Assembly (NCBI GenBank): GCA_021773015.1
Contig: JAJFKW010000001.1
Span: forward strand, 2,525,305-2,589,304
Origin: Woeseia sp.
GTDB lineage: Bacteria; Pseudomonadota; Gammaproteobacteria; Steroidobacterales; Woeseiaceae
DNA: 64,000 bases
Direction of reading: 5' to 3'
Below, piece by piece: positions 1-64,000 of this stretch. Position 1 is the first letter of the stretch; each line of letters starts with the position of its first letter. The notes under the pieces are model-generated. The model was not told the DNA's origin. It did no database searches and saw nothing but the letters and a program-made list of their open reading frames with translations. Position numbers and translations under genes: made by a program.

Positions 1-114
1 CTCGCCCGACGCTTCTATCGCGCACTAACTTACAAGAATAGGCGCCTGATGCGAATGGCCGGAGTCAAAGAACAACCCGCTAGTAAACAACCGCGCAAGT
101 CGGAGGAGAAATGA
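1..114 (+). CDS. 3' end of an unidentified gene (partial)
   Basis: An open frame enters from the left edge and stops with TGA at 112-114, giving 37 lysine- and arginine-rich residues that end in RKSEEK. The following helix-turn-helix gene starts only three bases later and its ribosome-binding site lies inside this frame. That spacing suggests one co-transcribed unit with the integrase. Too little is present to name a family, and it could be a chance open frame. Confidence 0.35.
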   Translation, partial: LARRFYRALTYKNRRLMRMAGVKEQPASKQPRKSEEK

Positions 115-117
115 GAA

Positions 118-444
118 ATGCGAACCCACAATCTCCTAGAAGCCGCTGCGTTTCTACATATGTCGCCGTCGGCTCTACGAATGAAAGTAAAGCAGGGACT
201 AGTCAAGGCCTCGAAGCCTGGCAAACGTTGGGTGTTTTTGGAATCCGACTTGCTGGAGTACTTGCGGGCAGGCCAAACGGTGGTTCAAGAGGTCGCTGCT
301 TTTGCAGTGAGGCCAGTTAGGTGTCCGTCTACAAACGTGGGGCGACCTATTGGGTCCGGATTACGGCTCCCGGCGGACAACGAATACGCCAGTCTGCTCA
401 AACTACCAGTAAGCAAGCGGCACAGGAATACCACGACAACCTAA
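118..444 (+). CDS. Excisionase-like helix-turn-helix protein
   Basis: Residues 1-55 form a compact winged helix-turn-helix of the excisionase/MerR-like type: an LLEAAAFLHMSPSALRMKVK helix pair, then a KRWVFLESDLLEYL wing. Such proteins bind attachment sites and direct integrase toward excision, or act as small regulators. The ATG at 118 is chosen because GGAGGAG at 102-108 sits nine bases upstream; the ATG at 111 is too close. The tail after about residue 65 is low in structure and overlaps the integrase start at 321 by 124 bases in another frame, so translation may be coupled. The xis-then-int order is typical of integrative elements. The exact role is inferred from position. Confidence 0.6.
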   Translation: MRTHNLLEAAAFLHMSPSALRMKVKQGLVKASKPGKRWVFLESDLLEYLRAGQTVVQEVAAFAVRPVRCPSTNVGRPIGSGLRLPADNEYASLLKLPVSKRHRNTTTT

Positions 445-1307
445 AAGCAGAACTGTGGCGCGTGTACAAATTAGGCGAGAAGCCCCGGCGGACGTGGCAG
501 GAAGCTGCGGTCCGCTGGGCCTCCGAGACTGAGGGTAAAGCCGACCACCGGCACGATGTAGCAAAGCTTCGGTGGCTTCATCAGTTCCTGGGGCACCTTT
601 ATCTCGATGAGGTTTCTCGGGATCTTATCGATGAGATAGCCAGCAAGAAGAGGAAAACAGCGGCCCCAGCTACAGCGAATCGCTACCTAGCGTTGATTCG
701 GTCGGTTCTGCGTGCAGCGAGGGACGACTGGGAGTGGCTAGACTCGATACCGAGAGTGCATCTTTCGAAAGAACCACCGGGTCGCATTAGATGGCTGACT
801 CGGGAGGAGGCTCAACGACTAATTCGGGAATTGCCGGAGCATTTGGCCTCAATGGCAACTTTCTCGTTAGCGACCGGCCTACGACGAAGCAACGTTACTC
901 AGTTGCGTTGGGAGCATGTGAACCTTGCTATCGCTCAAGCCTGGGTTCCCGCCGAACTATCCAAGACTGGAGTTGCGATTTCTGTACCGCTGAATCAGGC
1001 CGCGTTGGCAGTGTTGACAAAACAGGTTGGCAAGAACGACGAATACGTATTCGTCTACCGGAACAAGCCAGTTGAGCAGACAAGCACCAAGGCTTGGTAT
1101 GCTGCTTTGAAGCGAGCAGACATAACGAATTTCAAGTGGCACGACCTACGGCACACGTGGGCGTCTTGGCATGTACAAAGCGGAACGCCGCTACAGGAGT
1201 TGATGGACCTCGGCGGGTGGAAGACATACAAAACCGTTCTACGGTACGCTCATCTTGGCGGCCGACAGCTTTCAACCGCAGCGAAACGTATCGACGGCAT
1301 TCTGTGA
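321..1307 (+). CDS. Tyrosine recombinase / phage-type integrase
   Basis: This 328-residue protein has the layout of a tyrosine site-specific recombinase. It has an N-terminal arm-binding region (about 1-60, starting MSVYKRGATYWVRI), a SAM-like core-binding domain (about 60-165) and a C-terminal catalytic domain. Catalytic signatures are the first arginine in ATGLRRSNVTQLRW, the HxxR box in WHDLRHTWASWH, and the nucleophile tyrosine in LRYAHL near residue 309. Length is normal for a full integrase and no key residue is missing, so it is probably active. The start is GTG at 321, inside the upstream helix-turn-helix gene. Its likely target is the tRNA-Phe gene about 5 kb away, because att-like repeats occur there. 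It could equally be an integrase of a neighbouring, older island. Confidence 0.9.
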   Translation: MSVYKRGATYWVRITAPGGQRIRQSAQTTSKQAAQEYHDNLKAELWRVYKLGEKPRRTWQEAAVRWASETEGKADHRHDVAKLRWLHQFLGHLYLDEVSRDLIDEIASKKRKTAAPATANRYLALIRSVLRAARDDWEWLDSIPRVHLSKEPPGRIRWLTREEAQRLIRELPEHLASMATFSLATGLRRSNVTQLRWEHVNLAIAQAWVPAELSKTGVAISVPLNQAALAVLTKQVGKNDEYVFVYRNKPVEQTSTKAWYAALKRADITNFKWHDLRHTWASWHVQSGTPLQELMDLGGWKTYKTVLRYAHLGGRQLSTAAKRIDGIL

Positions 1308-1476
1308 CATCAAACAAACGAATAGTGTACGAAACGGTGAATTCAGCGCCCAAATTTGCAGAACGCATAGGCGGCGAGTAAATTGTGTACGTCGTCGAAA
1401 TCCGTCTAATCACAAGATTTCCTCTCCGAGCATTGGATTTAATTAGTCGTATCCGGAGTAATTTAGGGAGTGCCGG

Positions 1477-3102
1477 ATGACCGTTTCACGCAGACAAGTA
1501 CTCAGCGGGCTAGGTGCAAGTTTGCTTGGTGCATGCTGCCACCAATCACCAAGCATACTTACAATCAAACGATCTCCTGTGCTCGGCCGTCATGGATTGC
1601 TGAACATGACGGGTGGAACGACCGAATACGACTCTCGAGTTCCGACTGCTGACGCACATGCGCACTTTTTCAACGCGACTGACATGCAGGCCGGAAGTTA
1701 TCTCGTCGGCCCGGTGGCAAATGAAGCTGGGCTGAGCAGTGATTTTCGGGAGCTTATTCGATTCGCAGGTGAAGTAATTGACTTGATAGCGAGGCTGATC
1801 GCGCCAAGCGCTAGCGCTGAGTTCTCACATCTTCGAAGTCTCTACCCAGACTTGGAGAACCTTAGCAATCAGGACGATCGGCTTCGATTTCTTGACGATG
1901 AAATCGACGATCACGACAAAGAGCATTCCGGAAAAGTTTTCAACGCTCTAAAGCGTCGCGGTTTTGTGAAGGAATTTGATACCTATATTGAAAGGACTGC
2001 CGGTAAAAAGGCAGCTGGCCAATTCCAATTGTCCGGAGAGCTAATCTATAAGACTGTCTCCGACAACCGGGATGAATACGACGCTTTGGTCGGGGAACTT
2101 GAATCGGGGTCGATAGACATTGTTCGCGAAGCACTAGCGCTTATCGAATTCATCTATCAGATGCTCACGTACCGACTGTTTAACATCCGGAAATTCCAGA
2201 AAGCATTCTCGGTGCGGAGCAAGCTCACACGAGTGGATTCAGTCGCCGATGTCTTGGTGGATTTCGACAAGTGGCTCGGCCGATGCGAAGCCTATTCAAG
2301 AATGCAGGATCAAATTACTCTTCATTCAGAGTTGGCACGAATAACTGGAAATTTCGTAGTGCCTATCGCAGCGTACAACCCCTGGACTGCAATCGAAGAC
2401 GGAGGAGAGCAACTGAGCATGATTGAAACCGCGATCAGATCTGGCGGTTTCCGCGGAGTGAAAATCTATCCGACTGTCGGTTATTTTCCTTTGGGCAACA
2501 GCAAGCCGGGCGTGTATCCAAATGTAGATTTTGAACATCCCAATTTAGAGCAACTCGACACCTCTTTGACTAAACTATTTGAGCTGTGCATCGAGTGCGA
2601 CGTACCGGTAATTGCGCATGGCAATCATTCGATGGCGACTTTGGATGAATTTTATGAAATGGCAGGTCCAAAGGGTTGGCGACATGTTGTTGAAGCCGCC
2701 AGCCTGGATGGATTGAAGATCAACGTTGGTCACTTTGGCGGAGACCATGTGGACGAATCTGGTAATCGCTGGAGCAAGCAGTTCGTTGACCTTATGAAAC
2801 GCAGCGAGGGATTGCACGGTGATCTGGGTTTCTGGGATGCACTCGCAGACGGTGAACGGATCGGTGAATTTGTTCGAATTGCGAACCAGCCTTTAGGCAA
2901 CGGTCAGCGAGCCGCGGACAGAATAATGTACGGCTCAGACTGGTTGATGTTGTTAACAGACCCGGACTGGCGGTCATATGCAGATAGAATGTATGAAAAT
3001 CTCGTTGGCGAGATTGAAGCTGACGATATCGTCAAAATCTTTCAGAGTAATGTTCAACTCTTCTATGGAGCGGGACGCACGGGTGCCGAAGCTATCTCGT
3101 GA
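1477..3102 (+). CDS. Tat-exported, lipoprotein-type amidohydrolase
   Basis: This 541-residue protein belongs to the metal-dependent amidohydrolase superfamily (amidohydrolase_2 type). The N-terminus carries both a twin-arginine motif (SRRQVL, residues 4-9) and a lipobox (LGAC, cysteine 20), predicting folded export and lipid anchoring. Metal-binding signatures visible are HAH at residues 61-63, an internal histidine in VIAHGNHS, and an aspartate in MYGSDW near the C-terminus. Between about residues 90 and 270 lies a long helical insertion absent from most small family members. Start ATG 1477 has AGGGAG six bases upstream. It sits alone between the integrase and the att-like repeat at 3214, so it looks like island cargo. 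The substrate cannot be read from the sequence. Confidence 0.8.
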   Translation: MTVSRRQVLSGLGASLLGACCHQSPSILTIKRSPVLGRHGLLNMTGGTTEYDSRVPTADAHAHFFNATDMQAGSYLVGPVANEAGLSSDFRELIRFAGEVIDLIARLIAPSASAEFSHLRSLYPDLENLSNQDDRLRFLDDEIDDHDKEHSGKVFNALKRRGFVKEFDTYIERTAGKKAAGQFQLSGELIYKTVSDNRDEYDALVGELESGSIDIVREALALIEFIYQMLTYRLFNIRKFQKAFSVRSKLTRVDSVADVLVDFDKWLGRCEAYSRMQDQITLHSELARITGNFVVPIAAYNPWTAIEDGGEQLSMIETAIRSGGFRGVKIYPTVGYFPLGNSKPGVYPNVDFEHPNLEQLDTSLTKLFELCIECDVPVIAHGNHSMATLDEFYEMAGPKGWRHVVEAASLDGLKINVGHFGGDHVDESGNRWSKQFVDLMKRSEGLHGDLGFWDALADGERIGEFVRIANQPLGNGQRAADRIMYGSDWLMLLTDPDWRSYADRMYENLVGEIEADDIVKIFQSNVQLFYGAGRTGAEAIS

Positions 3103-3213
3103 GGTAGAAATGATCAATCTGAAGTCGTCGAAGTACTTGGAAGGACCACGATGAGTCTATGGAACAAAAACTGGCACGCGCCGAAGATTCGAGACGGCAG
3201 CAATTCAACCTAA

Positions 3214-3242
3214 GTATTTGAAAAGAATCGCGGCCAGGGGCG
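3214..3242. repeat. att-like direct repeat, left copy
   Basis: This 29-base stretch matches 6452-6480 at 25 of 29 positions without gaps. There are two perfect 11-base blocks (GTATTTGAAAA and GGCCAGGGGCG) separated by a poorly matching 7-base spacer. The second copy runs across the 3' terminus of the tRNA-Phe gene, the classic place for an integrase attachment site. The two copies bracket the toxin/metallopeptidase/Beta operon. The surrounding 3103-3450 shows no convincing coding frame and is probably a junction of old insertions. Confidence 0.55.
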
Positions 3243-3450
3243 CGGCGATGACCGTAACATATTGATCTTTAGATGGTTTCTATCCCGATCAGGTTCACTG
3301 CTATCCCAGTCTATACCCCCAGGACCGCCGCCAAATAGAGATGGTCGCAGCGGTGAGGTCACCCCGTGCTACAAATGTCGATCGCCAGACAATGCCTCTG
3401 AATTGCGTTGGGGCCGTCTGGACCGCGACTAGATTCAGCTCGTCACTAAT

Positions 3451-3503
3451 TCCCGAAACGGGATAAAAACAAAGTTCCCGATTTGGGTACTTTTGTGCTA
3501 CCC
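3451..3503. promoter_or_regulatory. Candidate operator/promoter of the toxin operon
   Basis: Two inverted repeats lie just upstream of the toxin start: TCCCGAAACGGGA at 3451-3463 and GGGTA-N9-TACCC at 3485-3503. A looser CCC-GATTT-GGG overlaps between them. A TGC-TACCCT string at the second repeat could serve as an extended -10. HigA-type antitoxins usually repress their own operon from such palindromes. This assignment is positional and not proven. Confidence 0.4.
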
Positions 3504-3532
3504 TACGCCTAACAAGACTCGAAGGTGCACCG

Positions 3533-3823
3533 ATGAAAGTCGTCGGAAGGAACCGATTGCAGGCATTTGGTGTTCAACACGCGGATGCGCGCGAATGGCT
3601 CAAAAACTGGTTGGCGGAGGTTGAATTGGCATTGTGGGAAACCCCTCATGAGGTCAAGGCACAGTACCCGTCCGCCAGCGTCATCGGGAACAACACGATT
3701 ATATTTAATGTGAGAGGAAACCACTATCGACTCGAGGTAACGATTGCGTACCAAACAAAAGTTGTCGTAATTATTTGGATTGGCACCCATGCCGAATACG
3801 ACAGGCGAAATCAGAATCGTTAG
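3533..3823 (+). CDS. higB: HigB-family mRNA interferase toxin
   Basis: This 96-residue protein matches the HigB/RelE-like toxin family over its whole length. Recognisable conserved segments are FGVQHADAREWLKNW, the central PSASVIGNNTIIFNVRGNHY, and the C-terminal WIGTHAEYD box. Family members cleave mRNA, usually on the ribosome, when their antitoxin is degraded. Length (about 95-100) is typical, so it looks intact. It is the first gene of a tight operon; the antitoxin gene starts eight bases after its stop. The ribosome-binding site (AAGGTG) is weak. The toxin-first order is standard for higBA. I am confident of the family, less so of toxicity here. Confidence 0.88.
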   Translation: MKVVGRNRLQAFGVQHADAREWLKNWLAEVELALWETPHEVKAQYPSASVIGNNTIIFNVRGNHYRLEVTIAYQTKVVVIIWIGTHAEYDRRNQNR

Positions 3824-3831
3824 GAAGGACA

Positions 3832-5031
3832 ATGGAACCCCGTATTATTAAAGACGACCAGCAGTATCAAGATTACATTGATCAGGTGGCGCAGTTGGCG
3901 GCACGTGATCCTGATGTAGACTCGCCAGACGGTGCACGGTTGGAATTGCTCGCGAAACTCGTCGAAGATTATGAACGGGAAACCATCGAATTCCCCCGTC
4001 CCGATCCGATCGATGCTCTACTTTTTCGAATGGAGCAACTGGAACTGCGGCAGGCCGACATTGCGGAGTACATTGGCGGCAAGAATCGTGCGTCCGAGAT
4101 TTTGAACCGGAAGCGCAAGCTCACATTGCCGATGATTCGTGCGCTGCACGACCATCTGAAAATTCCGCTTGAGCTCCTAATTGCGGATCCCGAGCCGAAT
4201 GCGCCGGCCGCTGAGCTTGTCAGCGAGAACGACATACCCATTTCGATGCTTATTCAGCGCGGTTGGGCAAGTGCGGCATCTACAGCGCGGGATTTGCTTG
4301 ACCGGCTCCAGGCACCTGCCGGCAGCCCTATTCTGTTCAAAAGCACTCGTACTATCGGCATAGGTTCGCGCACAAATCGGACGCATGTTTGGCTATGGCT
4401 AGCACGCGTTCGCGAATTAGCTGATGCGGATTCAGAAACCAGTAAGCGATTTCGTCGTGACGCGCTCGATGCAGACTTTATTCGCTATGTTGTTCGATTG
4501 AGTTACATGACAAACGGTCCTCGGTTGGCCAAAGAGTGCCTCGCGGACCGCGGAATTTCATTGATAATAGAGCCGCATTTACCCAGTACACATTTAGATG
4601 GCGCTGCAATGCTTGGTTGCCGAGGCACTCCCGTCATCGGACTTTCACTCAGGCAGAATCGGGTAGACAACTTTTGGTTCACCTTGATTCATGAGCTGGT
4701 TCACGCTTGGAAGCATCTATTTGACACAGAGTGGTCGGTAATTGTCGATGAGAATATCGAGAAACAAAATGATGAAGATGAGCTTGAGCGAGAGGCTAAT
4801 TACTTGGCGGGACGATTGGCAATTTCTCCTAGCGAGTGGAAGCGAAGCGAGGCTCATCGTTATCCGACAGTTGCATCAATCAACGAACTGGCCGACAAAC
4901 TTCAGATCAGCCCAGCCATTGTAGCCGGTCGCGTACGCTTCGAGCGCAACAACTACCGGCTTTTTTCGAAGTTGGTTGGTTATAGGCAGATTCGACAACA
5001 CTTTCCAGATGTAATGTGGCCGAAACGATGA
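3832..5031 (+). CDS. higA: HigA antitoxin fused to ImmA/IrrE metallopeptidase
   Basis: This 399-residue protein has two clear parts. Residues 1-125 are a HigA-type antitoxin with a Cro/C1-like helix-turn-helix (FRMEQLELRQADIAEYIGGK, then ASEILNRKRKLTLPMIRALH). Residues about 190-399 are an ImmA/IrrE-type zinc peptidase with HELVH at 287-291 and the downstream glutamates of DELEREANYLAGRLA near 319-321. ImmA/IrrE proteins cleave repressors or partner proteins in response to stress or phage signals. The start is ATG 3832, with AGGAAGG four bases upstream; an in-frame upstream ATG at 3775 lies inside the toxin gene and is rejected. The stop overlaps the next start as ATGA. The fusion puts neutraliser, operator binding and a candidate protease sensor in one chain. 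Confidence 0.88.
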   Translation: MEPRIIKDDQQYQDYIDQVAQLAARDPDVDSPDGARLELLAKLVEDYERETIEFPRPDPIDALLFRMEQLELRQADIAEYIGGKNRASEILNRKRKLTLPMIRALHDHLKIPLELLIADPEPNAPAAELVSENDIPISMLIQRGWASAASTARDLLDRLQAPAGSPILFKSTRTIGIGSRTNRTHVWLWLARVRELADADSETSKRFRRDALDADFIRYVVRLSYMTNGPRLAKECLADRGISLIIEPHLPSTHLDGAAMLGCRGTPVIGLSLRQNRVDNFWFTLIHELVHAWKHLFDTEWSVIVDENIEKQNDEDELEREANYLAGRLAISPSEWKRSEAHRYPTVASINELADKLQISPAIVAGRVRFERNNYRLFSKLVGYRQIRQHFPDVMWPKR

Positions 5032-6179
5032 AAGGTACAACGGTGTACTCACCCATTCTGCGCGGCAAAGAAGGCGAAGTTCGCGCGCTGGGTAGCTTGG
5101 AACCGAAAACACAGAATCTAGTTCTGCCCATGCTTGATGTGCCTGTCTACGACGTAAATAAGCTATCTGAAAAGCTCTGTCAGCTAGTCGATCACATTGG
5201 CAGAACCTGGGGCACTGCGCATCCGTTGTTGTTTGACATGTCGCGCTATCAGCCGGAGGCGGTGACACCTGATGGGTCCCACCCGATCGAACTTCTGTTC
5301 GAACAAGCGCGTCAGAGGAAACTCCTGGCTATTCCTGTAACCGGACCAGAAGAGGACCGTGGGCCGGGTGACCGATATCTGAAGGCAGTGCGAGATATAG
5401 CCAAGCGACAGCAACGCGGTCTCGGGTTGCGAGTCGCTTTTGATGATTATCGGTCGATCACCATCCTTCGACCAATTCTCGATGAAACTCTTGAGACGTT
5501 GGCAAGTGAACCTGGTGAAGTAGATCTGTATCTCGATGCGGGACCAGTCGCAAAACTTGCACTTGGCGACGCGCCTATTGCCAAACTCATCGAAGGAACA
5601 GCAAACGCCGCCAAATTAGCCAGCGCAATGGAATTTCGAAGCATCACATTTGTAGGTACCAGCATCCCCGATTCAGTCGGTCCGCAATACAATTCTCGTC
5701 CGTGCAGGGTTCCTCGAATCGAGCTTGAGGCTTGGCGACTGCTCCAATCAAATAGGGAGGTCCCCAACATACATTTTGGTGACTATGGCGTTATGTCACC
5801 GCTTCAGTCCGACAGCGGCGGATCAAGGCCACCGAGTCGGATTAGACTTTCGACAGCATCGGAGCATGTGCTCTTCCGGGCTGAACCGGATGCATACTTG
5901 CATCTTCGGTCTACGGTTAGCAGAAGCCCTGTGATGAAAGAACAAGTCAACTCTTGGGGGCGGCGCTGCTTGCTTGGACAGGGTGTAGCAGGGCCTGGCA
6001 ACGCAACTGATTGGGTGGCACGAGATACCAATGCCTCGCTGGAAACCACTTGCCGTAGCGTGCTGAAGCACGTCGGTGAACCAGTTCGAGTACCACCAAT
6101 TGATATAAGGCGCGTTGGTACCAATGCGTGGCGCCAGGAAGGGTTGGACCTGCCTAGCCAGCAACCAGACGCTCAATAA
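5028..6179 (+). CDS. Beta-family protein
   Basis: This 383-residue protein opens with YSPILRGKEGEVRALGSL, the signature N-terminus of the Beta-protein family (T4 beta-like). The family's biochemical role is not established, as far as I know. Members recur in prophages and defence islands near helix-turn-helix and peptidase genes. The predicted body alternates strands and helices like a barrel-type enzyme (for example DLYLDAGPVA and FRSITFVGTSIP). The start is ATG 5028, overlapping the previous stop by four bases; a GTG at 5016 is possible but would extend past the family start. Translational coupling makes it an obligate partner in this operon. A specific activity cannot be assigned. Confidence 0.7.
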   Translation: MKGTTVYSPILRGKEGEVRALGSLEPKTQNLVLPMLDVPVYDVNKLSEKLCQLVDHIGRTWGTAHPLLFDMSRYQPEAVTPDGSHPIELLFEQARQRKLLAIPVTGPEEDRGPGDRYLKAVRDIAKRQQRGLGLRVAFDDYRSITILRPILDETLETLASEPGEVDLYLDAGPVAKLALGDAPIAKLIEGTANAAKLASAMEFRSITFVGTSIPDSVGPQYNSRPCRVPRIELEAWRLLQSNREVPNIHFGDYGVMSPLQSDSGGSRPPSRIRLSTASEHVLFRAEPDAYLHLRSTVSRSPVMKEQVNSWGRRCLLGQGVAGPGNATDWVARDTNASLETTCRSVLKHVGEPVRVPPIDIRRVGTNAWRQEGLDLPSQQPDAQ

Positions 6180-6208
6180 CTCGCGGTGCGTGGAACTCGG
6201 AGAGCCAA

Positions 6209-6343
6209 GTGAACGAACCAGACGACTCAGCACCTTTGGAATTTGTCTCTTACTCACATGACAGTGCGGAGCACAAGTATTGGGTCGGACAACTGAATTC
6301 TAGTCCGATCGCAGCCCGTACTTCCCTAGATGGTTGCCGGTAG
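6209..6343 (+). pseudogene. Truncated SEFIR-domain gene (5' fragment)
   Basis: A GTG start at 6209 opens 44 codons containing LEFVSYSHDSAEHKYWVGQL. This is the first strand and helix of SEFIR/TIR-like domains (family form FISYSHDS.EH..WV). After WVGQL the similarity ends and a TAG follows at 6341. The next 120 bases to the tRNA contain nothing SEFIR-like in any frame. Full proteins of this type are several hundred residues and include the bacterial anti-phage effector bSEFIR, so this is a remnant whose 3' part was lost. It lies 29 bases after the Beta gene, on the same strand, and ends about 110 bases before the att-like repeat at 6452. Loss during recombination at the tRNA is a reasonable inference. 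Confidence 0.6.
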
Positions 6344-6465
6344 CCGTTGGAAGTCTATGTACTCCGATTAACGGGCGAAGAAATTTCTTGGCACAATACT
6401 GACACAGACCACAAACAAACGGCCAGACACCTAATTCATAAGTATCTGACCGTATTTGAAAAATA

Positions 6466-6541
<76 letters not shown>

Positions 6542-6676
6542 AAAAACGAGCGGGGTATTACACCGGCCCCAACGGGGGGAGTCAAGCGGCAAAGCCGCAT
6601 CCTTGCACCGATTGACGCAGAAGTGTTAGAAACAGGGTGCGTTCACGCTAATTATAAGAAAAAGGACGGCTTCGCT

Positions 6677-8272
6677 ATGACCAACCCCTTTAAGAAGGTC
6701 GCGCTTGCCCTGTTTGCGCGCGGCGCCCTATTTTCGCTGATCGGGCTCTATTTGCTGCTCAAACTCATTCCCGCGCTGATTAATATCGAAGCGGGTGTTG
6801 ATTTGGCCGGCGGGGCTATCGGCGTATTTCTGTTAGGGCTTGGGATTCGCGATATTTTTGCCGCCCTGCAGCGATACACGCCGCTGCGTACCGACCGGCT
6901 GGACTTTTTCGGTATTGGTCGCGCATATCCGCCCAAATATACGGAAGATTCGCTGCCGCTCGATTTGATGAATTCGGATGCCAACCCCAATGAACAACAC
7001 CAAGGGAGTCGCGGCGAATGGATCGCCCGTGTCTATCCGAAATTCGCCTACATTCCGCTCCCCTACAAAACTATATTTCGCGCCGCACTGATCGCGGTTG
7101 TGCTCGGCATAGTGTCTCTTTTCGGCTTCTTATTCCTGCGCGTAGCGCTTGCCAGCGGTGCCGAAGCCATTCACCTCAGCGAGGTACTCGGCTGGTATCA
7201 GTTGATGGCCTTTCTAGTGGGCTACCTGTTTTGGATCTCCGTTAGCCGTCACGGTTTTCGCAACGTCTATAAATACGAACGAAATCTGATACCCGGAAAG
7301 ATGGTTGCATTTTTTGTCGGCTTGGTAATTTTCTCTGTGTTGGTCTCCGTCATCGTAGCGAACGCAGAAAAAGAGGCCATTGCTCCGCCTGACATGGGAT
7401 TGTTGCCAGCCATCATTTGGATCGGCTCGCTTGTGACAATCGGCGTGTGCGTGCTGCTCGTTTTCGTACGCAGCAAAAGAGCGCCCGAGCGTTACAACGT
7501 TTTTCGCAATGAAGAGTTTTTCACTGTCAGCATGCACCCTACGGACATCATCAACAGCATCAAATCCTATACCGGTCGCATCGGTGGCGGCACCTATATG
7601 CATGTCGGCAATTGGAAACCTAAATTTCAAGAACACACCGCCGTGTCTGCCGGTGAGTTTGAGGCCGACTTGCACGCCGAATCATCCATTCAACTCAACG
7701 AATCCAGCGGTCAAGGCGGCGAAGCGAACATCGGCAACCTGGTCGCACTGGTCGGTATTTTCCTGAGCGGAACAGCGGGTATCTTACTGTGGCAAGGCGT
7801 TAGCGACGCAGTGGCCGACCCGGAAGGCGCGCTACTCGCAATACGCACACCCATCGCGCTGTTTATCTTCGGCAGCTTGCTGTACCGCCTTGGCAGCATC
7901 GCCATTGCCGAGCTTCAATGGACTTCCGTTGCCACCTACACCCACATGGACGGTACCTTTCAAACCCAAGGCGGCATGGCCTTAATGCAAGCAGGCGATC
8001 ATTCTGTCAAAGGTTCCGTGCTCACCAGCGCGAACGTTCAACCCCGCTGCGCTTACATTACCAGCATCGGTTATCTCGACCCTCGAATGGCGAAGGAGAA
8101 AATTGTACGAACCATTGATCGCGTCGATCCCGCGGAACCGGTGGCAAACGAGCTGATCGATTTTATCCGCAACCAAGCCGCTAACATGATGAACGCCGGC
8201 GCGCCTGCGGCGCCGCCGAGCGCACCAAGAATCGAGCAACGCGAGTCACCACCCGCCGCTGACGAGGAATAG
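6677..8272 (+). CDS. Multi-pass membrane protein of unknown function
   Basis: This 531-residue protein starts at ATG 6677; the frame is open further upstream but only across the tRNA gene, which is chance. About seven hydrophobic segments are visible. Examples are ALFSLIGLYLLLKLIP near the start, AALIAVVLGIVSLFGFLFL, LMAFLVGYLFWIS, FFVGLVIFSVLVSVIV and IIWIGSLVTIGVCVLLVFV. Two more follow a soluble loop: VALVGIFLSGTAGILLWQG and PIALFIFGSLLYRLGSI. The soluble loop (about 365-460) and the alanine/proline-rich acidic tail are probably cytoplasmic. No catalytic or transport motif is recognisable. It stands alone downstream of the tRNA, on the core-genome side of the island. Confidence 0.7.
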   Translation: MTNPFKKVALALFARGALFSLIGLYLLLKLIPALINIEAGVDLAGGAIGVFLLGLGIRDIFAALQRYTPLRTDRLDFFGIGRAYPPKYTEDSLPLDLMNSDANPNEQHQGSRGEWIARVYPKFAYIPLPYKTIFRAALIAVVLGIVSLFGFLFLRVALASGAEAIHLSEVLGWYQLMAFLVGYLFWISVSRHGFRNVYKYERNLIPGKMVAFFVGLVIFSVLVSVIVANAEKEAIAPPDMGLLPAIIWIGSLVTIGVCVLLVFVRSKRAPERYNVFRNEEFFTVSMHPTDIINSIKSYTGRIGGGTYMHVGNWKPKFQEHTAVSAGEFEADLHAESSIQLNESSGQGGEANIGNLVALVGIFLSGTAGILLWQGVSDAVADPEGALLAIRTPIALFIFGSLLYRLGSIAIAELQWTSVATYTHMDGTFQTQGGMALMQAGDHSVKGSVLTSANVQPRCAYITSIGYLDPRMAKEKIVRTIDRVDPAEPVANELIDFIRNQAANMMNAGAPAAPPSAPRIEQRESPPAADEE

Positions 8273-8344
8273 GCGACGCCGCAGGGTACGGAATTCGCCA
8301 CTGTCGCTCTAACCGCGAATCGGACAGGCGCGCAGTGTCGTTGA

Positions 8345-8464
8345 GAAACTTCGCTTATTCTCAGCGATCTGTGATTAACACGATGTCAGTTAGGTCATCG
8401 AACTTCGCTTAGGTCTCAGCGATCCGTCTTCAATACGATGTCGGTTAGGTCATCAAATTTTGCT
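8345..8464. repeat. Tandem 55-bp duplication of the next gene's 3' end
   Basis: Two adjacent units of about 55 bases share most positions: AACTTCGCTTA, TCTCAGCGAT, ACGATGTC and TTAGGTCATC recur in order. The right unit contains the real stop and last codons of the minus-strand gene 8416-9543. The left unit, beyond the stop, still encodes the same tail (AKFDDLTDIVL-TDR then stop) with one residue changed. It is a short tandem duplication of a gene end. Confidence 0.75.
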
Positions 8465-9543
8465 TGGACTCCCCATCCGCCGAATGATTCGCTGACCGCA
8501 ACCCACACCTCGTTGTCCCCTTTTTGCAGCGGCAAGAATACTTTGTCGAATAGTCCCACCGTGCCAAGGTAGCGATAGTCGCGCGTTAGGAATTGGTTTG
8601 TACCGCTGTAGATAAGCGTGTCGTTTACGTAAACCGCGACCGCATCGCTGTAGCCGATCGCCAAGCCTTTGATTTGTTCGCCTGCTGAATTCACGACGAG
8701 TTTCGCGAATACCGTAGCCTTGTCATCCTCCAAACCCTGAACCCTGGCGAGATTCGTGATGCCTGTTGCTTCGCTTGCGAGCGTGGTCCACTCGCGGTCT
8801 CGTTTGAGCTCATTGCCAAGCGTGTGCATGCCCTCCAGTGCTCTACCGTCGAACACGTCGGAGACTTGCCATTGCGTTACGACCTCTGGTGCTGCTGCCG
8901 CCTTGTCAGCGGGAGCTTCAGAAAACGCATAGTCATCCGGTAACGCCGATACCTGAAAGTTCGCGAAGTGTGCCGGCGCGAGGTTTGAAGCGTTGAGCCC
9001 GACGGCACCGCTGTGCACGCCGTGTTTCAAATCGTTGATAACGAGGCTTGGTGTCGCCGAGTCTATGTACACCTCGGCACGTGATCCGGAATACGCTATC
9101 TTGATGTGCATCCAAGCATCATGCCGATATTGCGACGGTACTGCGTAATCCTCTCCGTAATAAAGTTGCCAGCCGCTGACGCCGTTGAAAACCGGCGTGT
9201 ACTGGTTGGCATCCGGATTGCCGGATTGATGCGCACGTATGTAGAAGTGTTCGAAGTTGCTGCTGTCCTGCGCGCGAAACATGACACCTGCGAAACTTCG
9301 CAGCGGCGGGATCGCAACATCGAATTCGAGCAGGCCGCTTTCAATATCGATATCGTTCAAGAACGCGGTACCGCCTTTCATCATCAATGCGCGTTGACCG
9401 AGATAGTCCACAACATCGGAGTTTGCCGCTTGTATCGTCCAGCCATCACCGTCAAACGGGAAACGCTCCGCCCTCGCGGTAGTGGCCATCAAGGCGACGC
9501 TCAACAAAATTGTCGTTATTGTAATTCGCATACTTTTACTCAC
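8416..9543 (-). CDS. Secreted LamG/concanavalin-like domain protein
   Basis: This 375-residue protein has a Sec signal peptide (to ATTARA near residue 25). A jelly-roll domain over about 30-210 resembles LamG or 3-keto-disaccharide hydrolase (DUF1080-type) folds: GLLEFDVAIPPLRSFAGVMFRA, FEHFYIRAHQSG, and WMHIKIAYSGSRAEVYID. A second beta-rich domain fills 225-375. It is probably periplasmic or extracellular and may bind carbohydrate. It follows the metallo-hydrolase gene by only 17 bases on the same strand, so the two likely form an operon. Its 3' end is duplicated in tandem just downstream. Enzymatic activity cannot be asserted. Confidence 0.65.
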   Translation of the reverse strand: MSKSMRITITTILLSVALMATTARAERFPFDGDGWTIQAANSDVVDYLGQRALMMKGGTAFLNDIDIESGLLEFDVAIPPLRSFAGVMFRAQDSSNFEHFYIRAHQSGNPDANQYTPVFNGVSGWQLYYGEDYAVPSQYRHDAWMHIKIAYSGSRAEVYIDSATPSLVINDLKHGVHSGAVGLNASNLAPAHFANFQVSALPDDYAFSEAPADKAAAAPEVVTQWQVSDVFDGRALEGMHTLGNELKRDREWTTLASEATGITNLARVQGLEDDKATVFAKLVVNSAGEQIKGLAIGYSDAVAVYVNDTLIYSGTNQFLTRDYRYLGTVGLFDKVFLPLQKGDNEVWVAVSESFGGWGVQAKFDDLTDIVLKTDR

Positions 9544-9560
9544 TCAGTTATCTCCGCTCG

Positions 9561-10664
9561 TTATTCTTTTGGAAGCAATTCAACCATCGGCTCGCCAGTT
9601 AGCTCTTTCAGCGCCGCCTTGCGGAATGGCCTTTCAAAATACGCTTGATAGAAGTCCGTCACATACGGATCGCTGTTGGTGAAACGATTTTCGAATGCCG
9701 AAAAATCCAGGCGCTGCTCAACCTCTTCGGCACTGAGCCCGTCACGGACCATCAAGTCACGTTGATCGGCGATCGTTTCGGCGGTTTCAATAATCAGATC
9801 GACATATTGCGTGTCTCGCTGTATCGCACCGTGGCCGGGCACGAGAGTTTTGTAATCTAACGCGTTCAATTTTCGCAGCGTTTTCGCCCAGGCTCGCGGC
9901 GGCACGTTGAAAGCGTATGGTGTCGGCAGCACAACCAGGTCACCGGTTGCGACAACCCTTTCTTTTGGTAACCACATCACCAGCTCGCCTTCAGTATTAC
10001 CGTAACCCAGGGAACGCAATTCAATTCGCCGATTGGCGGTATTGATCGTCATCCGCTTCGCTACGGTAATGTCAGGCAGGGTAATTTTTGCACGCTTGAA
10101 CTCGGCATCGATTTCATCCGCATGTTCGACGATACGCTGATAGTCGATGCGCTCGCTATGAGAAAGTGGCGTGCCATCCTCCTTGGTACCGCTCGCCAAC
10201 CTTGTCTTGAATCGAGGAATTCTGGTTTTCCCAAAATCCGGATAGCCCTCGATGTACTGAATTTTGCGGCTCATCATCGCTTCGCGCGTGAACATTTGCG
10301 CAATGAACTTCACTTTCGGATATTCCTCTGCGAAGCGGAAAACGCCGAAACTGTGGTCGCCGTGCCAATGGCTGATGACGACATATTTGACCGGTGCGTC
10401 CGTGAGCGAACGAATCTTCTCGATGAGCTGTTCCGCCATGACCGGCATGCCGCCGCCGTCGAACACCACGACCGCATCATCGTCGATGACAATCGTCGCA
10501 CTACCCATCACTGGAAATCTTGGCCCATCCGGTCGTACGGCAGCAATTACACCGGGCGCCAGTTCCTCGAATTCGAACTTGAACGGGCTGGCAAGGGCAC
10601 TGGAACAGGCCAACGTGACGATCACAGTAGTCGCAGCAATACAAGCGGCCAGCTTTAGCTTCAT
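9561..10664 (-). CDS. Periplasmic metallo-beta-lactamase-fold hydrolase
   Basis: This 367-residue protein has a signal peptide (ends near SSALA) and the MBL fold. Zinc ligands are in SHWHGDHSFG (HxHxDH), a downstream ATGDLVV aspartate and the LVPGHGAI histidine; the middle histidine ligand is less obvious. An insertion of about 70 residues (roughly 135-205) follows the second core strand. Relatives include exported quinoprotein-associated hydrolases and alkylsulfatase-like enzymes; the substrate is unknown. It is the first gene of a two-gene operon with the LamG-like protein, and the AraC regulator at 10776 is transcribed divergently and might control it. Confidence 0.82.
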   Translation of the reverse strand: MKLKLAACIAATTVIVTLACSSALASPFKFEFEELAPGVIAAVRPDGPRFPVMGSATIVIDDDAVVVFDGGGMPVMAEQLIEKIRSLTDAPVKYVVISHWHGDHSFGVFRFAEEYPKVKFIAQMFTREAMMSRKIQYIEGYPDFGKTRIPRFKTRLASGTKEDGTPLSHSERIDYQRIVEHADEIDAEFKRAKITLPDITVAKRMTINTANRRIELRSLGYGNTEGELVMWLPKERVVATGDLVVLPTPYAFNVPPRAWAKTLRKLNALDYKTLVPGHGAIQRDTQYVDLIIETAETIADQRDLMVRDGLSAEEVEQRLDFSAFENRFTNSDPYVTDFYQAYFERPFRKAALKELTGEPMVELLPKE

Positions 10665-10775
10665 AGGTCTCTCTTTGCGTTTCGGCTCGGCAGCGATTTA
10701 TCTCGGCCTCACCGCACTATTTATCAATATTGGAGTCTGAATAGCCAAGATTCGTTTGTATTGTAAGAATGGGAC

Positions 10776-11624
10776 ATGCAGCAATCAGTGTATAAATCGT
10801 TTCGGCCTTGCGCGAGCCTTCGCCATTGCGTCGAATCGATATGGATACAGGAAAGCCCCGCAATGTTGTCCAGTACCGCAACCACGGTGCTGCCCACCGG
10901 CCGTATCGAAATGGTTCTGCATTATGGCGACCCGTTCGTGCAGATCGGTGACGGCACGCAAGATCGCATGTCACGTGCGCACATCGTTGGACAACACTGT
11001 CAGCCCATCACGGTCAAAGCAACGGCAACGACCGGCATTGTTATCGTACGATTTCGCCCTGTCGGTACAGCGTCGTTTCTCGGCAATACGCTACCCGCCT
11101 TGAGCAACAGCATTGTCGATCTAGCAAACCTTTTTTCCAGGTCGGCCACCGTAAACCTGATTGAGCGACTAGCGCTCACCGAAAGTCACCGGAGCAAGGT
11201 CAATATTGTCGAGCAGTTTTTATTGTGTAACTTGTCAGACACACCGTTCGACGAACGCTCAGCCGCCGCCATCACGCAGATGAATAGGCATTGGGGCCGC
11301 GAGAAAATAGATGCAATCGCCAAGGCACTTGGACTCAGCCGACGACAGTTCGGCAGGCTATTCTCGAAAAGCGTTGGCACCACTCCAAAAAAATTGTCTC
11401 GCGTGCTGCGCGCGCAAAAAGCGGCCGCCTGTATCCGCTCGGGCGCGGCAATCGCCGACATTGTCGACTGGTGCGGCTACGCCGATCAGTCGCATCTCAT
11501 TCACGAACTGGGCGCTCACACCAGAAAACGCCCGTCGGAGTTGTTCGACGCACCCGCAACCGAATTGCACCGGCAATTCAACTCAACAAACGCTCGCGAG
11601 TTTTGTGGCCTGACGTATTTGTAG
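10776..11624 (+). CDS. AraC-family transcriptional regulator
   Basis: This 282-residue protein has the two-part AraC layout. The N-terminal sensory domain (about 1-150) carries PTGRIEMVLHYGDPF, a motif of the DUF6597-type cupin-like regulators. The C-terminal double helix-turn-helix (about 185-265) shows AIAKALGLSRRQFGRLFSKSVGTTPKKL and VDWCGYADQSHLIHEL. It is divergent from the metallo-hydrolase/LamG operon across about 110 bases, a common regulator-target arrangement. The ligand is unknown. Confidence 0.82.
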   Translation: MQQSVYKSFRPCASLRHCVESIWIQESPAMLSSTATTVLPTGRIEMVLHYGDPFVQIGDGTQDRMSRAHIVGQHCQPITVKATATTGIVIVRFRPVGTASFLGNTLPALSNSIVDLANLFSRSATVNLIERLALTESHRSKVNIVEQFLLCNLSDTPFDERSAAAITQMNRHWGREKIDAIAKALGLSRRQFGRLFSKSVGTTPKKLSRVLRAQKAAACIRSGAAIADIVDWCGYADQSHLIHELGAHTRKRPSELFDAPATELHRQFNSTNAREFCGLTYL

Positions 11625-11652
11625 ATCGAGGAAAACCTGGTTACTCGATCTC

Positions 11653-11915
11653 ACGCACTGTTCGTGGGAGATTGCTTCGCTAAGCTCGCAAAGACGGGGG
11701 TTGTCGGAATCGAAAGAGTGTTAGGAGATAGCTGCACTCGCAAAGACGGCGGGGCCTAAAGTGACGTCATTGCGAGATCGGAGCTTCCAGTAGTCGATGA
11801 AATACGGTGGATATCACTATCGTATTAAAAGATTGCTTCGCTACGCTCGCAAAGACGATAGGGTTAAGACCGACGCCATTGCAAGGAGCGAAGCGACGCG
11901 GCAAACTCCATCCGT
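11653..11915. repeat. Cluster of REP-like palindromic fragments
   Basis: This fills the roughly 300-base gap between the AraC gene and ald. Several partial copies of the window's REP-like family are visible. Right-type arms ending CTCGCAAAGACG lie at about 11667-11697, 11723-11750 and 11830-11860. Left-type arms lie at about 11763-11783 (GACGTCATTGCGAG) and 11871-11911 (ATTGCAAGGAGCGAAGCGAC). Neighbouring opposite arms could fold into hairpins. No coding frame is supported. Confidence 0.7.
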
Positions 11916-11932
11916 TACCGCGTCACCTAGGG

Positions 11933-13054
11933 TTATGCGGCTTTCACCGCATCCGCTGCAGACTGGTAGTCATAACCCAGATCTTTCGCAACCGCTTCGT
12001 GATTGATGTGACCACCCTGTACATTCAGTCCGTTCGCCAAATGTTGGTCGCGACTCAATGCCTCGCGCCACCCATAATTTGCTAAGTTCTTTGCAAAAGG
12101 CAATGTCACGTTGGTTAATGCAAAAGTCGACGTGCGCGGCACCGCACCCGGCATGTTAGTCACACAATAGTGAACAACGCCATCAACCACGTAAGTCGGA
12201 TCCGCATGCGTCGTTGGTTTGCTTGTTTCGAAACAACCGCCTTGATCGATAGAGATATCGACCATAACTGCACCGTTGCGCATGCTCTTCACATCTTCCG
12301 CTGAAACCAGCTTGGGTGCAGCAGCGCCAGCAATGAGCACCGCCCCGACCACCAGGTCTGCATCTTTCACCAGATCAGAGATTGCCTGCTTGGTGGAATA
12401 GACGGTCGTGACCCGGCCGCCAAAGATGTCGTCGATCTCACGTAAGCGCGGCACCGATCTATCGAGAATGGTAACCCTCGCGCCTAGACCAACCGCCATG
12501 TCCGCAGCATTAAGCCCGGAAACACCACCGCCAATCACGACCACGTTGCCAGGGGCGACACCCGGTACGCCGCCGAGCAATACGCCTCTGCCGCCATTCG
12601 CTTTCTGCAAAGCGAACGCACCAGCCTGCACAGACAACCGGCCAGCGACTTCGGACATGGGCGTGAGCAATGGCAATGAACCATCGCTCGCAGTAACCGT
12701 TTCGTACGCTATTGCTGTTGTGCCAGATTTAACCAGCGCTTCGGTTTGCGCTCGATCCGCGGCCAGATGCAGATACGTAAATAAGACCTGATCCTTGTTC
12801 AGCATTGCACATTCGTGCAATTGCGGTTCCTTTACCTTAACCACCAAGTCAGCTGCTTCGAAGACACGCTTCGCATCAGCGACAACTTTGGCGCCAGCGG
12901 CTTGGTAATCCGCATCGGTCATGCCGATGCCGGCACCGGCATTGGTTTCGACGACGACGTCATGGCCGTCGTGAACGAGCTCACGAACACCCGCGGGCAC
13001 CATGCCGACGCGGAATTCCAAATTCTTAATTTCTTTAGGTATGCCAACTTTCAT
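11933..13054 (-). CDS. ald: Alanine dehydrogenase
   Basis: This 373-residue protein is a full-length match to NAD-dependent L-alanine dehydrogenase, which interconverts alanine with pyruvate plus ammonia. Recognisable features are the N-terminus MKVGIPKEIKNLEFRVGMVP, the catalytic-lysine region DLVVKVKEPQLHEC, the histidine in FTYLHLAAD, and the Rossmann loop VVIGGGVSGLNAADMA near 170. The catalytic aspartate region is MVDISIDQGGCFETSKPTTH. Length is typical (about 370). The Lrp-type regulator 140 bases away is divergently transcribed and is the probable controller, as in many ald loci. Confidence 0.96.
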   Translation of the reverse strand: MKVGIPKEIKNLEFRVGMVPAGVRELVHDGHDVVVETNAGAGIGMTDADYQAAGAKVVADAKRVFEAADLVVKVKEPQLHECAMLNKDQVLFTYLHLAADRAQTEALVKSGTTAIAYETVTASDGSLPLLTPMSEVAGRLSVQAGAFALQKANGGRGVLLGGVPGVAPGNVVVIGGGVSGLNAADMAVGLGARVTILDRSVPRLREIDDIFGGRVTTVYSTKQAISDLVKDADLVVGAVLIAGAAAPKLVSAEDVKSMRNGAVMVDISIDQGGCFETSKPTTHADPTYVVDGVVHYCVTNMPGAVPRTSTFALTNVTLPFAKNLANYGWREALSRDQHLANGLNVQGGHINHEAVAKDLGYDYQSAADAVKAA

Positions 13055-13193
13055 TGTTCTTATCCCACCTAATGAGCAATATGAACCGCAGAATACACGG
13101 CCTTAGACGCAATTCACTTGCTGAATCAGTGACTTTTTGTGTGAAAAGTGGCATTTTCTGTCTTATTGATATCCGAATTCGACGGTTTCTGCG

Positions 13194-13655
13194 GTGAAAT
13201 TAGATAAGTTCGACAAAACCATTCTCGCGCACCTACAAAAGGACGGGCGTACCAGCAACGTGCAGCTGGCCAATTCGGTGAGTCTCTCCGAGTCTGCCTG
13301 CCTGCGGCGGGTTCGCGCGCTGGAAGAGGCGGGCCTGATCGAGCGCTATGTCGCGTTGCTCAATCAAAAGGAAGCGGGACTGTCCGGCAATGTGTTTGTA
13401 CATATCGCCCTGCATCGCGAGGAGCAAAGCGAGTTGGACGCCTTTGAATCTGCGGTGCAAAGCATCCCCGAAGTGATGGAGTGTTACCTGATGACCGGCG
13501 AGTTCGATTATCTGTTGCGTGTCGTCGTTTCCGACATGGCGGACTTTGAACGGTTACACAATGAATCGCTCACGCGTTTACCGGGCGTCGCAAGAGTAAA
13601 TTCGAGTGTGGCGATTCGCACGGTGAGAAAGACAACGGAGTTACCGCTGTCGTAG
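13194..13655 (+). CDS. Lrp/AsnC-family transcriptional regulator
   Basis: This 153-residue protein has the Lrp layout: an N-terminal helix-turn-helix (KLDKFDKTILAHLQKDGRTS, then LANSVSLSESACLRRVRALEEAGLI) and a C-terminal ligand-binding RAM domain (about 70-145, VMECYLMTGEFDYLLRVV). The start is GTG 13194, giving the standard first helix. It is divergent from ald across 139 bases. Lrp homologues at such positions usually activate alanine dehydrogenase in response to alanine; that role is inferred from context. Confidence 0.92.
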   Translation: MKLDKFDKTILAHLQKDGRTSNVQLANSVSLSESACLRRVRALEEAGLIERYVALLNQKEAGLSGNVFVHIALHREEQSELDAFESAVQSIPEVMECYLMTGEFDYLLRVVVSDMADFERLHNESLTRLPGVARVNSSVAIRTVRKTTELPLS

Positions 13656-14010
13656 GAGATTGCCGCGTCGCTTCGCTCCTCGCAAAGACGCGTTGGGGTA
13701 ATTCGTTCCCATAGGTCATTGCGAGTGCGATTTTGGTATTGCGCGCACAACCTCGTCATTGCGAGCGCAGCAAAGCAATCTTCTTCCTCAATTCGGTATT
13801 GGCAACTGCGGCATGACGATTTTCGTCACTAAAGATCAATCTACGCCGATCCACTCCGCATGTTTTCTCAGTGCGGGTAGATTGGATTGCCACATCGCTG
13901 CGCTCCTCTCAAAGACGGATCGGGGGAAGTGTCGTGATCGCGCTCCGCGCAAAGACAGCTTGACGGAAGGGCCATGATCGCTCCTCGCAAAGATACCTGA
14001 GGGAGGGGTC
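13652..14010. repeat. Cluster of REP-like palindromic fragments
   Basis: The gap between the Lrp gene and the esterase is packed with the REP-like family. A full right-type arm lies at about 13654-13692 (GGAGATTGCCGCGTCGCTTC and CTCCTCGCAAAGACG). Left-type arms lie at about 13712-13730 and 13753-13783 (GTCATTGCGAGCGCAGCAAA). More right-type arms lie near 13884-13920, 13935-13955 and 13975-13990. The arm at 13654 is almost the exact reverse complement of the one at 11871. Nothing coding is seen. Confidence 0.72.
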
Positions 14011-14087
14011 GTGAGCACGACTGGAAGGTGTTCCAACGGGTGTCAAGATATTACTCTTTGGAACTTATTCGGTTCTCAACGCTCGAT

Positions 14088-14849
14088 ATGAAGATGAAAT
14101 ACCTTAGCGTTTTTTGCTTGCTGCTTTTCGGCACTGCATTTGCCGACGGCAGGCTCAGCGACAATATCCGCATCGCAAGCGGTGTGTTGGGCTACGACCT
14201 GCAGTATCGGGTCTATGCACCAGAAGGCGTTGCCGACCTAAATGATTTACCCGTTCTGTTTATCACAGACGGCCAGGGCTACATAAAAAACGGCAGGGTG
14301 CCCCAAGAGCTCAATCGTCTAATCGGCGCAGACAAAATCGATCCAGTGGTCGTAGTTTTCGTCGATCCACGCGACCCAGATAATTTGAAAAACAACCGGC
14401 GCAACCAGCAGTTTTTTTGTAACAGCGACTATTTACGCTTCTACACCGACGAACTCATTCCAACAATCGAGCGGGACTACCCAGTTCGCCAACATCGTGC
14501 GGCAAGAACAATTCTCGGTGTTTCTTTTGGGGGTCTCAATGCCGCCTGCTTTGGATTGTTCGGTTACGAAACATTTTCCGGTATCGGTATGCACTCACCT
14601 GCAAATCATCCAGTTTCGAATTTGCTCTCAATGTACGAACAGGCGCCTATACAGCCGTTAAAGATCTTTCTCAGTACCGGCTCGCCCAATGATAATTCGA
14701 TTGCCAACAAGAAATTTCGCACTGTACTCAAAAACAAGGGTTACGAGATGAAATTTGTAGTCACCAACGAGGGTCACAATTGGAAAAATTGGCGGCCTCT
14801 GATCGACGATGTATTGCGCTTCTATTATGGAGACCTCGCTGCAGACTAG
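14088..14849 (+). CDS. Exported esterase (esterase D / alpha-beta hydrolase fold)
   Basis: This 253-residue protein starts at ATG 14088 with a signal peptide (MKMKYLSVFCLLLFGTAFA); an in-frame upstream ATG at 14028 would bury it and is rejected. The body fits the putative esterase family (PF00756-type). It has the strand LPVLFITDGQGY, the nucleophile elbow GVSFGGLNA with its serine, and the catalytic histidine in NEGHNWKNW at the end. Family members cleave ester or thioester bonds, including S-formylglutathione and siderophore esters; the substrate here is unknown. It is a single gene next to REP-like repeats. Confidence 0.78.
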   Translation: MKMKYLSVFCLLLFGTAFADGRLSDNIRIASGVLGYDLQYRVYAPEGVADLNDLPVLFITDGQGYIKNGRVPQELNRLIGADKIDPVVVVFVDPRDPDNLKNNRRNQQFFCNSDYLRFYTDELIPTIERDYPVRQHRAARTILGVSFGGLNAACFGLFGYETFSGIGMHSPANHPVSNLLSMYEQAPIQPLKIFLSTGSPNDNSIANKKFRTVLKNKGYEMKFVVTNEGHNWKNWRPLIDDVLRFYYGDLAAD

Positions 14850-15057
14850 GCGAGACGTCCGTTCCACAAACTTCTAATGCATTCGGTCAATTCAATTCAG
14901 TATTCTCGTCCCGGCGATACTTGCATTCGAAGTAGCCGCGCCACCGCCCGCAACCGTTTGCACCATTCTGAAACAGTGCACATTTGCACCACTGTGTCTT
15001 TTGACTTCGCCACACGCGCGTTTTAGTCTTATTCCACTCCCTTCGCAAGGACACCCC

Positions 15058-16329
15058 ATGGCCACTTCTGAGGAAGTCGTATTTGACGACACTGCCTCCG
15101 AGTCTCTATCTGCACGCTTTCAACGCGTGCGGTCGTCGACCATCTATCTTTGCCGTAGTTTGAAGCCGGAAGACTTCGTGGTGCAAAGCATGCCGGATGT
15201 CAGCCCAACGAAATGGCATCTCGCGCATGTCACGTGGTTCTTTGAGCACTTTGTGCTTGAGCCGAATTTGCCGCACTACAAGGTTTTCCGCGAAGAGTTT
15301 AATTACCTGTTCAATTCCTACTACTACAGCGTGGGCCCGATGCATTTGCGGCCACAACGCGGGCTGCTATCGCGGCCCTCGGTGACAACTATCACTGACT
15401 ATCGTGAGCACGTCGACAACGCGGTGCTGAAATTACTGGCACTGAAGGGTGACGACCCGCAGTTGGCGTTTCTCATTGAGCTTGGCCTAAATCATGAGAA
15501 TCAGCACCAGGAACTTTTGTTAACAGATATTAAGCACGTGTTTTCCTGCAACCCGCTGAAACCTGCGGTCAACCCCGAGGCGCCACAACCGCCTGTTAGG
15601 TCACTCGCCGAACACCGCTTTGTTGACGGCGTGTCGGGGCTGCAACGTGTCGGCGCCGACGGCAATGGCGATAGCTTCGTTTTCGATAATGAAACGCCGC
15701 AACACGAAACCCACGTGTATCCTCACCGGCTCGGTTCGCGTCTGATTACCAATGGCGAATATCTACAATTCATTGAGGACGGTGGTTACAAGAACGCACA
15801 GTTGTGGCTATCCGATGGTTGGGCAACCATCAACGAACGCAACTGGGGCAGGCCGTTATATTGGAATCAGGATTTAGATGCTGAATTTACGATCGCGGGC
15901 GAACAGGTGCTTGACGTGAATGCGCCGGTCGCACATGTCAGTTACTACGAAGCCGATGCGTTCGCACGCTGGGCCGACGCGCGTTTACCGACCGAAAGTG
16001 AATGGGAATTGGCCGCCCGCGAAAAACCCGTTGCTGGCAATCTCGCAGAGGCCGATTATTGGCAACCCGCGGCAGCAGCCAAAGATCAACATCAGTTATA
16101 TGGCGACGTTTGGGAGTGGACGTCGTCGTCTTATGCACCTTATCCAGGGTTCAAGCCGCTTGATGGTTCGCTAGGCGAATACAACGGCAAATTCATGTGT
16201 AGTCAGATGTCTGTGCGCGGCGGTTCTTGTGTCAGCGCGACTGACCACATAAGAGCCACTTATCGTAGCTTCTTCTATCCGGACGCGCGCTGGCAGTATC
16301 TCGGCATTCGCCTGGCGAAAGACGCCTGA
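15058..16329 (+). CDS. egtB: Ergothioneine biosynthesis protein EgtB
   Basis: This 423-residue protein is the iron-dependent sulfoxide synthase that joins hercynine to a thiol donor in ergothioneine synthesis. The N-terminal DinB-like helical bundle supplies iron-binding histidines: one in KWHLAHVTWFFEHF and two in LNHENQHQELLLTD. The C-terminal formylglycine-generating-enzyme/C-lectin fold (about 190-423) shows WLSDGWATINERNW, RLPTESEWELAAR, YGDVWEWTSSSY and the terminal RWQYLGIRLAK. The start is ATG 15058, with AAGGA six bases upstream; a TTG at 15001 is rejected. egtD follows 18 bases later, so the two form an operon. Length is normal for proteobacterial EgtB. Confidence 0.94.
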   Translation: MATSEEVVFDDTASESLSARFQRVRSSTIYLCRSLKPEDFVVQSMPDVSPTKWHLAHVTWFFEHFVLEPNLPHYKVFREEFNYLFNSYYYSVGPMHLRPQRGLLSRPSVTTITDYREHVDNAVLKLLALKGDDPQLAFLIELGLNHENQHQELLLTDIKHVFSCNPLKPAVNPEAPQPPVRSLAEHRFVDGVSGLQRVGADGNGDSFVFDNETPQHETHVYPHRLGSRLITNGEYLQFIEDGGYKNAQLWLSDGWATINERNWGRPLYWNQDLDAEFTIAGEQVLDVNAPVAHVSYYEADAFARWADARLPTESEWELAAREKPVAGNLAEADYWQPAAAAKDQHQLYGDVWEWTSSSYAPYPGFKPLDGSLGEYNGKFMCSQMSVRGGSCVSATDHIRATYRSFFYPDARWQYLGIRLAKDA

Positions 16330-16347
16330 ACAAACAAGGACGAACTC

Positions 16348-17310
16348 ATGTCGAAAGTCGCAACCGCGGAGGTGCAAACGCCCTCCATTTCTGAGGATCT
16401 CGCCGAGATAGTCGAGGGCCTTTTGCTGCCGCAAAAAACCATTTCGCCGAAATTCTTTTACGACGATATCGGTTCAAAGTTGTTCGACGATATCTGCGAA
16501 CTTCCGGAGTACTACCCGACGCGCACCGAGCTCGCCATCATGCGGGACAATATCGATGAGATTGTCGAGCTGATTGGGCCACGCGCCAGTCTAATCGAAT
16601 TTGGCAGCGGTTCGAGCCTAAAGACCCGCACGTTACTTGCGCACTTGCGAGAATTAGCGGTCTATGTGCCTGTCGATATCTCCCGCGAGCATCTGCAGCT
16701 GGCCGCAAGTGGCATTAAGACAGATTTTCCCGAAATCGAAGTTTTGCCTGTCGCCGCAGACTTTACTCAGCAATTTCGCCTGCCCAATCCGAAGGTGATG
16801 CCGCTGCGAAATATTGTCTATTTCCCTGGCTCAACGATTGGCAATTTCTCGGTGGACGCCGCGCTGGAATTACTCAAGGTAATGCATCATGAGGCTGGTA
16901 AAGGCGGGGCAATGTTGATTGGTGTCGACCTGCAAAAGGACGTTAGGATACTGGAAGAGGCTTACAACGATGCCGCCGGTGTTACAGCGGAGTTTAACCT
17001 CAATGTCCTGCGCAGAATAAACAACGAGTTTGGCAGCGATTTCGATTTGCAATTGTTCGAACATCGAGCGATCTACGACTATGCGCATGGCCGCATTGAA
17101 ATGTATTTGGATAGCCTATGCGAGCAAACGGTATCTTTAGCGGGCGAGACCATTCAGTTCGAGCAAGGCGAGGCGATTCTTACTGAACACTCGCACAAAT
17201 ACACAATGGATGGATTTGCAACAATGGCCAAAACAGCGGGCTTCGAAATCAAGAAAGTCTGGGTTGACGCAGAACGGTTGTTTAGTGTGCAGTATTGCGA
17301 AAGAAGTTAA
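16348..17310 (+). CDS. egtD: Histidine N-alpha-methyltransferase EgtD
   Basis: This 320-residue protein trimethylates histidine with S-adenosylmethionine to give hercynine, the first step of ergothioneine synthesis. It shows the family N-terminus (PKFFYDDIGSKLFDDICELP, then EYYPTRTE), the SAM-binding loop EFGSGSSLKTRTLL, PVDISREHL, and the FPGSTIGNFS segment. It ends with the substrate-lid region and FSVQYCERS. Length is typical (about 320). It is the second gene of the egtB-egtD operon. No egtA, egtC or egtE is adjacent, matching the shorter proteobacterial pathway in which EgtB can use other thiols and an unlinked lyase finishes the job. Confidence 0.94.
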   Translation: MSKVATAEVQTPSISEDLAEIVEGLLLPQKTISPKFFYDDIGSKLFDDICELPEYYPTRTELAIMRDNIDEIVELIGPRASLIEFGSGSSLKTRTLLAHLRELAVYVPVDISREHLQLAASGIKTDFPEIEVLPVAADFTQQFRLPNPKVMPLRNIVYFPGSTIGNFSVDAALELLKVMHHEAGKGGAMLIGVDLQKDVRILEEAYNDAAGVTAEFNLNVLRRINNEFGSDFDLQLFEHRAIYDYAHGRIEMYLDSLCEQTVSLAGETIQFEQGEAILTEHSHKYTMDGFATMAKTAGFEIKKVWVDAERLFSVQYCERS

Positions 17311-17334
17311 TTGGCACCACCCATCAGCGCGAAC

Positions 17335-17785
17335 CTGATACCAGCCTTTTCATTTTCTTTAATGCGCACCGTGTCGCAGGCTTTGTTTACGTCGCCGCAA
17401 TGTTGACCGTCAACATTTCGGCGTTATCCATCTACGATTTCTCCGGCGACCGAATTTCTTCCACGTGGCAACGATCGCCAGTCTCGCGGCACTTATTCCA
17501 GCAGTCGTGTATATCTTGTTGGCGACGCGAAGTGGCAAGCGCGGCCACTACGAGCTGCATGGCGTGTTGATGGCCTGATCCTACTATGGGCTGCTGATTG
17601 CGGGAATAGCAGAATTCAGCGTGAGGTTGGCGGCACAATTATTGATCAAGGGCGGCAGTTGGCTGCCATTTACGATCTTTTTGTTTGTGATTATGGGCGC
17701 ATTAGGGCGGCTAACGAATCGAATGCCGCACAAGAAGCTGCCGGCCATCGTTGATAGATTTGCAGGTCTCAGCGACGATCGATAA
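17335..17785 (+). pseudogene. Decayed DUF2306-type membrane protein gene
   Basis: Two adjacent frames together spell a membrane protein of the DUF2306 type. The first frame gives AHRVAGFVYVAAMLTVNISA then LSIYDFSGD. After a frameshift near 17450-17460, the next gives FFHVATIASLAALIPAVVYI. Within the second frame a TGA at 17576 replaces the expected tryptophan of the family's AWSYYGLL motif. The frame then continues through IAEFSVRLAAQLL and FTIFLFVIMGALGRL to a TAA at 17783. The region upstream of the conserved HR is also missing. With a frameshift, a stop and 5' truncation the gene is dead. It lies directly after egtD, with nothing else in that gap. Confidence 0.7.
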
Positions 17786-17809
17786 TCTGTAACCGATGCG
17801 AAAATTATT

Positions 17810-18280
17810 ATGCGCCTAAATCTGCGACGCAAACGGCTGTTATTTGTCGCGCTAACGACTTTCCTGGTGCCGCCTACCGCAGCAGCGGAAACTGCGTTGG
17901 ACTGGATCATTGGCCATTGGTGTGGCAGAGCAGGCGCAGATTCAATTGAGGAATACTGGTTGCCGCCGCAGGGCGACATGTACCTAGGCGTCGGCCGAAC
18001 GATCCGCGAAGATCGAACGGTAGGTTTCGAGTATTTTCGAGTCGTCAAAACTGAGGCAGGATTGACATTCATCGCCCAACCAGGCGGCCGCACGGCGACC
18101 GAATTCACCATGGTGGACAGCGGCGAACAATGGATTCGTTTTGAAAATCGCGAACACGATTTTCCGAACGTGATCGAATATCGCCGTATAGAGGGCACCT
18201 TGTTCGCGGAAGTGCGTGGTCTAAAAACCGATCAGCCGGTGCTCAAATTCTCATATACGCAGTGTGAGGCGGGCGAATAG
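17810..18280 (+). CDS. Exported DUF6265-type protein
   Basis: This 156-residue protein has a signal peptide (to TAAAE near residue 27) and a compact beta-rich domain. It carries LDWIIGHWCG, EEYWLPPQGDMYLGVGRTIR, IRFENREHDFPNVIEYRR and a C-terminal LKFSYTQCE. These match the DUF6265 (lipocalin-like) family of unknown function. Length is typical for the family. It starts 24 bases after the pseudogene end. Ligand and role are unknown. Confidence 0.68.
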   Translation: MRLNLRRKRLLFVALTTFLVPPTAAAETALDWIIGHWCGRAGADSIEEYWLPPQGDMYLGVGRTIREDRTVGFEYFRVVKTEAGLTFIAQPGGRTATEFTMVDSGEQWIRFENREHDFPNVIEYRRIEGTLFAEVRGLKTDQPVLKFSYTQCEAGE

Positions 18281-18321
18281 GTCAATCGCGTATGCTTCCG
18301 GCAATCCTGCTGAGGTCGAGA

Positions 18322-18588
18322 TTACTCGGGAACGTATTCTTTCGGTTTGTCTGCACCGCCGGTAAAAAAGAATTTTTCCATCTCCGTCTCCAGGAGTTTA
18401 CGTGCTTCCGGTTCGATCGGCGTCAAGCGATATTCGTTGATCAACATGGTTTGATGACCAAGCCACATTGCCCATGCCTCTTTGCAAACGCTGTCGTAGA
18501 CGCGTTGCCCTAGCTCGCCAGGATAGGGCGCGAAATCAAGGCCGTCGCCCTCTTTCTTTAGTAGCACACAATTCACTTTTCGACTCAT
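18322..18588 (-). CDS. yggX: Oxidative damage protection protein YggX
   Basis: This 88-residue protein matches the YggX family, implicated in iron trafficking and protection of iron-sulfur clusters from oxidation. Conserved features are [19 protein letters not shown] with the family cysteine, [20 protein letters not shown], and the C-terminal MEKFFF. The start is placed at 18588 (MSRK) from the family N-terminus; an upstream in-frame ATG at 18600 adds four residues. It follows mutY by 26 bases on the same strand, the same pairing as in Escherichia coli. Confidence 0.95.
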
Positions 18589-18614
18589 AGTTGGCGTCAT
18601 AGTTGGCGACTTCC

Positions 18615-19664
18615 TTAAATTGATCGCATTAGTCTTTCGACTGGCGCTGCGAGTCCTATCGGCGGCAGACTATTCGTCGCGTACCAACCCGCATCACTGT
18701 CCGCAACTTTACCCGAAAAAGGTGCTTGCGATGCAGATTCGACGCGAACGAGCGTTGGCTGAATATCGAGGTCGAAGTGCGTAAAGCTATGCCGCACCAC
18801 CTGCAACTCGGTCACTTCGGTCGTCTGGCCGTGCAAATTATTTTCACACCATTGATCGAGATCGCTATCGACCGATAGCTCCGGGAAACTCCAAAGACCT
18901 CCCCAGATGCCACTTGGCGGTCGTCGCTCAAGATACAGCAAATTGTCATGCTGCAAAATCAGCATTCGGGTTGTTTTATGTGGTTTCAACTTCTTAGGCT
19001 TGCGGCCGGGTAAGGAATCAATATGTCCCTCCGCTAACGCGATACAAGTCTTGTTTACCGGACAGGACCGACAGTCGGGTTGGCTACGTTTACAAACGGT
19101 GGCGCCCAGATCCATCATCGCCTGGTTGTAAGCTGCTACCGAATCGGTTGGCGTGTATTGCTCGGCGACCTCCCACAATTGATTTGCGACTGCAACACTG
19201 CCGGGCCACCCTGGAATAGCGCTGTGGCGTGCCAATACACGTTTCACATTACCGTCCAATATTGCATACGGCTGTTGCAACGCAAGTGACAGAATGGCAC
19301 CGGCTGTCGACCGACCGATACCGGGCAATTCCATTACATCGTCGAAGTCCGTCGGAAACTGTCCGCCGTGACGATCTCGAATTAGGCCCGCGGATTTGTG
19401 CAAATTTCTTGCACGCGCGTAATACCCAAGACCAGACCAATGATGTAAGACCTGATCGATGTCGGCATGCGCAAGTGCGTTGACGTCGGGAAACGACCGC
19501 ATGAACTTCTGGAAGTACGGAATGACGGTAGTGACTTGCGTCTGCTGCAGCATAACCTCGGATATCCAAACACGATACGGCGTTGGATCCGTTTGCCAGG
19601 GCAAGTCTTTTCGGCCATCGCTTTCAAACCAACGGAGTACGTTCGTCGTGAAATCAATTGCCAA
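18615..19664 (-). CDS. mutY: A/G-specific adenine DNA glycosylase MutY
   Basis: This 349-residue enzyme removes adenine mispaired with 8-oxoguanine. It shows the catalytic glutamate in [12 protein letters not shown], the helix-hairpin-helix [12 protein letters not shown], and the catalytic aspartate in [12 protein letters not shown]. The iron-sulfur loop is C-x6-C-x2-C-x5-C (from CKRSQPDC). The C-terminal Nudix-like domain (about 225-349, [17 protein letters not shown]) recognises the oxidised guanine. It overlaps the START-like gene by 11 bases and is followed by yggX, so asmA-type gene, START-like gene, mutY and yggX form one minus-strand operon. Confidence 0.96.
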
Positions 19665-20250
19665 CTTTCATCGGCTCCTTGCCCAACGCCAACGCTTCAA
19701 TACGATTGACAGCATCTCCGCCGCCACGCGCTAACGAACGCTTAATAAAATATGGGCCGACAACGGGCGGAATCCAAAACGCAGGTTCCATTTCAAACTC
19801 ATAGATCATCACTGTTTTGTCGCCCTTATCGATGAGCCGCCAACGTTCGCGCGCGTACTTGAAATTACTCAATTCCGGGTCGGTTATCGACACAATATCG
19901 TACTTCGGCTTTAGCTCAAGATAACCGTAGCGAATATACGACTTACAGAACCACAAGACGCAGCCTTCCATACGAGTATAAAACCGTGGTCGGCCGCGCT
20001 CGTCCGGCTCACGATTCTCCGCCTCGACAAACGCACTGGAGAACCTCGTGAATTGCGTATAGTCCGTCAGCACGCGATAAAGTGCCGCCTGCGGCGCGTC
20101 GAAATAGGTCGTCGACTTTAACGAGTAGCGGCCATCCTGGCGATCAACCGATACTTTCGTCAGTTCCGCCGCATGGGTCGTTGTTCCGCAGATCAATATA
20201 AGAATCAGCAGGCACTGCGGCATGCCTGATCGCGTGTTGAACAAACTCAA
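19654..20250 (-). CDS. Exported START/SRPBCC-like protein
   Basis: This 198-residue protein has a signal peptide (LLILILICGTTTHAA) and a single SRPBCC (START/polyketide-cyclase) domain. The domain signs are TYFDAPQAALYRVLTDYTQF near the start, FYTRMEGCVLWFCKSYIRYG, RERWRLIDKGDKTVMIYEFE and the closing helix RSLARGGGDAVNRIEAL. Such domains bind lipids or other hydrophobic ligands in a helix-grip cavity. It starts two bases after the AsmA-family gene and overlaps mutY, so it is firmly inside that operon. A role in outer-membrane lipid handling with AsmA is plausible but inferred. Confidence 0.75.
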   Translation of the reverse strand: MSLFNTRSGMPQCLLILILICGTTTHAAELTKVSVDRQDGRYSLKSTTYFDAPQAALYRVLTDYTQFTRFSSAFVEAENREPDERGRPRFYTRMEGCVLWFCKSYIRYGYLELKPKYDIVSITDPELSNFKYARERWRLIDKGDKTVMIYEFEMEPAFWIPPVVGPYFIKRSLARGGGDAVNRIEALALGKEPMKVGN

Positions 20251-20252
20251 AA

Positions 20253-22433
20253 TCAGCCCCCGAGTAGATTCTTCAATGCATCTTTGAGTGCGTCTTCGGA
20301 GTCTTGTTCCTCTTCTTTTTCGCCTTCCTCACCCTCTGCCGGAGGTTCTTCATCTCCGCCAAGCAGTTTTTTGAATAACTTATCCGTCAGCTCGTCCTTT
20401 TTCTTGTCGATTTGCCGCTCAACTTCCTTGCGCAGCATAGCCTCGATGTCCGGCCGGACCGAAGGCGACGCAAGAGATCCTGTCACTTTGAGCGGAATTA
20501 CGGCGGACGTGAAATCCTTCAGCTCGTCTGCAGTAGCCTGACCTGCAAGCTCCGGTTGCTCAATGACCCGCGCATCCATCGCATAATCGAGCGTCGCCTC
20601 GACAAGGTTGACCTGGCCTTTGCCGGTCACTCGCAGGAATGGCAACTCAGCCAACAAATCGTTGTTCTGCATAATTCCATTGGTCACAACGCCGGTCGCG
20701 GAAACATCTGAGAATTCGGTGCGTGGCGGTAAGCGTGGCTCGGGCGCTGCTTCCTGCTTTAACGTTGCTCGCGCAGCTCGCAATTGGTGCCATACGTCTG
20801 TGCCCTGCCATTCTCCATCGGCCAATGAAAACGAGATCGTGCCATCGAGGTCCTGCCGAATGGCGTTGAGGTCCGCGCCGCCGCCGGACAGCACAAAACT
20901 GCCGCGAATGGTGCCACTGACGTTCTCGAGGCCGTACATCGCGTTGGCAAGTGCAGCCATTTGCACGTCCGCGATATTCTCGTTCACGGAGATGGTCGGC
21001 GTGGTGCCGGACGCATCAATTTTAATATCGCCGTCGTAACTGCCGTCAAACAGTTCCGCTTTTATGGGATGCAAACGCATCTTGCCGTCCGCACTATTAA
21101 GCCCCAACTGCAGATTCTCAAATTCAATACCAGACAGCGTCGCTTTGGCCATTGCAAACTTGCCATTCGCGTTGGTTGCGCGAATCAGGTCTACCGGAAT
21201 CTCGACGTTGGCGTCCGAGTCGTCCGCAGCTGTTGCGTCGTCTGTCGCAGGCGCCATGTAGTTATCGAGCACAATGTTGTCCGCAGCAAGATCAAATAAC
21301 AACGATCCATTGGCCGCTCTCGGTATCGACAGTTTTCCAGTCATCGTCGTGTCATCGAGCACCATCTGCAGGTTGGTCAACGCGATTGAGTTCTTACCCA
21401 CTGCCGCATCGGCCGAAAACGACACGCGCTGCAGCGCATTTGCATCAACGGTCTCTGGTGCCGCTGTGCCCAGCGTTTGCATCAGCTCTTTGAGAGAAAA
21501 CTCGTTAACCCGAAGCGTTGCATTGGGCGTTAGCTCGCCGGCATATGAAAACGGCTTCACATCGGCCGACATTGACAGGCCCAGGATAGCCATGTCCATT
21601 TCGCCCAGCGTCACCTGCTCCGCCGCAGTGTCGATGCTCATGGCACGCGCGTCGAAATTGAAAGCCGTCGAGTCTTCTGCAACGCCACGCAGTGTTCCAG
21701 AGACATTCAGACCGTCGACGTCGATTTTTGCCATGCCCTCGTGCATGAGAAAATTGCCAGAAATCGATAGCTGCCCGCCGACATCGCCCGGCTTCGAATC
21801 GAAGCTGAACTCTGCATCGATGTCGAAAGGAGACCCCGGTGCGATCCGTCCTGTCTTGAACGAAAGACCGGAGAGTGATGCGCTGCTGCCGGCCTGTGCA
21901 TCGACATAGGAAACACTTGCGTTGCTAACGTCGATACCCGCAATGTCTAGCGCGGTTTTCGAAGTCGTTGCATCGACCGTCACAGTAACTGTATGTCCTT
22001 TATCCTCCCCTTCCGTCATTTCATTTGCGGATACAAGATCGTCCCAGTTGTTCTCACCGTTCTTGTTGACCGCAAGATTCACCACTAGGGAGTCCAATGA
22101 TGCGTTGCCAACGGCGACTCGCCCGCCGAATATTAGTGGCAATAACCGAACGCTAAGTCGCGCTTCTTCGAAGCTCATGAACGGCTCATCTCCGAAGCCC
22201 TCGGCGTTACCCATTTGGGTACGCCCGACTTCCAGCGCAATCCACGGAAATACGCTCATCGATATGTCGCCCTCAATCACCAGATCGCGACCGGTCGACT
22301 CCTTTACGCCTGCTGAAATGTCATCTCGAAAGTCGTTGGGATCGAAGAATAGATACAACGCAATCGACGCAATTACACCGATACCGACGAATACCGCGAC
22401 GATGATAAGAAGAATTTTGAACAGGCGAGCCAT
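20253..22433 (-). CDS. asmA: AsmA-family envelope protein
   Basis: This 726-residue protein has the AsmA layout. It starts with a single N-terminal membrane anchor (LFKILLIIVAVFVGIGVIAS) followed by DPNDFRDDISAGVKESTGRD, which is diagnostic for the family. A long periplasmic beta-rich repeat region follows (about 80-650), with a C-terminal AsmA domain containing DLNAIRQDLDGTISFSLADG. The extreme C-terminus is a charged Glu/Lys/Asp tail. AsmA relatives form bridge-like beta grooves that move phospholipid toward the outer membrane. It is the first gene of the operon with the START-like protein, mutY and yggX. Confidence 0.88.
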   Translation of the reverse strand: MARLFKILLIIVAVFVGIGVIASIALYLFFDPNDFRDDISAGVKESTGRDLVIEGDISMSVFPWIALEVGRTQMGNAEGFGDEPFMSFEEARLSVRLLPLIFGGRVAVGNASLDSLVVNLAVNKNGENNWDDLVSANEMTEGEDKGHTVTVTVDATTSKTALDIAGIDVSNASVSYVDAQAGSSASLSGLSFKTGRIAPGSPFDIDAEFSFDSKPGDVGGQLSISGNFLMHEGMAKIDVDGLNVSGTLRGVAEDSTAFNFDARAMSIDTAAEQVTLGEMDMAILGLSMSADVKPFSYAGELTPNATLRVNEFSLKELMQTLGTAAPETVDANALQRVSFSADAAVGKNSIALTNLQMVLDDTTMTGKLSIPRAANGSLLFDLAADNIVLDNYMAPATDDATAADDSDANVEIPVDLIRATNANGKFAMAKATLSGIEFENLQLGLNSADGKMRLHPIKAELFDGSYDGDIKIDASGTTPTISVNENIADVQMAALANAMYGLENVSGTIRGSFVLSGGGADLNAIRQDLDGTISFSLADGEWQGTDVWHQLRAARATLKQEAAPEPRLPPRTEFSDVSATGVVTNGIMQNNDLLAELPFLRVTGKGQVNLVEATLDYAMDARVIEQPELAGQATADELKDFTSAVIPLKVTGSLASPSVRPDIEAMLRKEVERQIDKKKDELTDKLFKKLLGGDEEPPAEGEEGEKEEEQDSEDALKDALKNLLGG

Positions 22434-22588
22434 GAGATTCCCTGAGATCCTGGGGGGCCGGCTAGGATATCAGAGCGGCAAGAAAAAAACGCGGCGTGCG
22501 CACGCTTCCGTGCGATACCCTGTCGCCGCAATGCGACAGGGCAGAGGGCGCCTGGCAATTGTTACTATTTTGCGTGGAAATCCCTTAT

Positions 22589-22684
22589 TCGTCATTGCGG
22601 GCGCAGTGACGCAATCTCATGAAATACGCGAGCCAGCGAATGGAGATTGCCACGTCGCGTTGCTCCTCGCAAAGACTGGTAGTG
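22589..22684. repeat. REP-like palindromic element, near-complete copy
   Basis: This is the best-preserved element of the window's family. A left arm (CGTCATTGCGGGCGCAGTGA then CGCAATCTC) at 22590-22618 is followed by a 35-base loop containing TGAAATACGCGAGCCAGCGA. An inverted right arm (GGAGATTGCCACGTCGCGTT then GCTCCTCGCAAAGAC) ends at about 22678. The arms pair into a long hairpin. It occupies the gap between asmA and the gene at 22810, where nothing else is evident. Confidence 0.78.
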
Positions 22685-22809
22685 GACCCTGAGCAATCGT
22701 TACCCTCGTCGCGAAGACGAATATAGAAAGCATTCGCTTTCCTCTGCGGCGGAACAAGTCCAAACGGTATCTGTCTCAACGATGACCAAGCACGGTCGGG
22801 GAGCAGAAA

Positions 22810-23367
22810 ATGTTAAAAACTGGTTTTATGTTGGCAGTTTTGACTACCTCAATTATCGCGGGGAGTTTGTTTGCGAAAGAAAATTACAACGATATTCCAG
22901 CGGAAGCGCGAGCCAGAATGGACTATGAAATCGGCGGCTGGCGATCAGAGACCCAGTATTTTAACAAGGATGGCGAATTGGCGAGTACCGTACATTCCCG
23001 TGACGAGCGAAAATACATCATGGAGAATCGCATGGTTGAGATCTCGGGCGTCACCGTCGAAAATGGCGACGAATTTCGAGCGTGGGTGTATTTCGATATC
23101 GGTGCACGCAAGTACACCCTCACAGGTATCAACCGCAACGGTCGTTTACTGACGATGAAGGGAGATCTGGGTAGGGAATTCTCGTGGACGTCAGATGAAA
23201 TGAAAAGGCCCAACGGGAGTCGTTTTGCAATACGCTTTGACCATATTGACATTACCCCGAACTCATTTACCGCCGTCGGCCTAATGTCAACTGACAATGG
23301 AGAAAACTGGACGCTATTCTCGAAGCAGTTCCTAACCCGCGACATTGATGGCATTACTGGTAAATAG
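22810..23367 (+). CDS. Exported protein of unknown function (DUF1579-like)
   Basis: This 185-residue protein has a signal peptide (MLAVLTTSIIAGSLFA) and a beta-barrel-like body. Segments MDYEIGGWRSETQYFNKDGE, WVYFDIGARKYTLTGINRNG and AIRFDHIDITPNSFTAVGLM resemble the DUF1579/lipocalin-like families that begin with an 'F-GxW' motif and end with a strand describing a response in the sample. No catalytic residues are evident. It stands alone between two REP-like elements. Family assignment is tentative. Confidence 0.55.
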   Translation: MLKTGFMLAVLTTSIIAGSLFAKENYNDIPAEARARMDYEIGGWRSETQYFNKDGELASTVHSRDERKYIMENRMVEISGVTVENGDEFRAWVYFDIGARKYTLTGINRNGRLLTMKGDLGREFSWTSDEMKRPNGSRFAIRFDHIDITPNSFTAVGLMSTDNGENWTLFSKQFLTRDIDGITGK

Positions 23368-23415
23368 TAGCTGTATCGGTAGCGTGAATACCCATCGTTG
23401 CGCGTTGGCTGGGAA

Positions 23416-23510
23416 CTCATTGTTCGTGATTTCGAGCGCCGTGAAGCAACCTCACGAAATCCACGGACCAAGGGATCGAGCCGCCGCTCCGCTCCTCGCA
23501 AAAACGAATA
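23416..23510. repeat. REP-like palindromic element, degenerate copy
   Basis: This element has the same design as 22589-22684 but is more decayed. The left arm is near 23417-23452 (TCATTGTTCGTGATTTCGAG), the loop contains CACGAAATCCACGGACC, and the right arm is near 23474-23505 (GAGCCGCCGCTCCGCTCCTC then GCAAAAACG). It lies between convergent genes and might act as a bidirectional terminator. That function is inferred. Confidence 0.6.
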
Positions 23511-23571
23511 TTAAATGTTATGCGGTAGTTAGGCTCTTCTCTAGGACGGCGGTAACTCCGCGCCGAACGTA

Positions 23572-24447
23572 CTAGTCCTTACAGAGACTCAAATCACCAT
23601 TCAGCGTGCGGATGACAACGCGGCCAGATCCGCTACCTTCGGTAAACTTCAATTCGCGGCCAGGCGCATAACGACTCGTGCGCTCTGATTCCGGGCCGAA
23701 GCAATTATCGATATCGCCGTTGAAGGTCTCGATATCGAAGCGCGCGGAGATGCCGCCTTCAAAATCGATATCAACGTCGCCGTTGACGGTCTCTATTTCC
23801 ATACGACTTTCACCGTCTAACGCGGAGCCGAAGTCGATGTCGCCATTGACTGTTTGAATTTCTGCCACTTCATAAACGCTGTTGACCATCGCGATGTCAC
23901 CGCTTACAGAAGTCACCTCAATTTCGCCATGCACGCTATCAATGTCGATGTCGCTGCTCACAACTTCAAATCTACTGCGAATACTGCTGCCGTCACCTTC
24001 GATTTCAATATCACCACTGACTGACTCAATATCGATATCCGATGCGAAAACCTCTATTTCGATATCGCCGCTGACCGATTCCACGTTTTGGCGGCCCTTA
24101 ACATCGTCAACGGATATATCGGCACTAACAGCACTGATGGTGACCGATGCGCCTTCGGGAACATTGATTACCAAGTCCGCTGACGCGCTGCGTACCGAAA
24201 ACCCCGGGACTTTTACTTTGATTAGTACCTCGTCGCCATCGCTTTCAAAGACAAGTTCCTTGACACCGCTGCCAAGCTCGCCGGTAATCTCAACTTGATT
24301 ACGCGACCAACCGTTAACTTCAATCTCACCGGCAGTATTGATGATCTTGACGCTGGCATCTGCATCAGCATCTTTGATTTCATGTACATCTTTCGCCAGT
24401 GCAGGCGCGTAGGCAAACAACGCGCACAATGCTATAAGTTTTCTCAT
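23572..24447 (-). CDS. Exported DUF4097 beta-repeat protein
   Basis: This 291-residue protein has a signal peptide (LIALCALFAYAPALA) and then a long right-handed beta-repeat of the DUF4097 (putative adhesin) type. About a dozen rungs follow the pattern VSGDIEIE..., for example GRQNVESVSGDIEIEVFASD, IETVNGDVDIDFEGG and FDIETFNGDIDNCFG. It ends with VVIRTLNGDLSLCKD. It is the last gene of an operon with an ECF sigma factor and its membrane partner, and so probably part of an envelope-stress circuit. Cysteines near both ends of the last rungs might form a disulfide. Confidence 0.8.
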   Translation of the reverse strand: MRKLIALCALFAYAPALAKDVHEIKDADADASVKIINTAGEIEVNGWSRNQVEITGELGSGVKELVFESDGDEVLIKVKVPGFSVRSASADLVINVPEGASVTISAVSADISVDDVKGRQNVESVSGDIEIEVFASDIDIESVSGDIEIEGDGSSIRSRFEVVSSDIDIDSVHGEIEVTSVSGDIAMVNSVYEVAEIQTVNGDIDFGSALDGESRMEIETVNGDVDIDFEGGISARFDIETFNGDIDNCFGPESERTSRYAPGRELKFTEGSGSGRVVIRTLNGDLSLCKD

Positions 24448-24500
24448 CTTCGTTCTCTCATTTGGTATCCATCCGCTAATCTATTCATAATGCGAATAAA

Positions 24501-25076
24501 TCAGATGTCGTCCCTTCGCATTGCTGCGTTGGCAATACCGTCAACCTTTCTCATCAGCGACATTTCTTCGTGATAGGTCGTTAGTAGCAACTCTTTCAAT
24601 AGTGCATTGTCTGGCTCTTTCGCCAGCTTCTCATTTATATCTCTAATTGCAATTCGAATCATATTCAAATTGTTGACAACCGCGTTGCGTGCCTCTGGAG
24701 AAAGTGACTGAAGCTGAGCCTCCAGCTGAACTTCCAACTGTGAACGCGCATCCAAATACTCGCTGCCCAACGAATATTGCCCGCCAAATTCACTCGACAC
24801 CGTTTCGAATAGCAAACCCTGTGTTTGTGCAATCACAACGGGCTGTTCGGATTTCGTGAAGTTATAGGTGATGGCGGAAGATCCGCCGACGAGCAACAGC
24901 ACTGCTGCAGCCTGCGCCCAAACTGAATTCCATACCGTCTCGCGCGCGCCCGCTGGACTCACTAATTGCCGCTCAATGTCAGGCCACAAATCGCGTTCCG
25001 GCGCTACAGAATGTGGCAACTGTGCCGCAATCGCCATCAGGTCGTCGTCAAACTCGCTGTCGTCATGCTTTTTCAT
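24501..25076 (-). CDS. Membrane-bound anti-sigma factor (putative)
   Basis: This 191-residue protein has a short acidic cytoplasmic N-terminus (about 1-50, containing APERDLWPDIERQL), one membrane segment (VWAQAAAVLLLVGGSSAITY) and a periplasmic helical domain of about 115 residues rich in leucine and glutamine. Topology and position directly after an ECF sigma gene are those of an anti-sigma factor. The common HxxxCxxC zinc motif is absent, so it would belong to the zinc-free type. The periplasmic part, with LSPEARNAVVNNLNMIRIAI, could sense envelope damage, which is inference. Confidence 0.7.
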   Translation of the reverse strand: MKKHDDSEFDDDLMAIAAQLPHSVAPERDLWPDIERQLVSPAGARETVWNSVWAQAAAVLLLVGGSSAITYNFTKSEQPVVIAQTQGLLFETVSSEFGGQYSLGSEYLDARSQLEVQLEAQLQSLSPEARNAVVNNLNMIRIAIRDINEKLAKEPDNALLKELLLTTYHEEMSLMRKVDGIANAAMRRDDI

Positions 25077-25122
25077 TCGCTATTGTCCAAAGTCATATTT
25101 CGATCGCGTCAATCAATCTCTG

Positions 25123-25692
25123 TCAGTTTCTACCAATTTCTGTCGATTGCTCGTGGTTCAACTGTTGCATCATGAGCCGTTTCGCGCGGTGCAACTGTGC
25201 CTTGCTGGTCCCTGCCGCTATGCCGAGCATGTCGCCTGTCTCGTCATGGCTAAAACCGTACACGGCGTGCAGTACAAATACGTGTCTTGCGCCGCTTGGT
25301 AAATTCGCCAGCGCGCCTTCAATGTCCTGCATATTTGCGCCATCTCCTATGGTTTCTGGCGCGGTCGTAAGCTCACTCACTGCCTGGATCCTGTCATGCT
25401 CTCTGCGCGACTTGCGCATGCGGCCTAACACTGCGTTGACAGCAACCCGATGCATCCATGTTGCGAAAGTACTGTCACCGCGAAATTTATCCAGTTTGCT
25501 CCAAGCTTGAATAAACGCCTCCTGTGTACAGTCCTCGGCCTCCGCCACATTGCCGGTCATACGCAGACAAAGGCCGTAAACTCGGTCTACATGGCTGCGA
25601 TATAGCGTTTCGAAGGCCCTCGCGTCCGCCTGCCGCGCCCGCTCGACCAATGCCTCGTCACTTCCAGGACTCAAAGACGCCATTTCACCCAT
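25123..25692 (-). CDS. ECF sigma factor (RpoE-like)
   Basis: This 189-residue protein has both sigma-70 domains of an extracytoplasmic-function sigma factor. Region 2 shows ALVERARQADARAFETLYRS, AEDCTQEAFIQAW and FATWMHRVAVNAVLGRMRKS. Region 4 shows LANLPSGARHVFVLHAVYGF, SHDETGDMLGIAAGTSKAQLH and RAKRLM. The start is taken at ATG 25692; a TTG at 25728 would add 12 residues. It is first in an operon with the membrane anti-sigma-like protein and the DUF4097 protein. Autoregulation is likely; see the candidate promoter upstream. Confidence 0.92.
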   Translation of the reverse strand: MGEMASLSPGSDEALVERARQADARAFETLYRSHVDRVYGLCLRMTGNVAEAEDCTQEAFIQAWSKLDKFRGDSTFATWMHRVAVNAVLGRMRKSRREHDRIQAVSELTTAPETIGDGANMQDIEGALANLPSGARHVFVLHAVYGFSHDETGDMLGIAAGTSKAQLHRAKRLMMQQLNHEQSTEIGRN

Positions 25693-25754
25693 TTTCAACC
25701 GGGTATTGGCGGCCAACAGTACACTCAATGCCTAAATCCCCTCTCGCTTCATTA

Positions 25755-25782
25755 ATTAGACGTTCTGTGCGGAACATTCGTT
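25755..25782 (-). promoter_or_regulatory. Candidate ECF autoregulated promoter
   Basis: On the minus strand upstream of the ECF gene, CGAATG (25780-25775) is followed 12 bases later by CGTCTA (25762-25757). Many ECF promoters have a -10 of the form CGTCTA with a GAA-containing -35. The spacing is slightly short. This is a weak motif call supported mainly by position. Confidence 0.25.
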
Positions 25783-25998
25783 TAAATCCCTCGGGGTATT
25801 CTGGCGAAAACACGCCAACCCCTTTCTGTAGCTTGCTTTGGGCTGGTTTCTGGTATTATGCGTCTGGCCCTCGCGCCGACCCGTAATATCCAGAGCTGAA
25901 CTAACAAGAATAAATATGGCACTGAACAGAGTCTGTCCGATTTTGAGCATAGATTGCAAAACCACAGGCGAGTTGTCAGCTAATTCTGGGTTGACGGC

Positions 25999-28107
25999 GT
26001 GAGTACGCACACGTTTTTGTATCTAGGCAACAGCGACTTCGCAGACGATTATGCGGAGACTCTGCAGAATGACCCGATTTGCAAAAGCCTGCTGCGTCGC
26101 GGTGGCATGGATTTACCGAATGACGGGGCCGCCAATGTCGATCTGATTCTGTTTGAGGCGGGCCCAGCAATACTCAAATCCGGCAATTCGCTGCAATCGC
26201 TTATTCATGAGTTAGCGGGCTACCCACTGGTCGCGGTCACGACTCGCGAACATGAGCACCGCGGCATTGCTGCAGTCAGGGCCGGCGCACAAGGCTACGT
26301 GTGTATCGATAGCACTGCGCCAGAAGAACAAACCTCGATATTTGACCACGCTATCCAGCGTCACCAACTTCTTGCACGACTATCGAATACAGACAATACC
26401 GTCTTGTCCATCTTGAAAAGTATCAATGATGGCGTGATTGTGGTCGATCATCAGGGTCACGTTCTCGACATCAATCCCGCCGCACGTTCGATACTGAGTT
26501 TGGGCGCACGCGTTCAACCAACAGCTGCATGGGATAAGCAATTTTGCAATTTTGCTGCGGACGGCAAATCAGTTATTGCGCACGATGAGCTGCCACTGGT
26601 GAAAGCTTGCCGCGGCGAAAAATTCTCCAATCAAATAGCGGTCTACCGTGCTGATGGGCAGGCCGATACGATTTTGAGTATCAACGGTCAAGGTCTTTAC
26701 GACGACAACCGGGGGTTGGTTGGTGGCGTGATTACATTCCGTGACGCAACGGATGTTATGCGACGCACTGTCGAATTGGAAAAACGCGCGCAGTATGACG
26801 AGCTGACGATGCTGCCTAATCGCAGTTTGTTCAGTCGTCACCTGGAAAAGGCGATAGGCCGTAGTCAACGAAGCGGAAGACCGTTAGCCGTGTTATTTGT
26901 CGACCTCGATAGATTCAAGTCAGTTAATGACACGCTAGGCCACGACATCGGCGATGAGTTGTTGCGTCAAGTCGCCGAAAGAATGACGAAGAATTTGCGT
27001 ATTGGGGATTTCTGCGGTCGCTGGGGCGGCGATGAATTCGTTGTTTGCCTCGAAGACTTTGGCGATGCGCGCAACGCCGGTGCCGCTGCGCAAAAAATCG
27101 TCCTCGTGTTGTCGGAGAAGTACGACGTTAACGGCAGCGAAGTTTACGCAACGCCCAGTATCGGTATTTCGGTATACCCGGGTTCGGGCGAGCAGGCGGA
27201 ACGCTTGATCAAAGCGGCGGATCTCGCGATGTATCAAGCCAAGAAGCATGGCGGCGGGCGTTTTCAGTATTATTCCAATGCACTAAACAGCCGCTTGGCA
27301 CAGCGCGAAGAGCTTGAGGTTGGATTACGCCATGCGCTGGTTCGTAGTGAATTTGTGTTGCACTACCAGCCACGCATCGATGTAGGTTCCGGCCGACTCA
27401 TCGGTTTGGAAGCATTGCTGCGCTGGCAACATCCGCGGTTTGGTTTGCTGCCACCGGCAAGATTTCTATCAATTCTGGAAAGTAGCGGGCTAATTCATTC
27501 CGCAGGTGAATGGGTAATCGATACCGCGTGTCGTCAACTCGCGAGTTGGCAGCATCAATTCGAATTACCCGATCTTGCGATGGCTATTAATCTCTCGCAA
27601 CCACAGTTACTACACGGACGATTAGTTGATGCGGTGTCGAGATCTCTTGCCAACACTGCGCTCGACCCTGGTTGCATCGAGTTGGAAATTGGCGATGGCG
27701 AAATCGTTCGAAATCGCAGCGCCGAACTGGAAACGCTGCAGGGTTTGCGAAGACTCGGCGTGCGCTTGTCATTGGACCACTTCGGCACGCGTGATATTTC
27801 GTTCAGCTCATTGGATACCGGTGTTATCGATAGTTTTGTTCTTGATCAATCATTGATACAAGACGTTGAAGTGAACGGTAGCCATCAACGCATCGTTCGT
27901 GCAGCCATTGCGATGGCGCGCGGCTTGGACATCGAAGTCGCGGCCGAGGGCGTCGAAACAGTCACGCAATTCGAGTTTTTGCGTTCCTGTCAGTGTGATC
28001 TGGCGCAGGGCTTCCTGATCAGCCGTCCGGTACAGGCCGATAAAGTCTCAACTATCTTGCGCAGCGAAATTGCCGGCACCCGCCTGCTCGCGCGAGGCAT
28101 GCCATAG
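25999..28107 (+). CDS. GGDEF-EAL protein with degenerate EAL domain
   Basis: This 702-residue cytoplasmic protein has a receiver-like N-terminal domain (1-120, without an evident phospho-aspartate site) and a PAS domain (about 130-250, SINDGVIVVDHQGHVLDINP). The GGDEF domain (about 255-430) has an intact GGDEF at about 343. The EAL domain is at about 445-690. Diguanylate cyclase activity looks possible. In the EAL domain the EAL triplet and AINLSQPQL are kept. The metal-binding DDFGTG box reads DHFGTR, and the usual catalytic lysine in KID is replaced by VLD, so phosphodiesterase activity is probably lost. The start is GTG 25999. It stands alone. Confidence 0.9.
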   Translation: MSTHTFLYLGNSDFADDYAETLQNDPICKSLLRRGGMDLPNDGAANVDLILFEAGPAILKSGNSLQSLIHELAGYPLVAVTTREHEHRGIAAVRAGAQGYVCIDSTAPEEQTSIFDHAIQRHQLLARLSNTDNTVLSILKSINDGVIVVDHQGHVLDINPAARSILSLGARVQPTAAWDKQFCNFAADGKSVIAHDELPLVKACRGEKFSNQIAVYRADGQADTILSINGQGLYDDNRGLVGGVITFRDATDVMRRTVELEKRAQYDELTMLPNRSLFSRHLEKAIGRSQRSGRPLAVLFVDLDRFKSVNDTLGHDIGDELLRQVAERMTKNLRIGDFCGRWGGDEFVVCLEDFGDARNAGAAAQKIVLVLSEKYDVNGSEVYATPSIGISVYPGSGEQAERLIKAADLAMYQAKKHGGGRFQYYSNALNSRLAQREELEVGLRHALVRSEFVLHYQPRIDVGSGRLIGLEALLRWQHPRFGLLPPARFLSILESSGLIHSAGEWVIDTACRQLASWQHQFELPDLAMAINLSQPQLLHGRLVDAVSRSLANTALDPGCIELEIGDGEIVRNRSAELETLQGLRRLGVRLSLDHFGTRDISFSSLDTGVIDSFVLDQSLIQDVEVNGSHQRIVRAAIAMARGLDIEVAAEGVETVTQFEFLRSCQCDLAQGFLISRPVQADKVSTILRSEIAGTRLLARGMP

Positions 28108-28266
28108 CCCACGCTTGCATGGGACATCCCTGCCGGGGGAATAAGCACACCCACCACAACTACTATTCGCAGATCGTCGCCTGGTGAAACGCGAACTTCG
28201 AGGCCACACGATTGTCTAGTGCGGTGACGGCTTAGAACGGTCACATACCTGGGAGCGCAAACTACT

Positions 28267-29196
28267 GTGAAACTTCGATCCGCTTGGCTCGCGACGATTT
28301 TCTTACCACTGGGGGCCGAAGCTGCCGAGCAAGATTGCTGGATTGTCGACAATCACGTGTGGTGGTCACCAGATAATAGCCGGCTGGTTATGTATTCAGC
28401 CTGCAATCATTTCGACAATTCGCAAATTATCGTTATCAACACGGACGGCACCGAGCCACGAAATGTCACGAACAACCAAGGTTCTAACCACTCGCCGGAA
28501 TGGTCGCCCAATGGGGATCGGATTGCCTATTATTCGGACGCGCATAATCCGCGCGCCGATGAGTTTTACGGGGCGTTCGACATTTATGTGATGGACTCAG
28601 ACGGTAACAATGTTGTTCGGCTCACGGAATCGCCCGGACGAGACGGTGGTCCAGTCTGGTCACCCAACGGAGAGAGGATCGCGTTTTATTCGAACCGCGA
28701 CAACGATACCGAAGTTTATGTGATGAATTCGGATGGATCAGCACAAGAACGACTGACTTTTCACGATGGCTGGGATTGGCCGATGGGTTGGTCACGCGCG
28801 AGTGGACGTCTGCTAGCCTACGGGATGCATGGCGATAATCTCGATATTTACACTATGGAGCCCGATGGGACAGACATTCGCTATCTAACCGACGCAGATA
28901 CCGATGAAGAACACCCCGCTTTTGCTCCGGATGGAAAACAGATTATCTACAAAGTATCTGATCGCAATTCATCGAGCTTGATGGTGATGAATGCAGATGG
29001 CTCAGATAAGACGCTCATTGCGGAGAGTAGCGAGCACATCTTCGATCAGCCAACGTTTTCCGCAGACGGAAAAAATATTGCTTATTCGGTCGGTAATGCC
29101 GGCGGCGAAGGCGTCGAACGATTTTGGCGCACAGTAGTCATCGCGGATCGCGATGGTGCAAATCCACGCATTTTACGTAGTGAAATTCGGCCCTAG
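28267..29196 (+). CDS. Exported TolB-like beta-propeller protein
   Basis: This 309-residue protein has a signal peptide (MKLRSAWLATIFLPLGAEAA) and six or so PD40/WD40-like blades of the TolB type. Each has the pattern SPEWSPNGDRIAYYSD... then IYVMDSDGNNVVRLT. Clear blades start at about residues 75, 127, 170, 216 and 261. Such propellers bind proteins in the periplasm or at the surface. The start is GTG 28267 after GGGAGCG. No enzymatic residues are evident and there is no tol-pal context, so it is not TolB itself. Confidence 0.85.
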   Translation: MKLRSAWLATIFLPLGAEAAEQDCWIVDNHVWWSPDNSRLVMYSACNHFDNSQIIVINTDGTEPRNVTNNQGSNHSPEWSPNGDRIAYYSDAHNPRADEFYGAFDIYVMDSDGNNVVRLTESPGRDGGPVWSPNGERIAFYSNRDNDTEVYVMNSDGSAQERLTFHDGWDWPMGWSRASGRLLAYGMHGDNLDIYTMEPDGTDIRYLTDADTDEEHPAFAPDGKQIIYKVSDRNSSSLMVMNADGSDKTLIAESSEHIFDQPTFSADGKNIAYSVGNAGGEGVERFWRTVVIADRDGANPRILRSEIRP

Positions 29197-29245
29197 CTAT
29201 CGCGCAATTGGCAAAACGAGGTCAACGATGCGATCTTTGCCTACG

Positions 29246-29551
29246 CTACACCGGCGCCTCACATTTCCAACAAGCCGCGAATTGACCTTCGTTTTCCGCG
29301 TCGCATTTCTTACAACGCCAGCTTTCTGGTGGGCTCTCGTCCGTGATCGCCGCATCAATGAGTTGCCGCGCGCGATCTAAATCCAGATCGTTGCGAACCC
29401 AAAGCTCTGGCCAGACTTCTTGAAACGGCATCTCACCGAGTATGCCGCTCAGATGCTCGTTTCGAATAAACGCTTCAATGCCTTCGCTTTCCAGGACATT
29501 GCGATAGTGACTGATGGTAATCAGTGAATCTGCGGAAGTAACTTTTTTCAT
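29246..29551 (-). CDS. DUF2007 plus zinc-ribbon small protein
   Basis: This 101-residue protein joins a DUF2007 domain (1-75, LITISHYRNVLESEGIEAFI, then the helix DLDRARQLIDAA) to a C-terminal zinc ribbon of the RanBP2 type, WRCKKC-x10-CWKC. DUF2007 proteins are called putative signal-transducing proteins and are structurally like PII/ACT modules. The start is ATG 29551 (MKKVTSADSL); the frame is open upstream only inside trpA. It begins 22 bases after the trpA stop on the same strand and so is probably the last gene of the trp transcript. Its function is unknown. Confidence 0.75.
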   Translation of the reverse strand: MKKVTSADSLITISHYRNVLESEGIEAFIRNEHLSGILGEMPFQEVWPELWVRNDLDLDRARQLIDAAITDESPPESWRCKKCDAENEGQFAACWKCEAPV

Positions 29552-29573
29552 TCGGGGTTCGCGGATTGAAAAA

Positions 29574-30347
29574 CTATTCGGGCCGCAGGTTGCGCAGCCA
29601 TGCAGCGGGGTCGCCGCCTTGCTCAAGCACCTCGACCAACGCCGAACCGACAATTGCACCTGCCGCGTGCCGGCCAACATTGCTCACATCGGCTGCCGCT
29701 CGAATGCCGAAACCTGCACAAACCGGCAGTGCGGTAGCCGCAGAGACGCCATCGAGATAGTTCGCAAGATTGGCCGGCAAGCCGCCGTCGCCGCCAGTAA
29801 TCCCGGTGATTGTTACTGCGTATAGAAAACCTTTAGACGCGTTCGCCAATATTTTGAGCCGGTCATTCGGCGTCGCGGGCGTTACGAGTTGAATCAACCC
29901 AACACCTTGCGCTTCCAATGCGTTCCTGAGCTCATCACTTTCTTCGTAAGGAAGGTCTGGCACAATAAATCCGCAGACACCAGTGGCAACTGCTTGTTTG
30001 GCTAGCCGCTCATATCCATACGCCAATAATGGGTTTAGGTAAGACATCATGACCAGCGGCGTATCAACGCTGCATTCTGGGCGTGCGAGTTGCTCAAAAA
30101 TCCAGCTTAGCGTGACGCCGTCTTCGATGGCCTTAAAGCTTGACCGTTGAATGGTCATGCCGTCTGCCATTGGGTCGGAAAACGGAATTCCCAATTCGAC
30201 AACGTCGCCGACGGACGCTACGGCGCTCAGTGTATCGATGAACGCGTTCGGATCGGGATAGCCGGCAGTAATAAACGGCACTAAAGCAGTACGTTTACCG
30301 TCACTCGCCGCGCGAATCGCAGCGGTTATTTTTTCATGTGGCAGCAT
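29574..30347 (-). CDS. trpA: Tryptophan synthase alpha subunit
   Basis: This 257-residue subunit cleaves indole-3-glycerol phosphate and passes indole to TrpB. Visible signatures are the N-terminal ALVPFITAGYPDP, the catalytic glutamate in VVELGIPFSDPMADG with its loop aspartate, GFIVPDLPYEES, the phosphate-binding GGDGGLPANL region and VCAGFGIR. Length is slightly under the usual 265. It overlaps trpB by 14 bases and is the last biosynthetic gene in the operon. Confidence 0.97.
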   Translation of the reverse strand: MLPHEKITAAIRAASDGKRTALVPFITAGYPDPNAFIDTLSAVASVGDVVELGIPFSDPMADGMTIQRSSFKAIEDGVTLSWIFEQLARPECSVDTPLVMMSYLNPLLAYGYERLAKQAVATGVCGFIVPDLPYEESDELRNALEAQGVGLIQLVTPATPNDRLKILANASKGFLYAVTITGITGGDGGLPANLANYLDGVSAATALPVCAGFGIRAAADVSNVGRHAAGAIVGSALVEVLEQGGDPAAWLRNLRPE

Positions 30348-31590
30348 AACTTCTCGTCCTGGCGGGATATTTCGTCAACGTTGGCATATCTTTATCGCCG
30401 CGGCCTGAATTCCCAATCAAGATGCGCTTACCAGGGTTGTCGGCACTCCACTTTTTCGCCGCTGCATAAGCATGCGCAGTCTCCAGCGCGGTTAGTACCC
30501 CCTCCAACTCACACAACTCCTCAAGCGCCTCGAGTGCTTCACTATCCGTTGCACTAATGTATTTCACTCTGCCGATTGCCTGGAACAGCGCATGCTCCGG
30601 CCCGACGCCGGAATAATCAAGCCCTGCGGATACCGAGTGCGTTTCCTGAACGTTGCCATGTTCATCTTGCAAAATGATCGAATAACATCCTTGCAATACT
30701 CCGGGTGTGCCCGTTGCCAGGGTTGCTGCATTTTGGCCAAGACCATCGCCAGTGCCGCCCGCTTCGACACCGATCAATTCGATGTCCGCGTCACCAACGA
30801 GCGGGTAAAACAAGCCGATAGCATTGGAACCGCCACCGACGCAAGCAAACGCAACATCGGGCAACCCGCCGGCCTGTTCGATAATCTGCTGGCGCGCCTC
30901 GTGACCAATGACTGACTGTAATTCGCGAACTAAGTAAGGATACGGGTGCGCGCCAACCGCCGAGCCGAGAAGATAATAGATTCCATCCGGGTCGGTTACC
31001 CATTCGCGCAACGCCTCGTCGATGGCGGCGCGCAACGTCTTGTCGCCGGTCTCCACAGGGAGCACTTCCGCACCAAGCCGCAGCATTCTGTCGACATTCG
31101 GCGCCTGCCGTTCAATATCCACTGCACCCATGTAGACACGGCAAGGCAATCCAAGGCGCGCGCACGCCGCCGCAGATGCAACGCCATGCTGACCTGCACC
31201 GGTTTCGGCGATCACCCGTTTCGCGCCCAGGCGCTTAGCAAGCAACGCTTGACCGATCGCATTGTTGATTTTATGCGCGCCGGTATGCGCTAAATCTTCG
31301 CGCTTAAGCCAAACATCCGTTCCCCAGCGCTCGCTGAGTCGCGGCGCGTGCGACAGTGCTGTCGGCCGCCCTACCCATTCGCGAAGTTCACGTCGATAGT
31401 CATTTTGAAAACTATCGGTATGCAAGTGATCGGCGATGCCTTGCTCCAGGCGCTCAAATGCGGGTACCAGCGTTTCGGGTATGTAGCGACCGCCAAACGG
31501 GCCGAAGCGGCCACGCGTATCAGGCAATTCGCCTTTGATCGTCGCTTGCAGCAATAACTCTGCTTCGGCGGCGGAAATCTCAGCCCTCAT
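30334..31590 (-). CDS. trpB: Tryptophan synthase beta subunit
   Basis: This 418-residue PLP enzyme condenses indole with serine. The PLP lysine is in HTGAHKINNA, and the catalytic glutamate region is GAGQHGVASA. The glycine-rich phosphate loop is CVGGGSNAIG and the sodium/serine site region is GLDYSGVGPEH. The N-terminal RGRFGPFGGRYIPETL is the conserved family opening. It sits 26 bases after trpF and overlaps trpA at its end. Confidence 0.98.
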   Translation of the reverse strand: MRAEISAAEAELLLQATIKGELPDTRGRFGPFGGRYIPETLVPAFERLEQGIADHLHTDSFQNDYRRELREWVGRPTALSHAPRLSERWGTDVWLKREDLAHTGAHKINNAIGQALLAKRLGAKRVIAETGAGQHGVASAAACARLGLPCRVYMGAVDIERQAPNVDRMLRLGAEVLPVETGDKTLRAAIDEALREWVTDPDGIYYLLGSAVGAHPYPYLVRELQSVIGHEARQQIIEQAGGLPDVAFACVGGGSNAIGLFYPLVGDADIELIGVEAGGTGDGLGQNAATLATGTPGVLQGCYSIILQDEHGNVQETHSVSAGLDYSGVGPEHALFQAIGRVKYISATDSEALEALEELCELEGVLTALETAHAYAAAKKWSADNPGKRILIGNSGRGDKDMPTLTKYPARTRSYAAT

Positions 31591-31616
31591 GAATTTTTTC
31601 CTCGTAGCATTTCAGC

Positions 31617-32210
31617 TCAACCGGCCGCTCTGACCGCGTTGATAAATTCTTTGATCCGTTGTGGATCTTTTTTGCCCGGCTCGCTCTCAACCGCACTGGA
31701 GACGTCAACTGCCCACGGTCGCACGGTCTCAATCGCCTCTGCAACATTAGTAGCATCGAGCCCGCCCGCTAATATCATTTCGCCGTGCTTCGCCACTTTT
31801 GCTGCAACCTGCCAGTCGACTTGTTGGCCTTGTCCGCTGCCAGCGCCCTCGTAAACGAATCGGCTTGGCAAGGCCGACTGATTCTTAAGCACGTGTTCAC
31901 GAATGACCGGCCAGCGACTCATATGATGTGGCACCTGCAGATAATCGAAATCAGCCTGGTCGGTTTGGATGATGTCAGCATCAATTGCTAGCAAAATGGC
32001 TGCGGCCGTAGGTCCATCTGGATGCAGCATCACTGCAACCGTCAACACATCCATAGGCACCATTGCAGATAATGCGTTCGCGCGATCCAGGGTCAGGTTT
32101 CGCGGCGATTTTTGATGAAAAACGAAGCCGATCGCATCGGCCCCAGCTTCAACCGCGGCTGCCAGTGACGCTTCATCTGACAAACCACAAATTTTCACGC
32201 GAACGGTCAT
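31617..32210 (-). CDS. trpF: Phosphoribosylanthranilate isomerase
   Basis: This 197-residue TIM barrel carries out the Amadori rearrangement in tryptophan synthesis. Key elements are VKICGL with the catalytic cysteine, ADAIGFVFHQKSPRNLT, IIQTDQADF, and the phosphate-binding ILAGGLDATNV with the catalytic aspartate in AVDVSSAVESEPGKKD. It overlaps trpC by four bases. In Escherichia coli this domain is fused to TrpC; here it is separate. Confidence 0.96.
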   Translation of the reverse strand: MTVRVKICGLSDEASLAAAVEAGADAIGFVFHQKSPRNLTLDRANALSAMVPMDVLTVAVMLHPDGPTAAAILLAIDADIIQTDQADFDYLQVPHHMSRWPVIREHVLKNQSALPSRFVYEGAGSGQGQQVDWQVAAKVAKHGEMILAGGLDATNVAEAIETVRPWAVDVSSAVESEPGKKDPQRIKEFINAVRAAG

Positions 32211-33010
32211 GCAGCAACACCGGCGGCATGCAGCGCCGCAACCAGCTGCTGTGGTTCGTCACTACGCATCAATGCCGTTCCAACCAGCACGGCGGCGTAG
32301 CCGAGCGCGACCACCCTGGAAACATCTGCTGCATTCTGGATACCACTCTCTGCAACGCAAACTGCGTTCTGTGGCAGCAAACCGCTGAGTTTTTCTAATC
32401 GGTTGGCATCAACTTTCAGGGTACGCAAGTTGCGCGTGTTCACTCCTACAAGTAATTGCTGCTGCCCGGCTTTATCCGCGTGTTTTCGCGACGTTAGGAA
32501 ATTAGCAGTTCGCTGCAAATCGTTCGCATCGAATGCCTCCAGCAAAACGAACATGGAATGTTCCCAGGCGCAATCGAGCATGCTTGCCAGCATTTCATCG
32601 CTGAGCATCGCCGTAATCAGCAGAACACCGCTCGCACCGGCGGCGCGCGCCTCGATAATCTGCCGCGTATCAACCAGAAAATCTTTGCGCATGACGGGTA
32701 CGTCTCTGGCGATCGCAACAACATCTGCCAGGTGCGACATCGCGCCAGAAAATCGCGCCGGTTCAGTCAATACAGAAATTGCCATCGCACCACCCGCGAC
32801 GTATTGCAGTGCCTGTTGTTCGCGACTGCGCCCGGACTCGGTAAGCGCGCCCTCGGCAGGGGAGTGCTGTTTGATCTCGGCAATCACGCCAAATTTGTTG
32901 AGTTGTATAGGCGAAACTTGCCTGTCGAGGTTCTCACGCAGAGACGCCAACTCGATTGTTGAGGCGCGTTGCTCGCTCGATTTCGCCATTTGTTGTAGAA
33001 AGTCGCTCAT
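32207..33010 (-). CDS. trpC: Indole-3-glycerol phosphate synthase
   Basis: This 267-residue TIM barrel closes the indole ring. Diagnostic segments are GVIAEIKQHSPAEG with the catalytic lysine, ISVLTEPARFSGAM, VMRKDFLVDTRQIIEARAAG, VGVNTRNLRTLKVD, AESGIQNAADV and AVLVGTALM. It overlaps trpD and trpF by four bases each, which indicates translational coupling. Length is normal for the monofunctional form. Confidence 0.97.
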   Translation of the reverse strand: MSDFLQQMAKSSEQRASTIELASLRENLDRQVSPIQLNKFGVIAEIKQHSPAEGALTESGRSREQQALQYVAGGAMAISVLTEPARFSGAMSHLADVVAIARDVPVMRKDFLVDTRQIIEARAAGASGVLLITAMLSDEMLASMLDCAWEHSMFVLLEAFDANDLQRTANFLTSRKHADKAGQQQLLVGVNTRNLRTLKVDANRLEKLSGLLPQNAVCVAESGIQNAADVSRVVALGYAAVLVGTALMRSDEPQQLVAALHAAGVAA

Positions 33011-34035
33011 GCGCCGGAAAAGTGCATACGTATATTGCCAAGAAGTTTTTCCGCGGTGCCATTGTCAAGCGCTGCTTGCGCAACATCGACACCTTCGCGG
33101 GCGTCGGCGACCGCGCCGGATACCTCGAGAATCAAAGAGGTGCCCATTACTAGCGTATCGCGATGTGCGCCTTGGTCCTCGCCGGTAAATACACGTACCA
33201 GTTCGGCAGCATTATGTGCGGCATCGCCACCCGCCAAGTCTTCAGGTCGGCAAGGTGCAACGCCGTAGTCCGCAGCGCTGCGTTCCGTTCGCGTCACTTG
33301 GCCGTCGTGCACATCGAACAACGCGAAGTTACCCGCTGGTGTTGCCTCGTCCCAACCAGGTTCGCCGTGCACAACGAAGACACGCTCAACCGGTAAACCG
33401 GTCAGTGCGTCCGCCATCAGTTTTGCTGCGTTGAGACTATAAGCACCAATGAGTTGATACGGTGGCGCGGCCGGATTGGTCAGCGGTCCAAGAAAATTGA
33501 ATACGGTTCGCACGCCCATGGCACCGCGGACCGGCACTACAGACTTCATCGCTGGATGATAAGCCGGTGCGAATAAAAAGGTAAAACCGGTTGCCTCAAG
33601 CAATTTTATCGCTGCGGCTTCATCCAACGGCAAAGGAATTCCGAGACACTCCAACATATCCGCGCTGCCAGACTTGCTCGAAACGGAACGATTACCGTGT
33701 TTCACTATTCGTGCGCCGCAGGCAGACGCCAGCAACGCAGCTCCGGTCGATAGATTCAAGCTCCCCGAACCGTCGCCACCGGTACCAACCGCATCGACCG
33801 CTGGCGGCCCATCTGGGATTGACGGACGTATGGCGAGCTCACGCATCGCACTGGCGAAGCCGCGAATCTCCTCCGCCGTTTCGCCTTTAGCACGCAACGC
33901 AGCGAGCAATGCACCTGCCAACGCTTGCTGCATGTTGCCGCCAGCCAATTCCTGCATCAAATCGTAGGCTGCTTTTTCGGACAGCGAATTGCGCTCCAAC
34001 AGTTGATCCAATACCACAGAATAGTTTGTGCTCAT
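33007..34035 (-). CDS. trpD: Anthranilate phosphoribosyltransferase
   Basis: This 342-residue enzyme transfers phosphoribose from PRPP to anthranilate. It shows the glycine-rich PRPP loop VGTGGDGSGSLNLSTG, VKHGNRSVSSKSGSADMLE, FLFAPAYHPAMKSVVPVR, and RTVFNFLGPLTNPA. The start MSTNYSVVLDQLLERNSLS gives the usual helical N-terminal domain. It is independent of TrpG, unlike the fused Escherichia coli enzyme, and overlaps both neighbours by four bases. Confidence 0.97.
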   Translation of the reverse strand: MSTNYSVVLDQLLERNSLSEKAAYDLMQELAGGNMQQALAGALLAALRAKGETAEEIRGFASAMRELAIRPSIPDGPPAVDAVGTGGDGSGSLNLSTGAALLASACGARIVKHGNRSVSSKSGSADMLECLGIPLPLDEAAAIKLLEATGFTFLFAPAYHPAMKSVVPVRGAMGVRTVFNFLGPLTNPAAPPYQLIGAYSLNAAKLMADALTGLPVERVFVVHGEPGWDEATPAGNFALFDVHDGQVTRTERSAADYGVAPCRPEDLAGGDAAHNAAELVRVFTGEDQGAHRDTLVMGTSLILEVSGAVADAREGVDVAQAALDNGTAEKLLGNIRMHFSGA

Positions 34036-34622
34036 GTTGCGCTCATCCGCATGAAGTTCGCCATTAACTGGTCACCACTGGGCGTTAGTATGCTTTCCGG
34101 ATGAAATTGCACGCCCTCAAGCGCCAATTTTCGATGACGCACACCCATAATTTCACCGCGCTCTGTTTCTGCCGTCAGCAAAAGCGCATCTGGTAGCGTT
34201 TCGTGGCTTGCGCAAAGCGAGTGGTAGCGACCGGCTTCAAACGGTTGCGGCAGACCATCGAACAGCGTCTTGCCATCGTGCTTCACCATGGAGGTCTTGC
34301 CATGCATGATTCTCTCAGCGCGCACAATTTCTCCACCAAAATGACTGACGAGACACTGGTGACCCAAACAGACCCCCAGTATCGGCATGCGTTCCGCGAA
34401 TGCTGCAATGAGTTGCAGCGAAATACCGGCATCCTCGGGTCGGCCGGGCCCGGGTGATATCACCATGTGGGTCGCGGCAACCGCTTTGGCACTTTCAACA
34501 TCGATTGCGTCGTTACGATAAACAACCACTTCCGCGCCCTGCGCTGCAAATGCCTGGACCAGGTTGTAAGTAAAAGAATCGTAATTATCGATCATCAAAA
34601 TTCGCACGTCGTCGAAACTCAC
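34032..34622 (-). CDS. trpG: Anthranilate synthase component II (glutamine amidotransferase)
   Basis: This 196-residue class I amidotransferase supplies ammonia to TrpE. The nucleophile cysteine is in LGVCLGHQCL, the catalytic histidine/glutamate pair in VQFHPESILTP, and the oxyanion region in MVISPGPGRPEDAG. The N-terminus ILMIDNYDSFTYNLVQ is canonical. The same protein might also serve folate synthesis as PabA in organisms lacking a separate one; that is not decidable here. It overlaps trpE by four bases. Confidence 0.96.
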   Translation of the reverse strand: MSFDDVRILMIDNYDSFTYNLVQAFAAQGAEVVVYRNDAIDVESAKAVAATHMVISPGPGRPEDAGISLQLIAAFAERMPILGVCLGHQCLVSHFGGEIVRAERIMHGKTSMVKHDGKTLFDGLPQPFEAGRYHSLCASHETLPDALLLTAETERGEIMGVRHRKLALEGVQFHPESILTPSGDQLMANFMRMSAT

Positions 34623-36004
34623 AGCCCCTCCCCCGCCAATTCGAGAGCGTGTCGCAAAATCGCGCTTTTTGCGAGCACTTCCGCGTACTCTCGCTCTGCA
34701 ACACTATCAGCGACGATACCGGCGCCAGCCTGGAAACTAACTTCGTCACCGTTGAAAACCAGCGTGCGGATAGTAATTGCCTGATCCATATTCCCGCCAA
34801 CACCGAAATAGCCTGCCGTTCCAGCGTACAAACCGCGATTGCCAAGCTCCAATTCTTCGATGATTTCCATTGCCCTGACTTTTGGGGCACCCACCAATGT
34901 ACCGGCAGGAAAACTCGCGGCAAACAAGTCAAATGCGTCGAATTCTTCAGCCAATTGACCGCTGACGCCGCTAACGATATGCATCACGTGGCTGTATCGT
35001 TCGATCGCCCGGTACGGCTCGACAACGATGCTACCTGGCTCGGCGACCCGTCCGAGATCGTTGCGCGCGAGGTCAACCAGCATTACATGCTCTGCAGATT
35101 CTTTGGGGTCCGCGAGTAACTGCACCTCATTGGCCAGGTCCTCGGCCTTATCGGCGCCGCGTGGCAAGGTGCCCGCAATTGGACGTAGAGACGCCGTGCG
35201 GTCGCTGAGCTTTACCAACGCCTCCGGTGACGAACCAACTATCTTCAGCTCGCCAAATTCGAAATAGAACATGTACGGTGATGGATTGAGTAAACGTAGT
35301 GCGCGGTACACCTCAAAGGCATCGACGTTGGTTCGGCCTTTGAATAAAACGGACATGACGATTTGGTATATATCCCCTGCGGCGATGTGATCCTTGCAAA
35401 CCTCTACGCGCTCGCGGAACTCACCCTCAGTCATGCCAGCCGCTGGCGCACCAACGTTGACCTTGTTTGTTGCGATCGGTATTGGCCCACGCAAGAGATC
35501 CATGATTTCTTTTCGTAACGACTGACGATCCGCCTCACTGCCGTCGTGTAACAATGCGACGCGTCGAGTTAGGTGGTCGAAGACCAGCATCGAAGACGGC
35601 GCAGCGAATGCAGCGCGGGGAATGCCGGCGCGCGGCGCAGCGGTTGCCGGTAGCTTCTCAAACAGCCGTACGATGTCGTACCCCGACACGCCAACCAAAC
35701 CACCCGCAAACCCTAAGTCCGGTAACGCCGGTTTTAATTTGGGGACCAGCTGCAGCGCGTCACGCAACGTTTGCAAATAATCTGCTTGCGAAGTCGGCGT
35801 CGGTAATACGCGGTCACCATGACGCAATCCCGCCTCATCGAACCACAAATCTACGGACTCGCCAAAGCCCAGAAACGAATAGCGCGCCAGACGCTCGCCA
35901 CCCTCCACGCTTTCCAATAAAAAGCGTGGCTTGAGCACGCTCAGTTTCAAATACGCGGATACCGGCGTATCTAAATCTGCGGCAATGTCAAAAGGTGCTT
36001 GCAT
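34619..36004 (-). CDS. trpE: Anthranilate synthase component I
   Basis: This roughly 461-residue enzyme converts chorismate to anthranilate. C-terminal chorismate-binding signatures are FYFEFGELKIVGSSPEALV, LRPIAGTLPRG, LMLVDLARNDLGRV-type sequence, the SFPAGTLVGAPKVRAMEII box and YAGTAGYFGVGG. The N-terminal part (LDTPVSAYLKL, then RFLLESVEGGERLARYSFLG) holds the feedback site. I choose ATG 36004 (MQAPF) because in-frame ATG 36028 lies at the end of the attenuator U-run and GTG 36040 inside its hairpin; 36028 remains possible. It is the first structural gene of the operon. Confidence 0.95.
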   Translation of the reverse strand: MQAPFDIAADLDTPVSAYLKLSVLKPRFLLESVEGGERLARYSFLGFGESVDLWFDEAGLRHGDRVLPTPTSQADYLQTLRDALQLVPKLKPALPDLGFAGGLVGVSGYDIVRLFEKLPATAAPRAGIPRAAFAAPSSMLVFDHLTRRVALLHDGSEADRQSLRKEIMDLLRGPIPIATNKVNVGAPAAGMTEGEFRERVEVCKDHIAAGDIYQIVMSVLFKGRTNVDAFEVYRALRLLNPSPYMFYFEFGELKIVGSSPEALVKLSDRTASLRPIAGTLPRGADKAEDLANEVQLLADPKESAEHVMLVDLARNDLGRVAEPGSIVVEPYRAIERYSHVMHIVSGVSGQLAEEFDAFDLFAASFPAGTLVGAPKVRAMEIIEELELGNRGLYAGTAGYFGVGGNMDQAITIRTLVFNGDEVSFQAGAGIVADSVAEREYAEVLAKSAILRHALELAGEGL

Positions 36005-36026
36005 ATCCTGTTCCCGGGCTTTGCCC

Positions 36027-36063
36027 ATAAAAAAACCCACCTGCGCTTTACAGCGGAGATGGG
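36027..36063 (-). terminator. trp attenuator (intrinsic terminator in the leader)
   Basis: On the minus strand ACCCATCTCCGC (5' arm) and GCGCAGGTGGGT (3' arm) form a stem of about 12 pairs with one mismatch, followed directly by seven T residues. It lies between the leader peptide and trpE. The 5' arm contains CCATCTCC, which is perfectly complementary to GGAGATGG inside the leader (36110-36103). That provides the alternative antiterminator pairing expected of trp attenuation. Confidence 0.9.
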
Positions 36064-36091
36064 TTCTTGTCGATTGATCTTTGAACGAACG

Positions 36092-36172
36092 TCAGTTGAC
36101 AGCCATCTCCTTGGGGAGTGACCACCACCAGTTACGATTCTGTCGGTTCGCGTTGCGTGTCGGATGTTTCAT
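36092..36172 (-). CDS. trpL: trp operon leader peptide
   Basis: This 26-residue reading frame (MKHPTRNANRQNRN, then WWW, then SLPKEMAVN) contains three consecutive tryptophan codons at 36130-36122. It is followed by an intrinsic terminator and trpE. Ribosome stalling at these codons when charged tRNA-Trp is scarce would leave GGAGATGG (codons 21-24) free to pair with the terminator 5' arm and let transcription continue. Ribosome passage to the stop would mask it and allow termination. There is no ribosome-binding site, and the promoter -10 ends only eight bases before the ATG. Confidence 0.92.
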   Translation of the reverse strand: MKHPTRNANRQNRNWWWSLPKEMAVN

Positions 36173-36180
36173 TGGCTCGA

Positions 36181-36208
36181 GTATTACCAGGGAAATCGCT
36201 CACGTCAA
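36181..36208 (-). promoter_or_regulatory. trp operon promoter (sigma-70 type)
   Basis: On the minus strand TTGACG (36208-36203) and TAATAC (36186-36181) are separated by 16 bases, close to the sigma-70 consensus. The predicted transcription start falls within a few bases of the trpL ATG at 36172. The leader transcript would therefore have almost no 5' untranslated region. No obvious TrpR palindrome overlaps the elements. Confidence 0.75.
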
Positions 36209-36336
36209 GGATCGATAGCTCAGGCAGGTAGATTAATCGCGTCCAATGCGATTGCGATGAGATCGTGAGGCAGACCATCGCTACTGATCTGCTGGTAACA
36301 TGTTGGTCACGCTATTCAATCTAGTGATGACTGACA

Positions 36337-37608
36337 ATGAAACGAATCCTCTTCGCCCTAATTGTTTCTGCCGGCTTCTCGGCCGCCGCATTCTGCGAAC
36401 CTTCTACAATTGCCATTTCGCATGAAGCGGCATTCGACGAAACCAGACTACTGCGTATAGATGCGGCTATCGAACGTGCGATCGATACGCGCGAAATTCC
36501 TGGTGCTGTGGCAATTGTCGTTAAGGACGACGAGATTGTGTACCGGAAGAAATTTGGCTTTGCCGATGTTGCTGCAAAAGCCCCGATGCAGGATGACTCG
36601 ATATTTCGCATTGCATCGATGACCAAGGCGATTACGACCGTCGCCGTTATGCAGTTGTATGAGCGAGGCAATTTTTTATTGAACGACCCAGTTTCCACAT
36701 ACATTCCGTGGTTCGCAAATCCGCGAATCGCTACTGGCGTTGATGAAGACGGCAACGTGACCGATACAATCGCCGCGACCAAAGAGATTCGAATTATGGA
36801 TCTGCTTACGCATACTTCAGGAATTGCTTATCCGTTTATTCCGAGTAAGACGAGCGAGGCATATAAAAAGGCCGGCATTATCGATGGTCTGACAGAGAAG
36901 CAAATACTGCTTGAGGCCAACGTTCGACGAATTGCCGAGCAACCATTACTTGCCGAACCTGGTTCCAAGTTCGACTACGGGCTAGACACGGATGTGCTTG
37001 GTTATTTGGTAGAGGTGATTTCTGGAAAATCATTGGACACGTTTTTCAAGGAGGAAGTTTTTCAGCCGCTTGGCATGCATGACACGTATTTTTACTTGCC
37101 AGATAGCAAAGCTGCGCGTCTGGTCACGCTATACGCGGACGCCACCGACAGCGGTATTGCTGTGTCCAGCGGCAAAGAGGGCGATATTTTGCTCGACAAC
37201 CCTAGATACCCGGTTGAAGGCGCCAAGGAGTTCTTCTCCGGCGGCGCCGGGCTGAGTTCGACAGCCAGCGACTACGTTCGATTCTTGCGCATGTTACTCG
37301 GCGAAGGCGCACTGGATGGGGTGCGCATACTGAGCAAGAAAAGTGTCGCCCTGATGACCGCAAGTCGCGTCGACATGGATGGTGACGGCGACCCCGACTT
37401 CAGCCTCGGATTCAAAGTGATCGATGCGCTCTCGGAGACCGACGAGTTGGGCACCAAAGGAAGCTACGCGTGGGGCGGCGCTTTTAATACCTCGTATTGG
37501 GTTGACCCGGAAGAACGAATGATTGGCGTATTCATGTCACAGGTGCGTCCGACAAAAGGCCAGATTCGCAACCAGTTCAGAGTGCTCGTTTACCAGGCTC
37601 TGAACTAG
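36337..37608 (+). CDS. Exported serine hydrolase (class C beta-lactamase fold)
   Basis: This 423-residue protein has a signal peptide (ILFALIVSAGFSAAAFC) and the penicillin-binding/beta-lactamase-C fold. The SxxK nucleophile motif is SMTK in IFRIASMTKAITTVAVMQ, the tyrosine motif is in KFDYGLDTDVLGYLVE, and a C-terminal GGAFNTSYWVDPEERM stands where the third KTG/HxG box is expected. Family members include DD-peptidases, esterases and beta-lactamases, so resistance should not be inferred. It is divergent from the trp leader and monocistronic. Confidence 0.85.
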   Translation: MKRILFALIVSAGFSAAAFCEPSTIAISHEAAFDETRLLRIDAAIERAIDTREIPGAVAIVVKDDEIVYRKKFGFADVAAKAPMQDDSIFRIASMTKAITTVAVMQLYERGNFLLNDPVSTYIPWFANPRIATGVDEDGNVTDTIAATKEIRIMDLLTHTSGIAYPFIPSKTSEAYKKAGIIDGLTEKQILLEANVRRIAEQPLLAEPGSKFDYGLDTDVLGYLVEVISGKSLDTFFKEEVFQPLGMHDTYFYLPDSKAARLVTLYADATDSGIAVSSGKEGDILLDNPRYPVEGAKEFFSGGAGLSSTASDYVRFLRMLLGEGALDGVRILSKKSVALMTASRVDMDGDGDPDFSLGFKVIDALSETDELGTKGSYAWGGAFNTSYWVDPEERMIGVFMSQVRPTKGQIRNQFRVLVYQALN

Positions 37609-37640
37609 CGCGCGAACGAGCCTATCAGTGCGGATTCGCC

Positions 37641-37684
37641 GCCGGAGATTGCCGCGTATCTGCGCTCCTCGCAAAGACGATTTG
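37641..37684. repeat. REP-like half element
   Basis: A single right-type arm (CCGGAGATTGCCGCGTATCT then GCGCTCCTCGCAAAGACGA) of the window's palindromic family lies between the convergent serine hydrolase and permease genes. No left arm is present. Confidence 0.6.
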
Positions 37685-37714
37685 CGGTGTGCAACAATTG
37701 CCGCGATGTTTCAA

Positions 37715-39553
37715 CTACAGCTTGTACAACAACGGTAACACGATCGAGAAGCCAATCCACATCACGACGATGAGTGGAATACCAACCCGCATGAAATCCG
37801 AAAAGCGATAACCGCCTGCACTCAAAATGAGCAAGTTGGTTTGATAGCCAAACGGCGTAGCAAAGCTCATATTCGCGCCAAATAACACAGCAAGCACAAA
37901 CGGTTCCGGGCCGACTCCCAGTTGCTTGGCTATGGAGATCGCAATTGGCGTGCCGATCACAGCAGCCGCACTATTTGAGACAACGTTGGTCAGTATCGTC
38001 ATGATTAAAATGAATGCGCTTAGAATGACAGAAATCGGCAAGTCCTCGACTAGGCCGACAAAGCCCAGCGCGAGATAGTCGGCCATACCGGTGCCGATCA
38101 ATGCCTTCCCCAACGCCAAACTGGTTACGATTATCATGATGACCGGCGTGGAAAGGGCACCGGCAGCGTCACGCCAATTCAAGCTGCCAAGCGCCAGCAT
38201 CAGGCCAACACCGAGCAACGCGCTGATGGATATCGGCATTAGGCCCGTCGCCGCGGAAAGCACCACAAATGCCATTACGGCAAGCGCAGCGCTTGCTTTC
38301 TGCGTATGCGGCAAATTGGTCGTACCATCGAGTACCAGAATGTTGCCACTGGCTTTCAATGCATCAATTGAATCGCCGGTGCCCTGCACCAACAACACGT
38401 CACCTGCCCGCAGGCGAATAGAGTTGAGATCGCCGGTCTCTTGCGCGCCCGGCGCCGAACGCGCCGTGTGGATGGCGAGTGGCAGCAACCCGTAACTTGC
38501 ACTGAACCGTATTGCCGCAAGACTGCGCAGATGTAATGGGGAGCCACGCGTGACTACCACTTCGGCAAGCTGCTGCCCTTCTGCTTTGAGTGGAGTGTCG
38601 TCGTCAATAGGATGTTCCGCATCCGAAATGTTGTAGAGCGTTGCGCCGAGAAGGTTTTCGTAGTGCTTCAAATTATCCGGTGAATCTTTAACGAACAACC
38701 GATCACCTGGCAACAAGACCACCGAGGGTAGTTTTGCCAAGAACAGTGATTCACTGCGCTGTACCCTGTCGATGCGCATACGGCCGCCAGTCTTTGCCAG
38801 CACTTCGGAAAGTGTTTTGCCATCCGCAAAGCCACCTTCTTTAATATGCAATTGACTGCTGAAGACACGCGGCGAGGTATCCGCCAACGGCGGTATGCGA
38901 TCGGGCAGCAGCTTTGGGGCGACCAGCCAGAGAAATAGGATACCCACACCACCCACCAGCACGACCGGCAGCATAAAATCGAACATGCCCAATTGTTCTA
39001 AGCCCAGATCGTTGGAAATGCCGACCACCAGCAAATTCGTTGAGGTGCCGATCGTCGTCGACATACCACCAATGATCGTGGCAAGGCCCATTGGCAGCAT
39101 CACGCCAGACACTGGAAATTGAACCCGCATCGATACGCCAACCAGAATGGGCATTAGCAATACGACGATAGGCGTATTGTTCATAAAGGCGCTTAAAATC
39201 GCCGCCGCAACTAACGTGACCAGCAACGCCAGAACAGGACGCGTCGACCAGGCGTTGCTCACTACCGTGGCAAGTGGCTGCAATGCGCCCGTCGTTTCCA
39301 GCGCCTTGCCGACCATGAGCAAAGCGCAGATGGTGATTAATGCCTCATTGCCGAAGCCCGCAAAGAAATCGCTAGGGCCAAGCGAAATATCGCCACGCAC
39401 GTAGGGAAATAAGTGAAAACCCAATACCAGCACGACGAGGATGCCAAAACTGGATGTTTCCAACGGTAGTCGATCACGCGTAAACAAAAATAGCGCAATG
39501 GCCGTAAGCAGCAAAACGGCGATACCGTGTACATCAGGAGTGATTGATTGCAA
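37715..39553 (-). CDS. SLC13/DASS-type transporter with TrkA-C domains
   Basis: This 612-residue inner-membrane protein has about a dozen hydrophobic segments in two halves flanking a cytoplasmic insert (about 205-395) that holds two TrkA-C (RCK_C) domains. Their signs are TLSEVLAKTGGRMRIDRVQR, LLPGDRLFVKDSPDNL, AEVVVTRGSPLHLRSLAAIR and LRAGDVLLVQGTGDSIDAL. Membrane motifs are SAFMNNTPIVVLLMPILVG and the C-terminal ILTNVVSNSAAAVIGTPIAI, both typical of the divalent-anion/sodium symporter family. Substrates of relatives include dicarboxylates and sulfate; the specificity here is unknown. It is transcribed alone. Confidence 0.87.
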   Translation of the reverse strand: MQSITPDVHGIAVLLLTAIALFLFTRDRLPLETSSFGILVVLVLGFHLFPYVRGDISLGPSDFFAGFGNEALITICALLMVGKALETTGALQPLATVVSNAWSTRPVLALLVTLVAAAILSAFMNNTPIVVLLMPILVGVSMRVQFPVSGVMLPMGLATIIGGMSTTIGTSTNLLVVGISNDLGLEQLGMFDFMLPVVLVGGVGILFLWLVAPKLLPDRIPPLADTSPRVFSSQLHIKEGGFADGKTLSEVLAKTGGRMRIDRVQRSESLFLAKLPSVVLLPGDRLFVKDSPDNLKHYENLLGATLYNISDAEHPIDDDTPLKAEGQQLAEVVVTRGSPLHLRSLAAIRFSASYGLLPLAIHTARSAPGAQETGDLNSIRLRAGDVLLVQGTGDSIDALKASGNILVLDGTTNLPHTQKASAALAVMAFVVLSAATGLMPISISALLGVGLMLALGSLNWRDAAGALSTPVIMIIVTSLALGKALIGTGMADYLALGFVGLVEDLPISVILSAFILIMTILTNVVSNSAAAVIGTPIAISIAKQLGVGPEPFVLAVLFGANMSFATPFGYQTNLLILSAGGYRFSDFMRVGIPLIVVMWIGFSIVLPLLYKL

Positions 39554-39657
39554 TGCGTCCTCGCCGTCACTAAATGAGTGTAATTCCGGGTCGAGCGTGC
39601 TGCTGATCGACTGGTGCGGCTTATCTCATCTCACCCGAAGTGAAACCGTATATCACT

Positions 39658-40971
39658 TCATACCCTTGCCGCAACGAGCGCACCGCCGCTACGGTTATGT
39701 ATCAATGACCAAGCCCGGCGATGGAAGTGTTTGAAATCATTGAATTTCCAGCCCTCGAAAGTCGGCGCTCCGGCGAAACCGAAGGCATCTGCATAACGAA
39801 TTATTGGCAATAAGTCACCAAATGCGGCGTGATTGCCGCGCCCTGGCGGCAACACCGAATACGGCGACAATACCAGCAGATTTCGGTGTCGTATGGCATT
39901 TCGTTGCAATGCTGATTGCCAACGTGCCGCCCAATGATCGCAATGACCGGTTTGTGCGGCGATCGCGGGGCCCGATTTCGCCAACGCGGGCAAAATAGAC
40001 GTCCGCTCTGCGATTTTCGCTGAAGTTTTCTGCAATGTAGCGCGAATATGCGCAACCAACGCTGCCATTGACCGTTGCACAGCGACTTCAGAGGGATTTC
40101 TATTTTGTCGCGAGACCAGCTCGCCTAGGCCAGTCACGACAATCGCCAGTCGCCGATTCATTGCGACGTCATTGCGCATTGTCTTGCACGGCCAGGGCAG
40201 CAATTCGATCAAACGCTCCCCACAATTGACACTGGCCTCAATTGCTGCCTCCAAACGAACGCCGTGAAGAACGCCGTTTTGATTCGCGAACTTCGGGATG
40301 TGAATTTGTAAAGGTAGCCAAGCCGTCGAAATAGGCACTTGCACACCGTAGGCCGGAAGGACACCGCCGGCATGTTCGTCATTTAGGAGCGCGCAGGCGG
40401 ATGACACGCTGTCACTGTACGCGGGAAGCACCCGCCATTGACTGCGGTGATAGCGCCACAAATATTGCCAAAACTCCTCGTGCCGTGTACCGGCAGCGAA
40501 GGCGTCTTTGCGCACAGTCATATAACGCGACCCGTCGCCTAGCCAGCACCGCGTCACCAGCGCATACGGACGTGCGGAAATTTCGTCAGCGCTCGCCGTG
40601 GTACCGAGCAAGTGGCTTCTACCGATCCCCGCTTCGGCAAGCTTGGCGCACAGCTTTTCCAGGTTATCCACGGCGGCAGATTCTGCGCCGAGGTTGCCGA
40701 TGCAAAGCGTCAGCGCTGTGGAATGGCGTACGCATCGCGCAATGTGTTGCCGAACAGTGTCGAATGCAGTCGGGTCGCTGAGTAGTTGCTTTGTATCGAC
40801 TAGGACCGTTTCGCCACAAAGGTTTTTAGCTTCCAGATCCTGCGCTAATGCTGTCCCGCAGCCACTGCCAGCCAACTCGGCCAGCAGCAGCCGGACGTCG
40901 GCCTCAGCTCCGTTCTCCTCTCGATGCACAGAACAGTTGTGGCGCGGTGCTGGATTGTTGCGGTGAAGCAT
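39658..40971 (-). CDS. Divergent protein resembling ribonucleotide reductase alpha C-terminal half
   Basis: I do not know a named family for this 437-residue protein. From about residue 205 it follows the pattern of ribonucleotide reductase large subunits. VPISTAWLPLQIHIPKF stands where those have the 'CNL-S-NL-F' strand, and a helix EAAIEASVNCGERLIELLPW comes next. Next come MNRRLAIVVTGLGEL (family form NRRIGIGVMGLADL), an ATLQKTSAKIAERT helix, and RNAIRHRNLLVLSPYSVLPP (family RN-LL-APT-T-S). The NxCxE radical site is not found at the expected place; SSACALL (C193) stands near it. The first 200 residues are not recognisable. It lies between the permease and the yajQ group on the opposite strand. 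An enzymatic role is doubtful. Confidence 0.45.
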   Translation of the reverse strand: MLHRNNPAPRHNCSVHREENGAEADVRLLLAELAGSGCGTALAQDLEAKNLCGETVLVDTKQLLSDPTAFDTVRQHIARCVRHSTALTLCIGNLGAESAAVDNLEKLCAKLAEAGIGRSHLLGTTASADEISARPYALVTRCWLGDGSRYMTVRKDAFAAGTRHEEFWQYLWRYHRSQWRVLPAYSDSVSSACALLNDEHAGGVLPAYGVQVPISTAWLPLQIHIPKFANQNGVLHGVRLEAAIEASVNCGERLIELLPWPCKTMRNDVAMNRRLAIVVTGLGELVSRQNRNPSEVAVQRSMAALVAHIRATLQKTSAKIAERTSILPALAKSGPAIAAQTGHCDHWAARWQSALQRNAIRHRNLLVLSPYSVLPPGRGNHAAFGDLLPIIRYADAFGFAGAPTFEGWKFNDFKHFHRRAWSLIHNRSGGALVAARV

Positions 40972-41095
40972 GTCGGTCCTTCCGTGGACTTTGGCTAATT
41001 CTCACCAATTGACTGTTGACCAACGAGCCGCTTAACTGGGCAGCTTCTATAGATTTTGCTATTGTCGCCACGCGCATCGACTACGGTTACGACGA

Positions 41096-41422
41096 ATGAA
41101 ACTGAACGAACTTTTGCAAGTCTGGGGCAAAGCTGAAAAGGCCGTCGAAACGGAAGAAAGGTATTCGATTCGTCTGCCTTTGGACGATGCGGCGCGCGTA
41201 CATGCGCTGGCAGAATTGCACTCGGGGGTCGATGAAGAGCAGATTATTCGTGACCTGTTATCCTCGGCGATTGGTGAGCTCGAAGCCACCATGCCCTATG
41301 TGCCGGGAGAAACAGTCATTCGCGAAGACGACCAGGGCGACCCAATATACGACGATGTCGGCATGACGCCACGCTTTCTCGAACTCGTTCGAAAACATAA
41401 GAAGAATTTGCACAGCGCCTAA
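41096..41422 (+). CDS. Small conserved protein upstream of yajQ
   Basis: This 108-residue protein is acidic and helical. It starts MKLNELLQVWGKAEKAVETE and has a ribbon-helix-helix-like stretch YSIRLPLDDAARVHALAELH, then EEQIIRDLLSSAIGELEATM. It closes with DDQGDPIYDDVGMTPRFLEL. Proteins with this C-terminus occur as short hypothetical neighbours of yajQ in pseudomonads, sometimes labelled pilin-assembly related. It lies 56 bases upstream of yajQ on the same strand. Function unknown. Confidence 0.65.
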   Translation: MKLNELLQVWGKAEKAVETEERYSIRLPLDDAARVHALAELHSGVDEEQIIRDLLSSAIGELEATMPYVPGETVIREDDQGDPIYDDVGMTPRFLELVRKHKKNLHSA

Positions 41423-41478
41423 ACTTTTTGCGATCCAATTGATCCATATCATGCACGTACTATCGGCAGGAGAATTCA

Positions 41479-41961
41479 ATGCCCTCGTTTGATGTTGTGA
41501 GCGAGTTTGACGCTCATGAAGCAAGCAATGCCGTCGATCAGGCAAATCGTGAAGTAACGACTCGCTTCGACTTCAAAGGTACCGGCTCGACGTACGTTCT
41601 GGAAGATCACATAATTTCGATGACCAGCCAGACCGATTTTCAACTAAAACAAATGCTGGATATCTTGCGCCAGAAGCTGGCCAAACGAGGCATCGATGTT
41701 GCCTGTATTAAGGAAGAAGACCCAGAGTTTTCCGGCAGCGAGGCGCGACAAAAAATCGTGCTTCGTCAGGGTATCGAAACGCTGCTCGCACGCGACCTTG
41801 TGAAAAAAATAAAGGCCTCCAAAATTAAAGTGCAATCTGCGATTCAGGGCGAGAAGCTGCGCGTTTCTGGAAAAAAGCGGGATGACCTACAATCAGTAAT
41901 CGCACTGCTGAAAGATGCGAACATCGAATTGCCATTACAGTACGAAAACTTCCGCGACTAA
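41479..41961 (+). CDS. yajQ: YajQ-family nucleotide-binding protein
   Basis: This 160-residue protein is a full match to YajQ, a protein with two ferredoxin-like halves, some members of which bind cyclic di-GMP and affect transcription. Recognisable segments are MPSFDVVSEFDAHEASNAVD, TTRFDFKGT, the central LRQGIETLLARDLVKKIKAS and the C-terminal KKRDDLQSVIALLKDANIEL followed by PLQYENFRD. Length is typical. It is followed 23 bases later by ppc and preceded by the small conserved protein. Confidence 0.95.
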   Translation: MPSFDVVSEFDAHEASNAVDQANREVTTRFDFKGTGSTYVLEDHIISMTSQTDFQLKQMLDILRQKLAKRGIDVACIKEEDPEFSGSEARQKIVLRQGIETLLARDLVKKIKASKIKVQSAIQGEKLRVSGKKRDDLQSVIALLKDANIELPLQYENFRD

Positions 41962-41984
41962 ATCAGGCAACCAGTAAGCAAATC

Positions 41985-44714
41985 ATGCCAAAGCCATTGC
42001 GCCGCCAAGACATTACGTTTGAGCACAAAGATCAAGCGTTGCGCGACGATGTGCGAGTGCTTGGCACTTTGGTTGGCGAGCTGTTGCGCGAACAAGGTGG
42101 TGACGAGCTATTTGATTTCGTGGAATCGGCGCGGTTGCGTTCAATTCGCCGCCGCGAGGACAACGAATTGCCGGGCGAGGAACTTGCAGACCTGGTAAGT
42201 AACCTCGATCTCGAGTTTGCCCTAGAAGTCATTCGTTCTTTCGCGACCTATTTTCAGCTCGTGAATACCGCGGAAAAAGTACACCGCATTCGGCGGCGGC
42301 GTGAATATCTCCAAGTAGTTGGTCAATATCAGCCTGGCGGGCTGGAGGAGACATTGGTTCGCCTGAAGGCGTCTGGGCTCGGGGTCGACGATTTACAGGC
42401 GTTGTTGGATCGCATGCGTATTGAACCGGTGTTCACAGCTCACCCAACCGAACCCACACGGCGTACGATTCTGCGCAAAGAACAGCGCATCGTCAGACGA
42501 CTGATCGATATGCTGAACCCAACGATGACCGTGCAAGAGAAAGCAGCCGGCATCGAAAACATCAAACTCGAGGTAACAACCGGTTGGCAAACCGACGAGC
42601 ACCCGTCGGAACAGATGACGGTAGCCGATGAGCTAGAGCACGTATTGTTCTTTGTAACCGATGTGCTCTATCGCGCAATGCCACCATTTTACGAAGACTT
42701 GGAGAATGCCGCTGAGCGCGTTTACGGAGAAGCGGGGCGAACGCTAAAAATACCGAAGCTGGTAAATTTCGCATCCTGGGTTGGCGGCGACATGGATGGC
42801 AATCCTAACGTCAATGCGAAGACCATTCGTTCTACGATGGCGCGGCAACGCTCACTAGTGCTCGACCTTTACTATAAAGAATGTGCGTCACTGTCGAACA
42901 AACTAAGCCAATCGAGTAGCCGCGTCAGTGTTGATCCGGAGGTGCTGGCGCGCATCAGCGAATATCGCTCAGCATTTCAAAACGCATACCATGAGGTTCC
43001 GGCACGCCATCGGGATATGCCGTATCGTGTGTTTCTGCGATTAATTCAACAACGGCTGCAGGCGACTTACGACGACGAAGCCTTTCCATACGAGAATGCC
43101 AGTCAATTTGAAGCTGACATTCAGCTTATCGCGAGCAGTCTGGAAAGTAACAACGGTCAACATGCCGGGCTTTTTGCGGTGCGCAGGCTGTTGCGGCGAG
43201 TCGCGACATTCGGTTTTCATCTTGTCACGCTGGACGTACGGCAAGACGCAATGGTGCACCGTAAAGCCATTGGCGAGAGTCTCGGCATTGCAGACTGGCT
43301 CACCTGGAGCGCCGAAGACCGCGCGGCCAGAATTGTCGAGGCGATTGAGTCACGCGAATCTGTACCATTTGAACAAAGCGTAACGATTCGCAAGACATTA
43401 GCGGTGTTTCAAGCAATCGCCGCATGCCGGCGCAAATACGGACGCGAGGCGATTGGCCCGTTTGTCGTTAGCATGACGCAAGGTGCCGACGACATTTTGT
43501 CGGTCCTGCTGCTGGCGAATTGGAGCGAACTGCACAATCGACGTGACCAGGTACCACTCGATATTGCGCCGTTGCTAGAGACCGTTACGGACTTGCAGCA
43601 AGGTCCAAGAATACTGCACGCCCTGCTGACGAACCCACACTATAAGGCGCATCTGCAGCAGAGAAATAACCGTCAAACCGTCATGATCGGTTATTCGGAC
43701 AGCAATAAGGATTCTGGTATCGCATCGGCCCGCTGGGCCTTGCAAAACGCACAAGTCGAACTCGTAGATTGCGTGTCAAAAGCCGGCGTAGAGCTTTGCC
43801 TATTTCACGGACGCGGCGGCACAGTAAGCCGCGGCGGCGGCAAGACCCACGCGGCCGTACTAGGGTCACCGCCAGGAACGGTGAATGGCAGGCTGCGCGT
43901 CACCGAGCAAGGCGAAATAATCAATGAAAAATATGGCCTGCGCGGTATCGCTTTGCGCACCCTGGAACAAGCCACCGGTTCGGTAGCTTTAGCGACTGCC
44001 ATGCCACAGCATCGCGGCAACGACATGCCAGAGTGGCACGCGATGATGGACGTGATCGCCGACGTCAGCAGGCAGCGCTACAGAGAACTTATCTACGAAA
44101 CACCCGGCTTCTACGACTACTTTCGGTTGGCCACGCCGATTGACCTTATCGAACGTATGCGCATCGGCTCAAGACCCTCATCTAGGCGCGGCGGCAATGG
44201 CGTAGAGGACCTACGTGCAATCCCTTGGGTATTTAGCTGGACCCAGTGCCGCTCCATTCTGCCCGGCTGGTATGGACTGGGCAGCGGCCTGCAAGCGGCG
44301 GCAAGTCAATTCGACGACGACGCGTTTCGGGAAATGTTTCGTGAATGGTACTTTATGCGCGCGCTGACCGCCGATGCGGAAATGGTGCTGGCCAAGGCGG
44401 ATCTCAGCATCACAAACCTTTACTCGCGGCTCGCCGGTGACTTACACCAGCAGTTCTATCCGATTATCGAAAGCGAATTTGTCCTGACGCGCGATTTGAT
44501 TCTCGAATACTCCGATCATGACTCGCTACTAGAGGGCGATTTCACACTGCAACGCGCAATCATGTTGCGTAACCCGTATGTCGATCCAATGAGTTTGATG
44601 CAGGTTGACCTATTGAAGCGCTGGCGTGCAAGCGGCAGCGAAGATCCTGATTTATTCGATGCACTACTCGCATCTGTCAACGGCATAGCGCAGGGCCTGC
44701 AAAATACCGGCTAA
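41985..44714 (+). CDS. ppc: Phosphoenolpyruvate carboxylase
   Basis: This 909-residue enzyme adds bicarbonate to phosphoenolpyruvate, giving oxaloacetate for the citrate cycle. Both active-site signatures are intact: VFTAHPTEPTRRTI with the catalytic histidine near residue 150, and the MIGYSDSNKDSGIASARW box. The glycine loop is FHGRGGTVSRGGG. The C-terminal QNTG tail, needed for activity and aspartate inhibition in the family, is present. Length matches the usual 880-930. It lies 23 bases downstream of yajQ. Confidence 0.98.
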   Translation: MPKPLRRQDITFEHKDQALRDDVRVLGTLVGELLREQGGDELFDFVESARLRSIRRREDNELPGEELADLVSNLDLEFALEVIRSFATYFQLVNTAEKVHRIRRRREYLQVVGQYQPGGLEETLVRLKASGLGVDDLQALLDRMRIEPVFTAHPTEPTRRTILRKEQRIVRRLIDMLNPTMTVQEKAAGIENIKLEVTTGWQTDEHPSEQMTVADELEHVLFFVTDVLYRAMPPFYEDLENAAERVYGEAGRTLKIPKLVNFASWVGGDMDGNPNVNAKTIRSTMARQRSLVLDLYYKECASLSNKLSQSSSRVSVDPEVLARISEYRSAFQNAYHEVPARHRDMPYRVFLRLIQQRLQATYDDEAFPYENASQFEADIQLIASSLESNNGQHAGLFAVRRLLRRVATFGFHLVTLDVRQDAMVHRKAIGESLGIADWLTWSAEDRAARIVEAIESRESVPFEQSVTIRKTLAVFQAIAACRRKYGREAIGPFVVSMTQGADDILSVLLLANWSELHNRRDQVPLDIAPLLETVTDLQQGPRILHALLTNPHYKAHLQQRNNRQTVMIGYSDSNKDSGIASARWALQNAQVELVDCVSKAGVELCLFHGRGGTVSRGGGKTHAAVLGSPPGTVNGRLRVTEQGEIINEKYGLRGIALRTLEQATGSVALATAMPQHRGNDMPEWHAMMDVIADVSRQRYRELIYETPGFYDYFRLATPIDLIERMRIGSRPSSRRGGNGVEDLRAIPWVFSWTQCRSILPGWYGLGSGLQAAASQFDDDAFREMFREWYFMRALTADAEMVLAKADLSITNLYSRLAGDLHQQFYPIIESEFVLTRDLILEYSDHDSLLEGDFTLQRAIMLRNPYVDPMSLMQVDLLKRWRASGSEDPDLFDALLASVNGIAQGLQNTG

Positions 44715-44785
44715 TCTTCGGCATTAGTAATAAGGAATGAAGTCACGGGCGCGCAACGCCAACACGTAGGCGCTTGCTGAATCGT

Positions 44786-45217
44786 TCAGATTTGACGAAG
44801 TACCGTGTACTCGTCGGTCTCGAGTTCTGACGTCGCCTTGCCCATGACTGAAATTCCCGCATCGTGAACGGACTGCGGGTCACCGGTAAGCAAGGGATGC
44901 CATGCCGGTAATTCTTCGCCATTCGACAAACGGCGATAGGCACAAGTCGACGGTAACCAGCCGAATGCGGCTGGATCCTCGATGCTAAGTGACAAGCAAC
45001 TCGCTACCAGTTTCGTTCTGCTTTCGTAATTTGTGCAACGGCAGGTATCTAAGTCCAGGAGCTTGCACGAGATGTCCGTGAAAAAAACCTCACCGCTATC
45101 TTCGTCTTCCAATTTCTGCAAACAGCACAGCGCGCAGCCGTCACATAATGATTCCCATTCATCGGAGTTCATTTGCGCCAGCGATTTGCGTTTCCAGAAT
45201 TCATCGGTCATGGTCAT
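44786..45217 (-). CDS. ycgN: YcgN-family cysteine-cluster protein
   Basis: This 143-residue protein belongs to the UPF0260/YcgN family with a CxxCxxCC-type metal cluster: CDGCALCCLQKL near residue 25, then ISCKLLDLDTCRCTNY and a later CAYRRLSNGEELPAWHPLLT. The cluster probably binds zinc or iron-sulfur; the function is not established. Length is typical. It is divergent from the following dehydrogenase with only 29 bases between start codons, so the two promoters must overlap. Confidence 0.92.
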   Translation of the reverse strand: MTMTDEFWKRKSLAQMNSDEWESLCDGCALCCLQKLEDEDSGEVFFTDISCKLLDLDTCRCTNYESRTKLVASCLSLSIEDPAAFGWLPSTCAYRRLSNGEELPAWHPLLTGDPQSVHDAGISVMGKATSELETDEYTVLRQI

Positions 45218-45246
45218 GGTTCCGCTACGAAGAATACCCTACCTAG

Positions 45247-46206
45247 ATGAAATCCGTATTTTTAGACTACGAAACATTGGGACCGGGCGACCTGGATCTC
45301 GCACCTTTGAAGTCCGCCCTGCCAACACTCGAAGTGTTCGGCAATACGCCAGCGCAGCAACGAGTCGAGAGAATTAGAAATGCCGAGGTCGTGCTCTGCA
45401 ATAAGGTTCGACTAGACGCCGAGGTACTGAGCACCGCGCCAAACGTCAAGTTCATCGGTTTGACCGCGACAGGGACGGACAACGTTGACCTCGATTATGC
45501 ATGCCAGCACAGCATAGCCGTTTGCAATTTGGTGGCCTACTGTACCGAGTCTGTAGTCGAGCATGTATTTGCGGTGATGCTCAGTCTGGCGCATAGCATT
45601 GGTCCATTCGACCGCCTCGTGCAAGCGGGCGAATGGCAGAAAGCCGAAAATTTTTGCAGGCTCGATTATTCTGTGCGTGGTTTATCGGCGATGACGCTGG
45701 GTATCGTAGGCTACGGCGAGCTCGGCCAGGGCGTCGCAAAAATCGCCCGCCAGTTTGGCATGCAGGTCTTGGTATCGAAACGGCCAGGGAGCCGCGGCCA
45801 GGGCGACAGCAACCGTCCCGACTTCCACGAAGTATTGCGCAGCGCCGACGTAGTTAGCCTGCATTGCCCGCTCAACGACGATACAAGAAATTTGATCAAC
45901 GCCGACACGCTGAATACAATGAAATCGACTGCGATATTGATCAACACCGCCCGCGGTGGATTGGTCGATTCGCAGGCGCTAAGTGATGCGCTGACCAATG
46001 GCGATATCGCCGCCGCCGCAATCGACGTATTGCCGCAGGAACCGCCAGTGGATGGCGACCCCTTGTTGGACTATCACGGCGACAATTTGATCATTACTCC
46101 GCATATCGCGTGGGCGTCTCGCGAAGCACGGCAAAATGCCATCGGCGAGCTTGCGGCAAACTACCAAGCATTTGCGGCCGGCGAATTGCGCAACCGCGTT
46201 GTGTAG
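45247..46206 (+). CDS. D-isomer-specific 2-hydroxyacid dehydrogenase
   Basis: This 319-residue NAD(P)-dependent enzyme is most like glycerate/hydroxypyruvate dehydrogenase. It shows the nucleotide loop GIVGYGELGQGVAKIARQFG (GxGxxG), the catalytic arginine in INTARGGLVDSQAL, the glutamate in DVLPQEPP and the histidine in IITPHIAWAS. The VFAVMLSLAHSIGPFDRLVQ helix is also typical of the group. Length is normal. The substrate is inferred from overall similarity and could be another 2-keto acid. Confidence 0.9.
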   Translation: MKSVFLDYETLGPGDLDLAPLKSALPTLEVFGNTPAQQRVERIRNAEVVLCNKVRLDAEVLSTAPNVKFIGLTATGTDNVDLDYACQHSIAVCNLVAYCTESVVEHVFAVMLSLAHSIGPFDRLVQAGEWQKAENFCRLDYSVRGLSAMTLGIVGYGELGQGVAKIARQFGMQVLVSKRPGSRGQGDSNRPDFHEVLRSADVVSLHCPLNDDTRNLINADTLNTMKSTAILINTARGGLVDSQALSDALTNGDIAAAAIDVLPQEPPVDGDPLLDYHGDNLIITPHIAWASREARQNAIGELAANYQAFAAGELRNRVV

Positions 46207-46353
46207 CACAAATATTGCACGAGCAAAGCATGAGTTTTGGGTTGTACAACGAAGAGCAGGACCAAATATTGATGAGTTCCATACATTTTATTCCTGAATT
46301 CGACAGCGCAAAGCGTGCCCGCCGGATTGTCGGTTACTCGCGCAATTTCCAGG

Positions 46354-47673
46354 CTAGGGCTGCATCAACTCCATTAACGCAACGACGGTGGACTCGACAC
46401 CGGCGCGTACCGACGGCTCTGGGGCAATCTTGAAAAGCGGTGAGTGGTGACTCGGTACCGGTGGACCACCTGCCTTCTCGAGTTCGAAGTCTTCCGCAGG
46501 CGTACCGCCGACAGCCCAATAGACGCTGGTAATAGCAGGCTCAACCGTAAGATACGGAAAGTCTTCGGCGCCCATGCCTTTGGTCGGGATATCGATGACT
46601 CGTGACTCGCCCAATGATCCGCCCCACGCCTTCTTCAAGCGGCGCGCCAGATTCGCATCGTTGATTGTAGGCGGCACGCTTTCCTGAGATACCGTCACCT
46701 CTGGCAACATATCCTTCTGCAATCCCGCAACCCGACCCATGTTCTCGGCGATGCGTTTAATGCCGTTCAATAGGAGCTCTCTGGTTTCCATACTTGTGTT
46801 GCGGACCGTGAGCTGCAACACGGCACGATCCGAAATGATGTTGTGTTTTGTGCCGGAGTGAAACGAGCCGACCGTCACGACGCCTGGATCACGCGGTGAT
46901 AACTCGCGTGCTACCAGCGTTTGTAGAGCCAGCACTATCTGTGCGCCTAGAACGATTGGGTCCTTGCCGCGATGCGGGTGCGCACCATGAGTTCCAACTC
47001 CATGAATAACAATGTCGACGGTGTCAGCACCAGCATAGGGGCTACCTTCGGAAACATTGATTTGGCCAGCAACGGTGTTCGATGAGACGTGAAAAGCCAG
47101 CGCATAGTCAGGAGTGCCGAAGCGCTTCCAGATACCATCAGCTTTCATCGCTTTAGCGCCAATCACTCGTTCTTCCGCCGGCTGCACAACCAGCATGATG
47201 GTGCCGCTCCATTCGCCCTTACGCGCCGCCATCTGTCTTGCGGTGCCGACGAGGCTCGTAATATGTACGTCATGACCACAGGCATGCATGGTATGTACCA
47301 TGTCGCCCGTAATCGGACTTTGTTGCTGCTTTTTCGAGGCGTTGGCCAAGCCGGTTTTCTCTTCGACCGGCAAGCCGTCCATGTCCGCCCTCATCATGAC
47401 CAACGGGCCATCGCCGTTTTCCATGATAGCCACGACGCCAGTGCCGCCAACTTTTTCCGTTACCTCGAAGCCTGCGTCCCGCAGCTCCTTCGCCATGCGT
47501 GCGGCAGTCTCGAATTCAACGACGGAAAGCTCAGGATTACGATGAAAATGATCAAACAGATTTCCCAAATACGCATCGTAGTCTTTTTTGACGGCATCGT
47601 GCAGATCGTTGGCGTGAGCCGCCGCAGTGAAAACTAACAGCGAGGTAAGAATTGCACAGCGTCGTAGCATCAT
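46354..47673 (-). CDS. Exported M20-family amidohydrolase/peptidase
   Basis: This 439-residue protein has a signal peptide (MLRRCAILTSLLVFTAAAHA). The M20D (amidohydrolase/hippurate hydrolase) fold shows MRADMDGLPVEE, MHACGHDVHITSLVGTARQM and QPAEERVIGAKAM with the catalytic glutamate. The dimerisation domain is GVGTHGAHPHRGKDPIVLGA and the C-terminal metal ligand region is KGMGAEDFPYL. The start is ATG 47673 after GAGGAA; a longer frame to 47751 would hide the signal peptide. It probably releases amino acids from N-acyl or amide substrates in the periplasm. Confidence 0.9.
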   Translation of the reverse strand: MMLRRCAILTSLLVFTAAAHANDLHDAVKKDYDAYLGNLFDHFHRNPELSVVEFETAARMAKELRDAGFEVTEKVGGTGVVAIMENGDGPLVMMRADMDGLPVEEKTGLANASKKQQQSPITGDMVHTMHACGHDVHITSLVGTARQMAARKGEWSGTIMLVVQPAEERVIGAKAMKADGIWKRFGTPDYALAFHVSSNTVAGQINVSEGSPYAGADTVDIVIHGVGTHGAHPHRGKDPIVLGAQIVLALQTLVARELSPRDPGVVTVGSFHSGTKHNIISDRAVLQLTVRNTSMETRELLLNGIKRIAENMGRVAGLQKDMLPEVTVSQESVPPTINDANLARRLKKAWGGSLGESRVIDIPTKGMGAEDFPYLTVEPAITSVYWAVGGTPAEDFELEKAGGPPVPSHHSPLFKIAPEPSVRAGVESTVVALMELMQP

Positions 47674-47815
47674 CGGAAGTTCCTCGGTTTTGTATGACAG
47701 CGTGTGCATCATATAACAGCGCAGCCGGTCATTTGGAATAGGTGATATCAAACTTCATAGGTAGTGAAGACGAATGGCTGCGCGATTTCCGCAATCGCCT
47801 GTTCAATCGACACGC

Positions 47816-48685
47816 TCAAGCGATTGGTAGGTAGACATCCGTGATTGCGGCATGCTCACCCACATCGGGGAAAACGCTGACTCGTCGCAAGAAGATCGGA
47901 AAATCACGTAATTCCTCCCCGCTTTGCGGTAACCATATTCGATATAGGGCTGAGACGGTCGCTTCTAGCAGATCGTCTGAGCCGATATGCCGCAGCACCG
48001 CGCAGCGCCCAGCCGGAATCGTTTTTGACACTACGCCGAAGTTGTTTTCGGTAACTTCTCGGTCTGTTGTTGCACAGAGGTCGAATCGATAGTCGGCCGC
48101 TGGCACCTCTGCCGGATCGTCATAGAGGATGTTATACGTTGCACTGTGTTTCGGCGGCAATTGGTTCGCTTTTCGCCAAGCGATAAATTGTCTAATCGAG
48201 TTGCCTAAATGCTGCGGGTTCCCGCGATGTTCAAGCACAGCTACACGTGTTATCGGGAAATTTGCAATCGTGACGTCGTTTAGTTGATGGTTTTTTTGCA
48301 TAGCTATTTTTCTCGTTTGGGTGAGCGGCATCAGCGTCTTGAACGAGGCATGCCATTGCGGTTGCCGCCGATAGTCTGACGGGCTCTGACCAAAGTACTT
48401 CTTGAATGCGCGTGCGAATGCGTCGGGACTCCGATAACCGCAATCCATACCGATCCTGGTAATTGAATGCTCCCGGTACGCCAAGGCGTATGCAGCGCGC
48501 TTAAGGTTTCCCAGACGCACGTAGTGCGCAACACCGACACCAAAAAGCGCCGAGAACTGGCGATGGAAATGGAACTTGGAGAATGCGGCGACCTGACAAA
48601 GCGTCGCAAGGTGGAGCGGTTCTCCCGAATTTTCGTCGATGTAATTCAGTACCCGCTGAAACCGCTCATAAGCATTCGCAGGCAT
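47816..48685 (-). CDS. AraC-family regulator with GyrI-like effector domain
   Basis: This 289-residue protein has an N-terminal AraC double helix-turn-helix (about 1-105, NYIDENSGEPLHLATLCQVA, FHRQFSALFGVGV, MDCGYRSPDAFARAFKKYFG). A C-terminal GyrI-like/SOUL-type small-molecule-binding domain follows (about 130-289, ITRVAVLEHRGNPQHLGNSI to DVYLPI). This Rob/SoxS-like plan senses hydrophobic or cationic compounds. A perfect inverted repeat lies just upstream of its start and could be its own operator. Confidence 0.9.
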   Translation of the reverse strand: MPANAYERFQRVLNYIDENSGEPLHLATLCQVAAFSKFHFHRQFSALFGVGVAHYVRLGNLKRAAYALAYREHSITRIGMDCGYRSPDAFARAFKKYFGQSPSDYRRQPQWHASFKTLMPLTQTRKIAMQKNHQLNDVTIANFPITRVAVLEHRGNPQHLGNSIRQFIAWRKANQLPPKHSATYNILYDDPAEVPAADYRFDLCATTDREVTENNFGVVSKTIPAGRCAVLRHIGSDDLLEATVSALYRIWLPQSGEELRDFPIFLRRVSVFPDVGEHAAITDVYLPIA

Positions 48686-48688
48686 AGG

Positions 48689-48704
48689 AATTGAGCCCTC
48701 AATT
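48689..48704. promoter_or_regulatory. Perfect palindrome upstream of the AraC/GyrI gene
   Basis: AATTGAG-CC-CTCAATT is a perfect 7-base inverted repeat four bases upstream of the regulator's ATG at 48685. It overlaps the place where the ribosome-binding site should be. It could be an autoregulatory operator, or a hairpin limiting translation. No function is demonstrated. Confidence 0.45.
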
Positions 48705-48814
48705 TACTCGAAAAATGATTATTCTAAGAAAACGAGTCTATTGATTTCGGTCCGTATTGACACGTCAGAAGTTGCTTAATTCTCGGAAAATTCTGCGCAG
48801 GACAAGGCGATAAG

Positions 48815-49408
48815 TCAGACGGTACCGGAAATATTGAAGTCCGATTTGTATTCTTGCTCGTCCAACCACTGCCGCAGCTTTTCTGCAATGCGATCACGCT
48901 GCTGTTGGGTCAGCATCGATTCCTCCGGAAGTATCCAATGCGAAAGTCCTTCCTCGCCAACCAGGAAACTGTACTTCGCAATTCCCGATAATTCGACATA
49001 GATTTCCATCAAGCGGTCATCTTCCCGATAATAGATGTGGCCGTCGCGGCCGGACGTATGTAACGAAAAACCTTGCGGCATATTCTGCCAGTCGATGTTG
49101 GCGCGGTGCTCTGCGACGAGTGATTCAAACTTCTTGATGTTTTCCTGCATCCCCCGAGGATATTTCGTCGTCCAATTGTCATCCCTACAAACCCGGTCAG
49201 CCTGCCAAATTAGAACTTCTTCGTCGTCCAGCTTTTGAGCAAAAAGCCAGTCGGCCAGTCCCTTGGCATCAGCACGTTCAAAAACGCGATACTCAATAGC
49301 CTGATCGGCGCGCACCACGCCCACGACAGCCGGCGACGTCGCGAGTATGCTGCTGCAGTCGCCGATTAATTGTTCAAGCGACTGGTTATTGAATGATCGT
49401 TCAGCCAA
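48815..49408 (-). CDS. Cytoplasmic protein of unknown function
   Basis: I do not recognise this 197-residue protein. It has no signal peptide or membrane segment. It is rich in charged residues and tryptophan, with an alternating strand-helix pattern: VVGVVRADQAIEYRVFERAD, EEVLIWQADRVCRDDNW, DGHIYYREDDRLMEIYVELS and a final helix QQRDRIAEKLRQWLDEQEY. It is translated on its own strand with the MuiA-like gene 43 bases downstream, so they could share a transcript. No catalytic motif is evident. Confidence 0.6.
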   Translation of the reverse strand: MAERSFNNQSLEQLIGDCSSILATSPAVVGVVRADQAIEYRVFERADAKGLADWLFAQKLDDEEVLIWQADRVCRDDNWTTKYPRGMQENIKKFESLVAEHRANIDWQNMPQGFSLHTSGRDGHIYYREDDRLMEIYVELSGIAKYSFLVGEEGLSHWILPEESMLTQQQRDRIAEKLRQWLDEQEYKSDFNISGTV

Positions 49409-49451
49409 GTTGTTTGTCCGTCGTCTAGTCAGGTACCAACCTGCTACATCC

Positions 49452-51068
49452 TCAATTCTTTCTCAAGATTGATTTTGCAGGGTAACTGATCGTGTACTGA
49501 TGGTTAATCCGCCAGGATTCGCCCGCTCCCAAAGTTTTCTTCCAGACAACCAGGCCCGGTTTGTCATCCAGATCGCGTTCGGTTGGTGCGGTCGCCGTGC
49601 GCGGAACCTCGACTTCGATCGACTTGTTGCGCGCAACCGGATAGAGGTCCTGAACTTCTATATGACTGGCCGAGTCTCGTCGATTGATTATTTCGAATAG
49701 ATAGTCCGTCGTTTCTGTTTTGCGTTTGCTGATAATGCCCGCGTTGCCGTCTGCACCGCCTTGGCTTTGCGAGTGAACCTCAACGCGCCGGTCCTGCCCC
49801 ATCGGCAATACCACTTCGGACTGCGGCAGTGCGCTTGGCATTTCCGATTCACCGGCATAAACACCGTCAACGAATACCGCCATGCTGCTGCCGAATAGCG
49901 GTACAGACTGGTTGTAGATAAAGCGCGCCGCTAAGAATGCTTGGGTGCTTTCCCTGGGCACCACCTGTGTCACCAACTCTGTGTCGAAATTAAATTTGGC
50001 GAGCTCAACGGTGACCGGTTCGTCCGCATCGTTGGTTACTGTCGATGACCCCGGGACAGCGTACCTAACCGCAAAGCCGCCTACGTCTGCACGAACGCGG
50101 CTTCCTGTAACAACAATTTCCTCCGCAAACCCATTCGCATCGTTCGACATCACGGCGCTCTGCCGCATCAGCGTCTTGCGCCGTGGTGCAGGCTCGACCA
50201 GATCCAGAAACTCGCTATCCAGCTCCGGCGCTATCAGCTCGCCCTCAGGGGCGCTGGTGGACAGGGTGAGCTTGACAGCGCTCCAGTCCTCATCGCTTTG
50301 CTGCTCTATGTCTGCCACCTGCAATAGTTGTAAATTGCCGTTATTGCTATCGAGGCGCGCCTCATAACGCGGCGCCCATTCAGCATCTTCTTGATAGTAA
50401 TGCAGTCGCAATTCGGTCGTTGTCGACTGCCTTGCGTCCAGCGTTAACTCGACGCTGCTGCTCGCCTTTGTTTTGCCGCGCAGCGCGGCAAGTTGGCGAA
50501 TAAGTAGCGACAGATCTTTGTTCACCTCAGTTTTTTTGGCCTCGTTTTGTCGAATTAAGCCGTGAGCATCTTCGGAGCCGCTTTGCAGGAGGTCCAACGC
50601 GGCACGCCACGAAGCAATGTCAGCCGTACCGCGTGTGCCCTCGAACCACGATTCTTTTGCGTAGCCCGCGGCAATGCCTTCGAGGAACTTCAATCTAAGC
50701 TTCGCCGCATTGCTACTCGCATCAATTACCTGCAATGACCGCTGCGTCTCATCAACCCGTGAACGCAGCGCTACCACTTCCGAATCAATCGCATCGCGCT
50801 GTTTTTCAGAGGTCAGGTTAATTTGGCCTATTTGCACGGCGTCACTCGCGACCTCCGCCTGTAGGCTCGCAACCTCAATCGAGTCAACCAGTCCGGTCAA
50901 TCGTATTTCGTTGCTTCCCGCCGACAGATTGATGCGTGAGACGCGGGTGACCATGGCGCCTTCCATGTAGACGGTTACCGCCTCTATCTTCGAAGGCACA
51001 TCCACTGCAGCAGCAACGCTGGCAATCGGTAGCAGACAGCTCAAGAATACGAAACGAAAAAACCTCAT
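49452..51068 (-). CDS. Exported DUF4139/MuiA-family protein
   Basis: This 538-residue protein has a signal peptide (FRFVFLSCLLPIASVAAA). The N-terminal DUF4140-type domain (IEAVTVYMEGAMVTRVSRIN, LSAGSNEIRLTGL) is followed by coiled helices (about 110-210) and a C-terminal DUF4139 domain (LHYYQEDAEWAPRYEARLDS, VQDLYPVARNKSIEVEVPRT, SWRINHQYTISYPA). Families of this plan are called mucoidy inhibitor A; their molecular role is unknown. The start is ATG 51068 after GGAGAG; an upstream in-frame start at 51206 lacks support. Confidence 0.85.
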   Translation of the reverse strand: MRFFRFVFLSCLLPIASVAAAVDVPSKIEAVTVYMEGAMVTRVSRINLSAGSNEIRLTGLVDSIEVASLQAEVASDAVQIGQINLTSEKQRDAIDSEVVALRSRVDETQRSLQVIDASSNAAKLRLKFLEGIAAGYAKESWFEGTRGTADIASWRAALDLLQSGSEDAHGLIRQNEAKKTEVNKDLSLLIRQLAALRGKTKASSSVELTLDARQSTTTELRLHYYQEDAEWAPRYEARLDSNNGNLQLLQVADIEQQSDEDWSAVKLTLSTSAPEGELIAPELDSEFLDLVEPAPRRKTLMRQSAVMSNDANGFAEEIVVTGSRVRADVGGFAVRYAVPGSSTVTNDADEPVTVELAKFNFDTELVTQVVPRESTQAFLAARFIYNQSVPLFGSSMAVFVDGVYAGESEMPSALPQSEVVLPMGQDRRVEVHSQSQGGADGNAGIISKRKTETTDYLFEIINRRDSASHIEVQDLYPVARNKSIEVEVPRTATAPTERDLDDKPGLVVWKKTLGAGESWRINHQYTISYPAKSILRKN

Positions 51069-51247
51069 GATCGCTCTCCATCGACTAATTTTGACGGGTG
51101 ACTTGCTAAAGTTTACGCAACTTTGGACGGTATTCGATATGTTCTTTGTAAATAATTCGTAAAAACCGATGATCGATAGTCGCATCGAATTAGGGTAATG
51201 TTGCAACAGTCCGCGAGATCATCTAATGGCGGTTATAAGGCTAGAAA

Positions 51248-51784
51248 TTGTTACCCATTCCCAAGCAATTCTATCTATTCGAAAACCTGAGCGCCACGCT
51301 GCGCGGTCCAATGGAATTTGCTGTCGTTGCCTTCACGATTTTCGCGCTAACCGCGCTAGCCGCGAGTAATTTCGAACGTTCCATAGTCCAGGCTCAAATC
51401 TCGGAAGGGTTTTCTCTCAGCACCGGAGTGCAGCAAGACCTGACCGTCTACTATGCGCAACATGGCCGATGGCCGGAGCGCGCATCTGACACGTTCAGCT
51501 CTGCACTTTTGGCCGACGAATCGCTTGGCGCCATCGTGGAGAATATCGATTTGCATGAGCGCGGCACAATCTCGATAGTGTTCAAGGGGCAGGACGAACG
51601 CGTAGCATTGGCGATCGCCGGAGGGCGACTGTCGATGCGACCGGCAACACTCGCCGAGGACGTAAGCGCTACAATTGTCTGGGTTTGCGCCAAGAAAAAA
51701 CCGCCGGCCGGAATGGTCATTCGAGGTGACGATATTACGAATATCGATTCCAGCTTATTACCTTCGTCGTGCAGAAACTTCTAG
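51248..51784 (+). CDS. Aberrant type IV pilin-like protein
   Basis: This 178-residue protein has one N-terminal hydrophobic segment (EFAVVAFTIFALTALAASNF). Its C-terminal domain is clearly related to the canonical pilin encoded at 52795. Both share a region 'WxC-(5-6)-PPxGM' followed by an ending D-(L/I)-LPSSCR or IPSSCR, with two cysteines likely forming the pilin disulfide loop. The standard prepilin cleavage site GFTLIE is absent; the nearest match is RG-PMEFA with glutamate at +3 instead of +5. The start is TTG 51248 (ATG 51311 is the alternative). It precedes the GspF-like gene by six bases. Confidence 0.65.
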   Translation: MLPIPKQFYLFENLSATLRGPMEFAVVAFTIFALTALAASNFERSIVQAQISEGFSLSTGVQQDLTVYYAQHGRWPERASDTFSSALLADESLGAIVENIDLHERGTISIVFKGQDERVALAIAGGRLSMRPATLAEDVSATIVWVCAKKKPPAGMVIRGDDITNIDSSLLPSSCRNF

Positions 51785-51790
51785 CGCTTT

Positions 51791-52786
51791 ATGCCATCCC
51801 GGAAAAAAACTGAAAATCTCTCATTTGTTAGCCGGCAACTGGCGAGTTTGCTCGATAGACTCAGTATCGACGACGCATTGCGACGCTTGGCGGATGAGTG
51901 CCCACCAGGATACGCCGAGGATATCAATAGACTTCACGGCTTATTGGTCGCCACCGACTATCGCGGCGCCAGTACCGATCCATCCGAGTTTGCCGCTATT
52001 TCGAACCTGCTAAAGGCCAATAGCGGTGACAGAGTCAAAATTTTTCGGCAATACATCGACTACACGCAACGCAGCAAGATAATCTTCGACACGTACTGGG
52101 CCGGACTGGTGGATATTATTGGCTATCTCGCGGCGTTGTCGGCGGTTGCGCTCGCATCCGCGATATTTTTCGGATTTTTTGTTATGCCGTCATTCAACAG
52201 TTTTTTTTCCGGCTATGGCGCCCTCCTTCCAGAATTCACGAGATATGTATTTGGCATTGGCAAGATTGGCGTTCCGATTATGGCCACTGGTCTTATTTTG
52301 ATAATCGGGCTCTCGGCATGGACGACGATAACGTTTCGAAAACGCACACGACGATCTTTGCCATTACCAAGGTGGCCTGCGAAACTACCGTTGCTCGGGA
52401 AAATTGTCACTGCTTACAATCTCGATCTATTTTTGAATTTCCTACGCATCTTATTAGCCAGTGGCGTCTCGAAAAACGAAGCGGTACTCGTTGCCGCCAG
52501 CAACTCAAACCAATCAGCCGGCATGGACTTCAACGATCTACTCAGCATCAGGGAGAGTTCGTCGACCGGCTCGGCATTGACGGAAATCGCCGCCGCAGCG
52601 CGGCTTGACCAGCTTGAGGGTGAATTAACCCACCAATGCGATGCACACAGTGCTCGCTTGACTATGGCGATGGTTGAATCGCGCAACCGATTTTCACTGC
52701 TATTAAAAGCAACGCTATACGCATATTTCGCGTCGCTCATCATTGCGATGTATCTGCCCATTTTCAAACTGGGCTCTCTTATATAG
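51791..52786 (+). CDS. PilC/GspF-like inner-membrane platform protein
   Basis: This 331-residue protein resembles the platform proteins of type IV pili and type II secretion. It has two GspF-like halves: a first with membrane segments [20 protein letters not shown] and [17 protein letters not shown], and a second opening with [20 protein letters not shown] then [19 protein letters not shown]. It closes with [20 protein letters not shown]. The closing [11 protein letters not shown] motif is very typical of the family. It is shorter than PilC (about 400) because the N-terminal cytoplasmic domain is reduced. It sits between two pilin-like genes; no assembly ATPase is adjacent, so a shared one must act elsewhere. 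Confidence 0.78.
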
Positions 52787-52794
52787 GTAACAAC

Positions 52795-53268
52795 ATGAAT
52801 CGAAACGGTTTCACACTAATCGAGTTGATGATCGTCGTTGCGATCATCGGCATATTGGCATCCATCGCGATTCCCGCTTATCAGGACTATACGATCCGCG
52901 CTCAGGTCGTCGAATCGTTTTCAATTACCGGAGAAATGAAGCTATCGATCAAGGACTACTACAAAGATCGAGGCGTGTTTCCGTCAAACAACGAGATTGC
53001 CGGCGTCGCCAAACCTGAATTCTTGATTGGTAACTATGTTAAGCGCGTTGACGTAGTAGACGGCGCGATGCATGTGCAATTCGGCAACTACGTGCATATG
53101 GCCCTGGACGGCGGAATTATGACCATTAGGCCAATCATTGTGAGCGGTAGCCCGACCAGCCCTTTCTCCTGGATTTGTGGCTACCGTGAGCCGCCAGAAG
53201 GTATGGAGGCGGTAGGAGAAGATAGAACGACACTGGACATCCGGCATATTCCGTCATCCTGCCGCTAA
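52795..53268 (+). CDS. Type IV pilin (PilA-like)
   Basis: This 157-residue protein has a textbook prepilin N-terminus: leader MNRNG, cleavage before [20 protein letters not shown], glutamate at +5, then [17 protein letters not shown]. The globular domain carries a C-terminal cysteine pair (WICG and SSCR). It would be processed by prepilin peptidase and assembled into a pilus or pseudopilus. It starts eight bases after the GspF-like gene and so forms a three-gene operon with it and the aberrant pilin. Confidence 0.9.
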
Positions 53269-53333
53269 GCCCGGCCGCAGTTATTGAATTGTGCAACGAA
53301 TGGAGTTGAGAGCCTGCGACGCCAGCCACAAAT

Positions 53334-53756
53334 TTAGGTACCGATAATCTGTCTTGCCCAGCGCGCGACCTCGCGGACCCGCGGCGACGACAAATCATGC
53401 GCCTCATCAAAATCCACCCATCGATACTCATGATGTTCAGGTCGGCCGAGTTCGGGCGAAATACCCATTTCAACTTTTTCTTGCTCGGTACGCGCAAGGT
53501 AGTAGCGCGCGACTTTGCCTTTGTTGTAAGGGCCGGTGTCAATCGAGCGATCACCCCAATCGAAATGTAACTCGGAAATGCCCGTTTCTTCGCCGACCTC
53601 GCGCTGTGCCGTTTCCAGTGGTTGCTCACCCGTTTCCGAAATGCCTTTCGGAAAATCCCAATTGTGATACGCACGCAACATCACCGTTAGCCAACCGGAT
53701 GGTGTTTTACGTGCAATGACAACACCGCACGATAATTTTTGTGCGCCGTCACTCAC
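53334..53756 (-). CDS. Nudix hydrolase
   Basis: This 140-residue enzyme has a complete Nudix box, GISETGEQPLETAQREVGEE followed by TGI, within a small alpha/beta sandwich. The preceding WDFPKG motif and the length are typical of bis(5'-nucleosyl)-tetraphosphatase-type members, although the exact substrate is not determined. The start is GTG 53756, whose ribosome-binding sequence overlaps the stop of the FtsX-like gene (53760-53758). The two are probably co-transcribed. Confidence 0.85.
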   Translation of the reverse strand: MSDGAQKLSCGVVIARKTPSGWLTVMLRAYHNWDFPKGISETGEQPLETAQREVGEETGISELHFDWGDRSIDTGPYNKGKVARYYLARTEQEKVEMGISPELGRPEHHEYRWVDFDEAHDLSSPRVREVARWARQIIGT

Positions 53757-53757
53757 C

Positions 53758-56247
53758 TCAAGCGGCGCGCAACACGTCGGCTGGCGGCGCATTAATCGCG
53801 CCACGCGCTGCAACATAACCACTCAGACACACGAGCAAGATACCGCCACCAAGGCCGAGGCTCCATAGCAGCGGGCTAAAGCTGTATTCCAGCTCGAACA
53901 CCCTGGTGGAAATCAACCAAGCCAAGATCGATGCGCCGGCGGCCGCCAGAAAACCCGCGACAAGGCCGAGCGCTGCAAATTCAGTTAGCACTCCGAACAA
54001 CACCGTGCCACGCTGTACGCCCAGGGCACGTAGCATCGCGCTCTCAAAACGACGTTCGTCGATTGTCGATTGGACCGCCGCAAATAGCACCGCTATCCCC
54101 GCCGCCAGGGTAAATATGAATACGGCCTGTACCGCCAACGTCGCCTTTTCAATGATACCTTTGACTTGTTGCAATATTGACTCGAGATCGATGACTGAAA
54201 CACTGGGGTGTGCGCGCGCAATTTCCAACAGCGCGCCGCGTTCTTCGGCTTGCACCTTCAGACTCGCCACGAAAGTTGCGGGAAATCCATCCAGCGCGCC
54301 TGGCGACAACACCATGAAGAAGTTGGGTTTAAAGGAGTCCCAATTAACTTCGCGAAAACTGGCTACCGTGAGCTGTATTTCCTGACCGGCGATGGTGAAA
54401 GTCAACTTCTGCCCCAGCTCCACGCCGAGATCTGCGGCGGCTTCCTCCTCGATCGAAACCAGCGGATCGCCTTGATAATCCTCCGGCCACCAGTCGCCAG
54501 AAACAATATCGTTCGTTTCGCTAAGCTTGGCAGCCCATGTCAGATTGGCCTCACGATTCGCCATCCACTTTCCGTCCTCGGTTGGAAACTCGATGTCCTT
54601 GACGTCGTCGCCATCAATGGTCGTCATGCGGCCACGAACCATGGGCACAAAATCGGGCGCGCCAATCTCATTGCGCGCAAATATTTCCGCGATGGGGTCG
54701 CGTTCGTGCGCTTGAATATTAATCAGGAAACTGTTCGGCGCGTTCTCGTCCAACGTTTGCTGCCAACCTTTCAAAAGATCGGTGCGCACGAAGGTCAATA
54801 ACAACAGGACCGTAAGCCCCAAGCCGAAAGCGACAACTTGCACAGCACTGGCACGCCCGCGCCGCGCAACATTTGCCAAACCGTAGCGCCAGGCGATACC
54901 GACACCACCGCGACTTCGACCCAGCAGAGCAACCAACAGACGCCCGGTCGCATACAACACAATCGACACGCCCAGCATTCCGCCCAGCACATACAGCAGC
55001 AGACGCGCGTCGCCTATTGCGCTATAGAGCATCGCGGCAACCGCCAGCAATGAAGTGCCGGCGACCAATAGACGTGACGGTGCAGGTGGCATCTCATCAT
55101 GCCGAAGTACCCGTAGCGGCGGCGCGTTGCGCAGTTGAATCAGCGATGGCATAGCGAATCCAATCAACAATATCAGTGCGCTGCCAGCGGCGAGAAACAC
55201 CGGCTGTAGACCGGGCGGCGGCAAATCGTTAGCGATTAGGTCCGCCAGCATAGAGGTCAATATCTTTTCCGCAGCAAAACCTATGAGGCTGCCGACACAA
55301 ACGCCGACGATACCCAGCAGCAGGAGCTGTACGGTGGCGGCCGTAATGACAAATTGCTGACTGGCACCGAGGCTTTTCATCAACGCAACAGTGTCCATTC
55401 GCCGATGCGCAAAGCGACGCGCTGACATCGCAATAGCGACTGCGCTCAACAACAAACTGATGACGGCAGTTAGCGATAGAAACTTTTGTGCTCTGGCAGA
55501 TGCGTTTGCGGCACTTTCGCTGCTGTCCTCGCGATTCCGCACGCGAACTGACTCTGGCAAATCGTCCTCTACGTCCGCATAAAAATCGTCAACATCGCTT
55601 TCCCGGCCTGCTACCAGCAGCGCATAACCGACGCGACTGCCTTCCTTGACTAAATTCGTTGCAGGAAGATCGTTCAGATTCAGTAATACGGTAGGCGCCA
55701 ATGATGCAAAACCGATCGATTGGTCCGGCCGGTAGGTCAGCACTGCATCGATTCGCAAATCGGACTCGCCGACAGAAATGGTGTCGCCGACACTCGCATT
55801 CAGCCTCGCCATTAACGCGCCATCAGCCCAAACGCTTCCGGCCGGCGGAATATCGTTAGCCTCTTGCTGGTCACCAAACAGTCGATTGGCGGTCCGCACC
55901 TTGCCACGCAACGGGTAGCCCGCGCTCACCGCCTTGACATTTGCGAGCGAACTTTCGTCACCCGCAAATACCACGCTTGGAAAATTTTGTGTCTCTGCCG
56001 TTTCCAGTTCAAAACGCTCGGCGGCTTCCAACCACTCAGCGGGCAGAGGTTCGGGTGACCGCAGTCGAAGATCGGCGGCCAATACTTCATTCGCCTGGCG
56101 TGCCACCGCTTTGCCGATTCGGTCGGTTAGAAATCCCACCGCGGTGAGCGCCGCGACCGCCAATGCAACCGCAGACAACAGCACCAGTACTTCGCCTGAG
56201 CGCAATTCGCGACCGATCGTGCGGATTGCATAGACTATCGCTTTCAC
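53758..56247 (-). CDS. ybbP: FtsX-family ABC transporter permease (YbbP-like)
   Basis: This 829-residue inner-membrane protein has the MacB/FtsX plan with duplicated four-helix units and two large periplasmic domains. The first helix (VLLSAVALAVAALTAVGFLT) precedes a periplasmic domain (about 45-250). Helices at about 255-470 include LTAVISLLLSAVAIAMSA and VQLLLLGIVGVCVGSLIGFA. A second periplasmic domain runs about 500-690, and the last helices include FIFTLAAGIAVLFAAV. It overlaps the ATPase gene by four bases. The pair matches Escherichia coli YbbA-YbbP next to tesA, thought to move a lipid-like substrate. Confidence 0.9.
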   Translation of the reverse strand: MKAIVYAIRTIGRELRSGEVLVLLSAVALAVAALTAVGFLTDRIGKAVARQANEVLAADLRLRSPEPLPAEWLEAAERFELETAETQNFPSVVFAGDESSLANVKAVSAGYPLRGKVRTANRLFGDQQEANDIPPAGSVWADGALMARLNASVGDTISVGESDLRIDAVLTYRPDQSIGFASLAPTVLLNLNDLPATNLVKEGSRVGYALLVAGRESDVDDFYADVEDDLPESVRVRNREDSSESAANASARAQKFLSLTAVISLLLSAVAIAMSARRFAHRRMDTVALMKSLGASQQFVITAATVQLLLLGIVGVCVGSLIGFAAEKILTSMLADLIANDLPPPGLQPVFLAAGSALILLIGFAMPSLIQLRNAPPLRVLRHDEMPPAPSRLLVAGTSLLAVAAMLYSAIGDARLLLYVLGGMLGVSIVLYATGRLLVALLGRSRGGVGIAWRYGLANVARRGRASAVQVVAFGLGLTVLLLLTFVRTDLLKGWQQTLDENAPNSFLINIQAHERDPIAEIFARNEIGAPDFVPMVRGRMTTIDGDDVKDIEFPTEDGKWMANREANLTWAAKLSETNDIVSGDWWPEDYQGDPLVSIEEEAAADLGVELGQKLTFTIAGQEIQLTVASFREVNWDSFKPNFFMVLSPGALDGFPATFVASLKVQAEERGALLEIARAHPSVSVIDLESILQQVKGIIEKATLAVQAVFIFTLAAGIAVLFAAVQSTIDERRFESAMLRALGVQRGTVLFGVLTEFAALGLVAGFLAAAGASILAWLISTRVFELEYSFSPLLWSLGLGGGILLVCLSGYVAARGAINAPPADVLRAA

Positions 56248-56948
56248 CGACGCACCTTTTCGTCGCTTACCAGCGCACCGGCATCGAGACTCAATATACG
56301 GTCACAGCGGCCCGCTAATGACTGATCGTGTGTTACCAATACTAGGGTTGCAGAGGAATTTCGATTGAGGTCAAACATCAACTGCATGATGTTTTCGCCG
56401 GTTTTGCTGTCCAAATTTCCTGTCGGCTCATCGGCAAAAAGCACAGCAGGCTCAGTGGCGAAAGCGCGCGCGATAGCAACCCGTTGTTTTTCGCCACCGG
56501 ACAATTGGGCAGGATAATGGCGGCCGCGTTCGCTCAAGCCCACCTGGCTGATGATGTCCGCCGCTTTTTTACGCGCGTTTTCTGCCGCACCCAATTCCAA
56601 CGGCAACATGACGTTTTCCAACGCATTCAATGACGGCACCAAGTGAAAGGACTGAAACACAAAGCCGACACTCGCCGCGCGTACCCGCGCACGCCCATCT
56701 TCGTCCAGGTCGGTTAACACATTGCCATCAAGCTGAATGCTGCCGGAAGTCGGTAAATCCAATCCGGCAAGCAATGCCAGCAAGGTTGACTTACCCGCGC
56801 CTGACGCACCAACAATGGCAACAGACTCGCCGTAGTCAATCTCGAAGCTCACCTCGGAAAGAATAGTCAGACCACCCTCGGGACTGATAACCTGCTTGCT
56901 AACATTGTTGGCGGCAAGCACTGCCGCTTTGCTGGATATATTGGACAT
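56244..56948 (-). CDS. ybbA: ABC transporter ATP-binding protein (YbbA-like)
   Basis: This 234-residue ATPase of the LolD/MacB type pairs with the FtsX-like permease. It has Walker A GASGAGKSTLLALLAGLD, the Q-loop FVFQSFHLVPSLNALENV, signature LSGGEKQRVAIARAFATEP, Walker B VLFADEPTGNLD and the H-loop VLVTHDQSLA. Its ATG (complement of 56946-56948) overlaps the divergent tesA ATG at 56947 by two bases, sharing the sequence CATG. Confidence 0.95.
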   Translation of the reverse strand: MSNISSKAAVLAANNVSKQVISPEGGLTILSEVSFEIDYGESVAIVGASGAGKSTLLALLAGLDLPTSGSIQLDGNVLTDLDEDGRARVRAASVGFVFQSFHLVPSLNALENVMLPLELGAAENARKKAADIISQVGLSERGRHYPAQLSGGEKQRVAIARAFATEPAVLFADEPTGNLDSKTGENIMQLMFDLNRNSSATLVLVTHDQSLAGRCDRILSLDAGALVSDEKVRR

Positions 56949-57576
56949 GCGTACTATTTTGGGCCTTTTTTTATGGCTAAATGCGGGCGTCGCCTTGGCC
57001 GCTAGCGGCCCGACAGTGTTGGTGATCGGCGATAGCCTGAGCGCAGGATACGGTATTGATGTTGACCAGTCATGGACCGCTTTGTTGCAGGCAAGATTGG
57101 AGGAGAAAGGTTACGAACATCGCGTGGTGAATGCCAGCATTAGTGGCGATACCACGCAAGGTGGCGCGACCAGAATCAGCTCAGCACTAGAGAATTTTGG
57201 ACCTGAGCTGGTTATCTTGGAGCTCGGCGGCAACGACGGACTGCGCGGTATCGCGCCGAATGTCATGAAGGACAACCTGCAGAGCATGATCGAGGCAAGC
57301 CGTGAGGTTGGTGCATCCGTTGTTCTGCTCGGCATTCGAATTCCCAGTAACTATGGCGAACGCTATACCAAGGCCTTTGAGGCCGTTTACAGGGACCTCG
57401 CCGCGCAACTGGGTGTCGCATGGATTGAGTTTTTTATGCAAGGCATCGCTTTGAACAAGGCCTTAATGCAGGAAGATGGAATTCATCCAAATACAGATGC
57501 GCAGCCCATTTTGTTGGATAATGCGTGGTCTGTGATTGATGCAACGCTAGCATCACGGATCGACAACGATAATTAG
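56947..57576 (+). CDS. tesA: Periplasmic arylesterase/thioesterase TesA
   Basis: This 209-residue GDSL hydrolase has a signal peptide (TILGLFLWLNAGVALA) and all four SGNH blocks. These are VIGDSLSAGYG with the serine, the glycine block NASISGDTTQGG, the LELGGNDGLRG asparagine, and EDGIHPN with the catalytic aspartate and histidine. It hydrolyses acyl esters, thioesters and lysophospholipid-type substrates in the periplasm. The start ATG 56947 is divergent from ybbA and overlaps its start codon, as in the conserved tesA-ybbA arrangement but tighter. fadD follows 29 bases later. Confidence 0.94.
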   Translation: MRTILGLFLWLNAGVALAASGPTVLVIGDSLSAGYGIDVDQSWTALLQARLEEKGYEHRVVNASISGDTTQGGATRISSALENFGPELVILELGGNDGLRGIAPNVMKDNLQSMIEASREVGASVVLLGIRIPSNYGERYTKAFEAVYRDLAAQLGVAWIEFFMQGIALNKALMQEDGIHPNTDAQPILLDNAWSVIDATLASRIDNDN

Positions 57577-57605
57577 ATCGAATATTCGACCGGGGGACAA
57601 CATAA

Positions 57606-59273
57606 GTGGAAAAAATCTGGCTGGATTCCTACGCTGACGGAATCCCAGAAGAGCTCGAAGCACCACCGTTCAAATCCATACGCGAAATGATCGATCATTC
57701 GGTCGTCGAGTTTGCGGATAGACCCTGTTATTCGAATATGGGAACGACGCTCAGTTTCCGCGACATTGACGAGCTTTCAATGCAATTTGCCTGTTATCTG
57801 CAGAGCTCATTGGGCTTGGTGCGTGGCGAACGCGTTGCCATTATGCTGCCAAACATTCTGCAATACCCTGTGGCGCTATTTGGCATATTTAGAGCGGGCC
57901 TGGTCGCAGTAAACGTCAACCCATTGTATACGGCCAGGGAGTTGCGACATCAATTGGCAGATTCGGGTGCGCGCTGCATTTTGGTCCTCGAAAATTTCGC
58001 GCATACCGTCCAAAGCGTAATCGATGACACTGCAGTCGATCATGTCGTTACGACACAAGTCGGCGATCTTTTGAAGTTTCCGAAACGCGTGATTGTAAAT
58101 TTCGCGCTCAAGCACGTGAAAAAAGCGATTCCGGCCTGGGACATTCCCGGCAGCGTGCGTTTTCAAGATGCTCTGCGCCTTGGCACGCAAAGCGAGCTAA
58201 AGCAAATCGAGCTGGGTTATGCAGATATCGCGTTTTTGCAGTATACCGGCGGAACCACGGGCCTTTCGAAGGGTGCCATGTTGAGCCACAGAAACATGGT
58301 GTTTAATGTCTATCAGGGTATCGCCTGGCAAGGTGGCATATTCGATGACCGCGATGATCTCGTCGCCATAACCGCGCTGCCGCTCTACCACATATTTTCT
58401 CTGCAAGGTAACTGCCTGATGTACTTGGTGCTGGGCGGCGAAAACGTTCTTATTACGAACCCAAGGGACATGCGTGGTTTCGTTAAAGAAATGTCCAAGC
58501 ACAAGTTCAACTACGTCACCGGTGTCAATACTTTGTTTGCCGGCCTGTTGAATACACCTGGATTCGATGACATTGACTTCAGCCACCTGGAAGTCACCGT
58601 TGGCGGCGGCATGGCAGTGCAAGAAGCTGTGTCACGGAAATGGCGGGAAGTAACGGGACAGCATATTACGCAAGCCTACGGCCTCACAGAGACGTCGCCC
58701 GGCGCAATCATCAACTCGTTTCAGAAGGACAAATTCACCGGTGCGATAGGTTTGCCTATCTCGTCCACGGACGTAAAAATTTGTGACGATGGCGGCGAAG
58801 AGTTAGCGCTCGGCGATGTTGGCGAAATTTGTATTCGCGGCCCGCAAGTCATGGAAGGCTACTGGCAAAAGGCTGAAGAGACCGCAGCGGTCATGCTGCC
58901 TGGCGGCTGGTTTCGCACTGGCGATGTTGGTCGCATGGACCAACAAGGTCTGGTGTACATCGAAGATCGCAAGAAAGACATGATCCTGGTGTCGGGATTT
59001 AATGTCTATCCAAACGAAATTGAGGGCGTTGCGGTCGAGTGCGAGGGCGTATTGGAAGCGGCAGCAATCGGCCAGAAAGATGAACGCTCCGGCGAAGTCG
59101 TAAAACTATTTGTTGTAAAGAGCGACCCATCGCTGACCAAAGAACAGTTAATTCAGCACTGCCGCGACAATCTAACCGGTTATAAGGTGCCAAAGATTAT
59201 CGAATTTCGCGACGACCTACCAAAAACGAATGTTGGGAAAATATTGCGCCGAGCACTGCGTGACGAAGCATGA
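57606..59273 (+). CDS. fadD: Long-chain fatty-acid CoA ligase (FadD-like)
   Basis: This 555-residue enzyme activates fatty acids with ATP and CoA. It shows the AMP-binding P-loop YTGGTTGLSKGAMLSHRN, the adenine motif AYGLTETSPGA, GWFRTGDVGRMDQQG, the hinge IEDRKKDMILVSGFNVYP and the catalytic lysine in LPKTNVGKILRR. Length and N-terminus (EKIWLDSYADGIPEEL) match the FadD family. The start is GTG 57606 after GGGGGAC. It follows tesA by 29 bases, suggesting that released fatty acids are reused. The hairpin after its stop may end the transcript. Confidence 0.95.
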   Translation: MEKIWLDSYADGIPEELEAPPFKSIREMIDHSVVEFADRPCYSNMGTTLSFRDIDELSMQFACYLQSSLGLVRGERVAIMLPNILQYPVALFGIFRAGLVAVNVNPLYTARELRHQLADSGARCILVLENFAHTVQSVIDDTAVDHVVTTQVGDLLKFPKRVIVNFALKHVKKAIPAWDIPGSVRFQDALRLGTQSELKQIELGYADIAFLQYTGGTTGLSKGAMLSHRNMVFNVYQGIAWQGGIFDDRDDLVAITALPLYHIFSLQGNCLMYLVLGGENVLITNPRDMRGFVKEMSKHKFNYVTGVNTLFAGLLNTPGFDDIDFSHLEVTVGGGMAVQEAVSRKWREVTGQHITQAYGLTETSPGAIINSFQKDKFTGAIGLPISSTDVKICDDGGEELALGDVGEICIRGPQVMEGYWQKAEETAAVMLPGGWFRTGDVGRMDQQGLVYIEDRKKDMILVSGFNVYPNEIEGVAVECEGVLEAAAIGQKDERSGEVVKLFVVKSDPSLTKEQLIQHCRDNLTGYKVPKIIEFRDDLPKTNVGKILRRALRDEA

Positions 59274-59297
59274 TTGCCTGCATGCAACGCATTAGCC

Positions 59298-59319
59298 GGT
59301 CGCCATCTTATTGGCGACC
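59298..59319. terminator. Candidate bidirectional terminator hairpin
   Basis: GGTCGCC-ATCTTATT-GGCGACC is a perfect 7-pair stem with an 8-base loop between the convergent fadD and hemE genes. It ends exactly at the hemE stop. The T-tract on either side is weak, so it may rely on other factors. Confidence 0.45.
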
Positions 59320-60387
59320 TTATCGGTGATACTGCGGGCTCAAGCGATGGACTGCATCGACTAGAACACCAAGACTTTCTGGGTCGATGTCCGGTGTAAT
59401 ACCATGACCCAAATTGAATACATGCCCTGGCCCGCTGCCGTAGCTTGCTAACACTTCTGCGACACCGCGCTCAATGTCCGCGGGCGACTCGCGCAGGGTT
59501 GCCGGATCGAGATTGCCTTGCAATGCAACTCTATCCTCTGTGTAGCGGCGCGCATCAGCAAGGTCGGTGGTCCAATCTACGCCAAGCGCGTCGCAGCCAG
59601 TCTGCACCATATCAGTTAGAAGAACGCCGGCTCCTTTGGTAAAAAGTATCAACGGAATTGTTTGTCCATCACGCTCGCGTGGCAATTTATCGATAATTTG
59701 CTGCATGCTTGCTAGCGAGAATCGCCGGTATTCGTCTGGCGAAAGGGCTGCACCCCAGGTATCAAAAATCATAATCGCCTGGGCGCCCGCAGCTATCTGT
59801 GCGGTCAAGTAGTCAGCAGTGGTCTGAGCAACATGCGCTAACAATTTATCCAGCGTCTTAGGGTCTTCTTTCGCCAACCCTTTTATGCGTTCAAAACTTC
59901 GACTCGATCCGCCTTCAACCATATAGGTCGACACAGTCCACGGACTGCCGGCGAAGCCGATGAGGGGCACCGAGCCATCTAATTCACGTCGAATCAATGC
60001 AACTGCGTCGAATACGTACCCCAACGCATCGCTGACATCCGGTTTAGGTAAGTTGTCTATTTCTGCCCTGGAGCGTACTGGCCGCTGAAACTTTGGGCCT
60101 TCGCCGGCTTCAAAATACAACCCCAAGCCCATCGCGTCCGGAATGGTCAAGATGTCGGAAAATAAGATCGCTGCATCGAGTGCATATCGACGCAATGGCT
60201 GCAGCGTTACTTCGCACGCGAGCTCCGGGTTTGCACACAAACTCATAAAGTCGCCGGCCTGTTCGCGAACCGCTCGATACTCCGGCAAGTAACGACCAGC
60301 CTGACGCATGATCCACACGGGCGTGCGTTCAACTGGTTGCCGCAGCAATGCACGAATGAGTAGGTCGTTTTTCAAAGGCGTAGACAT
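59320..60387 (-). CDS. hemE: Uroporphyrinogen decarboxylase
   Basis: This 355-residue TIM-barrel enzyme removes four acetate carboxyls in haem synthesis. It has the N-terminal signature [16 protein letters not shown], the catalytic aspartate region [41 protein letters not shown] and the C-terminal [13 protein letters not shown]. The start is ATG 60387 (MSTPLKND), which gives the usual length; an earlier in-frame start at 60474 would lie inside pyrF. pyrF ends five bases upstream, so they are co-transcribed. Confidence 0.97.
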
Positions 60388-60391
60388 AAAT

Positions 60392-61102
60392 TCAGAACCG
60401 CTCGGCAATTGTTGCTTGAATATTTTCGGCCGCGACTCGCGGGTCGTCTGCATCGCGAATGGGTCTGCCCACAACGATGTGATCGGCGCCGTTAGAGAAC
60501 GCCTGCTCGACGCTCACTACGCGTTTTTGGTCGCCGGTCGGTCTATTCTCTACTGGCCGGATGCCTGGCGTTACCACAAGCAATCTACAGTCTATAAATT
60601 CACGCAATTTTTTAGCTTCTAGGCCCGACGAAATAACGCCATCGCAACCGGCATCTAAAGCTTGCCTTGCGCGTGACAGGACCAGCTGCTCAACATCGCA
60701 GGAGAATCCAAGGTCGTCGAGGTCTCCGCGGTCGAGACTTGTCAGTGCGGTAACGCCCAAAACTTTTAAGTCATCGCCTTTATTCTCTGCCGCCGCCTCC
60801 ATTATGGAACGATTTCCATGCACGGTAACGAAACTTGCGCCGCGGTCTTTCAATTGGTGAACCGCCGAGCCCACTGTCGCCGGAATATCGAAAAATTTGA
60901 GATCCGCAAAAACTTTTTTCTCGCGCGCCAGCATCCAATCGAGAAGATCGAAATAGCCGCCGCTCATCATCAGCTCAAGACCGAGCTTGTAGAAGGTCAC
61001 GGAGTCACCGAGCTGCTCGGTCAAGACGCGAGCTTGATCGCAATCGGCAACGTCCATGGCGAAAATTAGCCGTTCATTTGCAGGAATTTGTTTGGCGGTC
61101 AC
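60392..61102 (-). CDS. pyrF: Orotidine 5'-phosphate decarboxylase
   Basis: This 236-residue TIM-barrel enzyme makes UMP from OMP. The catalytic DxKxxD segment is [14 protein letters not shown]; further motifs are [38 protein letters not shown] and [13 protein letters not shown]. Length is typical. It lies directly upstream of hemE with four bases between, and about 200 featureless bases separate it from dgt. Confidence 0.96.
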
Positions 61103-61298
61103 AGATGCTTCTCACAAGCTTGCTCAATCGGCGCAAATTCTAGCAGAGACATCGTCGCGCTGCGTAGCTAAACGAAAATATCATGTTGTCGCAGAGCGAT
61201 CGCGCCCAATCCGCTTGCGGGGATGATTTTGACGCTATAGGTCGGTGCGGATTGATCTTTAGTGCAGTAGTCGCCGGGAAGTAAAGCCCACAACCACC

Positions 61299-62429
61299 TT
61301 AACCGGATAAAAGCCGCTCATGTTCGGCGATGGCAAAGCGATCGGTCATTCCTGCAACATAGTCTGCAACCACTCTCGCCCTCAGTTCCTCACCATTGTC
61401 GGCGCGATTCGCAAATTCCTGTGGCATTTGAGATGGTTCTGCCATGTAGCGATCAAACAGCACTTCAATCATCTTTTGTGCTTTACCCGTCATGCTGCGG
61501 ACCTTCTCGTGGCTGTAAAGCGATTTATTAAGAAAGCGTTTGAGCTGCAGATGCTCCTGATAAACCTCGTCGGAGAACTCTATCAACAGATTAGAACGTT
61601 CTCTCACATCGTCTATCGTGCGTGGCGCAGCTTTCTCGATAAGTGCTTGGCTGGTTGTAATTAGATCGCTAACAACACGATTGATCATGCGTCGAATGAT
61701 CTCGTAGATTAGCCGACGATCCTCCAAGTCCGGGTACCGTTCGTGGACCACATCGTATTGATCCGCAAATAGCTTTTGCTCACGCAGTTGCTCAAGCGAA
61801 ATTAGGCCCGCACGAAATCCATCGTCAACGTCATGGTTGTTATACGCTATCGCGTCGGCCAGATTTGCGATTTGGGCTTCCAACCCGGGTTGTTGCCGCC
61901 GCAGAAAACGCTCCCCAAGCTCTCCGAGTTGACGCGCGTTTTGAGCGGAGCAGTGTTTTAGGATCCCTTCGCGCGTTTCGAACGTAAGGTTGAGACCGGG
62001 GAAATCCGCGTACTTGGCTTCCAATTCGTCAACGACACGCAGCGACTGCAGATTGTGCTCGAAACCGCCGTAGTCGCGCATACAGTGATTTAGCGTGTCC
62101 TGGCCTGCGTGTCCAAACGGCGTATGGCCGAGATCGTGAGCCAGCGATATACCTTCAACCAGCGATTCATTCAAGCGCAGTGCGCGCGCAACGGTACGCG
62201 CAATTTGTGCCACCTCGATAGAATGCGTTAGACGCGTGCGGTATAGATCGCCCTCGTGGTTAACGAAAACTTGCGTTTTGTAGACCAGACGGCGAAACCC
62301 GGTCGAATGCACAATACGGTCGCGGTCTCGCTGGAACTCATCACGATGCTCTGACGCAACTTCGGGAATTTTTCGACCGCGGCTTTGTTCCGAAAATGCG
62401 GCGTAGGTTGCGAGCGTTGTATTGCTCAT
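61299..62429 (-). CDS. dgt: Deoxyguanosinetriphosphate triphosphohydrolase-like protein
   Basis: This 376-residue HD-domain enzyme converts dNTPs (classically dGTP) to nucleoside and triphosphate. The metal ligands are in THSIEVAQIARTV and LAHDLGHTPFGHAGQDTL (HD), with NLADAIAYNNHDVDDG carrying the later ligands. Length matches the short dNTPase type (about 375-440). Its start overlaps the aroB stop by one base, so it is translated from the aroK-aroB transcript. Its link to DNA precursor control is established for the family, not for this protein. Confidence 0.93.
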   Translation of the reverse strand: MSNTTLATYAAFSEQSRGRKIPEVASEHRDEFQRDRDRIVHSTGFRRLVYKTQVFVNHEGDLYRTRLTHSIEVAQIARTVARALRLNESLVEGISLAHDLGHTPFGHAGQDTLNHCMRDYGGFEHNLQSLRVVDELEAKYADFPGLNLTFETREGILKHCSAQNARQLGELGERFLRRQQPGLEAQIANLADAIAYNNHDVDDGFRAGLISLEQLREQKLFADQYDVVHERYPDLEDRRLIYEIIRRMINRVVSDLITTSQALIEKAAPRTIDDVRERSNLLIEFSDEVYQEHLQLKRFLNKSLYSHEKVRSMTGKAQKMIEVLFDRYMAEPSQMPQEFANRADNGEELRARVVADYVAGMTDRFAIAEHERLLSG

Positions 62430-63532
62430 CAGTCTGCTAATGCCAATACCCGATCGAGCTTATCGGCAGAATATTCGCTGCTGACGTAAGCGTCGCCAAT
62501 GGCGTGTAGCTGGACAAAACGTAACGCCTTTGCAGCGACTTTTTTGTCGAGATCCATCGCCTCGCGTAAGCGTGCGCCACCAACTTTTGGCGGCGCGGTA
62601 GGTAGACCCGCACCGCTAACAAGCGCTTCCAATCGCGCGTACTGTGTCGACTCTAGATCGCTCAGCTTGGCCGCCATCAACATCCCTGCAGCAACGGCTT
62701 CGCCGTGTAGCCATTCTCCATAACCCAAGCAGTTTTCAATGGCGTGACCAAACGTGTGTCCAAAATTCAGCAGTGCACGCCGACCCATTTCCCGTTCGTC
62801 TTCAGCAACAATCCGTGATTTAATTTCGCAAGACCCAAGAACCGCCTCGATGAGTAAAGACCGATCGCCATTACGCAGTGCAGCGATATGCGTTTCAAGC
62901 CAAGCAAAGTACGCGGGATCAACGATGGCGCCGTGCTTTATGACCTCGGCGAGTCCAGCACTAAGCTCGCGCGCGGGCAGGGTTGCTAGGGTATCGACAT
63001 CAATCACGACCAAATTCGGCTGATGAAATGCGCCAATCAGATTTTTGCCGGCCGGATGATTCACGCCGGTTTTGCCACCTACAGACGAGTCAACCTGCGC
63101 CAATAATGTGGTCGGAATTTGAATAAACGGCACACCGCGCATGTAACTTGCTGCCGCGAAACCGGCAATATCACCTACGACACCACCGCCAAGCGCGATA
63201 ACGGTCGTATCCCGGTTAGCGCGCATTCCGACCAGCGCATCGATAACCTTGTGTACGGTGTCCGGCGTTTTATATTGCTCACCATCCGGAATTTGAATTT
63301 GTACGGCTCGCTTGCTGGTTAGCTGAGCCAATACTGGCGCCATATAGAGCGGACCGACAGTTTCGTTGCTCACGACCAGACAATCGGCACCACGAATATG
63401 TTCTGCTAACGACGAACTGTCTTGTATCAGGCCTTGGCCGACCATGACCGGATAGCGCCGCTCGCCGAGTTCGACTGTTAGTTTTCGGGTTTCAGTCAAC
63501 AAAGTGTCCAGCATTGTATGGGACACAATCAT
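62429..63532 (-). CDS. aroB: 3-dehydroquinate synthase
   Basis: This 367-residue NAD-dependent enzyme makes 3-dehydroquinate, the second step of the shikimate pathway. It has the NAD loop VIALGGGVVGDIAGFAAASY, IQIPTTLLAQVDSSVGGKTG, the zinc-site region LSAGLAEVIKHGAI and ALLNFGHTFGHAIENCLGYG with zinc histidines, then LHGEAVAAGM. Two possible starts, ATG 63532 and ATG 63514, differ by six residues. It follows aroK by about 45 bases and overlaps dgt. Confidence 0.97.
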   Translation of the reverse strand: MIVSHTMLDTLLTETRKLTVELGERRYPVMVGQGLIQDSSSLAEHIRGADCLVVSNETVGPLYMAPVLAQLTSKRAVQIQIPDGEQYKTPDTVHKVIDALVGMRANRDTTVIALGGGVVGDIAGFAAASYMRGVPFIQIPTTLLAQVDSSVGGKTGVNHPAGKNLIGAFHQPNLVVIDVDTLATLPARELSAGLAEVIKHGAIVDPAYFAWLETHIAALRNGDRSLLIEAVLGSCEIKSRIVAEDEREMGRRALLNFGHTFGHAIENCLGYGEWLHGEAVAAGMLMAAKLSDLESTQYARLEALVSGAGLPTAPPKVGGARLREAMDLDKKVAAKALRFVQLHAIGDAYVSSEYSADKLDRVLALAD

Positions 63533-63576
63533 TGCACGAAATCATGGGAGGGTCACACGGCAATGTGATGGCGGTG

Positions 63577-64000
63577 CTAGAGCGCTTCGTAAATTTCCTG
63601 TGCAACTTCCTGCACACGGCGGCCGTCAGTATCCACTACGAGGTCAGCGATCTCACGATACATCGGATCGCGGACATCCATGAGATTTTGTAGCACCTTC
63701 TGTGGGTCGCCATTATCCAGCATCGGTCGCTGACGGCCCTTCTGTGTTCGCTGCACCTGCTGCGCGACGCTGGTTTGCAGATAGACGACAAATCCACGAG
63801 CACCCAAACGGCTGCGGCTCTCAGGATCGACCACGGCGCCGCCGCCAGTTGCTAGAATGATGCCGTCCTTCAATGAAATTTCGTCGATGACCTTGGCTTC
63901 GCGTTTGCGAAAACCATTCTCGCCTTCCTTCTCAAATATAAACGGGATATCCACGCCAGTTCGAGACTCGATCTCGTCATCGCTGTCGATAAAATGCAGA
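63577..64000 (-). CDS. aroK: Shikimate kinase (5' end outside window)
   Basis: The frame runs off the right edge; 140 residues and a stop are present. Visible are the shikimate-binding HFIDSDDEIESRTGVDIPFI, the arginine in EGENGFRKREAKVIDE, GIILATGGGAVVDPESRSRL, the lid RTQKGRQRPMLD and MYREIADLVVDTDGRRVQEV. The Walker A loop is lost beyond the edge. It phosphorylates shikimate. Gene order aroK-aroB-dgt is conserved in Gammaproteobacteria. Confidence 0.95.
   Translation of the reverse strand, partial: LHFIDSDDEIESRTGVDIPFIFEKEGENGFRKREAKVIDEISLKDGIILATGGGAVVDPESRSRLGARGFVVYLQTSVAQQVQRTQKGRQRPMLDNGDPQKVLQNLMDVRDPMYREIADLVVDTDGRRVQEVAQEIYEAL

Follow-up and report, generated by a model that had tools for sequence, protein, structure and literature searches.

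The trpEGDC operon of this Woeseia sp. is very probably controlled by a ribosome-mediated transcription attenuator whose leader peptide, TrpL, is encoded on a leaderless mRNA. The leaderless state of trpL is strongly supported by comparison with relatives, in which a promoter stands at an almost fixed distance from the trpL start codon, and the predicted transcription start follows from that distance. Leaderless trpL genes are themselves known; what is new is an order-level gammaproteobacterial lineage with a tightly spaced and, as predicted here, leaderless trp attenuator. The operon lies in a genome of 4.84 Mb, on the minus strand of the window, by which we mean the whole stretch of 64,000 nucleotides that was analyzed; NCBI taxonomy places Woeseiaceae in the order Woeseiales of the Gammaproteobacteria. 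A Woeseiaceae-like host is also indicated by two related loci with identical trpE upstreams, L004 from a same-family genome and L033 from a MAG named Woeseia sp., the TrpE of L033 being 76% identical to that of the window. The features, in positions of the window, are as follows.

36208 leftward to 32207, minus strand: trpL attenuator and trpEGDC operon
36203..36208, minus strand: −35 hexamer TTGACG, read from the sequence; its TTGAC is common to all 115 Trp-cluster leaders
36180..36185, minus strand: −10 hexamer AATACT, from the promoter scan, behind a 17-nt spacer; NATACT in relatives
36172..36173, minus strand: predicted transcription start, A36173 or A36172, from a 7-nt spacing to the −10; 5′ UTR of 0–1 nt
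36092..36172, minus strand: trpL ORF, 26 aa, MKHPTRNANRQNRNWWWSLPKEMAVN, with its ATG at 36172 and stop codon at 36094–36092
36122..36130, minus strand: three consecutive Trp codons, TGG TGG TGG, read from the sequence
36101..36123, minus strand: 1:2 (pause) hairpin, GGTCACTCC-CCAA-GGAGATGGCT, −9.3 kcal/mol, present in the whole-leader MFE
36103..36110, minus strand: region 2, GGAGATGG, 5′ arm of the antiterminator within the 3′ end of trpL, exact complement of region 3
36055..36062, minus strand: region 3, CCATCTCC, common to the antiterminator and the 5′ arm of the terminator, from the sequence and an alignment of 52 leaders
36033..36066, minus strand: terminator stem-loop, −20.2 kcal/mol, with covariation in relatives
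36029..36035, minus strand: T7 tail of the terminator, read from the sequence
34619..36004, minus strand: trpE, anthranilate synthase I, best model NCBIfam trpE_most TIGR00564
34032..34622, minus strand: trpG, NCBIfam TIGR00566, 241.4 bits, over the cut-off
33007..34035, minus strand: trpD, NCBIfam TIGR01245, 358.7 bits, over the cut-off
32207..33010, minus strand: trpC, best NCBIfam model TrpC NF001377, E 6.8e-57, under the cut-off

TrpE scores 470.4 bits against trpE_most, under the cut-off of 517.7, with trpE_proteo scoring much lower, and an additional in-frame ATG for trpE lies at 36028, immediately 3′ of the T7 tail. Among 299 sampled phylum-level genomes, the TrpE matches listed at E <= 1e-115 come from the own genome only, and the phylum-level matches listed belong to the same class.

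Judged by its hexamers, the window promoter is of the sigma-70 type. The original prediction had paired TTGACG with TAATAC across 16 bases and placed the transcription start within a few bases of the trpL ATG, leaving no room for a ribosome-binding site. TTGACG and a site close to the ATG stand, while the TAATAC and its 16-base spacer give way to AATACT and 17 nt, the register conserved in relatives; TAATAC (36186–36181) is the same −10 site read one base upstream. Between AATACT and the ATG lie 7 nt, cgagcca, which indeed hold no Shine–Dalgarno core. With this spacing, transcription should begin at A36172 or A36173, the latter being the base directly 5′ of the ATG, and no other in-frame start codon occurs between that ATG and the Trp codons. 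A promoter scan of both strands of 1.2 kb gave one site against 1.0 expected, no better than chance; the significance of the promoter comes from its spacing in relatives.

Regions upstream of trpE were gathered from 131 loci, the window's own (L003) included, giving 121 distinct sequences, 115 with a small ORF containing a W.?W cluster and, among these, 111 distinct leaders; the second copy of the window (L001) and a paralogue (L002) were left out before counting. A same-family or same-order label is carried by 51 of the loci, own genome included, and the other 80 are named MAGs grouped with the order by TrpE identity alone (59–76%), a few of which, recorded as Rhodospirillaceae or Rhodospirillales, were taken as misnamed and kept. 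The order-level relatives span 16 family codes, 13 of them with leaders of conserved spacing; family f12 is represented by a different TrpE alone (L157), and f7 and f14, each a single genome, by distant matches alone (E about 1e-66). Conservation of the leader peptide, on which the original prediction hung, is borne out by a Trp-codon leader in 115 of the 121 distinct upstreams. As for the remainder, L018 and L060 have no W.?W ORF, their upstreams being cut at the contig end, L092 has TTGAC 37 nt from its start but just one Trp codon, L157 has no W.?W ORF and another TrpE (46% identical), and in L111 and L150, both from Gammaproteobacteria bacterium TMED78, no trp leader or terminator is visible before trpE. 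Two further peculiarities were seen here: trpE of TMED78 sits directly 3′ of a transporter-like ORF, and in L060, from a Woeseiaceae MAG, the interval from the trp terminator to trpE holds a tandem array in which an anchor motif occurs in four copies at a period of 52 nt.

A TTGAC lies 33–40 nt 5′ of an in-frame start in 114 of the 115 leaders by script and, by hand, at 38 nt in the last (L149), whereas 200 rounds of shuffling the upstream 120 nt placed one there in 2.3 of the 115 on average and never in more than 7. The promoter-to-ATG comparison that had been proposed beforehand, with a start within a few bases of the ATG as its expectation, returned 35–39 nt in all 111 distinct leaders, with 16, 51, 21, 18 and 5 of them at 35, 36, 37, 38 and 39 nt. 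The pattern is similar in the 45 kinship-labelled leaders (4, 25, 5, 9 and 2 at the same distances) and in the 66 from named MAGs (12, 26, 16, 9 and 3); for six leaders with several in-frame starts 33–40 nt from TTGAC, the one nearest 36.5 nt was used. The −10, searched only up to 14 nt from the start codon, reads NATACT in 97 of the 111 (GATACT 39, AATACT 36, CATACT 22) and is weak in 7 (TAAAAG, TACAAA, TAAAAC), its end falling 6, 7, 8, 9 and 10 nt from the start codon in 20, 55, 22, 10 and 4 leaders. That codon is ATG in 110, as in the window, and GTG in L147. The base before it is C in 79 of the 111, whereas C makes up 28% of the sequence upstream of the promoter; this would suit a C/A initiator in which the first base of the ATG is the A. 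The stretch from −10 to start in relatives is often rich in C+G (cggccc, cgccgc) and resembles the discriminators of stringently controlled promoters.

This regularity bears on two other readings of the promoter. A single-sequence scan finds just as many sites by chance, yet it is scarcely conceivable that the match beside the ATG is itself accidental when 115 of 115 Trp-cluster leaders share the spacing against the shuffled mean of 2.3, and none of 67 outgroup upstreams does. It is also very improbable that a genuine attenuator is transcribed from another promoter further upstream, trpL being translated from an ordinary leadered mRNA. Such a promoter might hide among promoter-like sites, which occur at shuffle level, or belong to an alternative sigma factor, a class outside the scope of the scan; however, neither the scan nor conservation in relatives revealed a second promoter upstream of trpL. 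There is almost no conservation upstream of the −35: in an alignment of 91 representatives below 75% identity, every column beyond the 20 nt next to TTGAC stays at or below 0.22 bits, and within those 20 nt the C adjoining TTGAC is the single position above 0.5 bits. Shine–Dalgarno cores, which a leadered mRNA would be expected to show, fall within −16 to −4 of just 7 of 111 trpL starts against 35 of 111 trpE starts (the latter approximate), and a start further upstream would leave unexplained why the spacing of −35 and −10 relative to the start codon is maintained in all 111 leaders. The distance from the trpL start to trpE varies from 126 to 362 nt.

Outside the order this arrangement was not found. 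The outgroup comprised 67 of 130 other-order gammaproteobacterial trpE matches, mostly the higher-scoring ones (27 and 40 loci), and TTGAC stood 33–40 nt before a leader start in none of the 67; a single locus, L197, passed a looser 5-of-6 criterion. A small W.?W ORF precedes trpE in 22 of the 67 and is similar in that respect, but without TTGAC at 33–40 nt. Many other-order trpE genes, read by eye, closely follow the end of another gene, presumably gph in many cases. At L116, L117, L122, L209 and other class-level loci, WRW occurs near the end of a small ORF just before trpE, for example MNLEPQTAFTPWRWRA, and these ORFs, lacking the promoter spacing, may represent another type of trp leader, used elsewhere in the Gammaproteobacteria.

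Within the own genome, the pattern TTGAC-N18-20-ATACT-N5-8-ATG matched twice, at trpL and at one other site (L161), and the reversed pattern not at all; the second match, which opens a frame of 14 codons running antisense to the end of an ORF of 267 aa, was judged to be chance. A general check for leaderless genes over 384 kb (16 pieces of 20 kb plus the window), with crude gene calling that gave 274 genes and 403 candidate ATG starts, counted 3, 8, 2, 3 and 3 −10-like hexamers ending 5, 6, 7, 8 and 9 nt before an ATG, against a background at 12–53 nt with a mean of 3.0 (sd 2.0) and a highest value of 8. In these 384 kb, −10 hexamers are thus not clearly enriched beside ATG codons in general, though the 8 at 6 nt could include a few such genes.

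The RNA elements of the window are those of an attenuator: the three Trp codons, the 8-base antiterminator match (8 of 8 pairs between regions 2 and 3) and the T7-tailed terminator that had been described were all recovered on the minus strand. The presence of the 1:2 hairpin completes the four-segment plan, and four-segment attenuation is the mode of the E. coli trp attenuator, which likewise has tandem Trp codons and a T-run terminator before trpE. In E. coli K-12, by contrast, TTGACA lies 62 nt before the trpL ATG, with room for a 5′ UTR, and there are two Trp codons. The window leader as a whole folds with z = −2.06, 4 of 200 shuffles folding as well. No Rfam family, any trp leader included, reaches its gathering threshold in a scan of the leader, the best weak match being a sub-threshold Enterococcus sRNA (E 0.6).

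Among relatives, the script located a T-run terminator in 102 of the 111 leaders (median −20.2 kcal/mol) and failed in nine. The alignment (A1) began with 82 representatives having a terminator and at most 150 nt, of which 73 were at most 115 nt, and was reduced to 60 and then, dropping eight by eye, to 52. In these 52 aligned leaders, 88.2% of the cells of the terminator stem are paired, and 56 double-change cells compare with 15.0 in shuffled alignments, none of 500 shuffles reaching 56. The antiterminator is paired in 82.6% of cells and best in its own register, with weak covariation (8 double-change cells against 4.0 shuffled, a value reached in 7 of 500 shuffles), and 45 of 51 sequences do not form its sixth pair; duplex energies between region 2 and region 3 are modestly better than those of shuffles (median z −1.3). 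Apart from the Trp residues, the peptide is best conserved at its C-terminal end (often EGAAG, ERVAG or EWVAG), which RNA pairing explains, since this end overlaps region 2.

Folding was also modeled with a ribosome, the part of the RNA that it covers being removed beforehand. When a ribosome occupies a Trp codon and transcription has advanced as far as region 3, the antiterminator folds (−16.6 to −16.9 kcal/mol); when it occupies the stop codon of the full RNA, the terminator folds (−22.3 kcal/mol). For full-length RNA with a stalled ribosome the terminator is still preferred (−28.1 kcal/mol), and since it wins despite the stall, antitermination must be kinetic, decided during transcription. 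In RNA free of ribosomes and made to region 3, region 2 pairs with region 3 (−27.2 kcal/mol), so that the folding does not clearly predict a protective role for the 1:2 hairpin.

From these elements the following sequence of events can be proposed. RNA polymerase would start on the first base of the trpL ATG or on the base preceding it, and a ribosome, presumably as a 70S particle, would initiate on the 5′-terminal AUG and follow the polymerase. When charged Trp-tRNA is scarce, the ribosome would stall on the Trp codons at 36130–36122 and mask region 1, allowing region 2 (GGAGATGG) to pair with region 3 (CCATCTCC) before the 3′ arm of the terminator is made; with the antiterminator formed, trpE, trpG, trpD and trpC would be transcribed in response to the shortage of Trp. 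When Trp is plentiful, the ribosome would reach the stop codon at 36094–36092 and cover region 2, and the 3:4 terminator with its T7 would form. The 5′-terminal AUG could alternatively be real and yet be served by ordinary 30S initiation on a very short UTR, with no special 70S pathway. We regard this as a minority reading that deserves some weight: the UTRs predicted across the leaders run from 0 to about 4 nt and are not all strictly zero, but 0–4 nt is too short for a Shine–Dalgarno sequence.

The closest known parallels lie outside the Gammaproteobacteria. For Sinorhizobium meliloti, the available parts of PMC7298713 describe an rnTrpL RNA that begins at the trpL ATG, citing Bae and Crawford 1990, and those of PMC7298713 and PMC10117765 a trpL translated as a leaderless mRNA according to Ribo-seq. 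To the extent of these accounts, trpLE(G) of S. meliloti resembles the Woeseia leader in its AUG-first transcript (predicted here), its tandem Trp codons and its terminator before trpE(G). It differs in belonging to the Alphaproteobacteria and in having a fused trpE(G) and a different peptide, where the gammaproteobacterial operon has separate trpE and trpG genes in trpEGDC and a 26-aa trpL whose 3′ end carries region 2. In Streptomyces lividans, leaderless leaders are listed for trpL1, trpL2, leuL1, leuL2, ilvL, metL and thrL in the accessible portion of PMC8079986, where trpL1-trpE shares with the window a leaderless peptide (predicted here) with three Trp codons (MFAHSTRNWWWTAHPAAH in S. 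lividans) before trpE; as far as that portion goes, the differences are that S. lividans belongs to the Actinobacteria and has a monocistronic trpE. The leaderless architecture in which the original prediction saw an "unusual regulatory twist" is supported by comparison, but its novelty was overstated, a leaderless trpL being known, on these partial accounts, from both organisms. Titles and partial abstracts named no leaderless trpL from Gammaproteobacteria or Woeseiaceae, which is weak evidence of novelty, most subscription papers lying outside that survey.

The parallel with S. meliloti raises one further function. The terminated Woeseia leader might also persist as a stable small RNA and act in trans, either through its peptide, as a leaderless mRNA, or directly, as an sRNA, its anatomy being the same as that of rnTrpL/peTrpL as far as the available text of PMC7298713 describes it. 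We consider this improbable, as RNA pairing accounts for the conserved C-terminal end of the peptide, where the coding sequence overlaps region 2.

A predicted leaderless leader, with its spacing fixed to a few bases, appears to have been kept by a lineage of mostly uncultured Gammaproteobacteria, and this suggests that leaderless leader peptides are not peculiar to rhizobia and actinobacteria. Leaderless mRNAs are thought to be rare in Gammaproteobacteria. One may speculate, as a doubtful proposition, that the order has kept its trp attenuator leaderless, with one loss seen, that the arrangement arose separately from those of Alphaproteobacteria and Actinobacteria, and that it has been selected because 5′-AUG (70S) initiation is part of the control. 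If so, any condition that moves initiation toward 70S or toward 30S ribosomes would set trp expression regardless of Trp. The 91 diverged leaders provide a natural series for studying how ribosome loading on a 5′-terminal AUG is coupled to transcription.

Some minor observations concern other loci of the own genome. As regards other attenuators, no leader peptide was seen by eye upstream of five of eight TPP-enzyme (ilvB-like) matches, or upstream of the longest ORF at the hisG locus, an ORF other than hisG. A TGA inside the trpE-like paralogue was rejected as an internal stop, being the gene's own stop codon, overrun by the alignment. A gene of the Trp_repressor family (PF01371) was found in 29 of 40 genomes searched, the own genome included, where it lies at G000:C1:362486-362731, about 0.2 kb upstream of the HisG match at 362945-363439. 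Family members known as HisR or YerC-like have the same position, and because the gene adjoins hisG it is probably a histidine regulator rather than TrpR.
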